This document shows, piece by piece, positions 1 through 59,588 of a stretch of 59,588 bases of DNA (its first letter is position 1; each line of letters starts with the position of its first letter). The notes below the pieces were generated by a model. The model made no database searches. It had not been told where the DNA came from and worked only from the letters and a program-made list of their open reading frames with translations. The DNA is taken from positions 1 through 59,588 of the forward strand of contig JANXYV010000001.1 in NCBI GenBank assembly GCA_025355875.1, in the 5' to 3' direction. A program made the position numbers and the translations under genes. The stretch comes from Prolixibacteraceae bacterium (GTDB lineage: Bacteria; Bacteroidota; Bacteroidia; Bacteroidales; Prolixibacteraceae).

Positions 1-138
1 TGGAAGGAATAAACAATAAGGTTCAACTTGCAAAACGAAGGGCAAGAGGGTATAGAAATATCGAAAATTTCATCAACATGATTTACTTCTTAACAGCTAA
101 ACTCAAATTTGATTACCCACTGTATCCGACATAGAGCC
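1..138 (+). mobile_element. Right end of an ISL3-type insertion sequence
   Basis: The window opens inside an insertion sequence. It ends in a probable terminal repeat that reads GGCTCTATGTCGGATACAG on the minus strand (120-138), which resembles the GGCTCT-type ends of the ISL3 family. The transposase stop codon lies inside this repeat. The element ends about 25 bp downstream of the lycopene cyclase gene. The left end is outside the window, so the other inverted repeat and the 8-bp target duplication cannot be checked. Confidence 0.7.
3..134 (+). CDS. ISL3-family transposase, C-terminal fragment
   Basis: Reading from base 3, 43 codons are open to a TAG stop at 132-134. The translation begins EGINNKVQLAKRRARGYRN and continues through a hydrophobic tail. 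A catalytic Glu-Gly-Ile-Asn-Asn-Lys, a Lys-Arg-Arg stretch and a Gly-Tyr-Arg-Asn motif are typical of the C-terminal end of ISL3-family DDE transposases. The gene starts before the window, so nothing can be said about the N-terminal DNA-binding part or whether the copy is intact. Confidence 0.8.
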   Translation, partial: EGINNKVQLAKRRARGYRNIENFINMIYFLTAKLKFDYPLYPT

Positions 139-163
139 AAAATTATATTTGTTGTGCAATAAT

Positions 164-886
164 TTATGGAAAATATTTCGTTCGTTTTTCAGAATGTTTG
201 TAATCCCTGCTTTCTTTTAGCGCCTCGTAAATGGTAATGACCATCAGAAGCATCAGGAAAAAATACGAAAAATCTTCAACCGGAATGTTCAGGAAACGAA
301 TATTCAGAATATGTATTGTGTTGTATTCCACAACTGGCAAGGATGTCAGTATTCCATTCACCACAATAAAGGGTGCCAGCGAAACCAAATAACTGATGTA
401 AAAATGGGACATGTGGGATTTAAATTTGTTGCCTATAACCGTTATTCCGAGATAGGCCGCTGAAAACAAAAAAGTCAGGAAGGTATATGTCTGAAGCCTG
501 AAGAAAAAGCTGACCATCGCAAAAACCCCAATCAAAAAAAAGCTGAATGCTTTGAAAAAGCTGGTATTTCCGAAATCTTTGAGATAAACTTTCAGTACCT
601 CATAAATAAATACGCAGGAATAGGGAATGACGATAAAAAAAAGCCATTCTTCGATGGGCATTCCTTTTAGACTGATACCGAGAGTATATTCTGTATTGAA
701 ACTCCAAATTTTTGCTGTTGTGAAGCTGACGTCCCAGATCCAAAAAACAGTGGCAGTCAGAAGAATTGCCGGAAGAATGTATCTCAGTTTCTGGTAATAC
801 CTTACTTTCTGGTCGAAACTCAATGCCAATGGCACTGACAACGAAGCGATCAAAAGGAACAGGTATGTAAATTGTTTCAATTCCAT
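164..886 (-). CDS. Lycopene cyclase domain protein (carotenoid synthesis)
   Basis: A 240-residue, highly hydrophobic protein with about six or seven membrane segments. Residues around 75-95 contain MPIEEWLFFIVIPYSCVF. The Pro-x-Glu-Glu motif at the start of a membrane helix is the hallmark of the CrtYcd/CrtYf-type lycopene cyclase domain family, which cyclises lycopene ends in the membrane. The usual partners (crtB, crtI, crtZ) are not in the window. They may lie beyond the insertion sequence that ends 25 bp downstream, or elsewhere. It faces the same way as the porin gene upstream, but a terminator separates them, so it probably has its own promoter in 887-950. The family is clear; the exact product (beta- or gamma-cyclisation) is not. 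Confidence 0.8.
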   Translation of the reverse strand: MELKQFTYLFLLIASLSVPLALSFDQKVRYYQKLRYILPAILLTATVFWIWDVSFTTAKIWSFNTEYTLGISLKGMPIEEWLFFIVIPYSCVFIYEVLKVYLKDFGNTSFFKAFSFFLIGVFAMVSFFFRLQTYTFLTFLFSAAYLGITVIGNKFKSHMSHFYISYLVSLAPFIVVNGILTSLPVVEYNTIHILNIRFLNIPVEDFSYFFLMLLMVITIYEALKESRDYKHSEKRTKYFP

Positions 887-951
887 TGTTTCGAAAGTTG
901 AAAGGTTCTGAAAACTTTCAGGCTAAGCTATCAATTTTCTGGTTCCTGAAG

Positions 952-988
952 AAAAGAAAAGGGTGCATCTTCCTAAAAATATGCACCC
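952..988 (-). terminator. Rho-independent terminator of the FadL-type gene
   Basis: GGGTGCAT (961-968) pairs with ATGCACCC (981-988). On the minus strand the hairpin is followed by TTTTCTTTT (952-960). It lies 23 bp past the stop of the outer-membrane transporter gene. Confidence 0.8.
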
Positions 989-1011
989 TTTCGAAATCAA
1001 CTGATTAAACT

Positions 1012-2583
1012 CTAGTATATCTTATACGCAATGCCAACTGCAAAGTTAAGAGTTGTTTTGCTGTAAGTGTCTTTATAAGAAGGTACGACCGGATCGGAGA
1101 AAGTAACCGTTTGATCTTTATAGAAAGTGTTGGAAATACCTGCATCGAGGGTCATTCGTTTGGAAATTTTCCATACAGCGCCACCTCCAATAGTGGTTGA
1201 TGGGTTGCTCCAGCTGAAATCGCTTTGGTAACTTGGTGCAACTCCCATATCACTCAATAAACCACCCACGCTGACCCCAAATTTGTCGGTGAGGTTAAAC
1301 TGTAAACCCAAACCAGCTTCGTAGCCATTTTTATCGATTTCACGATGACGGATTTTAGTGGGATCGGTAGTTTTCCAGCTTGACAAATCGCGAACATTCA
1401 TTCCCCAGTCGACATTTTTATTGAAATAATAGTCATACGAAAGTTGAACTTCCATCCAATGCAATCCTTTGTATCCAACACCGATGCCTAAAATTGCAGG
1501 TACATTACTGGATGATGTAGCCCCGTCGGGAAACAAACCCAAATCATCCACTGTAGTTTTATTTGTAAGTGTTAAATAGGTGGTGTGCTCATATTTTACG
1601 GCAAAGTTCCAGTCCTCATTTGGCGAAATGTTAATGCCAATCATAGGAGTAAATCCTGTCCCTGTTTGTTTGGTATCAACATGTTTGTCTCCAACCTTAG
1701 GATCAAAAACTGATGGGTTTTGAGAAGCAGCGGAATATAACGCTTGAACAGTTGAAATGGGCATTTTGTCAATTTCTTCTTGTTTAGCACCTGCAAGCTT
1801 TAGTCCACCTTCAAGTTTAGCTTGCGTTTCGGCAGTTATTAATTTAGCATTCTTCGCTTGAGCAATTGTTAGCACACCTCCGCCGCCAGAAATAATTGGT
1901 TGAAGATTTTGTGAGGTCAACCCTGCAACACCTGCCAGAAAAGTTTTGGCAGGAATCATTCCTGCAGGCGACAACAACTGAATATTGGAGATATTTCCTT
2001 TATAAGTATTTACAGAAGGCAAATACCGCACTCCCCCATAAACTGAAACAACGTCATTAATTTTGTAAGTTGCTCCAAGTTGAATTCCCCAAAAAATGGA
2101 AGTTCCTTCCAAAGATAAGTCAGCATTATAATTTGTTTCAAATCCTTTTGCAAGTGCAGCAATTTGCGTTTCAAAACTTGGTAACCCCTTATCGTATTTG
2201 GCACTTCCTCCACCGGCATTGGGACCGAACCCGGCAGAAAAAGCCCAGTTTTCCTTTTTATAAACCGCAAATGCAGTCGGAAAAACCGGAACGGACACAG
2301 TTCCTTTGTAGATACCGTCATTCAGTAATGGATATTCACAATTAACATTTTTATCCTGAAAAATGGATTGGCTATAGAACGCAAAATGAAAGCCATCTTC
2401 CATCTTAATTAATCCGGCCGGATTATAATATACTGCGTCAATGTCGAGCGAAGCATTCCGTGACATCGTGCGAATAAACTGTGCACTTTGGTTTAGGTTT
2501 GTTAGTAATCCGCCAGCAAAGGCAGTGCTCATAAACAAGAACATTCCACTGATCAAAATAGCTAGTTTTTTCATCTTTTTCAT
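1012..2583 (-). CDS. OmpP1/FadL/TodX-family outer-membrane transporter
   Basis: A 523-residue beta-barrel protein with a signal peptide (residues 1-23, cleavage after AFA). The mature start GGLLTNLNQSAQFIRTMSRN leads into YYNPAGL at residues 52-58, the NPA motif of the FadL hatch domain. The C-terminus ends in Tyr, as outer-membrane barrels do. Family members take up long-chain fatty acids or other hydrophobic compounds. The region of about residues 195-300 is rich in Gly, Ala, Lys and Gln and looks like a long loop or hatch insertion. The start at 2583 is supported by the signal peptide; a second Met at codon 4 is equally possible. The gene stands alone, with its own terminator and a -7-like box upstream. 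Confidence 0.85.
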   Translation of the reverse strand: MKKMKKLAILISGMFLFMSTAFAGGLLTNLNQSAQFIRTMSRNASLDIDAVYYNPAGLIKMEDGFHFAFYSQSIFQDKNVNCEYPLLNDGIYKGTVSVPVFPTAFAVYKKENWAFSAGFGPNAGGGSAKYDKGLPSFETQIAALAKGFETNYNADLSLEGTSIFWGIQLGATYKINDVVSVYGGVRYLPSVNTYKGNISNIQLLSPAGMIPAKTFLAGVAGLTSQNLQPIISGGGGVLTIAQAKNAKLITAETQAKLEGGLKLAGAKQEEIDKMPISTVQALYSAASQNPSVFDPKVGDKHVDTKQTGTGFTPMIGINISPNEDWNFAVKYEHTTYLTLTNKTTVDDLGLFPDGATSSSNVPAILGIGVGYKGLHWMEVQLSYDYYFNKNVDWGMNVRDLSSWKTTDPTKIRHREIDKNGYEAGLGLQFNLTDKFGVSVGGLLSDMGVAPSYQSDFSWSNPSTTIGGGAVWKISKRMTLDAGISNTFYKDQTVTFSDPVVPSYKDTYSKTTLNFAVGIAYKIY

Positions 2584-2602
2584 TTTTTAGATTTGGTGAA
2601 AG

Positions 2603-2610
2603 CAAAAATA
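2603..2610 (-). promoter_or_regulatory. Candidate -7 box for the FadL-type gene
   Basis: On the minus strand this reads TATTTTTG, matching the Bacteroidota -7 consensus TAnnTTTG, 20 bp before the start codon. No good TTTG -33 box was found at the usual distance, so support is partial. Confidence 0.35.
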
Positions 2611-2688
2611 TAAATATTTATGACGATGAAAAATAATACTCCTGAAAATCAATCAATTAAAACTTATTTAACCACGGACTTTAATATT

Positions 2689-2725
2689 CGAATAAAACAA
2701 TACCCGGCTCTTTGGAAACCGGGTT
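2689..2725 (-). terminator. Likely terminator of lpdA
   Basis: ACCCGG (2702-2707) pairs with CCGGGT (2719-2724) around an 11-nt loop. On the minus strand the hairpin is followed by ATTGTTTTATTC. It lies about 60 bp past the lpdA stop. Confidence 0.6.
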
Positions 2726-2782
2726 ATATGATCAACTTAAAGATTGTCAATCAATTATATCCTACTTATTCATTTCGGGGAT

Positions 2783-4174
2783 TTAAAGATGAATGACTTC
2801 GTCGTAAGCAGCAGCTGCAGCTTCCATGATAGCTTCGCTCATGGTGGGGTGAGGGTGAATCGATTTGATCAGTTCGTGCCCGGTAATTTCCAGCTTTTTG
2901 GCTACCACCAGCTCGGCAATCATTTCGGTTACATTGGCGCCAATCAAATGGGCTCCAAGTAATTCTCCGTATTTGGCATCAAAAACCAGTTTCACAAAAC
3001 CATCTTTCTGACCTGATGCGCTTGCTTTTCCACTGGCTGAAAAAGGAAATTTACCGACTTTAATTTCGTATCCGGCATCTTTGGCCTTTTGCTCGGTCAT
3101 ACCAAGTGAAGAAATCTCAGGGTTGGTATACGTGCAGCCCGGGATGTTGGAATAATCGATTGGATGCGGATTCAAACCTGCAATTTTTTCAACGCAGACA
3201 ATCCCTTCAGCCGACGCCACATGTGCCAATGCCGGCCCTGCAATGATATCGCCAAATGCGTGAATTCCAGGTACATTGGTTTGGTAAAACTCGTTCACTT
3301 TCACTTTGCCATTTTCGAGAACGATTCCTAAGTCTTCCAACCCGATGTTTTCGAGGTTTGGAGTGATACCAACCGCCGAAAGCACGATTTCAGCATCAAT
3401 AATTTCTTCGCCTTTTTTTGTTTTTACAGTCACCTTGCAAAGTTTTCCGGAGGTATCAACCGATTCGACAGAGGCATTGGTGAAAATCTTCATTTTCATC
3501 TTCTTGAACGAGCGTTCCAGGATTTTGGAGACTTCTTCATCTTCGTTTGGAACCACGTTAGGCAAATACTCGACCAGCGTGACCTCAGTTCCAAGGCTCT
3601 GGAAGAAATAGGCGAATTCGCTTCCGATGGCTCCTGAACCTACTACCACCATTGATTTGGGTTGTTTAGGCAGAGTCATCGCTTCACGGTAGCCAATTAT
3701 TTTTTCACCATCCTGTTCCAAATTGGGCAATTCCCGAGAGCGTGCCCCGGTAGCCAGTATGATATTTTTTGTGGAATGAAGGGTTCGTTTTCCGGTTTCG
3801 TCGGTTACTTCTACTGAATTTTTATCGATGAGCCGGCCAAAACCATTGATCACTTCGATTTTATTTTTAGTGAACAGGTATTGAATTCCTTTGCTCATGC
3901 CCTCGGCCACGTCCCGACTTCGTTTAACCATGGCTTCGAAGTCTGGTTTTATTTCTCCTGAAATTGAAACACCATAATCGGCTGCATGTTTGGCATATTC
4001 CAGGGCTTGTACACTTTTTAAAAGCGATTTGGTTGGGATACAGCCCCAATTAAGGCAGATTCCGCCGAGGTTTTCTTTTTCAATAACTCCAACATTCAGG
4101 CCTAACTGAGCGGCCCTGATGGCAGCCACATACCCGCCCGGACCACTTCCTACAACTAATAAATCGTAACTCAT
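2783..4174 (-). CDS. lpdA: Dihydrolipoyl dehydrogenase (E3)
   Basis: A 463-residue flavoprotein that reoxidises dihydrolipoamide with NAD+ in 2-oxo-acid dehydrogenase or glycine-cleavage complexes. Visible signatures are the FAD-binding GSGPGG at residues 9-14, the redox disulfide GGICLNWGCIPTKS (Cys40 and Cys45), a second dinucleotide fold VVVGSGAIGSEFAYF near residue 180, and HPHPT at 440-444 with the catalytic His. Length and motifs are standard. No E1 or E2 gene is adjacent, so the partner complex is unknown. The next gene upstream ends about 150 bp away after its own weak hairpin, so lpdA is probably transcribed alone. Confidence 0.95.
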   Translation of the reverse strand: MSYDLLVVGSGPGGYVAAIRAAQLGLNVGVIEKENLGGICLNWGCIPTKSLLKSVQALEYAKHAADYGVSISGEIKPDFEAMVKRSRDVAEGMSKGIQYLFTKNKIEVINGFGRLIDKNSVEVTDETGKRTLHSTKNIILATGARSRELPNLEQDGEKIIGYREAMTLPKQPKSMVVVGSGAIGSEFAYFFQSLGTEVTLVEYLPNVVPNEDEEVSKILERSFKKMKMKIFTNASVESVDTSGKLCKVTVKTKKGEEIIDAEIVLSAVGITPNLENIGLEDLGIVLENGKVKVNEFYQTNVPGIHAFGDIIAGPALAHVASAEGIVCVEKIAGLNPHPIDYSNIPGCTYTNPEISSLGMTEQKAKDAGYEIKVGKFPFSASGKASASGQKDGFVKLVFDAKYGELLGAHLIGANVTEMIAELVVAKKLEITGHELIKSIHPHPTMSEAIMEAAAAAYDEVIHL

Positions 4175-4272
4175 AAATAGCTTCTTTAGATGAAAATCGA
4201 ACAGGATAATAACACCCTGGCAGGCTGAAAAGTTTTCCGGAAAGTTAATATTTCCGCACTTTCCAAAACAGC

Positions 4273-4296
4273 AAAAGCCACCCGAAAGCGACTTTT
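4273..4296 (-). terminator. Possible terminator of the TlpA-like gene
   Basis: On the minus strand AAAAGTCGC can pair with GGTGGCTTTT through several G-U pairs around a small loop, followed by GCTGTTTTGG. It is placed just past the stop at 4327. The stem is imperfect. Confidence 0.4.
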
Positions 4297-4326
4297 GTTG
4301 TTGTAAAGTGTGAGTTAATTCTATTT

Positions 4327-5427
4327 CTAATTCGGGAACAATTCAGCCAGTTTTTTATCCAGTTGGTCCACTTTCATTCCTTTTCCGATTATTTTCCCTT
4401 CTTTATCCAGCAGGAAGGACTGCGGAATGTTATATACCCCATACATCCGTGCAGCTGCATTTTGCCAGAATTGAAGGTCGGAGACATGTATCCAGCTTAA
4501 TTTGTCATCCTTGATGGCTTGCAGCCACTTTTCCTTTTCGCGGTCGAGCGAAACGCCAAGAATTTCAAATCCTTTGGAATGGTACTGCTCATAAAGTTTC
4601 ACTACATTCGGATTTTCCTGACGGCAAGGACTGCACCAGGAGGCCCAGAAATCGACCAGGACTACTTTTCCCCTCAGCGATGACAGTTGAATTGGTTTTC
4701 CATCAGGATCGTTCATTGTAAAATCCGGAGCAAGATTACCCACCGACGTCTTTTTTTGCTCCTGAATCATATCCTTCAGTTTAATAACGTAGTCGGTGGT
4801 ATTGAATTCAGGAGGAAATTTGCTGACAATCGATTCCAACTCATTTTCGTCGATTTGCATGGCCAATTGCCCGGCTGTGATATAAGCCGCAACGATTGAA
4901 CTGGAATGTTCTTTTACGAAATTTTTGGTGAACACCAAATTGTTATCCATCATAGCCTGATAGTCGATTTTTGCTTTATCGGCTTCGCTGTTATTACCCA
5001 CATTTTTGGCTGCGTAATATTTATTTTTCAAGGCAGCACCTTCCTTATTCAGTCTTTCCATTTCAGAAACGTAAATCTGGAATACATCCTGACTGGGCGA
5101 ACCCGTGATTTTGGTGTTTCGTAGACTGTCTTTTTTTGCTTTGACAGTGATGTCGGCATTTTCGAGGAAGAACTGTGCAAAATATTGTTTCTCGTTCAGT
5201 CGCAGGATACGTAGATCGGGCAACGCCATTTTACCCTTAAAAGTGAATTTGCCGCCAACAATATTCGCGGAATCAATGCTTTTAGGTTGTCCTCCAACCA
5301 GTTTTTGCAGGTAGACTTTACCTGTTTCAACACCGGCGATAGTGCCCTGAACGGAATACTCATCTTTTGCTATGTGGCACGAAACGGCGGCCATAGCAAA
5401 AACAAAAATTAGGAAATAGTTTCTCAT
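4327..5427 (-). CDS. TlpA-like lipoprotein: DUF4369 plus thioredoxin fold
   Basis: A 366-residue predicted lipoprotein. The N-terminal hydrophobic stretch ends in AAVSC, with the lipobox Cys at residue 17. A beta-rich DUF4369-type domain (about residues 24-120) is followed by a helical linker and a C-terminal AhpC/TSA-TlpA thioredoxin domain (about 230-366). The active site WASWCSPC has Cys265 and Cys268, and the cis-Pro is in NIPQSFLL. The family reduces disulfides in the periplasm, for example during cytochrome or surface-protein maturation, and is very common in Bacteroidota. It starts 13 bp after the meaB stop, so the two genes are probably co-transcribed, although a functional link is not obvious. 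The substrate is unknown. Confidence 0.85.
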   Translation of the reverse strand: MRNYFLIFVFAMAAVSCHIAKDEYSVQGTIAGVETGKVYLQKLVGGQPKSIDSANIVGGKFTFKGKMALPDLRILRLNEKQYFAQFFLENADITVKAKKDSLRNTKITGSPSQDVFQIYVSEMERLNKEGAALKNKYYAAKNVGNNSEADKAKIDYQAMMDNNLVFTKNFVKEHSSSIVAAYITAGQLAMQIDENELESIVSKFPPEFNTTDYVIKLKDMIQEQKKTSVGNLAPDFTMNDPDGKPIQLSSLRGKVVLVDFWASWCSPCRQENPNVVKLYEQYHSKGFEILGVSLDREKEKWLQAIKDDKLSWIHVSDLQFWQNAAARMYGVYNIPQSFLLDKEGKIIGKGMKVDQLDKKLAELFPN

Positions 5428-5440
5428 GTATCTGATTATT

Positions 5441-6580
5441 TTAATTGTGGATATTCATTTTTTTGCGGATCTGTTCATATCGGTCGAGCAGCCTTTTTGC
5501 GGCAACAAAGGAGGAAATTTCTTCCTTCAGGACTTTTCTTTCTGACTCTTCCATCATCATTTTAATTTCTTCATTTTGGTAAAAGTTATTCCGTAGTTGT
5601 TCGTTGATGGTTTCGTACATCCAGAATTTAGATTGCTCATTCCGTCGGTGCTGAAAATACCCGTTGCTCCGGACATGAGTCAGGTATTCGTCGATGGTAT
5701 TCCAGATTTCGCTGATCCCCGTTTTCAGATAGGCCGAACAGGTCAACACTTTGGGTTTCCAGCCTGAGTCGGGTGCAGGAAACAGATGGAGTGCATTCAT
5801 GTACTGGACACGGGCCAATCCGGCTCTTTCGACATTACTGCCATCGGCTTTGTTGATGGTAATGGCATCGGCCATTTCCATGATACCGCGCTTAATTCCC
5901 TGCAGTTCGTCGCCAGCACCGGCCAGCATCAGCAAAAGGAAAAAGTCAACCATCGAATGAACTGCGGTCTCGCTTTGGCCAACGCCCACCGTTTCGATAA
6001 AGATATGATTGAATCCTGCAGCCTCGCACAACACAATGGTTTCGCGGGTTTTGCGTGCAACTCCGCCCAACGAACCGGCTGATGGCGAAGGACGTATGTA
6101 GGCGTTTGGGTCAATCGAAAGGTCTTCCATCCGTGTTTTATCTCCCAAAATACTGCCTTTCGTTCGTTCACTGCTGGGATCGATGGTCAAAACAGCCAGT
6201 TTTTTCCCCTGCGCGGTGATGTGTTTTCCCATGGCCTCGATGAAGGTGCTTTTCCCCACTCCAGGAACTCCGGTAATCCCTATCCGGACTGAATTTCCGG
6301 AGAATGGCAAACATTTGACGATGATTTCCTGTGCTGTCTCCTGATGGTCAGGTTTTGAGCTTTCGACCAAAGTTACGGCCTGGCTCAAAATGGTAATATC
6401 GCCGTTCAGTATTCCATCGACATATTGCTGAACCGAAAATGTTCGTCCTTTCTTATGCTTCAGAAACCGTTTGACCGAATCTTCGTTTACCGACGATAAG
6501 GGTTCAATGCCTTGATTTACGGTTAACCCCGCAAATTGAGGATCATTTTCTATATGGGAATGCGGTAAGTCTCCGATCAT
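5441..6580 (-). CDS. meaB: MeaB/ArgK-family GTPase, methylmalonyl-CoA mutase chaperone
   Basis: A 379-residue G3E-type P-loop GTPase. GITGVPGVGKSTF (P-loop at 104-111), LTIDPSSERTKGSILGDKTR, the switch region FIETVGVGQSE and NKADG (guanine specificity) are all present. MeaB proteins load or protect the B12 cofactor of methylmalonyl-CoA mutase, so the organism probably runs the succinate-propionate pathway. The mutase genes are not in this window. The first 45 or so residues are a less conserved extension; initiation further in is possible. It is first in a two-gene unit with the TlpA-like gene. Confidence 0.92.
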   Translation of the reverse strand: MIGDLPHSHIENDPQFAGLTVNQGIEPLSSVNEDSVKRFLKHKKGRTFSVQQYVDGILNGDITILSQAVTLVESSKPDHQETAQEIIVKCLPFSGNSVRIGITGVPGVGKSTFIEAMGKHITAQGKKLAVLTIDPSSERTKGSILGDKTRMEDLSIDPNAYIRPSPSAGSLGGVARKTRETIVLCEAAGFNHIFIETVGVGQSETAVHSMVDFFLLLMLAGAGDELQGIKRGIMEMADAITINKADGSNVERAGLARVQYMNALHLFPAPDSGWKPKVLTCSAYLKTGISEIWNTIDEYLTHVRSNGYFQHRRNEQSKFWMYETINEQLRNNFYQNEEIKMMMEESERKVLKEEISSFVAAKRLLDRYEQIRKKMNIHN

Positions 6581-6671
6581 GAACAGAAATTTTATGCGAA
6601 TGTAGCGATCAGTACAGAATTTGAAGAAGGATGGGCTGAAATATTTTAAAAATTAGTAGTTCAGACATAAG

Positions 6672-6707
6672 AAAGAAGCCGGCTCTGAATTCTGAACCGG
6701 CTTCTTT
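6672..6707 (-). terminator. Strong terminator of the DUF1573 gene
   Basis: AAAGAAGCCGG (6672-6682) pairs with CCGGCTTCTTT (6697-6707), giving a long stem with terminal A/T tracts on both sides. It lies between the DUF1573 gene and meaB, both on the minus strand. Confidence 0.85.
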
Positions 6708-6725
6708 AAATCGTTATCAGGCAAG

Positions 6726-7817
6726 TTATTGTGCTAAAATATTGCTTGAAATCCTAAGAATGGTAGTTGGGTTTTTAGGATCGTTTGTGATCACCGTGAT
6801 TGTTTTGTTCTGACGTCCACTTTTACCGGTTGAATCGAACGAAACTTTCAAAGGAACTGTTTCGTTGGCCGCAACCATATTTTTAGGTGGAGAAACGGCA
6901 GTGCAACCGCACGAACTTTTTACGTCACGGATCAATAAGTCGCTTTTGCCGGTATTTTTAAGGTTGAAAATGTGTTCAACTTTCGAACCCGGTTTAATAT
7001 CTCCAAAATCAAATGATTCCATGTCGTAGGACACCACGGGGGCAGCGGCTAATTCTGTCGGCGATAATTTCGAGAAATCTTCTTCGAGGGTGGTGCTCAC
7101 TGCAAAAGAGTTTTTGTAGTCGTCCTGTTGTCCCTCGATATTCAGGTAGATTCGGTGCATTACAAAACCGAAGGCCTGAATTTTATTGGCATCAAACGTA
7201 ACTACCAGGTATCCTTTTTGTTTTGGCGCTAATTTGGCCGGTTTGATTACTGCACTCAGGTGAGGGGGAGGTGTTTTAAAACTCAGCTGCAAAGGCTGAT
7301 CCGAATTGTTGATTACCTCGGTGCTGTCTTTCCTGATCGACTTTACTTTAATTGCAGTAAAGGCGATATTGTTGGTTTTGGCACGAAGCGGACCAATTTC
7401 GTTTGGGTAATCTTCTTCGATGGTTCGTGCACGAGGGGTCACTTCGCCTAAAATGGTCAGCGTAACGTCTGCATTATCTGCATTCGAGCTCACACGAATG
7501 GTTTTGTTGAAAACACCGGGACGGTTTTTAGGATCGTAGCTCACTTTGATAATTCCTTTTGCACCGGGAGCAACCGGTTCGCGGGTCCATTCCGGAGTTG
7601 TACATCCGCAGGAGGCCTGTACATTGTTCAGGATTAATGGTACAGTTCCTTCGTTTTTGAAATTGAAAGCAATTGACTGAATTCCAAGCTCTTCCTTGAA
7701 AGTGCCAAAATTGTGTTGCATTTTTTCAAATGCAATACGCGGTTTTGCATCTTGTGCAAAGTTTAGGACCGGGAAACTGATCAGAATTGCCAACAGAAGT
7801 GTAATACTTTTTTTCAT
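6726..7817 (-). CDS. Secreted protein with two DUF1573 domains
   Basis: A 363-residue exported protein with a signal peptide (residues 1-21, cleavage after NFA). Two immunoglobulin-like DUF1573 domains lie at about residues 28-125 and 262-360. Each has a Ser-Cys-Gly-Cys-Thr motif (Cys70/Cys72 and the equivalent pair near residue 303). The middle part (about 130-255) looks like a third, more divergent domain. Paired Cys-Gly-Cys motifs suggest a disulfide or metal site, but no function is established. The gene is single, with a strong terminator, and diverges from the histidine kinase gene. A 9-bp inverted repeat lies in its 5' untranslated region. Confidence 0.8.
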   Translation of the reverse strand: MKKSITLLLAILISFPVLNFAQDAKPRIAFEKMQHNFGTFKEELGIQSIAFNFKNEGTVPLILNNVQASCGCTTPEWTREPVAPGAKGIIKVSYDPKNRPGVFNKTIRVSSNADNADVTLTILGEVTPRARTIEEDYPNEIGPLRAKTNNIAFTAIKVKSIRKDSTEVINNSDQPLQLSFKTPPPHLSAVIKPAKLAPKQKGYLVVTFDANKIQAFGFVMHRIYLNIEGQQDDYKNSFAVSTTLEEDFSKLSPTELAAAPVVSYDMESFDFGDIKPGSKVEHIFNLKNTGKSDLLIRDVKSSCGCTAVSPPKNMVAANETVPLKVSFDSTGKSGRQNKTITVITNDPKNPTTILRISSNILAQ

Positions 7818-7860
7818 ATTTATTTCATTTTAATGGATAACGATAGAATTCAACCTCAAA

Positions 7861-7889
7861 AACAGGTTTCTGGCACGACCAAACCTGTT
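7861..7889 (-). promoter_or_regulatory. 9-bp inverted repeat at the 5' end of the DUF1573 transcript
   Basis: AACAGGTTT (7861-7869) and AAACCTGTT (7881-7889) are perfect inverted arms around 11 nt. If transcription starts near 7895, as the -7 box at 7902-7909 suggests, the hairpin sits at the extreme 5' end of the mRNA. It could be a stability hairpin or a protein-binding site. Confidence 0.45.
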
Positions 7890-7901
7890 GTACCATAAAT
7901 A

Positions 7902-7909
7902 CAAAAGTA
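7902..7909 (-). promoter_or_regulatory. Candidate -7 box for the DUF1573 gene
   Basis: Minus-strand TACTTTTG matches TAnnTTTG. A clear -33 TTTG is missing at the usual 18-20 bp spacing. Confidence 0.35.
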
Positions 7910-8028
7910 AAAAACCTTTTTTTGATTCGATGTTAAAGTCAATAAACTTTTGTTAATGAGATGTTAATGAGCAAAACGGATTTAAATTTTGAGTAGTTTC
8001 GTAGTTTAACCGTGGTGAAAGGTAGGAC

Positions 8029-9417
8029 ATGAAAAGAAACTCGATTGGTTTTGTGATCATTATGGCAACCGTTTCAGTGGTTGGAATTTTGCTCATTCAG
8101 CTTTTCTTCCTGAAAAATTCGTATGATCTGAATGAAAAACAGTTTCATCAGATGGCTACCAGCGCTTTGCGAAGCGTGGCCAGCCAGATCAATGATTACA
8201 ACCGGAAAGTGTATGGACATCCTTCCAGACCGACTGAATTATGTGAAGTGGAGCAAATTTCGAATAATTACTATGTGGTCAATGTCAATGATGTGATTGA
8301 CCCGAAATTGCTGGAACATTTTCTCGCCTCCGAATTCAAGAAAAGAAACCTGAACATGTCTTTTGAATATGGAATCTATGATTGCTATTCAGGGAAAATG
8401 GTCTATGGGAACATGCTGAATGCCGATTCGTTGCGCACTTACCCGAAACCGGCAGGAAAGCGGGACACCTGTTACTGCAGCGCCGAAGAAATCATGTACG
8501 ACAAGCACTACAACAAGGAAAGCAAAAAGGAAGAGAAACGGAAGAAAGTTTGCACCTTGCCTACCTACGAGAAATACACCTATTATTTTGGGGTTCATTT
8601 TCCAGATCGTTCTCAGTATAACGGTTCACGGCTGATGACCTGGTATCTTCTGAACGGGATTTTGTTCTTTGTGGTTATTTTCTTTGGATATGCCCTATAT
8701 GTGATCATCAAACAGAAACAACTCAGCGAAATCCAGAAAAACTTCATCAACAATCTTACCCACGAATTCAAAACCCCGATTGCATCCATCGATTTGGCGT
8801 CCAAAGTTTTGTCAAATCCTGAAATATGCAGGCAACCTGAACGCATGGCTGAATATGTGCGTATAGTGGGTTCACAAAACCATCGGCTGGCGCAACATGT
8901 TGAGAAATTGCTCCAGATGGCCACCATCGAAAAAACAAAACTCCAGTTGAACCTGGAACGGGTCGAACTCAATTCCTTTATTGCGGAATCGATCAGGGAA
9001 TTCAGGAATAGCCAGAATGGAAAAGTTTATCAGGTTAAACTTGAATCATCATGTCAGGAAGCATTTATTCTTGCAGACCGGCTTCATTTCTCTAACCTGA
9101 TCTACAATGTGCTCGATAATGCGATCAAGTATTGTGCTGTTGAGGCCGATATTGTGATTAGACTGGAACAAAACAAACACCTGTATGTCGTTTCGTTCGA
9201 TGATAACGGAATCGGGATCCCAAAAGCATTCCGCAAACAAATATTCAACCGCTTTTACAGGATTCCAACCGGAAATGTGCATGATGTAAAAGGATTCGGA
9301 CTAGGATTGGATTATGTGCAAAAGATTGTGAAAAGGCACGGATGGCATATTCATGTGATCGAAAACTCAAGGAAAGGAAGTACATTTATCCTGAATATTA
9401 AGAAAGCAATGTTATGA
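8029..9417 (+). CDS. Membrane sensor histidine kinase
   Basis: A 462-residue two-component sensor. TM1 is at about residues 8-28, followed by a periplasmic domain of about 175 residues containing five cysteines, and TM2 is at about 205-228. There is no obvious HAMP domain. The cytoplasmic kinase has the H box NLTHEFKTPIAS (His245), the N box NVLDNAIKYC, the G1 box DNGIGIP and the G2 box GFGLGLDYV. The stop overlaps the response regulator start by 4 bp (ATGA), so the pair is translationally coupled. The architecture resembles Bacteroides RprX, but the signal is unknown. It diverges from the DUF1573 gene across about 210 bp. Confidence 0.92.
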   Translation: MKRNSIGFVIIMATVSVVGILLIQLFFLKNSYDLNEKQFHQMATSALRSVASQINDYNRKVYGHPSRPTELCEVEQISNNYYVVNVNDVIDPKLLEHFLASEFKKRNLNMSFEYGIYDCYSGKMVYGNMLNADSLRTYPKPAGKRDTCYCSAEEIMYDKHYNKESKKEEKRKKVCTLPTYEKYTYYFGVHFPDRSQYNGSRLMTWYLLNGILFFVVIFFGYALYVIIKQKQLSEIQKNFINNLTHEFKTPIASIDLASKVLSNPEICRQPERMAEYVRIVGSQNHRLAQHVEKLLQMATIEKTKLQLNLERVELNSFIAESIREFRNSQNGKVYQVKLESSCQEAFILADRLHFSNLIYNVLDNAIKYCAVEADIVIRLEQNKHLYVVSFDDNGIGIPKAFRKQIFNRFYRIPTGNVHDVKGFGLGLDYVQKIVKRHGWHIHVIENSRKGSTFILNIKKAML

Positions 9418-10124
9418 ACTATCAGGGCGAAAAAATACTGTTGGTCGAAGACGATCAAACGCTTAATTTTATCATCAAGGACAACCTGGAACAAAACGGT
9501 TATCAGGTTACCTCAACCGTTGATGGGGAGGCCGCGGTAAAGGCGTTTAAGTCAGGCCGGTTCAGTCTGTGCTTGCTGGATGTGATGCTACCAAAGAAGG
9601 ATGGATTCACGGTTGCAAAAGACATCCGGCAAATTGACGACCATGTGCCGATTATTTTCCTGACGGCCCGGTCGATGACTGAAGACCGCATTACCGGACT
9701 GACCATTGGAGGAGATGATTACATTACCAAGCCTTTCAGCATGGAAGAATTGCTGCTGAAAATCCGGATTTTTTTAAAGAGAAGCCTGAATACTTCAGAT
9801 ACTTCGCCCGATCAGGTCTATTTTAAAATCGGAAAATTCAATTTCTATTTTGATAGTCTGATCCTGGATGATCGTGGCGACCGGAAAACCCTGACCTATA
9901 AAGAAGCCGAACTGTTGCGCTATTTCTGCGAAAACCCGAACAAAGTGCTGAGCCGTTCTGATATCCTGAAACAGGTTTGGGGCTCCGACGACTATTATCT
10001 GGGCAGAAGCCTGGATGTGTTTATTTCGAGACTGAGAAAGTATCTGGGTTCGGACGACAACATTAAAATACTCAACCTTCACGGGATCGGTTTCCGGTTT
10101 AATGCTGCAATTTCCCGAAACTGA
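9414..10124 (+). CDS. OmpR-family response regulator
   Basis: A 236-residue regulator. The receiver domain (about 6-120) has the acidic pair EDD, the phosphoacceptor Asp56 in LLDVMLPKKDG, a Thr in FLTARS and a Lys in YITKPF. The C-terminal winged helix (about 140-232) contains LTYKEAELLRYF and GRSLDVFISRLRKYL, as in OmpR/PhoB DNA-binding domains. It is the cognate partner of the overlapping kinase gene. A shared bidirectional terminator follows. The target genes are unknown; the convergent SusCD operon is nearby, but no shared site was identified. Confidence 0.93.
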   Translation: MNYQGEKILLVEDDQTLNFIIKDNLEQNGYQVTSTVDGEAAVKAFKSGRFSLCLLDVMLPKKDGFTVAKDIRQIDDHVPIIFLTARSMTEDRITGLTIGGDDYITKPFSMEELLLKIRIFLKRSLNTSDTSPDQVYFKIGKFNFYFDSLILDDRGDRKTLTYKEAELLRYFCENPNKVLSRSDILKQVWGSDDYYLGRSLDVFISRLRKYLGSDDNIKILNLHGIGFRFNAAISRN

Positions 10125-10149
10125 ACTTTCAAATCCCTGTTTTCAAATG

Positions 10150-10184
10150 AAAGGCCGTCTCAATTCAGTTTGAGACGGCCTTTT
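10150..10184. terminator. Bidirectional terminator between convergent genes
   Basis: AAAGGCCGTCTCAA (10150-10163) pairs with TTGAGACGGCCTTT around a 5-nt loop. TTTTATAATTTT follows on the plus strand and TTTCATTTG on the minus strand. It serves the response regulator and probably the SusCD operon. Confidence 0.85.
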
Positions 10185-10212
10185 ATAATTTTCAGAAGTA
10201 TTAAAATTGAGA

Positions 10213-11094
10213 CTAGTAAGGACCAGAATAGACGAGCGTATCTACGGCAGCCCTGTTGGTTGGACCTGTTCCCCAGAATACAGAGATATAGAAAGTCTTT
10301 TTAGCAGGATCGTAACGACTGTTATAATCAGGATTATTTTTAACTGCAGCGTTTATAGCATCTGTAACAGTTACAGGCATTGGACTGTTTTGACCGCCTG
10401 AATCATCAATTGTGAGTGTCCACGGGCCAATTCCTCCTATGGTTGAACTTCCATCACCCCATAAATGTATTTTCCAATAGATTACAGATTTCTTGCCTGC
10501 GGTCGACAGTTTCCATGGCATACCCGATACATAACCTGAAAGAACTGGGTCACCAGCTCTTAAGGCATAATAGCTCATCAAATACGAACCAGTCCATTGA
10601 TTGGCAATAGAAATATTGGTGCTTGCATTATTTACCACTTTCCGCCCATCAGTCATGACACTTACATAGGTCAATAAGAAGTAATCTCCCAGAGGAAGAA
10701 GGTTCTCATCAGCTGGAAGTGGTTTACCATCTACCGTCAAACCTTTAATGAGATCGGCATAAACTGTAGTAAAATCTTTTGCGATATTATCAGCCGAGTT
10801 CGATGAAGCAACATCAATGGTTTTCATTAATCCCACGTTAGATTCCGTTCCGGCTTCTACTCCAATGTATTGGTTGTGAACCTCAATAGACTGAATTCCA
10901 GGGCCCATGAGGACATTTAGCGCAACTGGAACTTTTGGGGTTGCATTCAACAAATAGGCTATGTTTCCGGTCGGGATAATTAAGCCCCCTGTCTTTGCAT
11001 CTTTGGTAACAAGGTCTTCCGATTTGTTACACGAGCTGAACATCAATCCCAGCGCCGTAAAAATCAGCAGAAACACTTTTATTTTTGATTTCAT
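10213..11094 (-). CDS. Lipoprotein of the SusCD operon, function unknown
   Basis: A 293-residue lipoprotein with a hydrophobic leader ending in LMFSSC (Cys22), followed by acidic and polar residues. The rest is predicted beta-rich, without a motif I recognise. It lies directly downstream of a SusC/SusD pair (42 bp after the SusD stop), where SusE/SusF-like surface glycan- or ligand-binding lipoproteins usually sit. Surface exposure and ligand binding are therefore inferred from position only. The C-terminal half has several Trp and Tyr residues (WTGSYLMSYYALR, IYWKIHLWGDG) that could form a binding platform. It is the last gene of the operon. Confidence 0.65.
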   Translation of the reverse strand: MKSKIKVFLLIFTALGLMFSSCNKSEDLVTKDAKTGGLIIPTGNIAYLLNATPKVPVALNVLMGPGIQSIEVHNQYIGVEAGTESNVGLMKTIDVASSNSADNIAKDFTTVYADLIKGLTVDGKPLPADENLLPLGDYFLLTYVSVMTDGRKVVNNASTNISIANQWTGSYLMSYYALRAGDPVLSGYVSGMPWKLSTAGKKSVIYWKIHLWGDGSSTIGGIGPWTLTIDDSGGQNSPMPVTVTDAINAAVKNNPDYNSRYDPAKKTFYISVFWGTGPTNRAAVDTLVYSGPY

Positions 11095-11136
11095 ATGATT
11101 GAATGTTAAAATTTATAAATTGATTTCGAACATGAA

Positions 11137-12672
11137 TTATTGCATATCCCACCATACACGGGTATTCAGGTTATCAGTTCCTCCCAACAAGGTGACTCCG
11201 GCAGCAAGATTAGTTGGATTCCGGGAAGCTTCATCGGTTGGATAAGGTACTCGTACCGGAATTTTTCCGTCATTCATTCCGGCAATTGCAGGAGTAAGAA
11301 CCGGATAACCAGTTCTGCGCCATTCAAACCAGCTTTGTAATCCCTGATCAAACGTGGCAGCCCAACGTTGTGTAGCGATCAATTCCATCCCTTTTGAGGC
11401 ATCCCATCCATAGATATCGGTTTTAATATAGTCAGCCGCCAGTGAATCTGCGGTTGCATTGGCCATGGGTAAAAAACCATTACCGTCAACTTCAGCAACT
11501 AATGCGTCGCCGAACTGGTTATACGACCCATAAATACCTTCGGTATAATAGGTTCCTGCTACATCATTTCCGCCTGGAATATAATTTTTGAAAGCTGCTT
11601 CTGCCAAAATGAATTTAAGCTCTGCAAAGCTCATCAACATTCCCGGTGCTGTAGCTTCCAGAAAATAGGATCCAACTTTACAGGTATTCTTTATTCCATT
11701 TCCTTTATAGGAGGCAGCTTGTGAAGAAGTGAGTCCATTGGGAAGACCTTCAAATTTGCCAGCTGCATAGGGTTGTGCATAAATACAAATCCGGTAATCA
11801 AGATTGGGTGAATTGGTCCACATCATATCCACCAAAGTCTTGCTAACCCTATGGTCATCGCGGGTTTTGCGATTTTCATTGATCGGGTTATTGTTCGGCG
11901 CTGATCCAAGATATTGTAATGCAGCATTATCGGCATTACTTTCAAAGATTGGATATTTGGTGGCATCACCGGTCATTTTGGTTAATTCGGTTGTGGCGAA
12001 GTTTTTGTCGCGGGCCGACATCCGAACCAACAATCTCATGCGAAGTGAATTGGCAAACTTTTTCCATTTATCGATGTCATTGTTATACAGGATGTCACCT
12101 GTAATGGCTTTTCCGTCAGCAGAAAGAAGGGTATTTGCCGTATCGAGCTTGGCAATAATGTCTCTGTAAATTGATTCCTGTGAATCGTAAGCAGGAAGTG
12201 TGTTTGAGCTTCCGAGCCATGCCTGTTTGTATGGAACAGGTCCAAAGAGATCGGTTAATACAGAAGTGATGTAGGATTTCAGCACAAGGGCAACTCCCAT
12301 GTAATTTTGATGCTGTCTCGATTTTGCCACATTGTACATGGTCTGTACATCCATCCCGTTGGCCGCATAAAAACTCGTCCAGGTACTGTTTACTACTGAA
12401 GTCCGGTAGATATAGCGGTCTTCGTCGGTATACTGAACTTTTGCTTCATGCTGAGCCCAGCAGTTCCCCATTTCTTCGCCCAGGAAGATTTCCTGTACGC
12501 GGTTGGTCATGCTTTCGATGGAATTGGTAAGCAACATATCGGGGGCTGCTTTCTCCAGTCCGGCGTTATTCGGATCCGTGTTTATTTTCTCAAAATCCTT
12601 GGTGCAAGAATTGAATATTAAAAGGAATGCAGATAAGATGAGTGCGATTCCGCCAATTCGTATATTTTTCAT
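11137..12672 (-). CDS. SusD/RagB-like outer-membrane lipoprotein (unit 1)
   Basis: A 511-residue lipoprotein of the SusD superfamily, closest by eye to the SusD_2 branch. The lipobox is IFNSC, with Cys23. The N-terminal KDFEKINTDPNNAG, the segment DLFGPVPYKQAW (near 140-160) and a C-terminal GLQSWFEWRRTGYP followed by VPYP are family features. SusD proteins cap the SusC barrel and bind the ligand before TonB-dependent import. It starts 22 bp after its SusC partner and is followed by a lipoprotein gene. No degradative enzyme is encoded nearby, so the ligand (oligosaccharide, peptide or other) cannot be predicted. Confidence 0.9.
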   Translation of the reverse strand: MKNIRIGGIALILSAFLLIFNSCTKDFEKINTDPNNAGLEKAAPDMLLTNSIESMTNRVQEIFLGEEMGNCWAQHEAKVQYTDEDRYIYRTSVVNSTWTSFYAANGMDVQTMYNVAKSRQHQNYMGVALVLKSYITSVLTDLFGPVPYKQAWLGSSNTLPAYDSQESIYRDIIAKLDTANTLLSADGKAITGDILYNNDIDKWKKFANSLRMRLLVRMSARDKNFATTELTKMTGDATKYPIFESNADNAALQYLGSAPNNNPINENRKTRDDHRVSKTLVDMMWTNSPNLDYRICIYAQPYAAGKFEGLPNGLTSSQAASYKGNGIKNTCKVGSYFLEATAPGMLMSFAELKFILAEAAFKNYIPGGNDVAGTYYTEGIYGSYNQFGDALVAEVDGNGFLPMANATADSLAADYIKTDIYGWDASKGMELIATQRWAATFDQGLQSWFEWRRTGYPVLTPAIAGMNDGKIPVRVPYPTDEASRNPTNLAAGVTLLGGTDNLNTRVWWDMQ

Positions 12673-12693
12673 GTTTTTTCTATTTAAGAGTTA

Positions 12694-15600
12694 CTAAAAT
12701 TCCATGTTGATGTTAAACCCAATGCTTCTTGCAGAAGGAAGCTGGCCGAATTCCAGACCCTGGGCATTGCCGCTGTTGAAAGAAGTTTCAGGATCAACAT
12801 GAGGTATATTACTGCTTAAAATTGCCAGATTACGTCCAACCAGAGCAAGATTCAGTTTCTTGATCGGAAGTGCCCCAAGTTTGTTGAAAGAATATCCGAT
12901 CCGGGCTTCGCGCAATTTCACATAGCTGGCATCAAAGATACTTCCGGCTGGTATTGAATTGGTGAAGGCTGCGTGGTTGTATTCTTCAGCAGTAACTACC
13001 ACGTCGTTTGGAACATAAGTGGTCTTGCCAGAGGCGTCGGTCACTTCTTTTACTCCTACTCCCACGATACCGCCTTCTCTGCCGATCAGGGTTTCTTCGA
13101 GTGCTCCGGCATATCTGCCCCAGGCGTTTGTCATGGAGTAAAGGTCTCCGCCATGATGAATGTCAATCAGGAAGCTTGCAGAGAATCCTTTATAGATAAA
13201 TTCGTTGTTGATACCGCCAATCCAGTCGGGTTGATAGTTTCCCAGAATTTTCAGATCGCCTGTTACCGGCACGCCACCACGGTTGATGATGTTTCCGTTC
13301 GGATCGCGCAAGAAATCAGCTCCATACAACGAACCGTAAGGTTGACCGGGAATTGCCATAACTTTCAAATCCCAATAGGTACCCAATTCGTATTGTTCTA
13401 CACCTGGGGCCAATGATACCACTTTGTTCCGGTTCCGGGCAAAGTTGATGTTCATGTTCCAGTTGAAGCCATTGGTGGCCTTGATGATCTCCAGCCCAAG
13501 AGTAGCTTCGATACCGGTATTGTCGATTTCACCGGCATTGATGTTCTTGGTAGTATAACCAGAAGCTGCGGAGATAGGAATACTGATAATCTGGTCAGTT
13601 GTTTTGGTGTTGTAGTAGGTAAGATCGAGGCTGACCCGGTTTGAGAAGAATTTCAGGTCTGCTCCGGCTTCGATCGAATTGGCAAACTGCGGTTTCAGAT
13701 CAGCATTTGGCAGATTGTTCGGCACAAACTGGTTCAATAATTTCGTACTGGCATTCCAGCCGTTTCCAAAGGAAAGTGTTGGTTTCAACTGGTATGGATC
13801 GGTATCGCTACCCACTTTTGCCCAACCAGCTCTCACTTTTGCATAGGAGAAAGTTTCCGATTTGAAATCAAGAAGATCGGTTAACACACTGCTTAAACTA
13901 ACTGAAGGATAGAAGAAGGAATTGTTTCCTGCAGGTAAGGTACTCGACCAGTCGTTTCGACCGGTTAAATCAAGGAAGAGTGCATTTTTATAGGCTAACT
14001 GTGCCGAACCATACAAACTGTTGATCGATTTGTTGCGTTCGAAACTGGTGGCGCGGATTGGAACCCGTGAGTTGGCCAGGGTATAAACTCCGGCTACTGC
14101 GAGTTCATCGGCTGCACCAAAAGTCTCGTGATAGTTTTGTTTCATGGCACTACCTCCCACATTTGCATTCATCGTAAAATCAGTATTGATTTCCGTGTTA
14201 TACATGACAAGGAAGTCGTTGGTAATTTCCCTGAAAGTAGATAAATCTTCATTGTAATATCCGTAAGGATTGTCGATATCACCAAAAGCGGTTCTACCTG
14301 TATTCAGGTTGCTGTAGTTGTCAATACCAGTCCGGATGAATGCGCTCAGATTATTCAAAATTTTATAGTTTACTTTTGCGTTGCCATAGAGCCGGTCCCT
14401 GTTTAAGGTATGGGTGTTTTCGTACAGAGTAAAGTACGGGTTGTTGTGGTAGTTGTAGTTCCAGTTGTATTTTGAACCATCGGGATTGGTATAATTTCTC
14501 AGGTCAGGATAATTTACCTGACGGGCGGCCCACATAAACTGTTGAAATACGTTTTGAGCATCGTATCCAATTCCTGGCATGTTGTTACTTTCAGCCAGAA
14601 CCAAAGTGGCCGATCCTGAAATGGTTAACTTTTCGGTTGCATTGGCAGCACCCCCAAGAGCCAGCGTGTTTTTCTTGTAATTCGTGTTTGGGAGCATCCC
14701 GTTTTGGTGGAGATTGGTATACGAAATACGGAAGTTTGCATCTTTATTTCCGCCGGTGACGGCAAAATTGGTGGTTGCAGTAACTCCTGTATCGAGGAAA
14801 TCTTTTACGTTGTTGGGGTGAGAAACCCAGGGAGTGGCCTGGCGTACGCCATTTTCAACCGGAGAATTGTATTGAGGAATCTTCAGCCCAACATCCATTC
14901 TTGGTCCCCAGCTTTCATCGGTACCGTCTTTGGTTCCGCCGCCGGCACCGTCAACAAAAGAGAATTGTCCTTCGGCGCCTTGTCCGTAGCTATTCTGGAA
15001 TGAAGGAAGTCTCAGCGGAGTTTCAAACGTGGTTGAATTGCCGAATTCGACTCCTAAGCCAGCTTTTTTATTTTTTGAGCCCAGTGATCCGGTTTTGGTT
15101 GTAATCAGGATGGCTCCGTTTGCAGCCCGTGAACCGTACAATGCTGCGGCATTCGGGCCTTTGAGTACCGAAACACTTTCAATGTCGTCGGGATTGATGT
15201 CGGATGCACCATTTCCCCGGTTCACACCACCATTACCGTCGGCTGATCCGAATTCTGAGTTATTGATGGCAATACCGTCGACAATGAAAAGCGGTTGTTG
15301 ATTTCCACCCAGGGAAGATGCACCGCGGATGATAATGCGTGAAGAAGCTCCTACGGCGCCCGATGCGTTGGTGATCTGAACCCCGGAAACTTTACCGCTT
15401 AAGGAATTAACGATGTTGTTTTCCTTGGCTTTAGCCAGTTCATCCCCTTTCACATCCTGAACAGAGTAACCCAGGGATTTCTTTTCGCGTGAAACGCCCA
15501 AGGCAGTTACCACGACTTCGTCAACTGCAACGTTTTCCGATGCAAGCTGAACTTTAACTGATGAAACACTGCTGATATCTACTTCCTGAGACTTCATACC

Positions 15601-15828
15601 CACAAAAGAAATGACCAGCGTTTTGGAATCCGTTGGAACTTTTAACCTGAACTGACCGTCCATGTCGGTGATTGTTCCCATAGTTGTTCCTTTTACTGAC
15701 ACGGTAACCCCGGGAATAGCAGCTCCATCTTCGGAGGATGTTACCTTCCCGGTGATCTCCTTGGTCTGGGCCATCAGGACCTGCAAACCAATTGCAAAAA
15801 ATGCAAGTAATAACACGATTTTTTTCAT
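12694..15828 (-). CDS. SusC/RagA TonB-linked outer-membrane transporter (unit 1)
   Basis: A 1044-residue TonB-dependent transporter. It has a signal peptide (1-20, LMAQ), an N-terminal carboxypeptidase-regulatory-like domain (KGTTMGTITDMDGQFRL, about 25-100), a plug domain (about 115-230, with LSGKVSGVQITNASG and SVLKGPNAAALYGSRAANG) and a large barrel ending in Phe (FNINMEF). It works with the adjacent SusD to import a ligand using TonB energy. Its first 50 codons and 5' leader are almost identical to those of the second SusC, while the barrels differ clearly. A 22-bp element conserved between the two units lies about 140 bp upstream of the start. Confidence 0.95.
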   Translation of the reverse strand: MKKIVLLLAFFAIGLQVLMAQTKEITGKVTSSEDGAAIPGVTVSVKGTTMGTITDMDGQFRLKVPTDSKTLVISFVGMKSQEVDISSVSSVKVQLASENVAVDEVVVTALGVSREKKSLGYSVQDVKGDELAKAKENNIVNSLSGKVSGVQITNASGAVGASSRIIIRGASSLGGNQQPLFIVDGIAINNSEFGSADGNGGVNRGNGASDINPDDIESVSVLKGPNAAALYGSRAANGAILITTKTGSLGSKNKKAGLGVEFGNSTTFETPLRLPSFQNSYGQGAEGQFSFVDGAGGGTKDGTDESWGPRMDVGLKIPQYNSPVENGVRQATPWVSHPNNVKDFLDTGVTATTNFAVTGGNKDANFRISYTNLHQNGMLPNTNYKKNTLALGGAANATEKLTISGSATLVLAESNNMPGIGYDAQNVFQQFMWAARQVNYPDLRNYTNPDGSKYNWNYNYHNNPYFTLYENTHTLNRDRLYGNAKVNYKILNNLSAFIRTGIDNYSNLNTGRTAFGDIDNPYGYYNEDLSTFREITNDFLVMYNTEINTDFTMNANVGGSAMKQNYHETFGAADELAVAGVYTLANSRVPIRATSFERNKSINSLYGSAQLAYKNALFLDLTGRNDWSSTLPAGNNSFFYPSVSLSSVLTDLLDFKSETFSYAKVRAGWAKVGSDTDPYQLKPTLSFGNGWNASTKLLNQFVPNNLPNADLKPQFANSIEAGADLKFFSNRVSLDLTYYNTKTTDQIISIPISAASGYTTKNINAGEIDNTGIEATLGLEIIKATNGFNWNMNINFARNRNKVVSLAPGVEQYELGTYWDLKVMAIPGQPYGSLYGADFLRDPNGNIINRGGVPVTGDLKILGNYQPDWIGGINNEFIYKGFSASFLIDIHHGGDLYSMTNAWGRYAGALEETLIGREGGIVGVGVKEVTDASGKTTYVPNDVVVTAEEYNHAAFTNSIPAGSIFDASYVKLREARIGYSFNKLGALPIKKLNLALVGRNLAILSSNIPHVDPETSFNSGNAQGLEFGQLPSARSIGFNINMEF

Positions 15829-15966
15829 AGAGAATTATTTTAAATTAAACAGCTTCAAATAGGATTTTCCGGAATTTTCATCTCAGAAATCCGGTTGCTT
15901 CGGGGTTTCTAAACTCCGATTAATTTAGAAATCCTGACTGCACAAAACACAATCAGGATTCGCCCC

Positions 15967-15988
15967 TAAATGTAAAAAAATGTTAATT
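15967..15988 (-). promoter_or_regulatory. 22-bp element shared upstream of both susC genes
   Basis: The minus strand contains TTAACATTTTTTTACATTTA. The full 22-bp block is identical to 21451-21472. Distances to the two start codons are 139 and 146 bp. This suggests a common promoter or regulator site, possibly for an extracytoplasmic-function sigma factor; this is an inference. Confidence 0.5.
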
Positions 15989-16059
15989 GATATCAGCAGC
16001 AAATGCCCTGATATTTGTTCGTTTTTAAAAATAATTTATGAATATCCGTAAAATGACCT

Positions 16060-16276
16060 AACACCGAAGGTGTTTTATTTTCATAACCTTAGGTCAACGA
16101 CCTAAGGTTATGAAGCACCACGACATAACTGCCTGAAAGGCAGTACCAAAATACATTAAAAAATGTTCTTAATTTCATCATCCTGTTGTCCTGCCTTTCA
16201 GGCAGAAGTTGTTTTGTGTTTGTTATTCCGCAGGTCGCTGACCATGCGGTTATGAATATCCTGACTTTTCAAGTCA
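16060..16276. repeat. Cluster of six short palindromes (REP-like)
   Basis: Six hairpin units lie in 217 bp: AACACC-gaa-GGTGTT (16060-16074); a perfect 14-bp-arm palindrome at 16082-16112 (CATAACCTTAGGTC and its complement, 3-nt loop); CTGCC-tgaaa-GGCAG (16129-16143); its reverse complement CTGCCTTTCAGGCAG (16191-16205); CCGCAGGTC-gct-GACCATGCGG (16228-16249); and TGACTT-ttc-AAGTCA (16262-16276). Unit order is partly mirrored. Such sets resemble REP elements moved by REP-associated tyrosine transposases; none is in this window. Confidence 0.65.
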
Positions 16277-16432
16277 AAAACTGTATTAGGTCTTTTCCCG
16301 GATTACCATAAATATTTTTAAACGAAATGTCACAAAGTGAATTATTCATCTGGATTCAACACCATGAAAATTGACATGAAACCCTAGTAATCAGATTGCT
16401 TGCGATGGTTTACACCACCGGGTTTGGTTAGA

Positions 16433-16471
16433 AATAAAAAAAGAAGCCATTTCAATGAAGAAACGGCTTCC
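16433..16471 (-). terminator. Terminator of SusCD unit 2
   Basis: GAAGCC and GGCTTC, with an inner TTTC/GAAA pairing, form a stem at 16443-16470. On the minus strand TTTTTTATTTC follows. It lies about 35 bp past the second SusD stop. Confidence 0.75.
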
Positions 16472-16506
16472 TTAGATGTCTTAAAATCAGATCTGATTAA
16501 ATCAGC

Positions 16507-17985
16507 CTATTTAAAGCTTGAGTCATAATTTTCAGGACCTTTATCCCAGAACAGTCTGGTGTCAGCCTTATCACCGCCAATTGCAGCTGCAGCAGCAGTA
16601 TAATTGGCATTGTTCAAAGTTTGTTCCGAAACCGGATAAGTATACCTTACTGGTACTCCGTTTACATCCTGAACATGTTTTGGAGAGGCGATCAAACGAG
16701 GATAATCCAATCTTCTCCAGGTGTTCCATTCTGTAAATCCGCGGAAGTAATAGGCATAATAGGATTGAGTTCCGATTTTCTGACGCCATGTTCCGGCAGC
16801 GGTTGCATAATCAACGGCTGGCTGGGCAAGATACGCAGCTGCATCAGCATCGGTTCCTCCCCAGTATTTAATGGAAGAAGTGATCGCATTGGTGTAATGA
16901 TCTTTTGCAGTTCCACCAACACTAAAGCCACGTTCTACAGCTTCAGCCAACAGGAATTGAGCTTCGCTATAATCCATTAAAACCACTTCGCGGGTAGCAG
17001 TCAGTTTTGCATTGTCAACGTGAGTGAATGCATTGTAACTATTTGGCATACCCTGTGCGCCACCAACGTAAGCATCAGCAACCTTGGTCCACAAGAAACC
17101 CGGACGTCTAGGATCGCTCAATGTATTCATCGGATCAACCAAAGTGCTGGTATTGACAAAGTCGAACCGACCGCTCACCACCAATTCGGTATAAACCGGG
17201 TTTTGGTTTGGAGAAGAGGCCAAATAAGTCATTGCAAATTTTTCATCTGTATTAAAAACATTCGGAGCAGCAGCTTCCACAGTGGTTTTTGCCAGTGCAG
17301 CTTCTGATGAAATATCGGACAACATAATTCCCATCCGCAGTTTGAGCGTATTCGCGAAACGAATCCATTTTGCTGTACCTGCAACATTACCTCCGAAAAC
17401 ATTGTCGTAACCGGCACCCATGCCTGCAAATGCAGGATCCATTTTACCAATGGCTGCATTCAGACGGGCAATCAGGTCTTTATAAATGGTTAAACCGTCG
17501 TCATATTTTGGATTTGGTTTTTTATAATCCAGCGCTTCGGTATAAGGCATGTTCCCAAATGTTTCAACGATGTTACTCCAGGTGAAAACCGACATAATTT
17601 CGATGATTGCAAGCTGGTTATCACGTTGTTTCTGATCAATTCCGCCTAAAGAGGCATTCTTTAATGCATTGGCTGCATCCTTATAGTTCATCAGCACGTT
17701 CCGGTACATCAAATTATTGTGATTGGCAGGAATCGGCCGGGTAACCATGTCGTACCGACTTTCGTCAGGATAAGTAGTTTCAGCAAAATACTGAACAAAC
17801 AGCTGCGTATTGTTACTGTTTACATTGAACGTAAACATCTGATTCAGTAATGCTCGGGTTGCACCATTATAGACAGCCTCACCGGGAACGGTGGTGAAAT
17901 CTTTAAGGTTCGCATTCAGGTTCTCCAGCTTTTCGCAAGCGGTTACCGTTATGAATACCAATAGAATTATCAATATTTTTCTCAT
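16507..17985 (-). CDS. SusD/RagB-like outer-membrane lipoprotein (unit 2)
   Basis: A 492-residue SusD-superfamily lipoprotein with lipobox TVTAC (Cys17). Family features include FGNMPYTEALDYKKPNPKYD (about 142-161), YSEAQFLLAEA (TPR-type helix) and the C-terminal FRGFTEWNTWRRLDYPRL followed by VPVRYTYP. It is paired with the SusC gene that ends 11 bp upstream. It is only distantly similar to the SusD of unit 1, so the two units probably bind different ligands. There is no third lipoprotein gene in this unit; a terminator follows directly. Confidence 0.9.
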   Translation of the reverse strand: MRKILIILLVFITVTACEKLENLNANLKDFTTVPGEAVYNGATRALLNQMFTFNVNSNNTQLFVQYFAETTYPDESRYDMVTRPIPANHNNLMYRNVLMNYKDAANALKNASLGGIDQKQRDNQLAIIEIMSVFTWSNIVETFGNMPYTEALDYKKPNPKYDDGLTIYKDLIARLNAAIGKMDPAFAGMGAGYDNVFGGNVAGTAKWIRFANTLKLRMGIMLSDISSEAALAKTTVEAAAPNVFNTDEKFAMTYLASSPNQNPVYTELVVSGRFDFVNTSTLVDPMNTLSDPRRPGFLWTKVADAYVGGAQGMPNSYNAFTHVDNAKLTATREVVLMDYSEAQFLLAEAVERGFSVGGTAKDHYTNAITSSIKYWGGTDADAAAYLAQPAVDYATAAGTWRQKIGTQSYYAYYFRGFTEWNTWRRLDYPRLIASPKHVQDVNGVPVRYTYPVSEQTLNNANYTAAAAAIGGDKADTRLFWDKGPENYDSSFK

Positions 17986-17996
17986 TGCTTTGTGTT

Positions 17997-20900
17997 TTAG
18001 AAATTTAGCTTGATATTGAAACCATAATCGCGGGTGCTAGGCAGAGACCCAACTGAATAACCCTGGATATTACCTGCAGCCAACCCTGACTCAGGGTCGA
18101 TATAAGGTGTATGTTTGGATATGATCAGAAGATTGGAAGCAACTGCACTGATTGTAACGCCCTGAAGACTGGCTTTTCTTACGAAAGAGGCAGGCAGATT
18201 ATATGACAGGGCAACTTCGCGGAGTTTTACATAGCCTGCATCATACACGAAGGCTTTGTTTGGTTCCACTGCATATCCCCAACCATCGGAAGTTGTTGCA
18301 TCAACGCGGGTTTTATTCGGTGTACTGCTTACGATTTTGCCACTGGCATCTTTCGTTACATTGACGCCCTGAATAACATAACCTCCACTCTTTGCACCGT
18401 AACCTGCTGTAGCATCGCCAACTAGAGCATCACGAACAGGATTGCCCAGATCGTTGTTGCCGGCTGATTCAGGATATAAACCGCTCGACATTCCATAATA
18501 CATATCGAGGTTGTAAAGACTTCCGCCTTTTTGCATATCGATCAGGAAGCTCAATGCGATACTCTTGTAGGTAAAAGTATTGTGCATACCGCCAATCCAC
18601 AATGGGTTAACATTGCCCACTACATTGTCTTTGGTGGTTGTTTTAACAGGAAGACCATTTTTTGGATTAATAATTTTAGCTCCGTTAGGGTCATAGGTAT
18701 AATCAGTTCCTTTCAGAACACCATAAGGCTCACCAACTGTAGCATTTAAAGTTACACCACCCTGGAATGAACCTAAGAGAAGATTCGTAATTCCCGGATA
18801 AAGTGAAAGAACTTTGTTCACGTTTTTGGCATAGTTGAAATCAAGGTTCCAACGGAAGTCCTTTGCCTGAACTGGAATCAGGTTTAAGGTTAACTCAATA
18901 CCTTTGTTTTCAATTTCACCGGCATTCACATACATAGAGGCGTAACCGGTTGTTTGGCTCAAGGTCACAGGCATGATCTGGTCTTTTGAATTGGTTTTAT
19001 AAACCGCCAGGTCAAATCCAACACGATCTTTCAGGAATTTCATTTCAAGACCAGCTTCCAAACTTCCTGTTGATTCTGATTTCAGATTCGGATTGTTTTT
19101 GGTTGCAGGAAGCGAATAGCTAGGTTTGTTAAACGGAGTGTTCACCACATACTTATCCAACAGCTGATCGTATCCGGCCAGGTTACCTACCTGAGCGTAG
19201 TTCAAACGGGCTTTCCCGAATGATAACCAATCCTGTTTAAGAACTTCGGTGAATACAAATGCACCGGAGATAGAAGGATAATAGTATTTGTTATTTTCTA
19301 CTGGCAAGGTCGATGCATAATCTTGTCTGAAGGTAGCATCCAGATACAACATATTCTTGTAGCTGAGTGAAGCGCTGGCATATAAACCGCGAACTCCAAT
19401 GATTGAATTATATTCTACAGGGAATACCAGCGGAGCGGCACTGTTCTGGATGGAATAGATTCCGGGAACAGTCAAACCACCATTGGTAGAACTGGTATAG
19501 GTAAAGTATTTTGTTTTCCGTTGGGTAGCACCCAAAACACCTTTTAAATTAAAGTCGGTACCAAAGCTCTTGTTGAAGTTCAACATGAAATCATAGTTGT
19601 ACTCGCTGAAGGTAATGTCTCTTCTCAGGTAACCAGAACCCTGGTTGGCACGGCTAACACCAAAAGCAGTAGCAACGCTGCCTACAGCTCTTCTTTCTTC
19701 CTGATATTCACTATATGAATCTGCAGAAACACGACCAAAAGCTTCTAACCAATCGGTAATTTTATATGTCAGCGACATGTTTCCAATGAAACGGGCTCTG
19801 CCGTCATTTTCGTAATTCTGGTAACGTGTGAAATATGGGTTATCCCAGTAAATCGGTGCGCCTGCCAGTGAAGGACCATAGTTCCAGGAGATATTCCTCT
19901 TGGTCAGGTCATAAACCTGTTTTAATTCCTGGTAATCCACGTTGGTTTCCATCCATTGACGCATACTTGACATGATATTGTCGTTGTATCCGGTGGAGTT
20001 ACGTCCTACAGCTTCCTGATTGGAATAGTTGGCAGAAATGGCCGCAGAAAATTTGTCAGTAATTTTCCAGTTTGAATTGGCCAGGAAGCTGTTCTTTTTC
20101 AAGGTGCTGTTTGGCATCAAACCTGAAGTGTTATAGTTGGTGTACGATAAGTGAACCGTATTCTTGTCGGTTGAATTATCGATAGAAACTGTATTTGTAT
20201 TTGTGAACGGAGTTTCAAAGAAGGTAATCGGGCCATTTTTAGCAGCCGACCATGGTTTTGTTTGGCCATACCATGGAGATTCTTTGTCAACCGAATACCA
20301 TCCATAAACCTGATGTCCGTCAAATTTTGCTCCGTATGAAGCATCTTCGGTCATCGGAACCCAATCAAAGTTTTTGGTATCGTCCTTTTGGGTTACACCA
20401 TTCGCATCGCGTCTTTCGAACCAGCCATCGCCGTTTGGTCCATAAAATTGTCCGTAACCGGCACCGTACTGATTCTGGTAAGTTGGGAAAGTCGATTTAT
20501 CAATCGAGCTGAAAGCTACATTGCTGTTGATTGAAATTCCCAGTCCTTTGCTCTTGCTACCTTTTTTAGTAGTAATCATGATCACACCCCCAGAGGCGCG
20601 TGAACCATAAAGTGCGGTTGCTGCAGAACCTTTCAGAACGTTGATCGATTCGATGTCGTCAGAGTTGATGTCTGAAGCAGAGTTACCGTAGTCATAACCG
20701 ACGGCACCTGTGTTTTGGCTTGAATAACTTCCGATATTATTATTTACCGGAACCCCGTCAACAACATAAAGAACCTGGTTACTGTTGGTCAAAGATTTAC
20801 TACCACGCATAACCACGTTGGTCGATCCACCCATGTTGGTGTTCTTCTTGATCGAAACCCCAGAAACTTTACCCGACAGGGTGTTCATGAAGTTGCTTGT

Positions 20901-21305
20901 GCGTACGGCAGCGATATTATCGCCTTTTACTTCCTGACTGGCATAACCCAAAGATTTTTTCTCACGGGAAATACCCAAAGCAGTAACAACAACTTCATCC
21001 ACAGCGACGTTGTCAGAGGCCATTTTAATGTTGACAGTTGTTTCAGCGCCAATCGAAACTTCCTGAGTTTTCATACCCACGAAAGAGAAGATGAGCGTTT
21101 TAGAGTCCTGAGGAACTTTCAAAGCAAACATCCCGTCCATGTCGGTAATTGTCCCCATAGTAGTCCCTTTTACTAACACGGTAACCCCAGGAATAGCACT
21201 TCCGTCCTCGGCGGTAGTTACTTTCCCTTTGATCTCCTTAGTCTGGGCCATCAGGGCCTGCAAACCAATTGCAAAAAATGCAAGTAATAACACGATTTTT
21301 TTCAT
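17997..21305 (-). CDS. SusC/RagA TonB-linked outer-membrane transporter (unit 2)
   Basis: A 1102-residue TonB-dependent transporter with signal peptide (1-20), carboxypeptidase-like domain (about 25-100), plug (SVDEVVVTALG-like region, then LSGKVSGVSIKKNTN and NVLKGSAATALYGSRASGG) and a barrel ending FNIKLNF. It is about 58 residues longer than the unit 1 SusC, mostly from barrel loops. The N-terminal 50 residues are nearly identical to unit 1 at the DNA level too, in contrast to the diverged remainder. The substrate is not predictable from the sequence, and no hydrolase lies nearby. Confidence 0.95.
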   Translation of the reverse strand: MKKIVLLLAFFAIGLQALMAQTKEIKGKVTTAEDGSAIPGVTVLVKGTTMGTITDMDGMFALKVPQDSKTLIFSFVGMKTQEVSIGAETTVNIKMASDNVAVDEVVVTALGISREKKSLGYASQEVKGDNIAAVRTSNFMNTLSGKVSGVSIKKNTNMGGSTNVVMRGSKSLTNSNQVLYVVDGVPVNNNIGSYSSQNTGAVGYDYGNSASDINSDDIESINVLKGSAATALYGSRASGGVIMITTKKGSKSKGLGISINSNVAFSSIDKSTFPTYQNQYGAGYGQFYGPNGDGWFERRDANGVTQKDDTKNFDWVPMTEDASYGAKFDGHQVYGWYSVDKESPWYGQTKPWSAAKNGPITFFETPFTNTNTVSIDNSTDKNTVHLSYTNYNTSGLMPNSTLKKNSFLANSNWKITDKFSAAISANYSNQEAVGRNSTGYNDNIMSSMRQWMETNVDYQELKQVYDLTKRNISWNYGPSLAGAPIYWDNPYFTRYQNYENDGRARFIGNMSLTYKITDWLEAFGRVSADSYSEYQEERRAVGSVATAFGVSRANQGSGYLRRDITFSEYNYDFMLNFNKSFGTDFNLKGVLGATQRKTKYFTYTSSTNGGLTVPGIYSIQNSAAPLVFPVEYNSIIGVRGLYASASLSYKNMLYLDATFRQDYASTLPVENNKYYYPSISGAFVFTEVLKQDWLSFGKARLNYAQVGNLAGYDQLLDKYVVNTPFNKPSYSLPATKNNPNLKSESTGSLEAGLEMKFLKDRVGFDLAVYKTNSKDQIMPVTLSQTTGYASMYVNAGEIENKGIELTLNLIPVQAKDFRWNLDFNYAKNVNKVLSLYPGITNLLLGSFQGGVTLNATVGEPYGVLKGTDYTYDPNGAKIINPKNGLPVKTTTKDNVVGNVNPLWIGGMHNTFTYKSIALSFLIDMQKGGSLYNLDMYYGMSSGLYPESAGNNDLGNPVRDALVGDATAGYGAKSGGYVIQGVNVTKDASGKIVSSTPNKTRVDATTSDGWGYAVEPNKAFVYDAGYVKLREVALSYNLPASFVRKASLQGVTISAVASNLLIISKHTPYIDPESGLAAGNIQGYSVGSLPSTRDYGFNIKLNF

Positions 21306-21336
21306 AGAGAATTATTTTAAATTAAACAGCTTCAAA
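21258..21336 (-). repeat. Block of about 79 bp identical to the start of the other susC
   Basis: This stretch covers the signal-peptide codons, the start codon and the first 31 bp of the leader. It matches 15781-15859 base for base as far as I can align by eye, and similarity continues at a lower level into both coding regions. It suggests recent duplication or gene conversion at the 5' end. Confidence 0.75.
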
Positions 21337-21450
21337 AAAATATTATTCTAACCATAACGGACAATCCTAAATTCCTAACTTAATTGCGAGTAAATAATCG
21401 TATTTTCTCAGCTAATTTTGAACATTTAAATTGAATTCAGGATAAGACCA

Positions 21451-21472
21451 TAAATGTAAAAAAATGTTAATT
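21451..21472 (-). promoter_or_regulatory. 22-bp element shared upstream of both susC genes
   Basis: Identical to 15967-15988 (minus strand contains TTAACATTTTTTTACATTTA), 146 bp before the start of susC unit 2. The flanking bases differ, so the block is conserved separately from the leader duplication. Confidence 0.5.
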
Positions 21473-21602
21473 CAGAACGCACAATAAAATAAATAATTTG
21501 TCGAAATCTTTCATAAAATACAAGAATCAAGACAAAAAAAATAAATGGGACGTTAATGGAACCTTAAAAATAGGGAAAATTGGATATTCAAACCAAAAAC
21601 AG

Positions 21603-21620
21603 ATGAAACAGATGTTTCAT
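21603..21620. promoter_or_regulatory. Perfect palindrome, candidate operator
   Basis: ATGAAACA-ga-TGTTTCAT has 8-bp arms and a 2-bp spacer. It lies about 300 bp upstream of susC unit 2 and has the size and symmetry of a dimeric repressor site. No cognate regulator can be assigned. Confidence 0.4.
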
Positions 21621-21898
21621 TGTCATATGTATGCTTTCTGAATGTCTGATTCCCCCAAACCATATATTCAGATATTTTAAATCCTTTTTTCTTGACCCCT
21701 TTCAATAAAATTCAATATCCAGATAGCTTCCGGCTATAAAATTCGGAAGACAAATTTAGAAAAATGTGAACAGGTAGCTTATTGTATATGGTAAATTAAT
21801 ACAGATTTTAACATTGTTAACAAATATTAAAAAATCAGGGGAAGTTAGAAGGATTTTTTAAATGAGTTTAAGTTACAGATATTTAATGTCTTAAAATT

Positions 21899-21917
21899 TG
21901 ACTCGTATTGGGAGTCA
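21899..21917 (-). terminator. Weak hairpin after the nucleotidase gene
   Basis: TGACTC (21899-21904) pairs with GAGTCA (21912-21917) around 7 nt. On the minus strand AAATTTTAAG follows. It lies 25 bp past the stop at 21942. Confidence 0.4.
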
Positions 21918-21941
21918 TTTATTATTCAGAATCTTTATAAA

Positions 21942-22694
21942 TTACAAAATGTCAACCAAATCATCGATTTTATCAATGAAATAGGTTTTAGTTTGGTGTT
22001 TTAGTTCCAAATACAAACAGTTTGAACTCAATCGTGACGAATTTATAACTTCAGGCAGCTCGGATTCCCCTTGGTTTAAAAGCATAATCTGGTCCATCCT
22101 GAATGCAAGTGCGCCCTGAATATCTGTTTCCCATGAATCACCGATCATCACACTTTTCTTCTTCAGGGCATTGGTTGATTTCAGGGCATGTTCGAAGATC
22201 AGCCGGTTTGGTTTGATGGCCTGTACCTCTTCCGAAATAAAGAGTTTGGCGAAAAATTCGCTGAGGCCGCAGTTTTTCATCTTTGCGCGCTGCACTTCGC
22301 TAAATCCGTTGGTAATAATGTGCATCTGGTAGCCTTTTGATTTCAGTGAAATCAATGTTTCAATGGTTCGCGGAAATAACCTGGTTTGCAAAGCCATACA
22401 ATCCAAATATTGATTGTTTATTGCCTGCCAGTTAAGGCCGGTGAGTCCGAAATGCTGGAAGGACTTTGAAAAACGTTCAACAATCAGGGTTTGTTTGTTT
22501 ACTTTCCGGGAATGATAATCCTTCCAGAGTGAATGATTGATTTGCTTGTAGACCTGAAAGAATGAGTCGAATGATTCGAGTTGGGACAAAATGCCGGTTT
22601 GTTCCAGGGTTTGAACCATGGCCAGCCTGGAGTTGGAGGTAAAGTCCCAGAGCGTATTGTCAAGATCAAAAAAAAGGTGATCGTAGGTTCTCAT
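21942..22694 (-). CDS. yjjG: YjjG-family HAD nucleotidase
   Basis: A 250-residue HAD-superfamily hydrolase. Motif I is FFDLDNTLWDF (Asp10, Asp12), motif II is HIITNGFSEVQ (Thr), motif III is the Lys in EVQAIKPNRLIF, and motif IV is MIGDSWETDIQGA. The NGFxxxQ and KP patterns fit the YjjG branch, which dephosphorylates non-canonical pyrimidine nucleotides. The helical cap is at about residues 18-90. The start codon overlaps the end of rsmI by 4 bp, so the two are co-translated. The pairing has no obvious pathway logic. Confidence 0.85.
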   Translation of the reverse strand: MRTYDHLFFDLDNTLWDFTSNSRLAMVQTLEQTGILSQLESFDSFFQVYKQINHSLWKDYHSRKVNKQTLIVERFSKSFQHFGLTGLNWQAINNQYLDCMALQTRLFPRTIETLISLKSKGYQMHIITNGFSEVQRAKMKNCGLSEFFAKLFISEEVQAIKPNRLIFEHALKSTNALKKKSVMIGDSWETDIQGALAFRMDQIMLLNQGESELPEVINSSRLSSNCLYLELKHQTKTYFIDKIDDLVDIL

Positions 22695-23380
22695 TCTTCC
22701 GGTGAAACATCTTGAAAACCCTCCAGAACAATCACGATTTCGCCTTTGATGGTCTTTGAACTGAAATATTCGATCAGTTCGGCCAAAGTCCCTCTGCGAT
22801 TTTCTTCAAAAAGCTTCGACAATTCGCGCGAAACGGAAGCCCTTCGGTCGGGTCCCATGAATTCGGCAAATTGTTCCAGACTTTTGATTAACCGGTAGGG
22901 CGATTCGTAAAAAATCATGGTGCGGGTTTCAGTCACCAATTCCTTGATTTTTTTCTGACGGCCCTTTTTCTGCGGAAGAAAACCTTCGAAACTGAACCGG
23001 TCGGTCGGAAATCCTGAGTTAACCAGCGCCGGGATCAGTGCGGTTGCACCGGGCAAACATTCGACCTCAATCTCTTTTTCCAGACAAGTCCTGACCAAAA
23101 GGAATCCCGGGTCGCTGATTCCGGGCGTGCCGGCATCCGAGATTAGCGCCACATTTTTTCCATCCTCAATTTTTTGAGCGATCAGTTCAACGGTTTTGTG
23201 TTCGTTGAATTTATGGTGCGATGCCAGTTTATTCCTGATCTCATAGTGATTGAGTAATTTGGCAGAGGTCCGTGTGTCCTCAGCCAAAATTAAATCCACT
23301 TCCTTTAAAATACGGATTCCGCGCAAAGTCATGTCCTCAAGATTCCCAATCGGAGTCGGGATCAGGTACAGTTTACCCAT
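22691..23380 (-). CDS. rsmI: 16S rRNA (cytidine-1402-2'-O)-methyltransferase
   Basis: A protein of about 229 residues with the tetrapyrrole-methylase fold. The N-terminal LYLIPTPIGNLEDMTLRG, followed by ILAEDTRTSAKLLNHY, ALISDAGTPGISDPG and FLPQKKGRQKK, is the standard RsmI signature. The enzyme 2'-O-methylates C1402 of 16S rRNA using SAM. I place the start at the Met of MGKLYLIP (23380) rather than three codons further upstream, because the family begins there. It lies a few bases after the acidic protein gene and overlaps the nucleotidase gene, forming a three-gene unit. Confidence 0.93.
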   Translation of the reverse strand: MGKLYLIPTPIGNLEDMTLRGIRILKEVDLILAEDTRTSAKLLNHYEIRNKLASHHKFNEHKTVELIAQKIEDGKNVALISDAGTPGISDPGFLLVRTCLEKEIEVECLPGATALIPALVNSGFPTDRFSFEGFLPQKKGRQKKIKELVTETRTMIFYESPYRLIKSLEQFAEFMGPDRRASVSRELSKLFEENRRGTLAELIEYFSSKTIKGEIVIVLEGFQDVSPEE

Positions 23381-23393
23381 TATAATCAAGTTT

Positions 23394-24488
23394 TTACTTG
23401 CTAAATCTTCGTTTCAGAAGATCGACAAATTTCAGGCTGGTATCGTTTTTCTGCAGGCTTAGGTTTACTTTCAGGTAATCAACTGCTTGCTGTATGGTTT
23501 CCATCTGATCGAGCTGGTCGATAATGGTATTGTATTTTTCGCTGTTGTTATTAAAGATCTCACGAATAAACAGGAAGCGGTCGTTCAGGCCGATGGCTGC
23601 CCGCAAACTGGTGATCGGGGTGTTGGAGAGGTTGGTTTCAGCCGCTTTATTCTCGCCAAGGGTTTCATTCAGCGAGCGTTCTTTTTGCGGGGTTTCTTCA
23701 GCCACCGGAATTTCCTCTTCATCGTTATCTTCTTCTTCCTCTTCCTCTTCTTTTTCTTCTTCTGTCGGGAAAGGAATTTCAGGTTTGGGAATTTCGCGCA
23801 TGACTGGCCGGTTCAGCGGAGCAGAAATGGGTGAAAATTCGATCTTTTCCTCCTCTTCATCGTCTAAATCCGTGATTTTAATTTCACGAACGGTGGGTTG
23901 AACCGGTTGAACCGGGTCTTCTTCATGAATTTCTTCTTCTGGTGCTGGTTCCTCTTCCTTCTCCTCATCATCTTCGGCGGTTTCTTCCTCTTCTATCGAG
24001 GCGATGTATTCATCTTCATCTTCAATATCCCTGCTTTCATCCGGAAGGGTTTCCTCAACACCGGTATTCTCAAGATCATCTTCGGTCAAATCATCTTCAA
24101 GCTCTGGTTCTTCTTCACTTTCTTCCACAAATTCATCGTCTTCATCGGCATCGTAAACGACTTGATCTTCTTCAGTGATTTCCTCTGGTTCCGGAAAATC
24201 CTGTTCTTCAAAATGCAGGATTTCAAGTTCAGGATCCGAAGCGGTCTGACCCAATTCTTCAATTTCGTCATCTTCGAAGTTTTCATCCTGAGCTTCATCG
24301 TTTGCAGGTGGTTCAGGAGTTGACAGGCTTCGCAGAAGCTCCAATTCCTGACATAAAAGACGGGCCCTTCCCAATGCAAGGTCGATAACCAAGGTTGAAT
24401 CATCCTGATTTTCTGCTACTTCTTCGGTCAAAGTTTTGAGTTCTTCCAGATCTTTGGCAATGATCCGGACTAATTTGAGTTTGTCCAT
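23394..24488 (-). CDS. Very acidic protein with a conserved C-terminal domain, function unknown
   Basis: A 364-residue protein in three parts. A helical N-terminal segment (1-55, MDKLKLVRIIAKDLEELKTL) is followed by about 220 residues of low-complexity Glu/Asp-rich sequence. A compact C-terminal domain (about 290-364) contains ITSLRAAIGLNDRFLFIREI. That last domain recurs in Bacteroidota proteins of unknown function next to rsmI or tdk. The acidic linker is probably disordered. It is transcribed with rsmI and diverges from tdk. No enzymatic motif is visible; a scaffold or nucleoid/ribosome-associated role would be speculation. Confidence 0.7.
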   Translation of the reverse strand: MDKLKLVRIIAKDLEELKTLTEEVAENQDDSTLVIDLALGRARLLCQELELLRSLSTPEPPANDEAQDENFEDDEIEELGQTASDPELEILHFEEQDFPEPEEITEEDQVVYDADEDDEFVEESEEEPELEDDLTEDDLENTGVEETLPDESRDIEDEDEYIASIEEEETAEDDEEKEEEPAPEEEIHEEDPVQPVQPTVREIKITDLDDEEEEKIEFSPISAPLNRPVMREIPKPEIPFPTEEEKEEEEEEEDNDEEEIPVAEETPQKERSLNETLGENKAAETNLSNTPITSLRAAIGLNDRFLFIREIFNNNSEKYNTIIDQLDQMETIQQAVDYLKVNLSLQKNDTSLKFVDLLKRRFSK

Positions 24489-24643
24489 TTTTATTTTTGA
24501 TTTTATTCGGTAAATCTATTGGTAAAGATTTAAATTTATCTTTGTTTTCAATACCGGATTTACTTTCCCCAAATAAATAGTTTAGAAAGAATGCGGTAGT
24601 TGAAGCTGGGTAAAAATACAAAAATCTTTAGCATATTATCAAC

Positions 24644-25219
24644 ATGTTTATTGAAAGGGGAATTGACCGGCAAAAAAAAACCGGCAGCATTGAAGTGATT
24701 ACGGGGTCCATGTTTTCAGGAAAAACCGAAGAATTGATACGAAGGCTGAAACGAGCTAAAATTGCACGGCTAAAAGTGGAGATTTTCAAGCCGGCCCTGG
24801 ACAAGCGCTATATTTCAGATAAAGTTGTTTCGCACGACGAAAATTCGATCATGAGCACACCGGTTGAAAGTTCAGGAAACATTCTGCTAATGACCGGGGA
24901 TGTAGATGTGATTGGAATTGACGAAGCACAGTTTTTTGATAGCGGACTGGTTGATGTGAGCATTTCGCTGGCCAACATGGGCATCAGGGTAATCGTTGCC
25001 GGATTAGATATGGATTTTAAAGGAAACCCTTTTGGCCCGATTCCCGGTTTGATGGCCGTGGCCGACCACATTACCAAAGTTCATGCGATTTGTATGTGCT
25101 GTGGAGATGTTGCCCAGTTTTCGCACCGGTTCTCGAAAGCCGAAAAGTTGGTTTTGCTAGGCGAAAAAGATGAATACGAACCTCTTTGCCGCACTTGTTT
25201 TACTAAAGCCACCCAATAA
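24644..25219 (+). CDS. tdk: Thymidine kinase
   Basis: A 191-residue type II thymidine kinase that salvages thymidine to dTMP. The P-loop is [11 protein letters not shown] (21-31), the DxxQ-like site is [10 protein letters not shown], and the lasso region is near [15 protein letters not shown]. Zinc ligands are in [14 protein letters not shown] and CRTC near the C-terminus. The TAA stop overlaps the ATG of murF-alr (TAATG), so the genes are coupled. Confidence 0.95.
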
Positions 25220-27699
25220 TGCCTATCCTTTCAGTTCGCCAGATCGCCTCGGTTCTAGACGCTCCCTTGTTTTCGCCTGATACCCAATCTGAATATCCGG
25301 TTTCCTCTATCTCAATCGACAGCCGGACCATTTTTGATCCGGAATCGAGTTTGTTTTTTGCACTCAAAAGTGAACGGAATGATGGGCACCGGTACATTGC
25401 CGGTTTAATTCATTTGGGAGTCCGCGCTTTCGTTGTTTCAGAATATCAGGATGAATTCCGGAAAGCCAATCAATGCTGTTTCATACTTGTTGAGGATACT
25501 TTGAAAGCCTTGCAGCAACTGGCAGCCTGGCACCGTTCGCAATTTGATATTCCGGTAGTCGGAATTACCGGAAGTAATGGAAAGACGATTGTGAAAGAGT
25601 GGTTGTTCGATTTATTGCAAAACCGGGCAGTCATCCGGAGTCCAAAAAGTTACAATTCGCAGGTAGGAGTTCCGCTTTCGGTCTGGAACATGAATCCGGA
25701 TTACGAACTGGCCATCATTGAAGCTGGAATTTCAAAGCCTGGTGAGATGGAAAAGTTACAGAAGATTATCCGGCCGACAATTGGAATTTTGACGAACCTT
25801 GGAGAAGCGCATCAGGAAAATTTCATCTCCAAACAGCAGAAGCTGGAAGAAAAGCTCAAGTTGTTTCAATCTTGTGATACCTTAATATATTGCAAAGATC
25901 AGGAACTGGTCAATTCAGTAATCCTGAATGGTGGAATAAATCAGCATGTAATGCTTACGAACTGGTCGTATATCGACGAAACGGCTGACCTTTATTTCCG
26001 AAGAAAGGAAGGGAATGGAACAGTTGAGATCAGAACTGAATTTGAAGGGAAAAGTTACCGAATCGAATTGCCATTTCAGGATGAAGCCAATCTGGAAAAC
26101 GCAGCTCATTGCCTGGCGTTTGTTTTATCGCAACATTACGCCGATCCGTCGGTTCTGGAATTGTTCCGGAGTTTGCAGCCGGTCGCCATGCGTCTTGAAA
26201 TGAAGGAAGGCATAAATAATTGCCTGCTCATCAACGACTATTATAACTCCGATATTAATTCGCTGCAAATCGCCCTTGGATTTTTAAACAATCATGCAAG
26301 GTCACCATATTTGAGGAAAATTGTCATTCTCTCCGATATTCAGCAGGCCGGAATTCCTGATCAGCAATTATATCTGGAAGTTGCGCGTTTGCTGCAACTG
26401 AATAAAACGGATCGATTGATCGGAGTTGGTGCGAAAATCAGGAAATATCAGGATTTATTTGACTTGCCTTCCGAATTTTTTGAGACAACCGATCAGTTTT
26501 TGGAATCCGTCCATATTTCTGATTTCAGACAGGATTGTCTGCTTCTGAAAGGTGCGCGCGATTTCCATTTCGAACGGATTTCGTCGGTTCTCCAGAAAAA
26601 ATACCATCAAACCGTTTTGGAAATCGATCTCAATGCGATGATTGGAAATCTGAATTTTTTCCGTTCGCTCATCCGTTCTGAAACGAGGGTGATGGTCATG
26701 GTGAAAGCTTTTTCGTACGGTAGCGGAATGGCCGAGATTGCCCGGATTCTTCAGTTTCACAAAGTGGATTATCTTGCCGTCGCCGTTGCCGACGAAGGAA
26801 TTGAACTACGCCGGGCAGGCATCGAACTGCCCATTGTGATCATGAATCCGGAAGAGCACAGTTTCGAAAACATGATTGAATTCCGGCTCGAGCCCAATAT
26901 TTATTCCGAAGCAGTTTTTGATTCGTTCCGGAAAGTGTTGCAGCAGCATGCGGTGGTTCGATATCCCATTCACCTGAAGCTGGATACCGGAATGCATCGG
27001 CTCGGTTTTGATTCGGAAGGAAAAGTGGAACAACTGGTTGCAAAACTGGTCGTTCAGGAGCAAATGGTGGTGCGCTCGGTATTTTCGCATCTGGCCGGAG
27101 CTGACGAAGCGATGCACGATGAATTTACCCGCGGACAAATCCATCAATTCCTGAAACTCAGCGCACTGATTACTGAAAAATTACCGTATAAAATTTTCCG
27201 CCACATCCTGAATTCAGCCGGCATTGAGCGTTTCGCCGAATTTCAGTTCGAAATGGTGCGCCTCGGAATTGGCCTGTATGGCGTGAGCGCCGCGGGAAAC
27301 TCCCAGATTAAAAGCATCAGCCGATTGAAAACCTCTGTATCGCAGATTCAAAGAATTGATGCTGGAGAAACTGTTGGATATGGAAGAAAAGGCAAGGTTA
27401 CCCACGATGCAGAAATTGCAGTATTACCCATTGGTTATGCCGATGGATACGACCGGCGTTTAAGCAATGGAGTGGGGAAGGTGCTGGTGAAAGTGCAGAT
27501 TGCACCGGTTATCGGCAACATTTGCATGGACATGTGTATGATTGACGTAACCGGCTTGCAGGTTTCTGTGGGCGATGAAGTGGAACTGATGGGCGAACAT
27601 ATTCTGGTGAGCGACATCGCCAACTCGATCGGAACCATTCCATACGAAATTCTTACGGGAATTTCGCAGCGCGTGAAGCGGGTATATTTGCAGGAGTAG
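25219..27699 (+). CDS. murF-alr: Bifunctional MurF ligase / alanine racemase
   Basis: An 826-residue fusion. The N-terminal half (about 1-450) is UDP-MurNAc-tripeptide:D-Ala-D-Ala ligase, with GITGSNGKTIVKEW (ATP site, 115-128) and YNSQVGVPLSVWN. The C-terminal half (about 455-826) is a PLP-dependent alanine racemase, with MVKAFSYGSG (PLP Lys496), LKLDTGMHRLGF, and VGYGRKG with the second catalytic Tyr. It therefore makes D-Ala and also attaches D-Ala-D-Ala to the peptidoglycan precursor. This fusion is common in Bacteroidota. The ligase's second carbamylated-Lys region looks divergent, and NGKT is followed by IVKE instead of the usual TTKE. Confidence 0.93.
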   Translation: MPILSVRQIASVLDAPLFSPDTQSEYPVSSISIDSRTIFDPESSLFFALKSERNDGHRYIAGLIHLGVRAFVVSEYQDEFRKANQCCFILVEDTLKALQQLAAWHRSQFDIPVVGITGSNGKTIVKEWLFDLLQNRAVIRSPKSYNSQVGVPLSVWNMNPDYELAIIEAGISKPGEMEKLQKIIRPTIGILTNLGEAHQENFISKQQKLEEKLKLFQSCDTLIYCKDQELVNSVILNGGINQHVMLTNWSYIDETADLYFRRKEGNGTVEIRTEFEGKSYRIELPFQDEANLENAAHCLAFVLSQHYADPSVLELFRSLQPVAMRLEMKEGINNCLLINDYYNSDINSLQIALGFLNNHARSPYLRKIVILSDIQQAGIPDQQLYLEVARLLQLNKTDRLIGVGAKIRKYQDLFDLPSEFFETTDQFLESVHISDFRQDCLLLKGARDFHFERISSVLQKKYHQTVLEIDLNAMIGNLNFFRSLIRSETRVMVMVKAFSYGSGMAEIARILQFHKVDYLAVAVADEGIELRRAGIELPIVIMNPEEHSFENMIEFRLEPNIYSEAVFDSFRKVLQQHAVVRYPIHLKLDTGMHRLGFDSEGKVEQLVAKLVVQEQMVVRSVFSHLAGADEAMHDEFTRGQIHQFLKLSALITEKLPYKIFRHILNSAGIERFAEFQFEMVRLGIGLYGVSAAGNSQIKSISRLKTSVSQIQRIDAGETVGYGRKGKVTHDAEIAVLPIGYADGYDRRLSNGVGKVLVKVQIAPVIGNICMDMCMIDVTGLQVSVGDEVELMGEHILVSDIANSIGTIPYEILTGISQRVKRVYLQE

Positions 27700-27707
27700 G
27701 GAAGTAT

Positions 27708-27734
27708 GCAGTGTACAGTCTCAGTGATCAGTGC
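27708..27734. repeat. Reiterated CAGTG-type word at a convergent gene junction
   Basis: The stretch reads GCAGTGTACAGTCTCAGTGA followed by TCAGTGC, giving near-repeats of CAGTGTA/CAGTCT/CAGTGAT. It fills the 28-bp gap between murF-alr and the MutS-like gene. The stop codon of the latter (27728-27730) lies inside it. Confidence 0.5.
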
Positions 27735-29371
27735 CGAGGGCTGAAAATATGATCCGTTGCATTTGAAACCTTTTTCTCCGAATTTCCGTCCAACACTTTC
27801 GATAACTCTATGGCTTCATCGATTATTGTTTCAGGATAGTCGTTGATTTGAAGTATCCGGATTGCATTTCGGTTTTTTAAGCGGCCATCTTTCAGCTTGT
27901 AATCAAAATCAACAGTTTGGTGATCTACTTTCTCGCTGAAGTGATAGAGTTCATATTCCTGATTCAGCAAATCGGCCAGTTCGATGTCGTGGGTGGATAC
28001 AAAAACCAGGTTATCAGCCCGATTCAAATAAGATAAGACTGCTTTCCCTGCTGAAATGCGCTCAACGGTATTTGTTCCCTTGAAAATCTCATCGAGCAGG
28101 AACAGATTGGGTTTGCCGTTTTCGCTTTGGGTAATCATTTCTTTGATGGTCAGAACTTCTTCAAAATAATAGCTTTTGTCGTTCATTAAATCGTCGCTGA
28201 TGCGGATGGCAGAAAAAACAGCCATTCGGGGCATGGTGAAATGTGAAGCAAAACAGGTATTCAATGTCAGTCCGGTGATCATATTGATTCCAATGGTCCG
28301 GATAAACGAAGTTTTGCCCGACATGTTTGAGCCAGTGAGCAGGATTGACTTCTGATCAACCTCAATGCTGTTTGAAACACAATCTACGATTAATGGATGA
28401 TAAATCTCTGAAGCAACGATTCTTTTTTGTTCCGAAGAAATCTTTGGTATACAATGGGTGGTCAATCCGTTTCGTAAAGAGGCGATCGAAATCAAAGAAT
28501 CGACTTGCCCTACAAATTCAAAAACATCCTCAATTTCTTTCCGTTTGGTGTTGAGCTGCTTTAAAACTGCAAATAAAAGCAGTGGTTCAGCCAAAAAAAG
28601 TATTTTGAAAAGTTCTAAAATTCCCCAAAAAACAGCTTCCATATCGCCCTGTAATTTGGCTTCAAGCTTAAAGAACATCATCCGGTTTCGTATTTTATTC
28701 AAAACATGGATGGATTCCTGTAGATTTGGGTTTAAGAATTTGAAGCAATCCATTTTGAATAATTCCTGGGCAACCTGGTTCAGCCGGAGCAACTGCGGAA
28801 TTGAACCCAGGTATTGGGAAACATTTCTTTTGTTCCAGTAATGAATTCCGATGTTGACGATAAATACTGACAGTAGGACAAAGAAAAGGACAGGATTGTA
28901 AAACAGAAGCATTAGTGAAAGCAAGCTGGTAAACGAAAGTAACCTGACAATAAAGAACCATTTTGGAGGATTTACTTGCTCTTCCTGAAATAGAGAGGTT
29001 ATGTAAAAAGCTTCCACTTCATTCAACTTTACCAGCTGATTTTGAATGTTAACCCGGAGATCAGCATCGGAAATAAAACCTTCAATTAGCTTCTCCTTTT
29101 CTTCTGTTTTAGCTGAATCTGGTGGGATTGTCCGGAGTTTGTTGTACAGGTAGAGCTGCCCGATTCTTGAATTGGTCCGGTCTGCAAACATAAATAGTTC
29201 CTTGAAATCCAAATCATTGCAGGTCTTATCGGCCAGAATCTGTAAAGTCCCTGAATGATCTTTTTTTCGAAAATATCTTTCAATCAAGTCAAAATTGAAC
29301 GAGTCATTCTTCAAATTTCCGAATTCCTGAAGTAGTTTATCCTTGTTTTTTCTTTTTCGGTTATTTCCCAT
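27728..29371 (-). CDS. MutS-like ATPase with membrane segments
   Basis: A 547-residue protein. The C-terminal MutS ATPase domain (about 340-520) has Walker A TGSNMSGKTSFIRTIG, Walker B LFLLDEIFKGTN and the STHDIEL switch. Before it are helical clamp-like regions and two strongly hydrophobic stretches (about 138-180 and 245-270) that should anchor it in the membrane. There is no N-terminal mismatch-recognition domain. These MutS-related proteins are common in Bacteroidota and are not part of canonical mismatch repair. It has a promoter-like site overlapped by a 21-bp palindrome. The last codons and stop run into a reiterated word at 27708-27734. Confidence 0.8.
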   Translation of the reverse strand: MGNNRKRKNKDKLLQEFGNLKNDSFNFDLIERYFRKKDHSGTLQILADKTCNDLDFKELFMFADRTNSRIGQLYLYNKLRTIPPDSAKTEEKEKLIEGFISDADLRVNIQNQLVKLNEVEAFYITSLFQEEQVNPPKWFFIVRLLSFTSLLSLMLLFYNPVLFFVLLSVFIVNIGIHYWNKRNVSQYLGSIPQLLRLNQVAQELFKMDCFKFLNPNLQESIHVLNKIRNRMMFFKLEAKLQGDMEAVFWGILELFKILFLAEPLLLFAVLKQLNTKRKEIEDVFEFVGQVDSLISIASLRNGLTTHCIPKISSEQKRIVASEIYHPLIVDCVSNSIEVDQKSILLTGSNMSGKTSFIRTIGINMITGLTLNTCFASHFTMPRMAVFSAIRISDDLMNDKSYYFEEVLTIKEMITQSENGKPNLFLLDEIFKGTNTVERISAGKAVLSYLNRADNLVFVSTHDIELADLLNQEYELYHFSEKVDHQTVDFDYKLKDGRLKNRNAIRILQINDYPETIIDEAIELSKVLDGNSEKKVSNATDHIFSPRH

Positions 29372-29389
29372 CGGGGCAGTAGGATTTGA

Positions 29390-29410
29390 TTTTGAAGTCA
29401 GACTTCAAAA
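29390..29410. promoter_or_regulatory. Perfect 21-bp palindrome overlapping a promoter
   Basis: TTTTGAAGTC-a-GACTTCAAAA has 10-bp perfect arms. It overlaps the candidate -7 box of the MutS-like gene and lies 19 bp before its start codon, so a bound protein would block transcription. Confidence 0.5.
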
Positions 29411-29436
29411 CTAAAGCATTTCATTTGACTTTACAA
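29406..29436 (-). promoter_or_regulatory. Candidate promoter of the MutS-like gene
   Basis: Minus-strand TTG (29434-29436), 20 bp, then TAGTTTTG (29406-29413), which fits TAnnTTTG. The predicted start lies inside the palindrome at 29390-29410. Confidence 0.45.
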
Positions 29437-29470
29437 TAGAGTTTGCTAACGAAAATAATCTTGCGAAAAT

Positions 29471-29496
29471 AACTTGGAATTTGAAACTTGGAACTT
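29471..29496. repeat. Reiterated AACTTGGAATTTGAAACTTGG word
   Basis: The sequence begins AACTTGGAATTTGAAACTTG and ends GAACTT. A related copy lies at 58376-58405 next to trpD. It sits 4 bp past the Crp/Fnr gene stop. Confidence 0.5.
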
Positions 29497-29499
29497 TCC

Positions 29500-30201
29500 C
29501 TATCCCAGTTTGCTGATTTTTTCAAGTTTGTGAATGTCCAGAATCCGGATTTTTCGTCCATCGATGGCAATCACTTTTTCGCCTGAGAAAGTAGATAAGG
29601 TGCGGATAGCATTGGAAGTGGTCATATTTGAAAGGTTGGCGATATCTTCGCGCGACAGGTAAACTTTGAGGGTGGCGCCATCGTTTTCCCATCCATATTT
29701 TTCTTTGAGAAGCAGCAGTGACTCGGCCAGTCGACCACGGATATGTTTCTGAGTCAGGGTAACGGTTCGCATATTGGAGAACCCAAGTTCGCGGGCTAAT
29801 TTTTGGACAAGCCGAAAGGCAAAGTTGGGGTTTTTAAGCAGGAAGCCATGCAAATATTCAGGTGAAACCGTGCCAACGGTCGAATCTTCCAAAGTGATAG
29901 CAGTTCCGATGTGCAGTTCTTCGGCCAGTAATGCCCGGTATCCAATCAGCCCCAAAGGTTTTGTCATCCGGATGATTTGCTCACGCCCACCCACACCTTC
30001 TTTGTAGATGATGACTTTCCCATCGACCAGGAAAATCAGGCCACTTGGCCTTTCGCCTTCTTTGAAAATGAATTCATTCTTTTTGTAATAAGCCAAAGTG
30101 ATGTTATTCTGAAGATCAACCTTTTCTTCAGGGCTTAATGTGCTGAAAATTGATTTTGGATTTTCAAAAACATCCTTCATCCCCATTTCGTGACTCACCA
30201 T
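29500..30201 (-). CDS. Crp/Fnr-family transcriptional regulator
   Basis: A 233-residue regulator. The cyclic-nucleotide-binding-type beta-roll (about 20-130) contains FIFKEGERPSGLIFLVDGKV. A long dimer helix follows, then a C-terminal winged helix (about 150-225) with YLSREDIANLSNMTTSNAIRTLSTF as split recognition-helix sequence. There are no Cys residues in Fnr-like iron-sulfur positions, and the cyclic-AMP Arg is not evident, so the effector is unknown. It stands alone between a MutS-like gene and nadE. Two Mets at the start (MVSHEMGMKD) make the exact start uncertain by a few codons. Confidence 0.88.
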   Translation of the reverse strand: MVSHEMGMKDVFENPKSIFSTLSPEEKVDLQNNITLAYYKKNEFIFKEGERPSGLIFLVDGKVIIYKEGVGGREQIIRMTKPLGLIGYRALLAEELHIGTAITLEDSTVGTVSPEYLHGFLLKNPNFAFRLVQKLARELGFSNMRTVTLTQKHIRGRLAESLLLLKEKYGWENDGATLKVYLSREDIANLSNMTTSNAIRTLSTFSGEKVIAIDGRKIRILDIHKLEKISKLG

Positions 30202-30324
30202 AGAAATAAATTTACATGTTCTGCAGCATCAAAGTTAAGTAAATTTGTCAAACAAGAAAATCTGAAGAATTTATTTTCAATTCCAAAACGAATTTGGCCA
30301 TGGGTTTGATGGGACTTATTTATT

Positions 30325-31968
30325 TCACGAATACCTGGCAACCAGTGGCATCCGGCGGCCAAATCCAAAAGCTTTGGAGCTGACACGCAGGATCGGAGGC
30401 GCCTGAAATCGTTTGTATTCGTTGGTATTTACCATTTTTATGGTTTGCAGAACAGTAGCTTCGTCGAATCCACGGGCGATGATTTCTTCAGGCGAAAGAT
30501 TGAGTTCGATGTAGTTGAACAGGATCTGATCGAGTAGGTCGTAATCAGGCAGAGAATCAGAATCTTTCTGATCGGGCCGGAGTTCAGCCGAGGGTGGTTT
30601 CAGGATAGTATTAATTGGAATGATTTCATGGTCGCGGTTCATCCAGCGAGCCATTTTAAAGATGTCGGTTTTGTATACATCGCCAAGCACCGAAAGTCCG
30701 CCGTTCATGTCGCCGTAAAGCGTTCCGTAACCAACTGCACATTCGCTTTTGTTGGTCGTATTCAGCAGGATGTTTCCAAACTTATTCGAGATGGCCATCA
30801 GTAAGATTCCACGGGTCCGAGCCTGAATATTTTCTTCGGTGATGTCGCTGTCCCGATTTCCAAACACTTCTGAAAGGCTTATCTCAAAGCTGTCAACCAT
30901 AGCCTGGATCGGGATGATTTCGTATCGGACACCAAGATTGTTTGCTAACTGAACCGCATCATTGATGCTGTGGTCCGACGAATATTGCGATGGCATCAGC
31001 AAAACCCGGACATTATCTTTTCCAAGCGCCTCCACGGCCAGGACCAACACCAGGGCAGAATCGATTCCTCCGGACAAACCAAGCAGCGCTTTCCTGAAAC
31101 CCATTTTTCCGAAATAGTCGCGAATTCCTATAACTAGGGCCTGGTATATTTTTTCGATGGTTTCGGTTTTCGGCTGCAGATTGTGGGTCGATATTTCAGT
31201 ATCAATGATCCGGAAGTCTTCTTCAAAATAATTGAGTTCATGCTGGATGTCTCCATTCTTATTCAGGAAAAATGAGCCTCCGTCGAAAACCAGTTCGGTT
31301 TGCGCGCCCACCTGATTGACATACAAAATAGGGATTTGATACTTCTGAGCGTTTTTGACCAGAATATTTTTCCGCCAGTTTTCCTGATTGTATGAAAACG
31401 GGGAAGCGGACAGGTTGATGACCAGATCAGGGTTCAGGGCTGATAATTCTTTCAGCGGAGAAAGCTGATACAGTTTCTCGCGGCCAAATTCATTCTGGGT
31501 TTCCTGTTCGTCCCAAAGATCTTCGCAAATGGTGATGGCCAGCTTTTTCCCCAGATAATCAAAGACCGAAAATTTCCGGTTTGGCTCAAAATGGCGGTAT
31601 TCATCAAAAATATCGTAGGTGGGAAGGAGTGATTTGCTGACCACATGCCGGATTTCGCCGTCGAACATGAAAAAAGCTGAGTTGAAAAGCTTTTTGCCCC
31701 GTGGTTCGGGATTGATGCTCGGAGCGCCAACAATAGCCGCAATACCAACACATTCTTTAGAAATGGTCCGGAGAGCCTCGTACGATTGTTCAATAAATTC
31801 CTTCCGTTCGAGCAAATCATGGGGATAGTAGCCGGTTGCCGAAAGTTCGGAAAAGACCACCAGATCGGCACCTTCAGTTTTTGAACGCCGGATGCAGCCA
31901 ATGATCTTTTTTGTATTCAGCTCGAAATTGCCGATGTGGTAGTTGAGCTGTGCCATTGCAATCTTCAT
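30325..31968 (-). CDS. nadE: Glutamine-dependent NAD+ synthetase
   Basis: A 547-residue two-domain enzyme for the last step of NAD synthesis. The N-terminal nitrilase-type glutaminase (1-260) has the triad Glu41 (FSELSATGYYP), Lys112 (KSLLPTYDIFDE) and Cys148 (ITICEDLW). The C-terminal synthetase (about 275-547) has the PP-loop LGLSGGIDSALVL (299-304) and TTNKSE. It begins 10 bp after the stop of the beta-barrel protein gene, so both are probably on one transcript. Confidence 0.95.
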   Translation of the reverse strand: MKIAMAQLNYHIGNFELNTKKIIGCIRRSKTEGADLVVFSELSATGYYPHDLLERKEFIEQSYEALRTISKECVGIAAIVGAPSINPEPRGKKLFNSAFFMFDGEIRHVVSKSLLPTYDIFDEYRHFEPNRKFSVFDYLGKKLAITICEDLWDEQETQNEFGREKLYQLSPLKELSALNPDLVINLSASPFSYNQENWRKNILVKNAQKYQIPILYVNQVGAQTELVFDGGSFFLNKNGDIQHELNYFEEDFRIIDTEISTHNLQPKTETIEKIYQALVIGIRDYFGKMGFRKALLGLSGGIDSALVLVLAVEALGKDNVRVLLMPSQYSSDHSINDAVQLANNLGVRYEIIPIQAMVDSFEISLSEVFGNRDSDITEENIQARTRGILLMAISNKFGNILLNTTNKSECAVGYGTLYGDMNGGLSVLGDVYKTDIFKMARWMNRDHEIIPINTILKPPSAELRPDQKDSDSLPDYDLLDQILFNYIELNLSPEEIIARGFDEATVLQTIKMVNTNEYKRFQAPPILRVSSKAFGFGRRMPLVARYS

Positions 31969-31978
31969 GATAGTGGTT

Positions 31979-32641
31979 TTAAAAGTTCAGGCCTAACTTC
32001 AGTTTCAGCGAATTGATAATGGTTTTGTCGGAGAAAGCATTGTTGGTGGTGACATCAATCAACCCGTTCTGGAAAATAAGCCCGGCAGTGACCGAATTGT
32101 TTCCGCTCAGATCAAAATCAATTCCTCCGCCCACATTCATGTCAAGGTTGAAAAGGTTGACTTCATCGTTGATATTCGTTTTATTGAGTGTTCCGTCGTT
32201 ACTGCTGCCTTTCGAATCGATATTGACCATGCCGGTCAGTCCAAGCAGCCCCCAATAGCTGATCCGGCCAAACTGGGAAGTTTTTAATTTGAGCGATAAG
32301 GGAATTTCGACGTACCGTAACCGATACCTGATTGAGCTGGATCCCGGTAAAGTTTTGCCGGCAAACACAAAGTCGGAAGAATTTTGATAGCTCAGTTCAC
32401 CGCCCGTGTTTGCAATCAACAGGCCGGTCAGCAAAGAATATCGTTCGTCTTCTGAAAAGTAAAAATCAGCATTCAGTCCAAAGTCATAGCCAAAGCTTGG
32501 ATTTCCGTGCCGGACAGATGAATTGGAGCTTACCATCCAGTTGACCGAAGGACTTCCGGTAAACGAGAGCCGGATATGTTTTTGTCCGAACCCGGCGAAA
32601 ACACTGGTAATTAGAAGGAAGGTAAGGAAATGTTGTTTCAT
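31979..32641 (-). CDS. PorT-like outer-membrane beta-barrel protein
   Basis: A protein of about 220 residues with a signal peptide (MKQHFLTFLLITSVFAGFG) and alternating beta-strand sequence ending in LKLGLNF. It fits the small outer-membrane barrel (OMP_b-brl_2/PorT-like) proteins common in Bacteroidota. I place the start at 32641, where a normal signal peptide begins; a Met ten codons upstream would add a charged extension. Function is unknown. Co-transcription with nadE is suggested by the 10-bp spacing. Confidence 0.7.
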   Translation of the reverse strand: MKQHFLTFLLITSVFAGFGQKHIRLSFTGSPSVNWMVSSNSSVRHGNPSFGYDFGLNADFYFSEDERYSLLTGLLIANTGGELSYQNSSDFVFAGKTLPGSSSIRYRLRYVEIPLSLKLKTSQFGRISYWGLLGLTGMVNIDSKGSSNDGTLNKTNINDEVNLFNLDMNVGGGIDFDLSGNNSVTAGLIFQNGLIDVTTNNAFSDKTIINSLKLKLGLNF

Positions 32642-32712
32642 TTTCGTAATTTTTTTCAGAAATGGTTTCAATTGGACAAAAGCGGTTGGTTTGATTTTAC
32701 TTTTTACTTTTG

Positions 32713-32736
32713 CACATCGACTTCGCTCGGTGCAGC
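32713..32736. repeat. Small dispersed-type palindrome upstream of gldB
   Basis: CACATCGACTTCGCTCGGTG forms an imperfect hairpin (GCAC/GTGC, CGA/TCG). By memory this resembles a short repeat scattered in many Bacteroidota genomes; only one copy was noticed here. Confidence 0.35.
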
Positions 32737-32828
32737 GCCTTTATATTTGAATACTGCAAATCTCGAATTTTATATTTAAAATGGCAATAAAAAATCAAAC
32801 GGTACGTAGATACCTAAAAATATTCCGG

Positions 32829-33827
32829 ATGAAACGAATTGTTCTCCTGCTAAGCATGGTAGTTATCTTGTCAGCCTGTACCCGCAATCCTTTAAAGATA
32901 AATATTTCGGGTATAAAAGCAGATTTGAAAATCAAACATTTTGATGTTGATTTGCTTCAAACAAAGCCAGAACAGATGGAAGTGTCAATTCCTAAACTGA
33001 AAGTCAAGTATGGTGAATTCTTTGATATCTTCACCTACCGGATGATAGGAATTGGCGGTTCGGAACAAACGAACTTTTCCGAATTGCTCAATTTTTTCGT
33101 ATCGGATACGCTGATTCAACACTTAAAAAGAAGCGTGCCCGGGAAAATCGATACTCTTGAGATCAGACGGAATTTGGAAGGAGCGTTCAGACATTATCGG
33201 TATTATTTCCCGCAAAAGGAAATTCCGGTTTTCATTACTTCCATTTCAGGATTTAACCAATCGGTGGTTACCTCCGAAAACCTGATCGGGATCAGTCTTG
33301 ATAAGTATTTGGGGTCCGACAGCAGGTTTTACGAACGTTTGGGTTTGCCAGCCTATAAACGCCGAAACATGTATCCGGAAAAAATTACTCCGGATGTGAT
33401 GTATGCCTGGGCTGTTACCGAGTGGCCGAAATCGGATCAGTCAAACAATTTACTGGGCCAGATGATAGAGGAAGGGAAATTCATGTATTTTGTTGACGCC
33501 ATGCTGCCCGAAATGAACGACACCATGAAAATTGGGTTCACCCGGAAGCAGTTCGAATTTTGCAAAAACGATGAGGCAGCCATGTGGACCTACCTGGCCG
33601 AGCACAAATTATTGTTCACTTCAGAACACATGACCATCAAGCGGTTTATTGACGATGGTCCATACACTGCAGCGTTTTCGGAAGCATCGCCTGCCCGGAC
33701 CGGAGTTTGGATTGGCTGGCAGATTGTTCGTTCGTATATGAAAAAGAATCCGGAAGTCAAACTCAGCGAACTGATGAACAACCATGATTTTCAGGGAATT
33801 TTGAACCGATCGGGATATCAGCCTTAA
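32829..33827 (+). CDS. gldB: Gliding motility lipoprotein GldB
   Basis: About 332 residues. The lipoprotein signal MKRIVLLLSMVVILSAC (lipobox LSAC) supports the start at 32829; a start 16 codons upstream would add a charged extension. The mature part matches the GldB family by eye: KHFDVDLLQTKPE at the N-terminus, FITSISGFNQSVV, IGISLDKYLGSDSRFY, and a C-terminal PARTGVWIGWQIVRSYM. GldB is needed for gliding in Flavobacterium and is widespread in Bacteroidota, probably with a general envelope role. Two TAnnTTTG-like boxes (32705-32712 and 32742-32749) precede it. Confidence 0.88.
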   Translation: MKRIVLLLSMVVILSACTRNPLKINISGIKADLKIKHFDVDLLQTKPEQMEVSIPKLKVKYGEFFDIFTYRMIGIGGSEQTNFSELLNFFVSDTLIQHLKRSVPGKIDTLEIRRNLEGAFRHYRYYFPQKEIPVFITSISGFNQSVVTSENLIGISLDKYLGSDSRFYERLGLPAYKRRNMYPEKITPDVMYAWAVTEWPKSDQSNNLLGQMIEEGKFMYFVDAMLPEMNDTMKIGFTRKQFEFCKNDEAAMWTYLAEHKLLFTSEHMTIKRFIDDGPYTAAFSEASPARTGVWIGWQIVRSYMKKNPEVKLSELMNNHDFQGILNRSGYQP

Positions 33828-33832
33828 AACAA

Positions 33833-33858
33833 AAAACCCCCACCAAAAGTGAGGGTTC
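33833..33858 (-). terminator. Terminator of the cyclophilin gene
   Basis: ACCCCCAC (33836-33843) pairs with GTGAGGGT (33849-33856), one mismatch. On the minus strand TTTTTTGTTTT follows. It lies between the convergent gldB and cyclophilin genes. Confidence 0.8.
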
Positions 33859-33865
33859 AGAGGAT

Positions 33866-34303
33866 CTATTCTTCAATAATCACGATCTTTTCTATGATAT
33901 CGCCTGCCCGAATGGCATCAATCACCTCCAGCCCTTCGTACACTTTTCCAAAGCAAGTGTGGTTACGATCGAGATGGGCGGTATTTCGACGGCTGTGGCA
34001 GATGAAAAACTGCGAGCCACCGGTATTGCGTCCGGCATGAGCCATCGACAAAACACCACGGTCGTGAAACTGATTTTCACCGTCCAGTTCACACTTGATT
34101 TTATAACCTGGTCCACCAGCACCGGTTCCGTCGGGACAGCCGCCCTGGATGACAAAATCAGGAATTACCCGATGAAAAGTCAATCCGTCATAAAAACCAC
34201 TTTTCGACAATTTGATGAAATTCTCGACTGTGTCCGGTGCATCTTCGTCATAGAAGTTTAATTTCATAACCCCTTTGCTGGTATAAATTTCTGCTTTACT
34301 CAT
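33866..34303 (-). CDS. Cyclophilin-type peptidyl-prolyl isomerase
   Basis: A 145-residue single-domain cyclophilin with no signal peptide, so probably cytoplasmic. Family motifs are [13 protein letters not shown], with the catalytic Arg, the [20 protein letters not shown] core, and [11 protein letters not shown]. The usual Trp at the cyclosporin-binding site is replaced by His/Asn-containing sequence, as in many bacterial members. It is a single gene. Confidence 0.93.
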
Positions 34304-34691
34304 TGTTTAAATTTTAAAGATTGAGCACAAAAGTACAACAATTTGCCAAAACTGAAATTCGGTGCAAATCAGAATGAAGCGCAATTTTCATTTGACCGGA
34401 ACCAATATTAAAATTTTGTCCTATATTTGACAACTGATCAGCACAGTACAGGATGGTGGAATTTGCCTGAATTTTTACAATTGCATAAAAAATCAAAGGT
34501 CTGATTCTTATCAGATGAATAGAGTTCAGGAGCCAGCGGAAATGTTGCTCAGCATCTTTTATCTTCTGCAAAGCTTTGCAAGCCAAGAGGTCCAAAAAAT
34601 GCCTTGGCAAATCGGATTTGTTTAATCATTTTTGACAGCTAAATTTCTAAATAGATTTAACCAATAAAATTCAAAAATTATTCTTTGAGAA
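34304..34691. other. Intergenic region upstream of the FucP-like permease
   Basis: 388 bp without a convincing gene. An open frame on the minus strand has no homology or coding character that I can see. A weak promoter may lie at 34631-34659 (TTTG, 17 bp, TAGATTTA) for the permease gene. Confidence 0.5.
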
Positions 34692-36320
34692 ATGGAAAAA
34701 ACAAAAAAAGGTCTCTTTACCACTGAAGACGGAAGAAATCATGTATTTATTTTCTTCCTGGTTGCTCTGCTATTTACTTTATGGGCGGTTGGTAACAGCC
34801 TGATAGATACCATGGACAAGCATTTTCAGGATTTCTATCACCTGACGAAAGCCGACTCAGCCAATGTTCAGTTTTCGCATTATCTGGGGTATTTTTTCAT
34901 GGCATTACCTGCCGGATGGTTTATACATAAATTGGGCTACAAGTGGGGGATCATTTTAGGACTGAGTTTAGCGGCACTCGGCTGTCTCTGGTTTTATCCT
35001 GCCACCAAAATCGATGGCTTTTGGGCAGTCTTATTGGGTGTTTGCCTGGTGGCCATGGGCTTTTCCTTTCTCGAAACGGTGGCCAATCCGTATACCACGG
35101 TTTTAGGAAATCCAAAATATTCTGCTTCCCGTATTAATCTGGCACAATCTTTCAATGCCATTGGCTGGCCAATTGCACCATACATCGGTGGGTTATATTT
35201 TTATCATACTGATGCGACCCTTAACGCTCAGCAAAATGCAGAAATAGCCCATAAAACAATGTGGATCCCTTATGTAGCACTTGCTGTTATAATTTTGGTC
35301 CTCATCGTAGCCTTTATTAAAAGTAAGATGCCTGATGTGGTTGAAGATGATCACAAAAATGGCAATCCTGAAAATGAAACTGCCAAAGTGGATGTATTTG
35401 GTCAGCAAGGCCGCTTGTCGACTGTACTTTTATATGTTTGTGCAGTCATGTTCAGTTTTGCATTGGGTATGATTTTCCGCTTTTTTGTTCAATTGTTTTA
35501 TATGGACCGGGAAACGCTTGGCAATCCTGAGGCGATGGTTGCTCTAAACCACATGTTAACCAGAGTATTCTATTCGGTCACTGGTGTTGTTGGTATAGCT
35601 TCGATTATTTTTATTGCAGTTAAAAAGGGAAAGCTGATACATAAAGACAGTCTGTGGTCAGCACCGCATTTTACCGGAGCTACTATTTCACAGTTCCTTT
35701 ACGTGGCAGCTCAAGCCGGTATTTTCAGCTTCTTTATCAATTATATGGTTGAAGAAGTTCCGGCACTGAGCGAAAGCCTTAAATCCAGTTTCTTTATTGG
35801 AGGTGATAATGGCTCAATACTTAGGAATGGAGCCTGGTTCCTTACTGAAAAAGGAGCTACATCACTCATGTCATGGATGGCTTTCCCATTGTTCCTTCTG
35901 GGTCGCTTTACCGGTTCGTTTATTTTAAGGGTTACCAAAGCTCATAATATGCTTGGGCTGTATGCTTTCATCAACGTGATATTAATGTTTGTCATTGTAG
36001 CCAAATTAGGCTGGATATCGGTGGCTGCTGTATTTCTTAGTTTTTTCTTCATGTCAATTATGTTTCCGACTATTTTTTCGCTGGGCATTTTCGGATTGGG
36101 AGAAAAATCAAAACTGGCTTCTTCGTTCATTGTAATGGCCATTATGGGCGGTGCTGTATTGCCTAAGGTGATGGGAGCAATAGCCGACGCAGATGGAATG
36201 TCGGCTGGATATGTTGTTCCGGCAGTTTGCTTTCTGGTAATAGGACTGTATGGATTCTTCTGGACCAAGCTCAGTGGCTCGCAAGGAGTTAACGCCGTGA
36301 AGATTGGGTCGGGTCATTAA
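34692..36320 (+). CDS. MFS transporter of the FucP/FHS type
   Basis: A 542-residue, 12-helix major facilitator. The N-terminal helix FFLVALLFTLWAVGNSLIDT is followed by YFFMALPAGWFIHKLGYKWG (signature between helices 2 and 3), as in the fucose-galactose-gluconate:H+ symporter family. It is about 100 residues longer than FucP because of extended loops near 220-240 and 355-380. A sugar mutarotase gene follows 56 bp downstream. Together they point to uptake of a deoxyhexose such as fucose or rhamnose, but the substrate is an inference, and no kinase, isomerase or aldolase is nearby. Confidence 0.85.
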   Translation: MEKTKKGLFTTEDGRNHVFIFFLVALLFTLWAVGNSLIDTMDKHFQDFYHLTKADSANVQFSHYLGYFFMALPAGWFIHKLGYKWGIILGLSLAALGCLWFYPATKIDGFWAVLLGVCLVAMGFSFLETVANPYTTVLGNPKYSASRINLAQSFNAIGWPIAPYIGGLYFYHTDATLNAQQNAEIAHKTMWIPYVALAVIILVLIVAFIKSKMPDVVEDDHKNGNPENETAKVDVFGQQGRLSTVLLYVCAVMFSFALGMIFRFFVQLFYMDRETLGNPEAMVALNHMLTRVFYSVTGVVGIASIIFIAVKKGKLIHKDSLWSAPHFTGATISQFLYVAAQAGIFSFFINYMVEEVPALSESLKSSFFIGGDNGSILRNGAWFLTEKGATSLMSWMAFPLFLLGRFTGSFILRVTKAHNMLGLYAFINVILMFVIVAKLGWISVAAVFLSFFFMSIMFPTIFSLGIFGLGEKSKLASSFIVMAIMGGAVLPKVMGAIADADGMSAGYVVPAVCFLVIGLYGFFWTKLSGSQGVNAVKIGSGH

Positions 36321-36376
36321 TTCTTTACAATGTGTGAATCATATTTCTTGTGTCATTTTTAGAAATTGGAATAATC

Positions 36377-36751
36377 ATGGAATATCTGGAAAAATCTCAT
36401 CGATCATCTTTTAAACGGTATTGTAAAACCTTATCGTTGAAAGAAGATGATCAACTGATCGAAGATTACAAAAAAGTACATGCTCCCGGAGCTGCCTGGC
36501 CTGAAATTACCCGTGGAATGCGTGATGTTGGTATTATCGACATGGAAATTTACATCAGCGGAACGCGGTTGTTCATGATCATGGACACGGTTGCTGATTT
36601 CGACCATGACCAGGCGATGACCGAACTTGCCACCAAACCACGTCAAAGCGAATGGGAAGCTTATGTTTCAAGGTTTCAGCAAACATCTTCCGAAGCTACT
36701 GCTGATGAGAAGTGGCAGTTGATGGAACGCATCTTTAAACTGGATCAATAA
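36377..36751 (+). CDS. L-rhamnose/L-fucose mutarotase family protein
   Basis: About 124 residues of the RhaM/FucU-like DUF718 family. VHAPGAAWPEITRGMRDVGIIDMEIYI contains the conserved His and Trp-Pro-Glu region, and the C-terminal WQLMERIFKLDQ is typical. These enzymes interconvert alpha and beta anomers of 6-deoxy sugars. I place the start at 36377 (MEYLEK); a Met nine codons upstream lies in a hydrophobic run that does not fit the family. It is likely in one operon with the FucP-like gene. Confidence 0.85.
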   Translation: MEYLEKSHRSSFKRYCKTLSLKEDDQLIEDYKKVHAPGAAWPEITRGMRDVGIIDMEIYISGTRLFMIMDTVADFDHDQAMTELATKPRQSEWEAYVSRFQQTSSEATADEKWQLMERIFKLDQ

Positions 36752-36800
36752 ATTCGCATTACTTCTTATTCTGGATGAATTGTAGGCACATTCCATTTCA

Positions 36801-37913
36801 TCAAACCGTTTTCTTATAGCTAAGCACAGCCCACAGGTTAAATACAATTGCAAAGCTGCCGAGCGCGGTTAACTCAGTGGTGAGTTGAGAAATGTCGCTG
36901 CCTTTTAGATAGACCAGCCGCATTACCTGCATAAAATATTTTAACGGGTTGACGGTGGTGATGTATTGCGCCCACTGTGGCATACTGATCACCGGGGTGA
37001 ACAAGCCGCTCATCAGTATCAGTATCAACATAAAAAAATACATCACAAACATGGCTTGCTGCATGGTATCGGAGTAATTTGAAATGACTAGGCCGAGTCC
37101 TGAAACTCCAAGGATATAAATGGCTGCAAAAAAATAAATGGTGCTGAGATGTCCTTCAGGCCTTAACCCATATATCAGGTATGCAATTACAAAACTGATG
37201 GATAATACAATAAAACCGATGATCCAGTAAGGAAGCAGCTTGGAAATGATAAAAGTAAATCGGGTGATTGGCGTTACATTAATTTGTTCCATCGTTCCGG
37301 CTTCTTTTTCGCCAACAATATTCAATGCCGGAAGAAAACCGCAAAGCATGGTAAGCAACATCACCATCAATGCCGGAACCATAAATATTTTGTAACTGAG
37401 TTGTGGGTTAAACCTGAATTGCGTTACTGTATTTATAATTGGAATTGATGTTGCTGATGAAACCTGTATCCATTTCGCTCTGACCTGCGAAGAAAAATCG
37501 GCAACAATTCCGGAGAGGTAGGCGCTGCCCAAACCACCCTTTGTGCCGTTAACTGTATTTGCTGAAATCAATAGTTTTGAATGTTGTTCGCGAACTAAAT
37601 CTCTTTCGAAATTTGCAGGAATTTCAAGAATTAAATCGGCTTTATCCGTTTCGATGCTCTGCAGTGCATCTTTATAATTTGCTGATACATCAGTTAATCT
37701 AAAGTATCCCGAAGAAATTACTTTTTGGACTAACTGATTGGAGTAAACGCTGTGGTCGTTGTCGATCACACTCAGGTTAATATTTTTTATTTCGAAGTTT
37801 GCAGCCCATGGAAATACCAATAAAACCATGACCGGAAAAATCAATATGATTTTCGGCATGAATGAATTCCGAATAATTTGCTTAAACTCTTTTTCTAACA
37901 AATATTTTAACAT
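36801..37913 (-). CDS. ABC-2 type permease (YbhR-like)
   Basis: A 370-residue membrane protein. One N-terminal helix (about 22-40), a periplasmic domain of about 130 residues, and five or six C-terminal helices with ISMPQWAQYITTVNPLKYFMQVMRLVYLKG are the pattern of YbhR/YhhJ-type permeases. It is the last gene of the efflux operon and begins 5 bp after the other permease. It should form a heterodimer with that permease, energised by the two ATPases, and work with the HlyD and TolC proteins. Confidence 0.9.
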   Translation of the reverse strand: MLKYLLEKEFKQIIRNSFMPKIILIFPVMVLLVFPWAANFEIKNINLSVIDNDHSVYSNQLVQKVISSGYFRLTDVSANYKDALQSIETDKADLILEIPANFERDLVREQHSKLLISANTVNGTKGGLGSAYLSGIVADFSSQVRAKWIQVSSATSIPIINTVTQFRFNPQLSYKIFMVPALMVMLLTMLCGFLPALNIVGEKEAGTMEQINVTPITRFTFIISKLLPYWIIGFIVLSISFVIAYLIYGLRPEGHLSTIYFFAAIYILGVSGLGLVISNYSDTMQQAMFVMYFFMLILILMSGLFTPVISMPQWAQYITTVNPLKYFMQVMRLVYLKGSDISQLTTELTALGSFAIVFNLWAVLSYKKTV

Positions 37914-37918
37914 CGCTT

Positions 37919-39025
37919 TTACTCTAACCGGTTTTTAAACATTTTCAAACTTATCGCTAACAGCGCTAAAACCATAACACTGAGAATAACAATTTCAGGA
38001 ATTACAGATGATACTGGAGTTCCTTTAATCATGAGATTTTTTACCGCAATAATATACCACTTAGCAGGTATAATATTAGACAACCACTGCAACGGCACAG
38101 GCATATTTTCAATTGGAAACATCATTCCTGAAAGCAACATAACGGGCATCATAAACGCCATTCCTGAAATTAACATGGCTGCCATTTGAGTCTCGGTTAT
38201 ATTTGAAACCATTAATCCCAATGCAAGTGAAACAAAGATAAAAAGCATGGAAACCATAATGAGCCAGAACAGGCTTCCCGCAACAGGTACGCCCAAAACA
38301 AAAACCGACAACAACAAAACTGTAATCAGGTTGGTGAAGGAGAGAATAAAATAAGGTACTAATTTGGCAAGGATGATAAGTATTGGTTTCATTGGTGATA
38401 CCAGCAGCACTTCCATCGTTCCCATTTCCTTTTCGCGCACGATGGCAATAGATGTCATCATGGCGCAAATCAACATCAGGATCATTCCTAAAACACCGGG
38501 AACAAAATTATAGGCGCCTTTCATTTGCGGGTTGTAAAGAAATTTGGTTTCCGTACTTATCACGAAAGGAATATTTATTTGTGTCATCAAATCCTGCTGA
38601 AAGGATCCGATGATGGCGCTTGCATAATTGGTAAGTGTGGTAGCGGTATTCGGGTCGGCTGCATCGGCAATCAGTTGCACCTGAGCGTTGCCGCTGTGCA
38701 ATAAATTTTCGTTGAACCGTTCGCTGAAACAAATCACCATGCTTGTTTTTCCTTCGCGGAAAAGTGCTGTAATTTTATCAGGATTGTTCAGGATAGTTGT
38801 AACATTGAAATGTTCACTTGCTTTTATCCGTTCTATTATTCGCTCAGTAGCAATATCTTTTGACGGATCGCAAATGGCTATGTTGGCATTTTTAACCTCA
38901 GTGGTGATGGCGAATCCAAATAAAATAATCTGGATAATCGGCATTCCCAGCAGAATCAACATCGTTCGCCTATCACGAAAAATATGATGAAACTCTTTCA
39001 TAACAAATGTACCGAATTGTTTCAT
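37919..39025 (-). CDS. ABC-2 type permease (YbhS-like)
   Basis: A 368-residue permease with the same layout as its neighbour: MKEFHHIFRDRRTMLILLGMPIIQIILFGF at the N-terminus, a soluble middle part (about 50-170) and C-terminal helices with LLSGMMFPIENMPVPLQWLSNIIPAKWYI. That last segment is typical of ABC2_membrane_3 drug-efflux permeases. The gene starts 2 bp after the ATPase 2 stop. The transported compound is not known; homologues export drugs or membrane-active compounds. Confidence 0.9.
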   Translation of the reverse strand: MKQFGTFVMKEFHHIFRDRRTMLILLGMPIIQIILFGFAITTEVKNANIAICDPSKDIATERIIERIKASEHFNVTTILNNPDKITALFREGKTSMVICFSERFNENLLHSGNAQVQLIADAADPNTATTLTNYASAIIGSFQQDLMTQINIPFVISTETKFLYNPQMKGAYNFVPGVLGMILMLICAMMTSIAIVREKEMGTMEVLLVSPMKPILIILAKLVPYFILSFTNLITVLLLSVFVLGVPVAGSLFWLIMVSMLFIFVSLALGLMVSNITETQMAAMLISGMAFMMPVMLLSGMMFPIENMPVPLQWLSNIIPAKWYIIAVKNLMIKGTPVSSVIPEIVILSVMVLALLAISLKMFKNRLE

Positions 39026-39027
39026 GA

Positions 39028-39765
39028 TTAGTCGGATTTACGTGTTGCTTTACGCGCCAGTTGTTGAAACACCTCATCCATATTTGATGCATTAAATTCC
39101 TGTTTCAGATTTTTGGGAGTATCCAATGCTTCAATTTTACCATCTACCATTATCGAAATACGGTTGCAATATTCCGCTTCGTCCATGTAGTGAGTTGTAA
39201 CAAAAATGGTGATTCCGTCGGCGGCCGCTTCATAAATAAGTTCCCAGAATTGTCTGCGTGTTACTGGGTCAACACCGCCGGTTGGCTCATCCAGAAATAC
39301 CACTTTTGGATGGTGAAGAATGGAAACTGAAAATGAAAGTTTTTGCTTCCAGCCCAATGGCAGGTCTTTCACTAAGGTTTCGCGTTCCTGTTCAAAATTC
39401 AACCGTTGCAGCAACTCGGTTGTTTTAATGCTGATTTGGTTTTCGCTAACTCCATAAATACCTGCAAACAACCGGATGTTCTCCCACACTTTCAAATCGT
39501 TGTAAAGAGAAAATTTCTGACTCATGTAGCCGATATTTTTTTTGATGTCTTCAGGATGCTTTTTGATGTCAAAACCTGCAACGCTTCCTTCGCCTGAAGT
39601 GGGTTTGCTCAATCCGCAAAACATACGCATGGCAGTGGTTTTTCCCGCACCATTGGCTCCCAGGAAACCAAATATCTCTCCTTTCTCCACTTCAAATGAA
39701 ATGTGATCAACGGCAGTGAATGTACCGAAACGCTTTACTAAATTTTTGGCTTCAATTACTTTCAT
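39028..39765 (-). CDS. ABC transporter ATPase 2 (YbhF C-terminal-half equivalent)
   Basis: A 245-residue ATPase. Walker A is GANGAGKTT (about 35-43), Walker B is VVFLDEPTGG and the switch His is in VTTHYMDEAEYC. The signature motif is LPLGWKQKL rather than LSGGQ, a variant seen in this transporter subfamily. Just upstream on the coding strand, a preserved copy of the ATPase 1 3' end would overlap this start by 4 bp (CAATGA), which shows that the two ATPase genes were once directly coupled. The BRO-N/DinD guest now separates them. Confidence 0.9.
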   Translation of the reverse strand: MKVIEAKNLVKRFGTFTAVDHISFEVEKGEIFGFLGANGAGKTTAMRMFCGLSKPTSGEGSVAGFDIKKHPEDIKKNIGYMSQKFSLYNDLKVWENIRLFAGIYGVSENQISIKTTELLQRLNFEQERETLVKDLPLGWKQKLSFSVSILHHPKVVFLDEPTGGVDPVTRRQFWELIYEAAADGITIFVTTHYMDEAEYCNRISIMVDGKIEALDTPKNLKQEFNASNMDEVFQQLARKATRKSD

Positions 39766-39776
39766 TGTTTGCCGGG

Positions 39777-39803
39777 GTTTGAATTTTCTATACCAAAATC
39801 CAT
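39777..39803 (-). repeat. 27-bp direct repeat, copy B (relict ATPase 1 3' end)
   Basis: On the minus strand it encodes MDFGIENSN in the frame of ATPase 1, continuing PGKQ and a stop that overlaps the ATPase 2 start. It matches 40672-40698 with one mismatch. The guest gene ends 2 bp before it. Confidence 0.85.
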
Positions 39804-39805
39804 AT

Positions 39806-40633
39806 TTAGTTAGTTAGGTTCTTTTGTGATTTTTCAGGAGGAAGAAAGTTTTCCTGAGTGATCACTTTCTTTCCGGTTTTTTGTTCTAAAGCCAATCGCG
39901 CATCTTTTGCAATCTTGCCACCTTTCTTACCTGCCACCGCATTTTGTGCTACCCCTTTTGCCTTATCTGTTTCGGCTATTTGACGAGTAGACAATTCAGC
40001 AAGAGCTGTAAAAATGAGTTCAGCTTCGCTCATGTGGTCACGAAGGTTTTGCGATTTCAATCCTTTTAAATCTTTATGGTTTTTAACTGTTAAGCCAGTC
40101 CATTCCTGGTGAATGATATTGGTAAGAAATGCAAATTCATCCGATTTCTGAACACCACTCTCTTTCCAATAATCGGTAAGATTGTTTCTTGTCTCTTGCC
40201 CCGTCATTCGCTGTTGAATCCACTTTGCGCTTCTGCCTGATTTCTGCCAGCTCTCTCTTGCCCTATCCAAGCTTATTTCAGGGTCGTGAATTTCCTGCAT
40301 CCGTTCATAGCCGACTTTGGCTAACCATTGTTTAAATGGCTCGGCATTAGGTGATGGGATGGATTGGATAAGCCTCAATAAGTTGGGGGTGTCAAGACAA
40401 TCTGTTGCATATTTCTTTCCATCTGAAGCTTCAAATTTCAGTTGTACGATATTTTCGTACAACTGACTTCCCTCGTGGGTCAACTTCTTTTTAAGGTCGG
40501 TCCAGTAGCGTTTGGGAATACTACTTTCAGTTAAAATCTCTATCACATCAATAACAGAAAAGTACCATGTTTCAGTTGCTTCGTCCCAATGAGTGCGAAC
40601 CCTTTTGCTCTCAAATAATTTAATATTTTCCAT
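39806..40633 (-). CDS. BRO-N / DinD-like protein, guest gene
   Basis: A 275-residue protein. The N-terminal 110 residues resemble BRO-N/phage antirepressor domains (WYFSVIDVIEILTES, DTPNLLRLIQSIPSPNAEPFKQWLAKVGYERM). The C-terminal half resembles DinD, the DNA-damage-inducible protein (IHQEWTGLTVKNHKDLKGLK, DHMSEAELIFTALAE, VAGKKGGKIAKDARLALE). DinD in E. coli affects RecA; the role of this homologue is unknown. It lies in the same orientation as the efflux genes, between the two ATPase genes, where it has no evident function for transport. Its ends coincide with 27-bp direct repeats. Confidence 0.8.
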   Translation of the reverse strand: MENIKLFESKRVRTHWDEATETWYFSVIDVIEILTESSIPKRYWTDLKKKLTHEGSQLYENIVQLKFEASDGKKYATDCLDTPNLLRLIQSIPSPNAEPFKQWLAKVGYERMQEIHDPEISLDRARESWQKSGRSAKWIQQRMTGQETRNNLTDYWKESGVQKSDEFAFLTNIIHQEWTGLTVKNHKDLKGLKSQNLRDHMSEAELIFTALAELSTRQIAETDKAKGVAQNAVAGKKGGKIAKDARLALEQKTGKKVITQENFLPPEKSQKNLTN

Positions 40634-40665
40634 AGTTTTTGCTTTTAAGCAATAGCAATTTGTGG

Positions 40666-41631
40666 CTACTTGTTTGAATTTTCCATACCAAAATCCATAA
40701 AGCAGTCTTCGATGTTTGGCTGCGCCTTCTCAATTAAAATTCCCTTATGACCTTTTTCAGTTAAATACGATTCCAGTTCTTTCATTGAAAAATTTTCGTT
40801 GCCAATGGTAACATGATGAGCAGCGCCAAAAGCGAAACAAGACAGAACGTGTTTGTTCATCCTCAAGTCGGTTATAAGCTTGGGCAGGTTATTACTCTGC
40901 ACCGACCATAATATTTTTCCGAAATCATTGATAATGTTTTGAGGTGTATCTATTTTCAGGATTTTTCCCATATTGATTAAAGCAATGCGGTCGCACAAAT
41001 TAGCTTCATCCATGTACGGTGTTGAAACAAGAATGGTGATGCCCTGATGTTTCAGATTTTTCAACATTCCCCAGAACTCTTTGCGCGAAACAGGGTCAAC
41101 TCCCGTTGTAGGTTCATCAAGAAACAATACTGATGGCTTGTGAATTAACGCGCAGCTCAATGCAAGTTTCTGTTTCATTCCTCCGGAAAGCTTTCCTGCT
41201 CTTCGGTCTTTGAATGGTTCAATCTGGCTGTATATATCTTTTATCAAATAATAATTTTTCTCTATGCTTGTATTGAACACTGTTGCAAACAAATTGAGGT
41301 TTTCTTCAACGGTCATATCCTGATAGAGAGAAAACCTGCCAGGCATGTATCCAATGCTGCCTCGTATTTTTTTATAATCTTTCACAACATCCATTCCGTC
41401 AACTGTAGCAGTGCCGCTATTCGCAACAAGTAAAGTAGTCAGCATTCGTATAAGGGTTGTTTTGCCAGCGCCATCGGGACCAATCAGTCCAAATATTTCT
41501 CCGGCATTTACCTCGAACGAAACATTATCCACAGCAACAACTTTTTCCTTGCCATAACTTTTGGTTAAACCAGTTACTTTAATTGACAATTGAGAATTGA
41601 CAATGGACAGTTTAGAGTTGACAATTGACAT
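40666..41631 (-). CDS. ABC transporter ATPase 1 (YbhF N-terminal-half equivalent)
   Basis: A 321-residue ATPase. Walker A is GPDGAGKTT (with Asp in place of Asn), the signature is LSGGMKQKL, Walker B is VLFLDEPTTG, and the C-terminal extension (about 250-321) ends in EDCFMDFGMENSNK. Residues 1-18 (MSIVNSKLSIVNSQLSIK) are encoded by the end of the four-helix-bundle cassette and by its repeats; the family sequence starts at VTGLTKSYG. So the original start was replaced. The last residues were also altered by the DinD-like cassette. It starts 2 bp after the stop of the four-helix-bundle gene, so it is translationally coupled. Confidence 0.9.
   Translation of the reverse strand: MSIVNSKLSIVNSQLSIKVTGLTKSYGKEKVVAVDNVSFEVNAGEIFGLIGPDGAGKTTLIRMLTTLLVANSGTATVDGMDVVKDYKKIRGSIGYMPGRFSLYQDMTVEENLNLFATVFNTSIEKNYYLIKDIYSQIEPFKDRRAGKLSGGMKQKLALSCALIHKPSVLFLDEPTTGVDPVSRKEFWGMLKNLKHQGITILVSTPYMDEANLCDRIALINMGKILKIDTPQNIINDFGKILWSVQSNNLPKLITDLRMNKHVLSCFAFGAAHHVTIGNENFSMKELESYLTEKGHKGILIEKAQPNIEDCFMDFGMENSNK
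40672..40698 (-). repeat. 27-bp direct repeat, copy A (in ATPase 1)
   Basis: It encodes MDFGMENSN at the C-terminus of ATPase 1 and matches 39777-39803 with a single base difference. It marks the upstream edge of the DinD-like guest cassette. Confidence 0.85.
41581..41630. repeat. Reiterated TTGACAATT words, left flank
   Basis: At least four near-repeats of TTGACAATTGAG / TTGACAATGGACAG occur in 50 bp. They are read as the repeated peptide SIVNSKLSIVNSQLSI in ATPase 1. The same words in both orientations fill 41999-42104. Confidence 0.7.
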
Positions 41632-41633
41632 AA

Positions 41634-41990
41634 TTACCTTCCTAAAGAATTTTTTGTTGATTTTACAATGCTGATTAGTAGTTTTATTACTTCCGAACAG
41701 TCATTATGTATTGATAGATATTCTTGTTGTGATATGTAATCAGTATCTTTCAGCAACATTAACCAATATTCAGTTTCGTTTGCTTCTTTCAATGCAATAT
41801 TCATTTTGTTTAAAAAATCTGCCTTCGATTGCCCGTGTTCCGCCTCACGTACCAATGCGCCAATTGCAGTTCCACTTCTTAATGTTTGTTTCGAAAGCAC
41901 AAATTCCTTTTTATCAGTAGTTAATACCTTATATAAATTCACAATGCGAATAGCAAATGTGTAAGATTTTATAGCGATTACATTTTCCAT
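41634..41990 (-). CDS. Four-helix-bundle protein (23S rRNA IVS-type), guest gene
   Basis: A 118-residue, all-helical protein with the family core SGTAIGALVREAEHGQSKADF and ALKEANETEYWLMLLKDTDY. The family was first seen in intervening sequences of 23S rRNA genes and is related to the Avd protein of diversity-generating retroelements; it forms small oligomers and may bind nucleic acid. Here it lies inside a drug-efflux operon, in the operon's direction, between HlyD and ATPase 1. It is bounded by inverted repeats. There is no rRNA and no reverse transcriptase in the window, so a role as a self-contained mobile gene is an inference. Confidence 0.88.
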   Translation of the reverse strand: MENVIAIKSYTFAIRIVNLYKVLTTDKKEFVLSKQTLRSGTAIGALVREAEHGQSKADFLNKMNIALKEANETEYWLMLLKDTDYISQQEYLSIHNDCSEVIKLLISIVKSTKNSLGR

Positions 41991-41998
41991 AGCTAATC

Positions 41999-42104
41999 AG
42001 TTGACAATGGATAATGGACAGTTGACAATTATCCTTTTTCCATTATTCATTGTTCATTAAAAATATTTTTCATTGTCACTTGTCCATTGAGAATTGTCAA
42101 TTAA
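41999..42104. repeat. Reiterated TTGACAATGGA words, right flank
   Basis: TTGACAATGGATAATGGACA is followed by TTGACAATTATCC. The same words then recur in reverse orientation (CCATTATTCATTGTTCATTA, CATTGTCACTTGTCCATTGA, GAATTGTCAATT). The block is roughly a long imperfect palindrome around 42042-42070. Confidence 0.65.
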
Positions 42105-42999
42105 ACAAAACATCCCCATACATTCCAATTTTAATCAGGCCATCATTCTTAACTTTTATTTTTATAGCATATACCAGGTTAGCCCGTTCGTCTTTTGTCT
42201 GAATTGTTTTTGGAGTGAACTCCGCTTTATTGTTTATCCATTCAACGGTTCCATCATATATTTTCGATTGGCCTGCTTCTGCATCTACACTCACTTTTAG
42301 TTTATCACCAAGTTTCACTTTTGTAAACTGGTCAGCGGTAATATATGCGCGAAGATTAATGATCGACAGTTCCGCAATTTTATAAAGCGGTTTCCCGGCA
42401 ACGGTCATTTCAAAAGCATTGGCGTACTTGGTTAAAACAGTTCCGTTAATTGGATTAATAATATTGCATTTGCGCAACTGGTCTTCAACCTGTGCCAGTT
42501 GAACTTCAACGGTGCCGCCTTGTGCGTTCAGCGTGGTGGTGGTTGTAGAAAGCGAACTCCGCAAGGCATCAATTTTTGATTGCAAAACATCAATTCTTGT
42601 ATTCGCATCGTCCAGTTGTTTTTGCGATGCAACTTCGCCTTTTACTAAATTCTCAATCCGCTTTTTATCGCTCACTGCACTTGCCAATTCCTTTTGCAGC
42701 GATTCTAATTGCAATTTAGCATCGGGTCTTCCTGAAAGAATTGCTTTCTGGTTTTGCATCAGTTGCAATTTCTGAAGATGCAACTGTGTGCTATCGACAT
42801 ATCCAATCTGTTGTCCTTGAACGATTAAATCACCTTCTTCGATATTCAATGCCAGAATTTTTCCGTTAGCTTCCGCTGAAACAATGGTTTCTGTGGCTTC
42901 AAAAGTTCCTGATGCGTCATTTATCTTTTCAGTGTGGTTACATGAGAATGCCAGGATGGAAAACACGAAGAGATTTATCTTAATAAGTTTAGTATTCAT
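42097..42999 (-). CDS. HlyD-family periplasmic adaptor lipoprotein (YbhG-like)
   Basis: A 300-residue membrane-fusion protein with a lipoprotein signal (FSILAFSC, Cys20). A lipoyl-like beta domain starts with ETIVSAEANGKILALNIEEGD, a coiled-coil hairpin spans about 65-170, and beta-barrel sequence includes GTVLTKYANAFEMTVAGKPL. It links the inner-membrane permease pair to the TolC protein encoded 17 bp upstream. The stop codon and last two codons lie inside the terminal repeat of the four-helix-bundle cassette, so the natural C-terminus may have been slightly altered. Confidence 0.9.
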   Translation of the reverse strand: MNTKLIKINLFVFSILAFSCNHTEKINDASGTFEATETIVSAEANGKILALNIEEGDLIVQGQQIGYVDSTQLHLQKLQLMQNQKAILSGRPDAKLQLESLQKELASAVSDKKRIENLVKGEVASQKQLDDANTRIDVLQSKIDALRSSLSTTTTTLNAQGGTVEVQLAQVEDQLRKCNIINPINGTVLTKYANAFEMTVAGKPLYKIAELSIINLRAYITADQFTKVKLGDKLKVSVDAEAGQSKIYDGTVEWINNKAEFTPKTIQTKDERANLVYAIKIKVKNDGLIKIGMYGDVLFN

Positions 43000-43015
43000 T
43001 TTATAAGAGATTAAA

Positions 43016-44416
43016 TTAATTTCCGCTAATGGTTTTATAGTTATACATGCTCATCAGCAATTGCATATTGTGCAAAGCCTGGTTACTGCGCGCTTCACTT
43101 TCTTTGCTCATGGCGTTTATCAAATCGCTCATTGTACAAATCCCGTTATCATATTTCAACTGATACGACTTTTTGATGCTGCCTTTCAGTAAAACAATTT
43201 CATCATCCTTGACAATAATTGCCTTTTGTTTTTCAATATCACTTGATGTTTGTGTGAGCTGCAACTGGTTGGTAAATAAAAATGTTTCGCGTTGGTTGGT
43301 AATCCTATCTATCCTTATCTGATCTAAATTTTTGTTGTTGGAGTTTTTATAAATCCCCGCAGTGTTCCACGACATGCTTAAGCCAGCTATTGCAATGTTG
43401 TTAAATTTTACACTTCCCAAATTCATACCTGGGTGCAATATCACACCTGCCCCAATTAAGCCAATCTTCGGCATATTATAAACCTTATTGATTGATGACT
43501 GTGTTTCAACTAGTTTCAATTGGCTTGCAAACAGACTTAATTCAGGACGATTGTTGGTTTGGGTTTCAATGGAGGTAACAACTACAGGTTTTTCCAGAAG
43601 CTCATTTTCATTCAGTTTTTCACCAATTACGAACGAAAGCATTTGCATATAACCAGTGCGGGTATATTTGAATTCAATTCGTTTTTGTTCCAGGTTTAGC
43701 AATTCTGCTTTCACTTCGTCCACATCCGTTTGAAAGGCTAAGCCATTTTCTTTTGAAAGCTTTACATTGTTCAAATTTCGATTCAGATTTTCATTCAGAA
43801 TATCCAATTGTTTCAGTTGCTCATCGATCACCAAAATGCCAAAATAAATTTGATTCACCCGCTCCGTGATGCTGTAAAAGGAAACATCAACATTTGATCT
43901 CTCTACCTCAGCATTAGCTTTTGCAATATCTTTCTGTGAGCGCGTTGCCCCGCCATCCCAAATCGTTTGATTGAGCTGGGCAATCCCAATCAACTGGTAT
44001 TTTGATGGCTCCTTCGCGGCTTGGCCGGGTGCAGAAATGGAAGGTAAACCACTGATAATATAGCCGGTAATTCCATTAAGGCTAAGCTGGGGCAGATATG
44101 CTTTATTGGCATTTGAAATGGTATAATCAGTTGACTTGGCAATTAAATCATATTGCTTTATCAGCGGATAGTTAGCTTTTGCCTTTTCCTGGCATTGCTC
44201 AATAGTTACCTGCGCATGCACATGCAGGAAACCAAAACATACAATCAACAGCAGCAGTTGTTTCAGAACCGGATGTCTCTCACGCGCCCAGGTCTGGCAT
44301 TGTTCGAGGGTCGCAGTTTCCTGGGCATTGAGCAAATTCACCGGGAAAGGCAGTCCAAAAACCAAGAGTTTAAGTGATTTCATTCGTTTCATATTTTTGC
44401 TTTTTACTTTATTCAT
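43016..44416 (-). CDS. TolC-family outer-membrane efflux protein with a double N-terminus
   Basis: A 466-residue TolC-like protein with coiled-coil repeats (about 90-210 and 290-450). The N-terminus is odd. Residues 1-32 form one signal peptide ending in LLNAQ, and residues 33-53 (ETATLEQCQTWARERHPVLK) look like the start of a mature TolC. A second signal-peptide-like stretch follows (LLLLIVCFGFLHVHAQ, 54-69), then a second mature start (VTIEQCQEKAKANYPLIK). The two beginnings are related but not identical. This suggests an in-frame fusion of two TolC paralogs at TGAAACAA. It could still be exported if one signal works. It overlaps the tetR gene by 8 bp. Confidence 0.85.
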   Translation of the reverse strand: MNKVKSKNMKRMKSLKLLVFGLPFPVNLLNAQETATLEQCQTWARERHPVLKQLLLLIVCFGFLHVHAQVTIEQCQEKAKANYPLIKQYDLIAKSTDYTISNANKAYLPQLSLNGITGYIISGLPSISAPGQAAKEPSKYQLIGIAQLNQTIWDGGATRSQKDIAKANAEVERSNVDVSFYSITERVNQIYFGILVIDEQLKQLDILNENLNRNLNNVKLSKENGLAFQTDVDEVKAELLNLEQKRIEFKYTRTGYMQMLSFVIGEKLNENELLEKPVVVTSIETQTNNRPELSLFASQLKLVETQSSINKVYNMPKIGLIGAGVILHPGMNLGSVKFNNIAIAGLSMSWNTAGIYKNSNNKNLDQIRIDRITNQRETFLFTNQLQLTQTSSDIEKQKAIIVKDDEIVLLKGSIKKSYQLKYDNGICTMSDLINAMSKESEARSNQALHNMQLLMSMYNYKTISGN

Positions 44417-45035
44417 TTTCCTCGTTGTTAACTACAATTGCGTTGATCACAAATTTCTTGATTACTTCGGCACGTTCAGCATAAAAGTTTTCGAGTGCCT
44501 GTTTGTCGTCTTTGAATACCACAAAACTTAATATCGGACGTACTGCAAATGGGAACACACACATCGAAATAATATTGATGGCTAAATGGCGTGGATCCAT
44601 CTGAACGATCTCACCTTTGTCCATGGCTTCTTTGATATTTTTAAATACGGGTTGTGGATCGATGCCAAATTTTGTTACAAGTTTAAACAATCCCGAAGGG
44701 TCGCGGTTCAACTCTTTCATAACAAAACCTGGAATAAACGGATGTTTGATCAGAATATTAAGATAGGCATCAACGAATTGTTCAATTTTACTAGTTATAT
44801 CAGAATCTGAATGAAGTACTTTGGTCAATTTAGGAAAGGCATATTTGATAATTTCAGAAAAAATAGCCTCGAAAAGCCGCTCTTTCGACCTGAAATAGTA
44901 ATGCAGCAGCGCCTTATTGATTCCGGCTTCGTCGGCAATTTCCTGCATGCGGGCGCCTTCCATCCCTTTGGCAACAAACACATTTTTAGCAGCTTCCAGA
45001 ATTTTATACTCGGTACTGTCTTTTTTTGCTACCAT
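44409..45035 (-). CDS. TetR-family repressor of the efflux operon
   Basis: A 208-residue regulator. The N-terminal helix-turn-helix (about 8-55) has ILEAAKNVFVAKGMEGARMQEIADEAGINKALLHYYFRSK as a typical TetR DNA-binding domain. The C-terminal ligand domain starts at about 60. The gene is first in the efflux operon and overlaps tolC by 8 bp. Two inverted repeats with the same TTAAC-N6-GTTAA pattern lie at 45049-45064 and 45124-45139, 14 and 89 bp before the start. These are the expected autoregulation sites. It corresponds to CecR (YbiH) of E. coli by position. Confidence 0.92.
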   Translation of the reverse strand: MVAKKDSTEYKILEAAKNVFVAKGMEGARMQEIADEAGINKALLHYYFRSKERLFEAIFSEIIKYAFPKLTKVLHSDSDITSKIEQFVDAYLNILIKHPFIPGFVMKELNRDPSGLFKLVTKFGIDPQPVFKNIKEAMDKGEIVQMDPRHLAINIISMCVFPFAVRPILSFVVFKDDKQALENFYAERAEVIKKFVINAIVVNNEENE

Positions 45036-45048
45036 TTTGCTTTTCGGC

Positions 45049-45064
45049 TTAACTGTGCGGTTAA
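45049..45064. promoter_or_regulatory. Candidate TetR operator 1
   Basis: TTAAC-tgtgcg-GTTAA, immediately upstream of the tetR start. It shares arms and 6-bp spacing with the site at 45124-45139. Confidence 0.6.
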
Positions 45065-45123
45065 ATCATGTGTTCAAAAGTAATTTCTGAAAATGAATTT
45101 ACCAAATGTTTTAACTAAAAAAT

Positions 45124-45139
45124 TTAACCTGATGGTTAA
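45124..45139. promoter_or_regulatory. Candidate TetR operator 2
   Basis: TTAAC-ctgatg-GTTAA; here the symmetry extends to ATTTAACC-tgat-GGTTAAAT (45122-45141). It may control the efflux operon. The divergent small gene's promoter begins at 45177. Confidence 0.65.
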
Positions 45140-45176
45140 ATATTATTAAATTTCTAAAACATTGAATGAACCAGAA

Positions 45177-45206
45177 TTTGTTTCTATCCAAAAAATGGTA
45201 ATTTTG
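45177..45206 (+). promoter_or_regulatory. Promoter of the Lys-rich small gene
   Basis: TTTG (45177-45180), 18 bp, TAATTTTG (45199-45206). Both boxes match the Bacteroidota consensus TTTG and TAnnTTTG. The predicted start is near 45213, about 80 bp before the ATG. Confidence 0.6.
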
Positions 45207-45291
45207 ATTCTGTGTTGAAACAGGATCGACACTAATTTTTTTCTTACCTTACGAGTTCAGAATTAAAATAGTAACTTTAAAAATTACCACT

Positions 45292-45393
45292 ATGGCAAAA
45301 GGATTAGATACCCGAAAGAACGACAAAAAAGAACCTACCAAAACCTTAAAAGAAAAGAGATTGGAAAAAAAATCGAAGAAGGATAAGAAATAG
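45292..45393 (+). CDS. Small Lys-rich protein, 33 residues
   Basis: The ORF encodes MAKGLDTRKNDKKEPTKTLK followed by 13 more mostly basic residues (EKRLEKKSKKDKK), about 45% Lys/Arg. Similar short basic proteins beginning MAKG-D-KK occur in other Bacteroidota by memory. A consensus promoter lies upstream and a hairpin terminator downstream, so it is a free-standing gene. The strong positive charge suggests binding to nucleic acid or ribosomes; no function is known. Confidence 0.7.
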   Translation: MAKGLDTRKNDKKEPTKTLKEKRLEKKSKKDKK

Positions 45394-45432
45394 GAACTTT
45401 TTAGTTGAGGTAATTTGAATTATTTCGTTCAA

Positions 45433-45469
45433 CAAAGAGCCGGAGTTGAATCCATCTCTTTGCTTTTTA
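45433..45469 (+). terminator. Terminator of the Lys-rich small gene
   Basis: CAAAGAG (45433-45439) pairs with CTCTTTG (45456-45462), with an inner GGA/TCC pairing, followed by CTTTTTAT. Confidence 0.65.
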
Positions 45470-45694
45470 TAGCAATTCAGGCAATCAAAAATTAGTTATC
45501 TTTCAGCTCCAATCTGAAAGTCATCCGGTAGATTTTCAAAAGGTTGAATTACTGAATTTAGGCGAATAAAGAAGCCACTCTACCTAAAGTGAGAGGTCAA
45601 GCACAAAAGTATTGTGAAGGATTTCTATAAAAGAAATCCCATTCAAAGTATATTTTGAAAATTTAAGATTAATTTTGAAAGTGGCAATTTTGAA
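45470..45694. other. Non-coding stretch
   Basis: No gene seen. It holds one small hairpin, GGATTTC-tataaaa-GAAATCC (45619-45639). Confidence 0.5.
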
Positions 45695-45728
45695 AGCCCT
45701 CTTTTTGTGAGGGGGTTTGGAGGAGGCT
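45695..45728. repeat. Pyrimidine/purine hairpin repeat (CCCTC-GAGGG type)
   Basis: CCCTC-tttttgt-GAGGG is followed by GGTTTGGAGGAGGCT. Two relatives lie in the trp operon (57574-57610 and 57687-57720). It ends 4 bp before the next start codon. Confidence 0.5.
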
Positions 45729-45732
45729 AATT

Positions 45733-46233
45733 ATGGAACGATACTTTTGGTCGAAAGGGATTTTAAAGAATCATCTCGAAATCTTGCACGGTACCGAACA
45801 GATTGGTTCAATTGTTTGGGAAAGCCTTGTAGGTTCGAAAGCTCATGGCATGATCAAAGGACGCCGGTTTATACTGAACCGCGAATTTTTTCTTTCCAAA
45901 CTTGAGATTTACGATGCCAATAATCAGTCACTTTTAGGAAGTATCATGATTAATCTTTTCAATCCAAAAAGCGACATCATCATTAATGGAAAGCGCTTTG
46001 AGCTGGAAGTGAAAAACTTCTGGCAATCGCGCTGGTCATGGAAATTCAACGGCGATGAACTCATTACCTACCAAAGTAATGAATTCCTTTCCAAAGACAA
46101 GGGGACCATCGAAGTAATCACCGCCTGTACCGAAGAAATCGAGATTCTGCTGTTGCTCGGCTTGTTTGTCCGGAATCAGTTTATTCTGTTCATGATGATG
46201 ATTCTAGTCCTTTTAATGATTGTAATTTTCTAA
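45733..46233 (+). CDS. Conserved-looking membrane-anchored protein, unknown function
   Basis: A 166-residue protein. Residues 1-135 are a predicted beta-rich soluble domain with alternating hydrophobic strands (HGMIKGRRFILNREFFLSKLEIYD, SDIIINGKRFELEVKNFWQSRWSWKF). The pattern resembles tubby/LURP-one-like folds, but I cannot confirm it. The C-terminus (about 138-166, LLLLGLFVRNQFILFMMMILVLLMIVIF) is a strong membrane anchor, probably a tail anchor. There is no signal peptide. The GA-rich repeat at 45695-45728 ends just before the start codon. Confidence 0.6.
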   Translation: MERYFWSKGILKNHLEILHGTEQIGSIVWESLVGSKAHGMIKGRRFILNREFFLSKLEIYDANNQSLLGSIMINLFNPKSDIIINGKRFELEVKNFWQSRWSWKFNGDELITYQSNEFLSKDKGTIEVITACTEEIEILLLLGLFVRNQFILFMMMILVLLMIVIF

Positions 46234-46324
46234 GCTGTTTTTGAATTTTCCAGTCTTTTCTCGCGAAAACTTTTTCTTTCAGACAGGAAGTGAGAGCAAG
46301 CTTCAAATAGTCTAAATAATACAT

Positions 46325-46332
46325 TAAATTTG
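46325..46332 (+). promoter_or_regulatory. Candidate -7 box of pdxA
   Basis: TAAATTTG fits TAnnTTTG, 69 bp before the pdxA start; no clear -33 box. Confidence 0.35.
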
Positions 46333-46400
46333 CGCGACCAAAAGTCTTGGTCAAGTAATTGCATTTGGATACAAACACCTCAATTTAAGAGAAACAACAA

Positions 46401-47498
46401 ATGAAACGAGATAAAATAGTAATAGGGATTTCGCAGGGCGATATTAATGGAATTGGTTATGAAGTAATTATAAAAACTTTGATGGAACCCCGTATTCTTG
46501 AAATGTGTATTCCAATTGTTTATGGTTCGCCAAAAGTAGCCGCATATCATAAAAAAGCATTGAATACCGAGAATCCAAACTTCAACCATATCCGATCGGC
46601 CAACGAAGCTGATTCCCGGAAAGTAAATATCATCAATTGTATCGACGACAATATTCGAGTCGAACTTGGAAAATCGAGCGAAATGGCTGGGGAAGCATCC
46701 TATATGGCCCTCGAAAAAGCGGTGGCCGATCTTAAAAGTGGAGATATTGACGCGCTGGTAACTGCCCCGATTAATAAAGACAATATTCAGTCTGAAAAAT
46801 TTAAATTTCCGGGACATACCGAATTTTTGGCCGAGCAGTTTGGAGTCAAAGATTTTGTGATGCTCATGGTTAGCGAATCGATGAAAGTGGGTGTTGTAGT
46901 GGGGCACGTTCCACTTTCGGAGGTGCCTTCCAAAATAACCAAGGGGGCCATCCTGAATAAATTGAGGATCATTAATTCATGCCTTGAAAAGGACTTTTTT
47001 ATAAAACGCCCGCGAATTGCTGTACTGGGATTAAACCCTCATGCAGGCGACAATGGTTTGCTGGGTAAAGAAGAAATTGACATCATCATCCCGGCTATTC
47101 AGCGCGCAAAAGATGAAGGCATTATTGCGATCGGTCCATATCCAGCTGACGGCTTTTTCGGTTCGGGCGATTACGCAAAATTCGATGCGATTCTGGCCAT
47201 GTATCACGATCAGGGACTCATTCCGTTCAAAATGGCTTCGTTCGAGCGGGGAGTGAATTATACGGCAGGTCTTCCGGTTATTCGAACCTCTCCGGCACAT
47301 GGAACCGCCTTCGATATTGCAGGCGAAGATAAAGCGTCGCCCGATTCATTCCGTGAAGCGTTGTACCTTGCCATCGACATTCATAAAAACCGTGTTTTGT
47401 ACAAGGACATCACTAAAAATCCTTTGAGAAAATACGAAATCAATCAGGGTCAGGTTGATGAGTCGATTGATTTTGAAGCGCTTGAGGAAGGAAACTAA
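46401..47498 (+). CDS. pdxA: 4-hydroxythreonine-4-phosphate dehydrogenase
   Basis: A 365-residue enzyme of DXP-dependent pyridoxal phosphate synthesis. Motifs are ISQGDINGIGYE near the N-terminus, VTAPINKDNIQS, the metal ligand regions FPGHTEFLA, GLNPHAGDNGLLGKEE and MYHDQGLIPFK, and PVIRTSPAHGTAFDIAG. Length is slightly above the usual 330. It is followed 14 bp later by ruvA and then sprA, a gene order I recall as common in Bacteroidota. Confidence 0.95.
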   Translation: MKRDKIVIGISQGDINGIGYEVIIKTLMEPRILEMCIPIVYGSPKVAAYHKKALNTENPNFNHIRSANEADSRKVNIINCIDDNIRVELGKSSEMAGEASYMALEKAVADLKSGDIDALVTAPINKDNIQSEKFKFPGHTEFLAEQFGVKDFVMLMVSESMKVGVVVGHVPLSEVPSKITKGAILNKLRIINSCLEKDFFIKRPRIAVLGLNPHAGDNGLLGKEEIDIIIPAIQRAKDEGIIAIGPYPADGFFGSGDYAKFDAILAMYHDQGLIPFKMASFERGVNYTAGLPVIRTSPAHGTAFDIAGEDKASPDSFREALYLAIDIHKNRVLYKDITKNPLRKYEINQGQVDESIDFEALEEGN

Positions 47499-47512
47499 AA
47501 TCAATTCTTTGT

Positions 47513-48094
47513 ATGTTTGAATATATTAAGGGTGCAGTTATCACCCTGAAACCCTCACATATCATTCTGGAAGCCAATTCCGTTGGCTATTTCATCACCA
47601 TTTCACTCAATACGTATACTCAGCTCAACGGAAAGGAAATTGCCAAAATCTATATTCATCAGGTGATTCGTGAAGATGCTCATCCACTTTATGGTTTTGC
47701 CTCCGAAACTGAACGTGAATTGTTCCGCATGCTCATTTCCGTAAGTGGTATCGGATCAAATACGGCCATCATGATGTTTTCGTCCCTTTCACCAGACGAA
47801 ATCAGAAGTGCAATTCTGACCGAGAATATTAACTTGCTGAAAAGCATCAAAGGGATTGGGATAAAAACTGCACAGAGGGTGGTTATCGATTTAAAGGATA
47901 AGGTTGGTAAGACGCCGGCCAGCGAACAAATTGTGTCTTCAGCAGACAATACATTGAGAAATGAAGCGTTATCTGCATTAGTCATGCTGGGATTTGTGAA
48001 GAAGTCGGTTGAAAAGGAATTGGATAGAATTTTAGCGGTGCAACCAAATCTGTCAGTTGAAAGTGTGATCAAACTTGCGCTAAAAAGCCTTTAA
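47513..48094 (+). CDS. ruvA: Holliday junction helicase subunit RuvA
   Basis: A 193-residue RuvA. Domain I (about 1-62) is an OB fold with GAVITLKPSHIILEANSVGYFI. Domain II has two helix-hairpin-helix motifs (VSGIGSNTAIMMFSSLSPDE and IKGIGIKTAQRVVIDLKDK, about 75-135). Domain III (about 145-193) binds RuvB. It tetramerises on Holliday junctions and guides RuvB. It lies 13 bp upstream of the sprA start. Confidence 0.95.
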   Translation: MFEYIKGAVITLKPSHIILEANSVGYFITISLNTYTQLNGKEIAKIYIHQVIREDAHPLYGFASETERELFRMLISVSGIGSNTAIMMFSSLSPDEIRSAILTENINLLKSIKGIGIKTAQRVVIDLKDKVGKTPASEQIVSSADNTLRNEALSALVMLGFVKKSVEKELDRILAVQPNLSVESVIKLALKSL

Positions 48095-48107
48095 TCAGAA
48101 AAAGATT

Positions 48108-51100
48108 TTGGAATTGAAAAAGTACGGCAGAAACATACTTCTATTTCTTACTATATCTATTGTTTATGCTTTTGGGGGGAGCCCTTCCGAATCTAGAACT
48201 ACAGTCAGGGATTACAATGCAATGACCATTTTGCCGGTTCATGCTGATACCGTCGAAATTGATACTATTGGTGTTTTGCCTTATCAGTTCAATGATGAGC
48301 CGGCCTTTGCTTATCCCAACAAAAAAGACAGCGCCAAACTTTTCCTGAAACACCCGAAAAATATAAAAACCGGCATTGAATATGACCCGGTTTCCGGCGA
48401 ATATATATTTACTGAAAAGGCCGGAAATCTGAATTTCAGGCTGCCTAAATCAATGACCAAAAAGGAGTTTCAGACGTATGATCTGGAACAGTCGATGCAG
48501 AATTACTGGCGGAGTCAAACCAAATTGAAGGGCCTCGAAGCCAAAGGCGGGCTAATCCCGCGTCTGACGGTTGGCGGAGAAACCTTTAATAAGATTTTTG
48601 GAAGCAATACCATCGATATCCGCCCGCAGGGATTTGTTGAAGTGAGTTTTGGCTATCAGATGAATTCAACCGAAAACCCATCGATTCCCGAACGATTGCG
48701 CAAAGTGCCCAACTTCGATTTCAAGCAGAAAATTCAGATGAATGTGACGGGTAAGATTGGCGACAAAATGGAAATGCGCGTCAATTACAATACCGAGGCG
48801 ACCTTCGATTACGAAAACAAAATGTACCTCGGTTATACCGGCGACGAAGATCAAATCGTGAAAAAGATCGAAGCAGGGAATGTCTCCCTTCCACTGAACG
48901 GTTCGTTGATTACCGGAGGGTCGAACCTTTTCGGGGTAAAAGCCGAATTTCAGTTTGGTAAATTGAACGTGACCACGATTTTCTCCCAGCATAAAGGCGA
49001 AACTCAGGTTGTTGAATCGCAGGGTGGCGGCATGAAGAAAACTTTCGATATTGCAGCATCCGATTACGATGCCAACCGTCACTTTTTCCTGGCCCAGTTT
49101 TTTCGCGATCAGTATAACGAAGCGCTTAAAGCTTTGCCCGTTGTGCGTTCATCCATCACCGTCAACAAAATTGAAGTTTGGGTAACCAATAAATCGAGCA
49201 ATTTTAAGGAGGCGCGTAATATATTGGCCTTTATGGACTTGGGCGAGCATAACCCAAATATCTACAACAAGGTCGGTGCATTTCAGGAAAACACCGGATT
49301 CCAGTATCCTGAGACCGTTTATGCATTCAACGATGCCAATGGTTTGTACAAGGAGATGACCACAACATACAAAGGGGTCCGTCAGTCTGATAACATAAAT
49401 AAAACTCTTGCACCACTTACAGGCTCTAATTTTGTTGGCGGCCAGGATTACGAAAAAATTGAGCAGGCCCGGCTATTGAGCGAATCGGAATATACGATAA
49501 ACCCAAATCTTGGGTTTATTTCGTTGAAATCGGCCTTAAATACCGACGAAGTGCTTGCGGTTGCATTCAATTATACGGCTAACGGGAAAACCTATCAGGT
49601 TGGAGAGTTTTCAACCGATGGTGTGATCGCTCCTGCAACATTGCTTCTGAAATTGCTGAAAGGGACCAATTTATCCCCAAAGATTCCGACCTGGAAACTG
49701 ATGATGAAAAACATCTACGATTTGAATGCCTATCAGCTGTCGAAAGATCAATTCATTCTCGACATCATGTATCAAAACGACAAGTCGGGAACCTTTATCA
49801 ATTATTTGCCTGAAACAAGAATTGCCAACCATATTCTGCTCAACGTTATGAATCTGGATAAACTGAACTCCCAAATGGATTTAATGCGCGATGGGGTTTT
49901 CGATTATGTGGAAGGAATTACAGTCAATTCTTCGACCGGTAAAATTATTTTCCCAACGCTGGAGCCATTTGGGAAAAGCCTTGCCGACTCGATCGGGGAT
50001 CAGGCCATGATTGACAAATATGTTTATTCATCGCTTTACAGTGAGACCCGGACAGTTGCCGAGCAGGATGCCGAACACAACAAATACAGGCTGAAAGGTT
50101 CGTATAAAGGCGCATCAAGTTCAGAAATTATGATTGGTTCCCAAAACCTTGCACGGGGTTCAGTCAAAGTTTCTTCCGGTGGCCGCCAACTAACAGAGAA
50201 TGTGGATTATACCGTTGACTATACTTCCGGAATTGTGAAAGTGATCAATTCAGGCTTGCTCGAATCAGGAACCCCGCTTCAGGTTTCGACCGAAAGCCAG
50301 GACCTGTTTAGCATGCAGCGAAAAACCATGACCGGGGCCCATGCCAATTATGCCATCAGCGACCGGTTTAACCTGGGCGCAACAGTTTTGCACATGGAGG
50401 AAAGGCCGCTGACTCAAAAAGTTAATTACGGCGACGATCCGATTTCGAATACCATGCTCGGTCTGGATGCGAGCTATAGCAGCGAGTCACAAATGTTAAC
50501 TACCTTATTGGATAAATTACCGTTTTATTCCACCAAGGAAAAATCGAGTATTTCTTTTGAAGGAGAATTTGCCAAATTGATAGCCGGACATTCAAAGGTG
50601 ATCAGTAAAAGCGGGACTGCATACATCGACGATTTTGAGGCGACAAAAACATCGATGGACATGAAAACAAGGTCGGCATGGGCGCTGGCCAGCACTCCGC
50701 AAAAACAAGGCATGTTTCCTGAAGCAGAACTCAATGATGACCTGGCCTATGGTTATAACCGTGCGAAACTGGCGTGGTATGTGATCGATCCGCTGTTTTT
50801 GAGGAATGGTCCAACCACTCCCGACCATATTAAGAATGATAAAGACCAGCAATCGAACCACCTGGTCCGCGAAGTTTACCAGAACGAAATATTCCCTGAC
50901 AAGCAAACCCCTGTGGGGCTGCCAACCAATATCCCGGTTTTCGATTTGGCTTTTTATCCAAGCGAAAGGGGACCATACAATTTTGACAGTAACCCTTCCA
51001 GTTATTCACATGGGGTAAATTCGGACGGAACGCTCAACGATCCGGCTTCGCGTTGGGGAGGCATCATGCGTAAAATCGAAACCAGTGATTTTGAGGCTGC

Positions 51101-54100
51101 AAATATTGAAACCATCGAATTCTGGGTAATGGATCCTTTTGTGAACGATTCGTTAAAGAAGATGAAAGGCGGTGATTTGTACTTTAATCTGGGCGATGTT
51201 TCCGAGGATATCCTGAAAGATTCGCGCAAATCGTTCGAAAACGGTTTACCCACCACCGCCGAATTGACGAATGTGGATACCACGGTTTGGGGACGTGTTT
51301 CAAAACTGCAGTCGTTGGTTCACGAATTTGATAATAATGTTCAAAGCCGACAGTATCAGGATATCGGATTCGATGGTTTGAATGATAAGGATGAGGCATC
51401 ATTCGACGGGAGTTATCTGGAATCGATGAAAAAAATCGTAACCCAGCAGGCATACGAAAATCTGGTAAAGGACCCTGCAGGTGACGATTACCATTATTAC
51501 CGCGGATCGGATTACGACAAACAAGAATTGAGCATTTTGGAGCGGTACAAAAAATTCAACGGGCCCGACGGAAACTCGCCGACGGCAGAAATGTCGCCCG
51601 AATCATATCCGACCACAGCATCCACAGCGCCCGATATCGAAGATATTAACGGCGATAACACGTTAAATGAATACGAACGGTACTATCAATATAAAATCAG
51701 TGTTCGCCGCGAAGATATGGTTATTGGCAAAAACTCTATTTCTGACATCCGGCGCGCAGTGGTTCAGCTAAAAAACGGCAAAATTGATACGGTCAGCTGG
51801 TACCAGTTTAAAATTCCGGTCAGGAGTCCGAATGAAACATTTGGGTCGATTTCTGATTTTAAATCAATCCGTTTTATGAGGATGTTTATGAAAGGTTTTT
51901 CTGATCCGACCGTATTGCGTTTTGCAACCCTCGATCTGGTGCGTGCCGATTGGCGCAAATACACCAAGGATGTGGATGGCAATCCTGCCGGGAACAATTT
52001 TAACACTCAATTTGATATTTCGGCGGTCAACATCGAAGAAAATGCTAGCCGCAAGCCGGTAAACTATATCCTTCCTCCCGGAATAGAGCGGGTGATCGAT
52101 CCGGCAAATCCACAGCTCCAGCAACTTAATGAACAATCGCTTGTATTGCGAACAACCGATCTGGAAGAGGGACAGGCGAAAGCAGCCTATAAAAATATCC
52201 GGATGGATTTCCGTAACTACAAACGTATTGTGATGGATGTTCATGCCGAAAAGCTGAAAGACCACCCGCTTGCCGACAACGATTTAACTATGTTCGTCAG
52301 GATTGGGTCTGATTACTATTACAATTATTACGAATACGAAATTCCACTTTCGCTGACCCCGGAAGGATTGTACAATGGTGACAATGAAGCCGACCGCCTG
52401 AAGGTCTGGCCCGATGCCAACCGGCTAGATCTTCAGTTGGATGCCTTTTCCAATTTAAAACTGGATAGAAATAATGCTATGCATCAGTCAGGTTCGGGCG
52501 TGACTATGGCGTCAGTTTATTCCAAAGACGATGGAACCCGGAAAATTAAAATCAAGGGAAATCCAAACCTGGGAAATGTGGAAGTCATGATGATCGGGGT
52601 CCGTTACAACAAAAAGGATGTCAATAATTATGGTCCAAAGTCAGTCGAAATGTGGGTGAACGAACTTCGTTTGTCCGATTTTGATGAAAGTGGCGGTTGG
52701 GCTGCAACAGGAAGGGTTTCAGCGCGGCTGGCCGATCTGGGTTCGGTGATTGTGGCCGGGCGAAAACGGACTGCAGGATTTGGGAGTATTGAACAAAAGA
52801 TGAACCAGCGGGCCATGGATGATTTAAACCAAATCGACGTTTCGGCAAACCTTGAATTGGGGAAGTTCTTCCCCGAAAAAGCGATGGTTAAGATTCCTGT
52901 GTATATGGGTTTTTCGCAAAGCAAAAGCAATCCGAAATACAATCCGCTCGATCCTGACATCAAAATGAAAGATGCCTTGAATGCGGCAACTACCAAGTCG
53001 GAAAAGGATTCGATCACCTATTTGGCACAAGATATTTCAACACGGAAAAGCATCAATTTCACCAATGTTAAAGTTGATAAAACCAGCAAATCGGGTAAGC
53101 CGAAAGTGTACGACCCGGCCAACTTTTCCGTAACCTATTCATATAATGAACTATTGCAAAGAAATGTAAACGTTGAACGAAATCTTGATAAAAATTACCG
53201 GGGCCTCTTTAGCTATAACTTCAATGGCCGGCCTGAAGTGATCGAACCTTTTAAGAAGTCGAAAAAATTGAATAACAATGCGTTCAGGCTGATTAAAGAT
53301 TTCAATTTTTATCCTTTGCCCTCGCAATTTTCTTTCAGGACCGATATGTGGCGGCATTATAACGAAACTCAGCTTCGGAACATCGCGAACCCAAACATGA
53401 TCGTACAACCGACCTACAATAAAGATTTCCAATGGAACCGCTATTTTGACATGCGCTACAACCTGACCCGTAGCCTGGATATCGATTTCTCGAACGAAAA
53501 TATGGCACGAATTGATGAACCTCCGGGCAGTATGAATAAAAGTGACGATAACTATCAAATGAAGAAAGATTCGATCCTGACAAATCTTAAGAATTTCGGC
53601 CGTCCGATTTTATACCATCATACCATCAATGCCAATTATATAGTACCGATCAACAAAATCCCTTTTCTGGATTGGACATCGCTTTCGGCTCGTTATCAGG
53701 GCATGTACGACTGGAAGACCGGACCCAAAACCGCACCTTCGATTGTACTTGGAAATGTGATCGAAAATTCCATGCAGATACAGCTGAACGGCCAGCTGAA
53801 TATGGTTACGCTTTACAATCGGGTAGGGTATTTGAAAGAAATCAACCAAAAGTATGGGACCAGTTCAAAGCAGCAAGTCCGAAACCAGCGGCCCAGACAG
53901 GGACAACCCGCCCAACCTAAGCAGACCACCCCTGCCAAGGAAAAAGCGGAGCCAAAATTTAAAGAAGTCCAGTACACCACTGAGAATGTGAAATTAAAAG
54001 CCAAAACTCCGAAATCGATCTTCCACAAGTTAAATACCCAGAATGTCGAGCTAACTGCTTTGGCCAAAGACGGGACCAAGATTGAAGGACAAATGACCGT

Positions 54101-55655
54101 GATCAATGAAAACCGGATCAGTTTTACTTCCGAAAAAAGTATGTCCGGAGTGAAGTTTATCGTCAAAGGAAAGGTTGAGGTCAACAAAGATTTGGGTAAG
54201 AAAGTACTTGAAATAACTACAAGACTTTTAATGAGTGTCCGGAGTATTTCAGCAAACTATTCGGCAACCGACGGTACTGTTTTGCCAGGTTATATGCCAG
54301 AGCCGCATTTTATGGGAGGCGGAAAATATAACCCGGTGAATGGAAGTATTGAAAATACTGCTTCACCTTCTACTGCTCCAGGCGTGCCATTCCTTTTAGG
54401 GTGGCAGGATAAAAATTTCGCGATGAAAGCGGCACAGAATGGCTGGCTTACAACCGACTCATCCCTCAATGCCCCATTTGTGATGTCGCATGCCGAAACC
54501 TGGAACTTCCGGGCAAATGTCGAACCATTTCCCGATCTGAAAATCGATGTAAATGCCAACCGGACTTATTCGGAACGGACCTCTGAGTTTTTTAGGTTTA
54601 ATACCGGCACGGGAAGTTTCGACGGGTTAAATAAGTCGGTACGAGGTAATTTTACGATGTCGATCAATTCCATGCGAACTTCATACAGCAAGATGGGCAG
54701 TGAAAGTATTCCTGCCTCGAAGGCTTTTCAAAACCTGAAAGACGACCGGATTATTATTGCCGAACGCCTTGCAGCTCAGAGAGTACCGAATAGTGCGGCT
54801 GGATATGATCCAACGGTAAAGGATCCGGTAACAGGATTCCCCGATGGTTACGGTCCAACTTCGCCCCAGGTGCTTATCCCGTCGTTTATTGCAGCCTACA
54901 CGGGGCAGTCGCCGGAGAAAGTTTCACTGGATCCTTTTCCATCGATGAAATACATGCGCCCAAACTGGAGGATCACCTATGAGGGGGCCGTCTCAAAGTC
55001 AGATTTTCTGAAGAAGTATTTGAAAACACTGAGTTTCAGCCATGCATACCGGTCGAGCTACAATGTAGGCTCCTTTATTTCAAACCTCGATTACAACGAG
55101 CAAATGTACGAGGATGGATTCAGCTACGTCCGGAATAAGTTGGGTGATTTTATCGGCCCGAACGACGTAAATTCGGTGAGCATTTCCGAGCAGTTTAGTC
55201 CGCTGATTAACATCGACATGACCTGGATCAACGATCTCGAAACCCGGGTTGAAATCAAATCTTCGCGTAACCTGGCTTTAAGTTTTGCCAATAACCAGTT
55301 AACAGAAATTTTAAGCAATGAGACTATTTTTGGTATGGGATACCGTTTCACGCGGATGGATCTGATCGTAAAAACGAAAAAATCGCAAAAAGCTTATTCC
55401 AACGACTTAAACGTAAGGGCTGACCTTTCTTTCCGAAAAAATAAAACGATCCTGCGGAAAATAGTTGAAGGAGTCGACGATTTGACAGCCGGTCAGGATG
55501 CGGTCACTTTGAAGACTACCGCAGATTACCAGCTGAGCGACCGGTTCCAGTTGCGGCTGTATTACGATAAAATCCTGAACAAACCCAAGGTAGGTTCATT
55601 CAATACCTCAAATACCAACTTCGGGATCAGTTTCAGGTTTACACTGGCCCAATAG
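48108..55655 (+). CDS. sprA: SprA (Sov), type IX secretion translocon
   Basis: A 2515-residue outer-membrane barrel of the SprA family, the 36-strand translocon of the T9SS that exports gliding adhesins and secreted enzymes. It contains many SprA-type blocks, such as QMNVTGKIGDKMEMRVNYNT and YIDDFEATKTSMDMKTRSAW, and ends in a strand with FGISFRFTLAQ. A Pro/Gln/Lys-rich linker (about 1925-1950) looks like an exposed loop. The start appears to be TTG at 48108: it gives a signal peptide (RNILLFLTISIVYAFGG), and the first in-frame ATG comes only after it. It lies 13 bp after ruvA. Confidence 0.95.
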   Translation: MELKKYGRNILLFLTISIVYAFGGSPSESRTTVRDYNAMTILPVHADTVEIDTIGVLPYQFNDEPAFAYPNKKDSAKLFLKHPKNIKTGIEYDPVSGEYIFTEKAGNLNFRLPKSMTKKEFQTYDLEQSMQNYWRSQTKLKGLEAKGGLIPRLTVGGETFNKIFGSNTIDIRPQGFVEVSFGYQMNSTENPSIPERLRKVPNFDFKQKIQMNVTGKIGDKMEMRVNYNTEATFDYENKMYLGYTGDEDQIVKKIEAGNVSLPLNGSLITGGSNLFGVKAEFQFGKLNVTTIFSQHKGETQVVESQGGGMKKTFDIAASDYDANRHFFLAQFFRDQYNEALKALPVVRSSITVNKIEVWVTNKSSNFKEARNILAFMDLGEHNPNIYNKVGAFQENTGFQYPETVYAFNDANGLYKEMTTTYKGVRQSDNINKTLAPLTGSNFVGGQDYEKIEQARLLSESEYTINPNLGFISLKSALNTDEVLAVAFNYTANGKTYQVGEFSTDGVIAPATLLLKLLKGTNLSPKIPTWKLMMKNIYDLNAYQLSKDQFILDIMYQNDKSGTFINYLPETRIANHILLNVMNLDKLNSQMDLMRDGVFDYVEGITVNSSTGKIIFPTLEPFGKSLADSIGDQAMIDKYVYSSLYSETRTVAEQDAEHNKYRLKGSYKGASSSEIMIGSQNLARGSVKVSSGGRQLTENVDYTVDYTSGIVKVINSGLLESGTPLQVSTESQDLFSMQRKTMTGAHANYAISDRFNLGATVLHMEERPLTQKVNYGDDPISNTMLGLDASYSSESQMLTTLLDKLPFYSTKEKSSISFEGEFAKLIAGHSKVISKSGTAYIDDFEATKTSMDMKTRSAWALASTPQKQGMFPEAELNDDLAYGYNRAKLAWYVIDPLFLRNGPTTPDHIKNDKDQQSNHLVREVYQNEIFPDKQTPVGLPTNIPVFDLAFYPSERGPYNFDSNPSSYSHGVNSDGTLNDPASRWGGIMRKIETSDFEAANIETIEFWVMDPFVNDSLKKMKGGDLYFNLGDVSEDILKDSRKSFENGLPTTAELTNVDTTVWGRVSKLQSLVHEFDNNVQSRQYQDIGFDGLNDKDEASFDGSYLESMKKIVTQQAYENLVKDPAGDDYHYYRGSDYDKQELSILERYKKFNGPDGNSPTAEMSPESYPTTASTAPDIEDINGDNTLNEYERYYQYKISVRREDMVIGKNSISDIRRAVVQLKNGKIDTVSWYQFKIPVRSPNETFGSISDFKSIRFMRMFMKGFSDPTVLRFATLDLVRADWRKYTKDVDGNPAGNNFNTQFDISAVNIEENASRKPVNYILPPGIERVIDPANPQLQQLNEQSLVLRTTDLEEGQAKAAYKNIRMDFRNYKRIVMDVHAEKLKDHPLADNDLTMFVRIGSDYYYNYYEYEIPLSLTPEGLYNGDNEADRLKVWPDANRLDLQLDAFSNLKLDRNNAMHQSGSGVTMASVYSKDDGTRKIKIKGNPNLGNVEVMMIGVRYNKKDVNNYGPKSVEMWVNELRLSDFDESGGWAATGRVSARLADLGSVIVAGRKRTAGFGSIEQKMNQRAMDDLNQIDVSANLELGKFFPEKAMVKIPVYMGFSQSKSNPKYNPLDPDIKMKDALNAATTKSEKDSITYLAQDISTRKSINFTNVKVDKTSKSGKPKVYDPANFSVTYSYNELLQRNVNVERNLDKNYRGLFSYNFNGRPEVIEPFKKSKKLNNNAFRLIKDFNFYPLPSQFSFRTDMWRHYNETQLRNIANPNMIVQPTYNKDFQWNRYFDMRYNLTRSLDIDFSNENMARIDEPPGSMNKSDDNYQMKKDSILTNLKNFGRPILYHHTINANYIVPINKIPFLDWTSLSARYQGMYDWKTGPKTAPSIVLGNVIENSMQIQLNGQLNMVTLYNRVGYLKEINQKYGTSSKQQVRNQRPRQGQPAQPKQTTPAKEKAEPKFKEVQYTTENVKLKAKTPKSIFHKLNTQNVELTALAKDGTKIEGQMTVINENRISFTSEKSMSGVKFIVKGKVEVNKDLGKKVLEITTRLLMSVRSISANYSATDGTVLPGYMPEPHFMGGGKYNPVNGSIENTASPSTAPGVPFLLGWQDKNFAMKAAQNGWLTTDSSLNAPFVMSHAETWNFRANVEPFPDLKIDVNANRTYSERTSEFFRFNTGTGSFDGLNKSVRGNFTMSINSMRTSYSKMGSESIPASKAFQNLKDDRIIIAERLAAQRVPNSAAGYDPTVKDPVTGFPDGYGPTSPQVLIPSFIAAYTGQSPEKVSLDPFPSMKYMRPNWRITYEGAVSKSDFLKKYLKTLSFSHAYRSSYNVGSFISNLDYNEQMYEDGFSYVRNKLGDFIGPNDVNSVSISEQFSPLINIDMTWINDLETRVEIKSSRNLALSFANNQLTEILSNETIFGMGYRFTRMDLIVKTKKSQKAYSNDLNVRADLSFRKNKTILRKIVEGVDDLTAGQDAVTLKTTADYQLSDRFQLRLYYDKILNKPKVGSFNTSNTNFGISFRFTLAQ

Positions 55656-55807
55656 TGTAAAGTTGCAGAATCTGGCAAAAAAATGTTCTTGTCATTGAAA
55701 GTTTATAGTTCATTCATAATCAGAATATTCGGGTACAATTAATAACAACAAATGACTTCAACAGCGCCAGAACTTCGATGATTTTTTAAACTTTATTTCC
55801 TGAACAC

Positions 55808-55838
55808 TTGTTATTCTATTAATATTTTCATTGTTTTG
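55808..55838 (+). promoter_or_regulatory. Candidate trp promoter
   Basis: TTG (55808-55810), 20 bp, TTGTTTTG (55831-55838, one mismatch to TAnnTTTG). The predicted start near 55845 is about 14 bp before leader peptide 1. Confidence 0.4.
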
Positions 55839-55858
55839 TTACATCAAATCAAAATCAA

Positions 55859-55924
55859 ATGATTAAGAATACAAATACAGTATGGTGTCCGTGGTGGGGT
55901 CTTCTCGTTAATTTGAGGGGTTAA
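55859..55924 (+). CDS. trp leader peptide 1
   Basis: A 21-residue ORF, MIKNTNTVWCPWWGLLVNLRG, containing three Trp codons at 55883, 55892 and 55895. It is placed for a stalled ribosome to cover CTTCTC (55901-55906). That block can otherwise pair with GAGGGG (55915-55920). The peptide ends inside the leader, before terminator 1. Confidence 0.75.
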   Translation: MIKNTNTVWCPWWGLLVNLRG

Positions 55925-55987
55925 AGCCATATTTGTATTTTTTTAAGATATAACGGCCTGCTCTTCAGAAGCAGGCTTTTTGTTTTT
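55901..55987 (+). promoter_or_regulatory. Attenuator 1: competing pairings
   Basis: Pairing 1:2 is CTTCTC (55901-55906) with GAGGGG (55915-55920). Pairing 2:3 (antiterminator) is TTGAGGGGT (55913-55921) with GCTCTTCAG (55960-55968), including G-U pairs. Pairing 3:4 is the terminator GCCTGCT/AGCAGGC (55956-55976). When the ribosome stalls at Trp codons for lack of charged tRNA-Trp, 1 is masked, so 2:3 forms and transcription continues. This is the classic attenuation logic, inferred from the sequence. Confidence 0.65.
55956..55987 (+). terminator. trp attenuator terminator 1
   Basis: GCCTGCT (55956-55962), a 7-nt loop, AGCAGGC (55970-55976), then TTTTTGTTTTT. Confidence 0.85.
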
Positions 55988-56002
55988 ATAAAACAAGTTG
56001 AA

Positions 56003-56071
56003 ATGAATCAGATGAATAAAACAAATTGGTGGTGGCACAGAAACTTTTCGCAAATCCGTGGAAGGAAGTAG
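56003..56071 (+). CDS. trp leader peptide 2
   Basis: A 22-residue ORF, MNQMNKTNWWWHRNFSQIRG then RK, with three consecutive Trp codons (56027-56035). An in-frame ATG at 56012 could be the start instead. It lies between the two terminators and repeats the logic of peptide 1 with unrelated sequence. CTTTTC (56044-56049) and GGAAGG can pair, and AAGTAGCT (56066-56073) can pair with AGCGGCTT (56097-56104) of terminator 2. Confidence 0.8.
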   Translation: MNQMNKTNWWWHRNFSQIRGRK

Positions 56072-56075
56072 CTAT

Positions 56076-56090
56076 CATTGTATACAATGA
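56076..56090 (+). promoter_or_regulatory. Palindrome inside attenuator 2
   Basis: CATTGTATACAATG is a perfect 14-bp palindrome between the candidate antiterminator arms. It could stack on the 2:3 pairing and strengthen the antiterminator. Confidence 0.45.
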
Positions 56091-56092
56091 AC

Positions 56093-56131
56093 AAAAAGCG
56101 GCTTATCGGAACACGGTAAGCCGCTTTTTTT
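56093..56131 (+). terminator. trp attenuator terminator 2
   Basis: AAAAGCGGCTTATCG (56094-56108) pairs with CGGTAAGCCGCTTTT (one mismatch), followed by TTTATT. It lies 29 bp before trpE. Confidence 0.85.
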
Positions 56132-56159
56132 ATTCGGAAATTTGAAATAAAACATACAA

Positions 56160-57569
56160 ATGAAAGAAATTAATGTACAAGTCAGCGTAAAAAAGATCCT
56201 TGCTGACACCTTGCCTCCGGTGAGCGTTTACCTGAAATTCAGGGATTTATTTCCCAACTCGATTTTACTCGAAAGTTCCGATTATCACGGACACGAAAAT
56301 GCGTATTCGTTCATCTGCATCAAGCCAATGGCCTGCTTTACAGCCGATGGCGGCAAAATCTCAATCGAATACAACGGACGTGATAAGGAAACTAAAACCA
56401 TTGCTCCGGAATGCCGGGTCGACCAGCAACTGGATGAATTTTTTAAATCCTTCCGGTTATCCGGAGAAACTGAAAACCTTCCGGCAAACGGACTGTTCGG
56501 TTACATCAGTTACGATGCGGTAAAGTATTTCGAGAAAATCGAAATCACATCTGAAAAGAAAGAAGCCTATTCAGTTCCTGAAGTGAAATACTCTTTTTAC
56601 AAATACATCGTGGCGATCGATCATCACAAAGACATGATTTACCTGATTGAAAACCTGATGGAAGGCGAAACTAAGGAGATTGGGCAAATTGAATCGTTGC
56701 TTCGGAACCTCACATTCTCGCCAACTCAATTCGATACCATTGGCGAGGAGGTTTCGAACATCACCAACGAACAGTACAAATACATGGTGAGGAAAGGCAA
56801 GGAGCATTGCTTCCGCGGCGATGTTTTCCAGATTGTTCTTTCTAGACAGTTTTCACAACCGTTCAAGGGTGACGAGTTCAATGTTTACAGGGCTTTGCGT
56901 TCGGTCAATCCATCGCCTTACCTGTTTTTTTTCGACTACGGAACTTACCGCATTTTCGGTTCCAGTCCAGAAGCTGAATTACGAATCAAGAAGGACCGTG
57001 CGATCATCAACCCGATTGCAGGCACCTTTAAACGCTCCGGAAACGACGATGAAGATCGTATCTCAGCCGAACGCCTTTGTGCCGATCCGAAGGAAAATGC
57101 CGAGCATGTGATGCTGGTCGATTTGGCCCGAAACGACCTGAGCCGCAATGCCAGCGATGTTCGCGTGGATAGCTACCGCCAGGTTCAGTATTTTTCGCAT
57201 GTGATTCACCTGGTTTCAGAAGTGTCTGGAAAGTTGCCTGAAAATACCAACATGATCACCGTTTTGGGCGATTCGTTTCCGGCCGGAACTTTATCCGGAG
57301 CACCCAAACACATGGCCATGACTCTCATCGACCGTTACGAAAATCAGCGTCGCAGTTTCTACGGAGGTTGCATCGGTTATCTGGGTTTTGACAATTCATT
57401 GAACCATTCCATCATGATCCGTTCGTTCCTGAGCAAAGGAAATACACTCTATTATCAGGCAGGTGCCGGAATTGTGGCCGACTCTAAGGAAGAAAGCGAA
57501 CTTCAGGAGGTAAACAACAAACTGGGTGCTTTGAAAAAGGCGCTTGAAATCGCGAAAGAAATTAATTAA
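56160..57569 (+). CDS. trpE: Anthranilate synthase component I
   Basis: A 469-residue chorismate-utilising enzyme that makes anthranilate with TrpG, the first committed step of tryptophan synthesis. The Trp feedback site is present as SILLESSDYHGHENAYSF (about 38-55). The catalytic domain has INPIAGTFKRSGNDDEDR, LVDLARNDLSR, SGAPKHMAM and GAGIVADSKEESE. It starts 29 bp after terminator 2, so it is directly controlled by the double attenuator. A 73-bp gap containing a hairpin repeat separates it from trpG. Confidence 0.95.
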   Translation: MKEINVQVSVKKILADTLPPVSVYLKFRDLFPNSILLESSDYHGHENAYSFICIKPMACFTADGGKISIEYNGRDKETKTIAPECRVDQQLDEFFKSFRLSGETENLPANGLFGYISYDAVKYFEKIEITSEKKEAYSVPEVKYSFYKYIVAIDHHKDMIYLIENLMEGETKEIGQIESLLRNLTFSPTQFDTIGEEVSNITNEQYKYMVRKGKEHCFRGDVFQIVLSRQFSQPFKGDEFNVYRALRSVNPSPYLFFFDYGTYRIFGSSPEAELRIKKDRAIINPIAGTFKRSGNDDEDRISAERLCADPKENAEHVMLVDLARNDLSRNASDVRVDSYRQVQYFSHVIHLVSEVSGKLPENTNMITVLGDSFPAGTLSGAPKHMAMTLIDRYENQRRSFYGGCIGYLGFDNSLNHSIMIRSFLSKGNTLYYQAGAGIVADSKEESELQEVNNKLGALKKALEIAKEIN

Positions 57570-57573
57570 AAAA

Positions 57574-57610
57574 GAAGCCCCTCTAAATCTCCCCGAGGGG
57601 AGACTTTTGG
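57574..57610. repeat. CCCC/GGGG hairpin repeat between trpE and trpG
   Basis: TCTCCCC-ga-GGGGAGA (57588-57603) is flanked by GAAGCCCCTCTAAA and CTTTTGG. It looks like a member of the short repeats seen in Bacteroidota intergenic regions; it may also weaken transcription between trpE and trpG. Confidence 0.6.
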
Positions 57611-57642
57611 ATGGAAGTTCAGAACATTTAACCTTATAAATA

Positions 57643-58287
57643 ATGAATACAAATTCTAACCCAAAAATTACGGATGCCGGTTCTTTCACCCCTCCTTTGG
57701 AGGAGCAGGGGAGAGGCTCCCGTATAGTAGTCATAGATAATTACGATTCGTTCACCTACAACCTGGTGCATGCCATCAAGAAGATCTCCGGTTTGCCGGT
57801 GGATGTTTTCCGCAACGACGAAATTGCGCTGATAGATCTGGAAAAATACGATAAAATCGTTCTGTCACCCGGACCGGGAATTCCCGAAGAAGCCGGCTTG
57901 CTGCTGGATATTATCCGAAGGTTTGGACCAACCAAAAGCATGCTGGGCGTGTGTCTCGGGCATCAGGCCATTGGTGAGGCTTTTGGTGGATCGCTCACCA
58001 ACATGAACCGCGTTTTGCATGGAATTGCAACTCCGGTTACAACGACCAAAGTACCAACGAAATTGTTTGATGGTCTTCCTGAAACTTTCTCCGTTGGGCG
58101 ATACCATTCATGGATCGTCAATGAGGCTGACTTTCCGAACTGTCTGCAAATAACCAGTTACGATGACAAAGGCATGATCATGTCGATGAAACACACTACT
58201 TTTGATGTTGAAGGTGTTCAGTTTCATCCCGAGTCGGTTTTGACCCCGATGGGAGAGCAAATAATAACAAATTGGTTTAAAAAGTGA
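57643..58287 (+). CDS. trpG: Anthranilate synthase component II (glutaminase)
   Basis: A 214-residue class I glutamine amidotransferase. The family sequence starts at IVVIDNYDSFTYNLV (residue 28). The triad is Cys104 (GVCLGHQAIG) and the His and Glu of VQFHPES. The oxyanion motif is LSPGPGIPEE. It supplies ammonia to TrpE and may also serve PabB. The first 27 residues (MNTNSNPKITDAGSFTPPLE onward) are not part of the family. Residues 15-27 are encoded by a CCCCTCC-type repeat (57687-57720), so the N-terminus has been extended by a repeat insertion. No better start codon exists downstream. Confidence 0.93.
   Translation: MNTNSNPKITDAGSFTPPLEEQGRGSRIVVIDNYDSFTYNLVHAIKKISGLPVDVFRNDEIALIDLEKYDKIVLSPGPGIPEEAGLLLDIIRRFGPTKSMLGVCLGHQAIGEAFGGSLTNMNRVLHGIATPVTTTKVPTKLFDGLPETFSVGRYHSWIVNEADFPNCLQITSYDDKGMIMSMKHTTFDVEGVQFHPESVLTPMGEQIITNWFKK
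57687..57720. repeat. CCCCTCC-GGAGG repeat inside the trpG N-terminus
   Basis: CCCCTCC-ttt-GGAGG is followed by AGCAGGGGAGAGGCTCC. Related hairpins lie at 57574-57610 and 45695-45728. It is translated as FTPPLEEQGRGS within TrpG. Confidence 0.6.
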
Positions 58288-58298
58288 TTTGTAACATT

Positions 58299-58405
58299 TA
58301 GTCATTTATTGTCATTTGCTTCGCGTCGGATTACTATCAATGACCACTAATGACTTAATGACAAAAAATGATTGACTTGAAACTTGAAATTTGAAACTTG
58401 GATCT
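58299..58405. repeat. Two reiterated words between trpG and trpD
   Basis: 58299-58376 contains TAATGAC/TCATTA words in both orientations (e.g. CACTAATGACTTAATGACA). 58376-58405 contains CTTGAAACTTGAAATTTGAA followed by ACTTGGATCT, related to 29471-29496. A TTG in the second word (58384) opens a frame into trpD but is unlikely to be the start. Confidence 0.55.
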
Positions 58406-58413
58406 ATAGAAAA

Positions 58414-59412
58414 ATGAAAGATACTTTAAATCATCTTTTTGCTGGAAATCAACTGAGTAAAGCTGAAGCTCATCAGATGTTGTTCAGCATTGCTGAGGGC
58501 CGGTTTTCGGATGCTGAAATCGCCTCATTCCTGACTGTTTTCCGCATGCGTCAGATCACCGGCGAAGAATTGGCTGGTTTTCAGCAGGCACTGCTCGAAT
58601 TGTGTGTGGCGGTCGACCTTTCGGAATACAACACCATTGATGTGGTTGGAACCGGTGGTGACGGGAAAGATACCTTTAACATTTCCACGCTGAGCGCGTT
58701 TGTGCTGGCTGGTGCAGGGTACAAGGTTTCCAAACATGGCAATTACGGACTTTCATCGGTGAGCGGTTCGTCGAACATGTTTGAGTATTTTGGTTATCAG
58801 TTCAGCAACAATGCCAATAAACTTCGCCGCGAGGTGGAAGAAGCCGGAATTTGCTTTTTGCATGCTCCTCTGTTTCATCCGGCCATGAAAAGTGTCGGGC
58901 CGGTGCGGAAAGCCCTAAAAGTAAAAACGCTCTTCAACATGATGGGACCGATTATCAATCCATCATTCCCGAAAAACCAGCTGGTTGGCGTTTACGATCT
59001 GGATGTGATGGACTTGTATCACCAAGTTTTTCAGGAAAGCGGTCAGAATTACATCATTGTAAACAGTCTGGATGGGTACGACGAAATTTCCCTCACCGGC
59101 GAGGCCCGTTTTGTGTCGAAGCTGACCGAAGACAATCTGTCGCCTGCTGATTTCGGATTTTCACCGGTTTCTCCGGAAGAGCTTCACGGCGGCGAAACGG
59201 TCGAAGCAGCCGCACGGATTTTCAGGAGTGTTTTGGAAGGAAACGGAATCACGGCTCAGCAAAATGTGGTGATTGCCAATGCGGCTCTGGGAATTCATTG
59301 TATTTGTCCTGAAAAATCACTGATGGATTGTGTGGCCGAAGCCTCTGAATCGCTGAAAAGCAAAAGGGCACTTGGAGCATTTCAAAAACTGTTAGAGTTG
59401 AATAGGAAATAA
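58414..59412 (+). CDS. trpD: Anthranilate phosphoribosyltransferase
   Basis: About 332 residues. The PRPP-binding loop VVGTGGDGKDTFNISTLSAF, the SKHGNYGLSSVSGSSN segment and LFNMMGPIINPSFPKNQLVGVY are standard. It adds phosphoribose to anthranilate, the second step of Trp synthesis. I place the start at the ATG at 58414 (MKDTLNHLFAGNQLSKAEA), because upstream codons come from a repeat. The following Trp genes (trpC, trpF, trpB, trpA) are not in the window; an IS3-type element begins 39 bp after the stop. Confidence 0.93.
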   Translation: MKDTLNHLFAGNQLSKAEAHQMLFSIAEGRFSDAEIASFLTVFRMRQITGEELAGFQQALLELCVAVDLSEYNTIDVVGTGGDGKDTFNISTLSAFVLAGAGYKVSKHGNYGLSSVSGSSNMFEYFGYQFSNNANKLRREVEEAGICFLHAPLFHPAMKSVGPVRKALKVKTLFNMMGPIINPSFPKNQLVGVYDLDVMDLYHQVFQESGQNYIIVNSLDGYDEISLTGEARFVSKLTEDNLSPADFGFSPVSPEELHGGETVEAAARIFRSVLEGNGITAQQNVVIANAALGIHCICPEKSLMDCVAEASESLKSKRALGAFQKLLELNRK

Positions 59413-59420
59413 GTAATTAC

Positions 59421-59450
59421 CAATATTGAATATCCAATAATCAATATCCA
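59421..59450. repeat. Reiterated AATAT word between trpD and the IS
   Basis: CAATATTGAATATCCAATAA followed by TCAATATCCA. It is a short AT-rich reiteration, immediately next to the IS end. Confidence 0.5.
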
Positions 59451-59588
59451 TGTCCTCCCATGAAATAAGGTGACAAGAAGTTTAGTTGATAACTTTTAAA
59501 TTTCGCTTTATTATGGGAAGTAAAATTAGAAAAGTTAGGCATTTTAGCACGGAGTTTAAAAGAGAAAAAGTCAAGCAAATTGACGAAG
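59451..59588 (+). mobile_element. IS3-type insertion sequence, left end
   Basis: A terminal repeat starting TGTCCTCCCATGAAATAAGG then TGACA begins at 59451, followed by a transposase start. The TG end and TGACA core resemble IS3-family (IS150-like) ends. The element continues past the window. Confidence 0.65.
59513..59588 (+). CDS. IS3-family transposase OrfA, N-terminal fragment
   Basis: An ATG at 59513 opens MGSKIRKVRHFSTEFKREKV then KQIDE to the window end. FSTEFKREKVKQI is typical of the first helix of IS3 OrfA helix-turn-helix proteins. Only 25 residues are visible. Confidence 0.75.
   Translation, partial: MGSKIRKVRHFSTEFKREKVKQIDE

Follow-up and report, generated by a model that had tools for sequence, protein, structure and literature searches.

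A Bro-N/DinD-like gene bounded by a duplicated host gene end in an ABC transporter operon, and direct repeats around its homologues

Restriction-modification genes are reported to insert into chromosomes without a known mobile element, in what is called insertion with long target duplication, and their insertions to carry long direct target duplications of variable length, of the order of 100 bp (Nobusato 2000; Furuta 2010; both as cited by others). For Arabidopsis, flanking repeats longer than 15 bp have been counted at 22 of 126 genes that had transposed (17.5%) and at 6 of 102 controls (PMC2869330). Our account of the literature draws on PMC1643837, PMC3874152, PMC3154945, PMC2869330, PMC3031569, PMC11708052 and PMC5436757. 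The locus described here shares with the restriction-modification insertions the presence of direct repeats of host sequence, long and variable in length, around a gene. The cargo differs, however: there it is a restriction-modification gene, here a single Bro-N/DinD-like gene, with RhuM and DUF4143 genes as less certain further examples; the median repeat here is 53.5 bp, with 28 bp at the focal locus, and four loci carry a third copy. The share of repeat-flanked genes, near 16%, is close to that in Arabidopsis, but the latter is a eukaryote, for which recombination of circles has been proposed (PMC2869330). An earlier interpretation of this DNA from its letters alone (hereafter the sequence-only reading) took the length of the duplication to point to an insertion route, other than that of the usual transposons, which spares the host. 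Our results support such a route but not its being new in kind: long, variable target duplication is already known for restriction-modification genes, which the present case resembles with a different cargo, sometimes stacked at one site. Among titles and the beginnings of abstracts in the open-licence literature searched we found no account of DinD-like or RhuM genes with duplications at their flanks; that literature likewise yielded no mention of PDC-S13 and, by title, nothing on gene insertion that brings DinD and DdrC together.

The locus lies in a stretch of 59,588 nucleotides from a Prolixibacteraceae bacterium (contig JANXYV010000001.1), which we call the window. On the minus strand, ATPase 1 is followed by the guest gene, ATPase 2 and two ABC-2 permeases, all with clear Pfam matches (Table 1). 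The placement of a Bro-N/DinD-like gene between two ATPase genes, as originally proposed, is borne out by a 275-aa open reading frame matching Bro-N (PF02498, E 1e-10). The direct repeats around it had been given as 27 bp with one mismatch; the single mismatch stands, whereas the length is 28 bp, with 27 of 28 positions identical.

Table 1. Coordinates of the features at the guest locus (window positions).
Feature	Position	Strand	Remarks
ABC transporter ATPase 1, upstream host gene	40666..41631	-	ABC_tran E 4e-30, translation; end now MDFGMENSNK
28-bp direct repeat, upstream copy	40672..40699	-	inside the ATPase 1 3' end
Insert, 867 bp	39805..40671	-	38 bp leader, guest gene and 1 bp past the stop
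Guest gene, 275 aa, Bro-N/DinD-like, PADLOC PDC-S13	39806..40633	-	predicted fold resembles DdrC
28-bp direct repeat, downstream copy	39777..39804	-	with the following bases, 13-codon ORF MDFGIENSNPGKQ-stop
ABC transporter ATPase 2, downstream host gene	39028..39765	-	ABC_tran E 2.5e-27
ABC-2 permease, next after ATPase 2	37919..39025	-	ABC2_membrane_3
Second ABC-2 permease, next in line	36801..37913	-	ABC2_membrane_3

The upstream copy encodes ...CFMDFGMENSNK-stop, which is the end of ATPase 1, while the frame of the downstream copy, MDFGIENSNPGKQ, runs from an ATG to a TGA that overlaps the ATG of ATPase 2. It follows from the two reading frames that the host end PGKQ was swapped for K within the gene and that the old end was kept before ATPase 2. 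Both points agree with what had been claimed, namely that the downstream copy preserves the old frame to PGKQ-stop and overlaps the ATPase 2 start, and that the guest altered only the last host residues and supplied a stop. The GC content of the guest (0.406) is unremarkable beside that of its neighbours (0.388-0.416). We scored direct repeats without gaps, at +1 for a match and -2 for a mismatch, with a threshold of 20 and a requirement for 300 bp on each side of the gene. The window repeat scores 25, while in a shuffled control, in which the upstream flanks of guests were crossed with the downstream flanks of different guests, 0 of 1499 pairs reached 20 (maximum 19), and the window repeat is therefore not a product of chance. 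The flanking duplication around the guest is well supported.

The guest protein scores 42.6 bits against Bro-N, above the gathering cut-off of 25.6, and 21.2 bits against the DinD equivalog NF008573, under the cut-off of 242, so that we call it only DinD-like and claim no orthology with DinD; the similarity to E. coli DinD is weak and spans the C-terminal half (E 1.5e-4). The PADLOC model PDC-S13, a candidate defence family, matches residues 2-272, nearly the full length, with an E value of 1.2e-123, and matches all 57 sequences in an alignment of the guest with 56 homologues, in which 39 columns are invariant. A sequence search of the PDB returned no solved structure matching the guest. Its predicted structure (mean pLDDT 90, pTM 0.70) was compared by Foldseek, and the sole PDB matches with E under 0.001 were six chains of DdrC (7udi, 8u0g, 7qvb), with E values of 1e-7 to 3e-5, a probability of 1.0 and 14-16% identity. 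TM scores of 0.29-0.53, together with a high rmsd, indicate that parts of the guest and of DdrC fit better than the whole chain, and the predicted fold resembles that of DdrC of Deinococcus radiodurans in those parts. Among named viral proteins, the model is matched chiefly by those with Bro-N, KilA-N and repressor domains. DdrC itself binds DNA in both single- and double-stranded form, and it can anneal strands and close linear DNA into circles (PMC5436757). From the predicted fold we infer that the guest may act on DNA as DdrC does. Later papers on DdrC reportedly deal with pairs of single-strand breaks.

The dinD gene of E. coli was considered as an empty-site test and set aside; a match to the yicC-yicG region was obtained in 5374 of 5426 genomes, and some lack dinD. 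It is uninformative on insertion because the flanking repeat score in K-12 is at most 11, unlike that of the window guest, and because the spacers with and without dinD are alike, by eye, only in the part next to yicG. Strains without dinD have a shorter and partly different yicC-yicG spacer (L226, L227).

Another way to view the locus is through relatives of the operon that lack the guest. The operon was searched for in 61 genomes, including the window's own, of which 56 matched; 20 fetched stretches and six earlier loci made 26 that were examined, and both ATPase genes were identified in 23. The gaps between ATPase 1 and ATPase 2 in these 23 range from -2 to 549 bp and leave no room for the guest, which is absent from this site in all of them. 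The sequence-only reading had proposed an ancestral state in which the ATPase genes overlapped, and had noted that a duplication present in guest-less relatives would speak against its interpretation. Overlapping or near-abutting genes are indeed seen, with gaps of -2 (L032), 8 (L014), 9 (L015) and 20 bp (L129), and the duplicated end of ATPase 1 occurs in 0 of the 23, with a best score of 10 compared with 25 in the window. All 23 are, at 58-65% identity in ATPase 1, too diverged for a base-by-base comparison with an empty allele, and none provides one at that level. In six relatives (L122, L124, L026, L136, L133, L127) other small genes, presumably four-helix-bundle-like and GxxExxY-like, occupy the ATPase gap and are flanked by inverted or tandem repeats. 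For the locus of genome G073, relatives gave guest and epimerase matches in the match table and no close empty site.

We then extended the repeat analysis to the DinD-like family, using a sample that combined the 80 best of 239 homologous loci found in named genomes with 30 further loci and 60 stretches picked by hand from the order, in which 82 of 295 genomes matched; loci from the searches of the window's genome and operon were added. Once identical copies had been removed, the sample comprised 176 loci with 185 guest genes, of which 176 had sufficient flanks and were scored; it is non-random. Direct repeats scoring at least 20 flank 28 of the 176 homologues, compared with 5 of 243 neighbour genes at the same loci (p 1.8e-7), and three of those five control genes are themselves RhuM (L115, L137) or AAA/DUF4143 (L037) genes. 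A first pass over part of the set, at a score of 24, gave 14 of 91 guests against 2 of 197 others. The remaining 148 homologues have no repeat of score 20, and in the window's own genus one of 27 other guest genes is repeat-flanked (L255). Thus, the family copies do show flanking repeats, the reverse of what had been named as counting against the original claim, although some of these are dispersed and are not target duplications. We conclude that the excess of repeats in the family is real, but that its size falls below 28/176 once dispersed repeats are removed.

Among the 28 repeat-flanked loci the repeats are 21-129 bp long and at least 95% identical in 12; the insert measures 867-1247 bp (median 989), and the downstream copy starts 0-16 bp past the guest stop in 13. 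Grouped by identity to the nearest non-syntenic relative, repeats were found in 4 of 24 guests at 84% or above and in 7/36, 12/66, 5/61 and 2/6 in the groups that follow, while guests with no such relative had none (0/9). The share is therefore independent of this identity and does not rise among close relatives.

The repeats of the 28 loci are mutually dissimilar, except for those of L157 and L220, both from genome G101. Several lie at the 3' ends of host genes: 79 bp of pheT-beta (L076), 92 bp of a ComM-type gene with a Mg-chelatase Pfam match, which we take to be ComM (L093), 54 bp of a DUF2130 gene (L057), 46 bp of a hydroxyacid dehydrogenase gene (L037) and 32 bp at the end of a tRNA-Pro (L080). 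At L189 a 70-bp repeat corresponds to the start of an epimerase-type gene, the frame of which is broken past the copy, and at L046 a short open reading frame begins with the 52-bp copy and is followed by a RhuM fragment. Other repeats are intergenic, and some of these are not target duplications. Uniqueness across the genome was checked for two of the 28: the 121-bp repeat of L178 (1271-1391) is one of a dispersed family that gives 25 matches across genome G133, while the L189 repeat has only its two copies in its own genome. The repeat of L220 overlaps a group II intron match and that of L157 is similar to it, and the copies at L042 are 76% identical.

Four of the 28 loci possess a third copy, upstream of the other two, and another gene is thereby enclosed between copies. 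The order at L037 is an AAA/DUF4143 gene followed by the DinD-like gene, and at L159 a HEPN with a nucleotidyltransferase followed by the DinD-like gene; the stacks at L171 and L045 consist of a gene for a secreted protein and of an unknown gene, respectively, each followed by DinD-like and RhuM genes. A shared 5' leader was considered as an element end and rejected, as it is present only in L045 and L046. In L046, a 191-aa gene without a Pfam or PADLOC match (1998-2573) has a repeat of score 66 around it and is possibly a new guest family. Further long direct repeats occur near DinD-like loci, at L068 (3878-3925/6235-6282), L078 (7-63/882-938) and L089 (5269-5367/6562-6660).

Pairs of closely related guests at unrelated sites allow the moving unit to be delimited. 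Homology ends 49 bp before and 24 bp after the gene in L045/L046 (90% DNA identity), 63 and 6 bp in L067/L070 (95%), 90 and 0 bp in L169/L180 (86%), and 1 and 13 bp in L173/L183 (85%), whereas in contrast pairs such as L011/L017 the likeness persists for about 1 kb on each side. Neither guest of the L067/L070 pair has a flanking repeat. Since pairs at 85-95% identity cease to be alike no more than about 100 bp from the gene, it is the bare gene that moves, and dN/dS values of 0.04-0.30 in six such pairs show that it is under selection while doing so.

We therefore favour the reading, with a probability of roughly 0.62, that the guest is a horizontally mobile bare single gene captured at the 3' end of ATPase 1 with a 28-bp target duplication. 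A bare piece of 0.87 kb would have been taken up at this end and the 28 bp there duplicated, and the duplicate would have restored the spacing and a short frame before ATPase 2, such that both host genes stayed readable. A pair of nicks, one in each strand and tens of bases from each other, may have been held open, with guest DNA joined into the opened nicks and the gaps then filled, which would generate the duplication. Selection would retain those insertions that are harmless to both neighbours, and a guest flanked by host copies could subsequently pass to relatives, or be joined by further guests at its site, through homologous recombination at the host sequence. The insertion route is likely common to the guest and to restriction-modification genes. 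A single uniform route is nonetheless doubtful, because most homologues are repeat-free, the repeat share is independent of identity and the L067/L070 pair is repeat-free.

Alternatively, the repeat could be a crossover scar, left when a circle carrying the guest and a copy of a host gene end or of a dispersed repeat recombined through flanking homology. The three-copy loci, with their copies around different genes, fit repeated homologous entry, as do the dispersed L178 repeat and the intron-like repeats shared by L157 and L220, and an excision and reinsertion model acting through flanking repeats has been proposed for Arabidopsis genes (PMC2869330). However, recombination of this type leaves the first entry at a new site unexplained; most of the repeats are mutually dissimilar, that of L189 is unique to its own site, and none of the 23 relatives has the guest at the window site. 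A length of 28 bp is also short for ordinary homologous recombination, and we regard this account as rather unlikely.

As to what would hold the nicks in the capture we favour, it is conceivable, although a long shot, that the Bro-N/DinD-like protein does so itself, as a DdrC-like bridging and annealing protein, and inserts its own gene. If so, such genes would be one-gene mobile elements without a recombinase, and the nick spacing would set the duplication length.

Very unlikely, in our estimation, is movement of the gene by a decayed transposon or by a trans-acting transposase or integrase, with the repeats as the usual target duplication or att sites. The 3' end of a tRNA is a usual integrase target, and the L080 repeat sits at one. 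Against this, inverted repeats at guest ends score at least 16 in 1 of 176 guests and at least 20 in 0 of 176, and the guests have no insert ends in common by eye. Nor do the repeats have the short, fixed length of a transposon's target duplication, being 21-129 bp where found, although repeats below about 20 bp would escape the method. Homologues are, moreover, rare on plasmids (14 of 72,556 records) and phages (4 of 50,697 records). About as unlikely is a duplication older than the guest, in which the gene end already formed a short tandem repeat and the guest entered later between its copies: some loci do carry extra local repeat copies, but none of the 23 guest-less relatives has the duplication, and repeats would need to favour guests over neighbour genes (28/176 against 5/243).

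Other families of potential guests were analysed in the same way, each from 30 loci. Repeats scoring at least 20 flank 4 of 26 RhuM genes and 4 of 21 DUF4143 genes, compared with 0 of 28 epimerase genes, the control family. About half of the RhuM and DUF4143 repeats are weak, and those of L285 and L296 (RhuM) and of L362 and L363 (DUF4143) appear by eye to be palindromic, hairpin-bound or tandem-like. Pooling the guest families gives 36 of 223 against 5 of 271 controls, and 32 of 223 when these four doubtful cases are removed (p 1.2e-7). A four-helix-bundle comparison family was dropped: a usable gene was present in 6 of 30 loci, 5 were analysed and 1 had direct and inverted repeats. Genome G039 has 29 DUF4143 ATPase matches in 2.6 Mb, a striking multiplication.

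PADLOC assigns the three RhuM genes tested to PDC-S05, the one DUF4143 gene tested to PDC-S01 and the nucleotidyltransferase to PDC-S09; by their names, these families and PDC-S13 are single-gene defence candidates. Candidate defence genes are often found as lone genes in chromosomes. The excess of this footprint in PDC-S13 and, less firmly, in PDC-S05 and PDC-S01 points to capture of bare genes with target duplication. It would appear that a gene can travel bare, with no transposon, and leave its neighbours readable, and the window provides an example of a gene entering a tight operon in this manner. The significance of the footprint is that it can be counted, and hence yields a testable list of sites for lone candidate defence genes, while the DdrC-like predicted fold, if functional, would offer a handle on the enzyme side of long target duplication, a process for which the literature consulted names no enzyme.

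The window's genome contains two more DinD-like genes, arranged head to tail and 2 bases apart (L006; contig C42, 656-1477 and 1480-2322), and no long flanking repeats were found around this tandem. Just upstream of ATPase 1 in the window lies a four-helix-bundle gene (23S_rRNA_IVP, 41634-41990, minus strand), flanked by runs of a TTGACAATTG-type repeat at 41584-41631 and 41998-42100. The start of ATPase 1, MSIVNSKLSIVNSQLS, seems to be derived from the TTGACAATTG-type repeat; in 17 of 23 relatives similarity to ATPase 1 does not start before residue 14, and in 10 it starts at residue 17.
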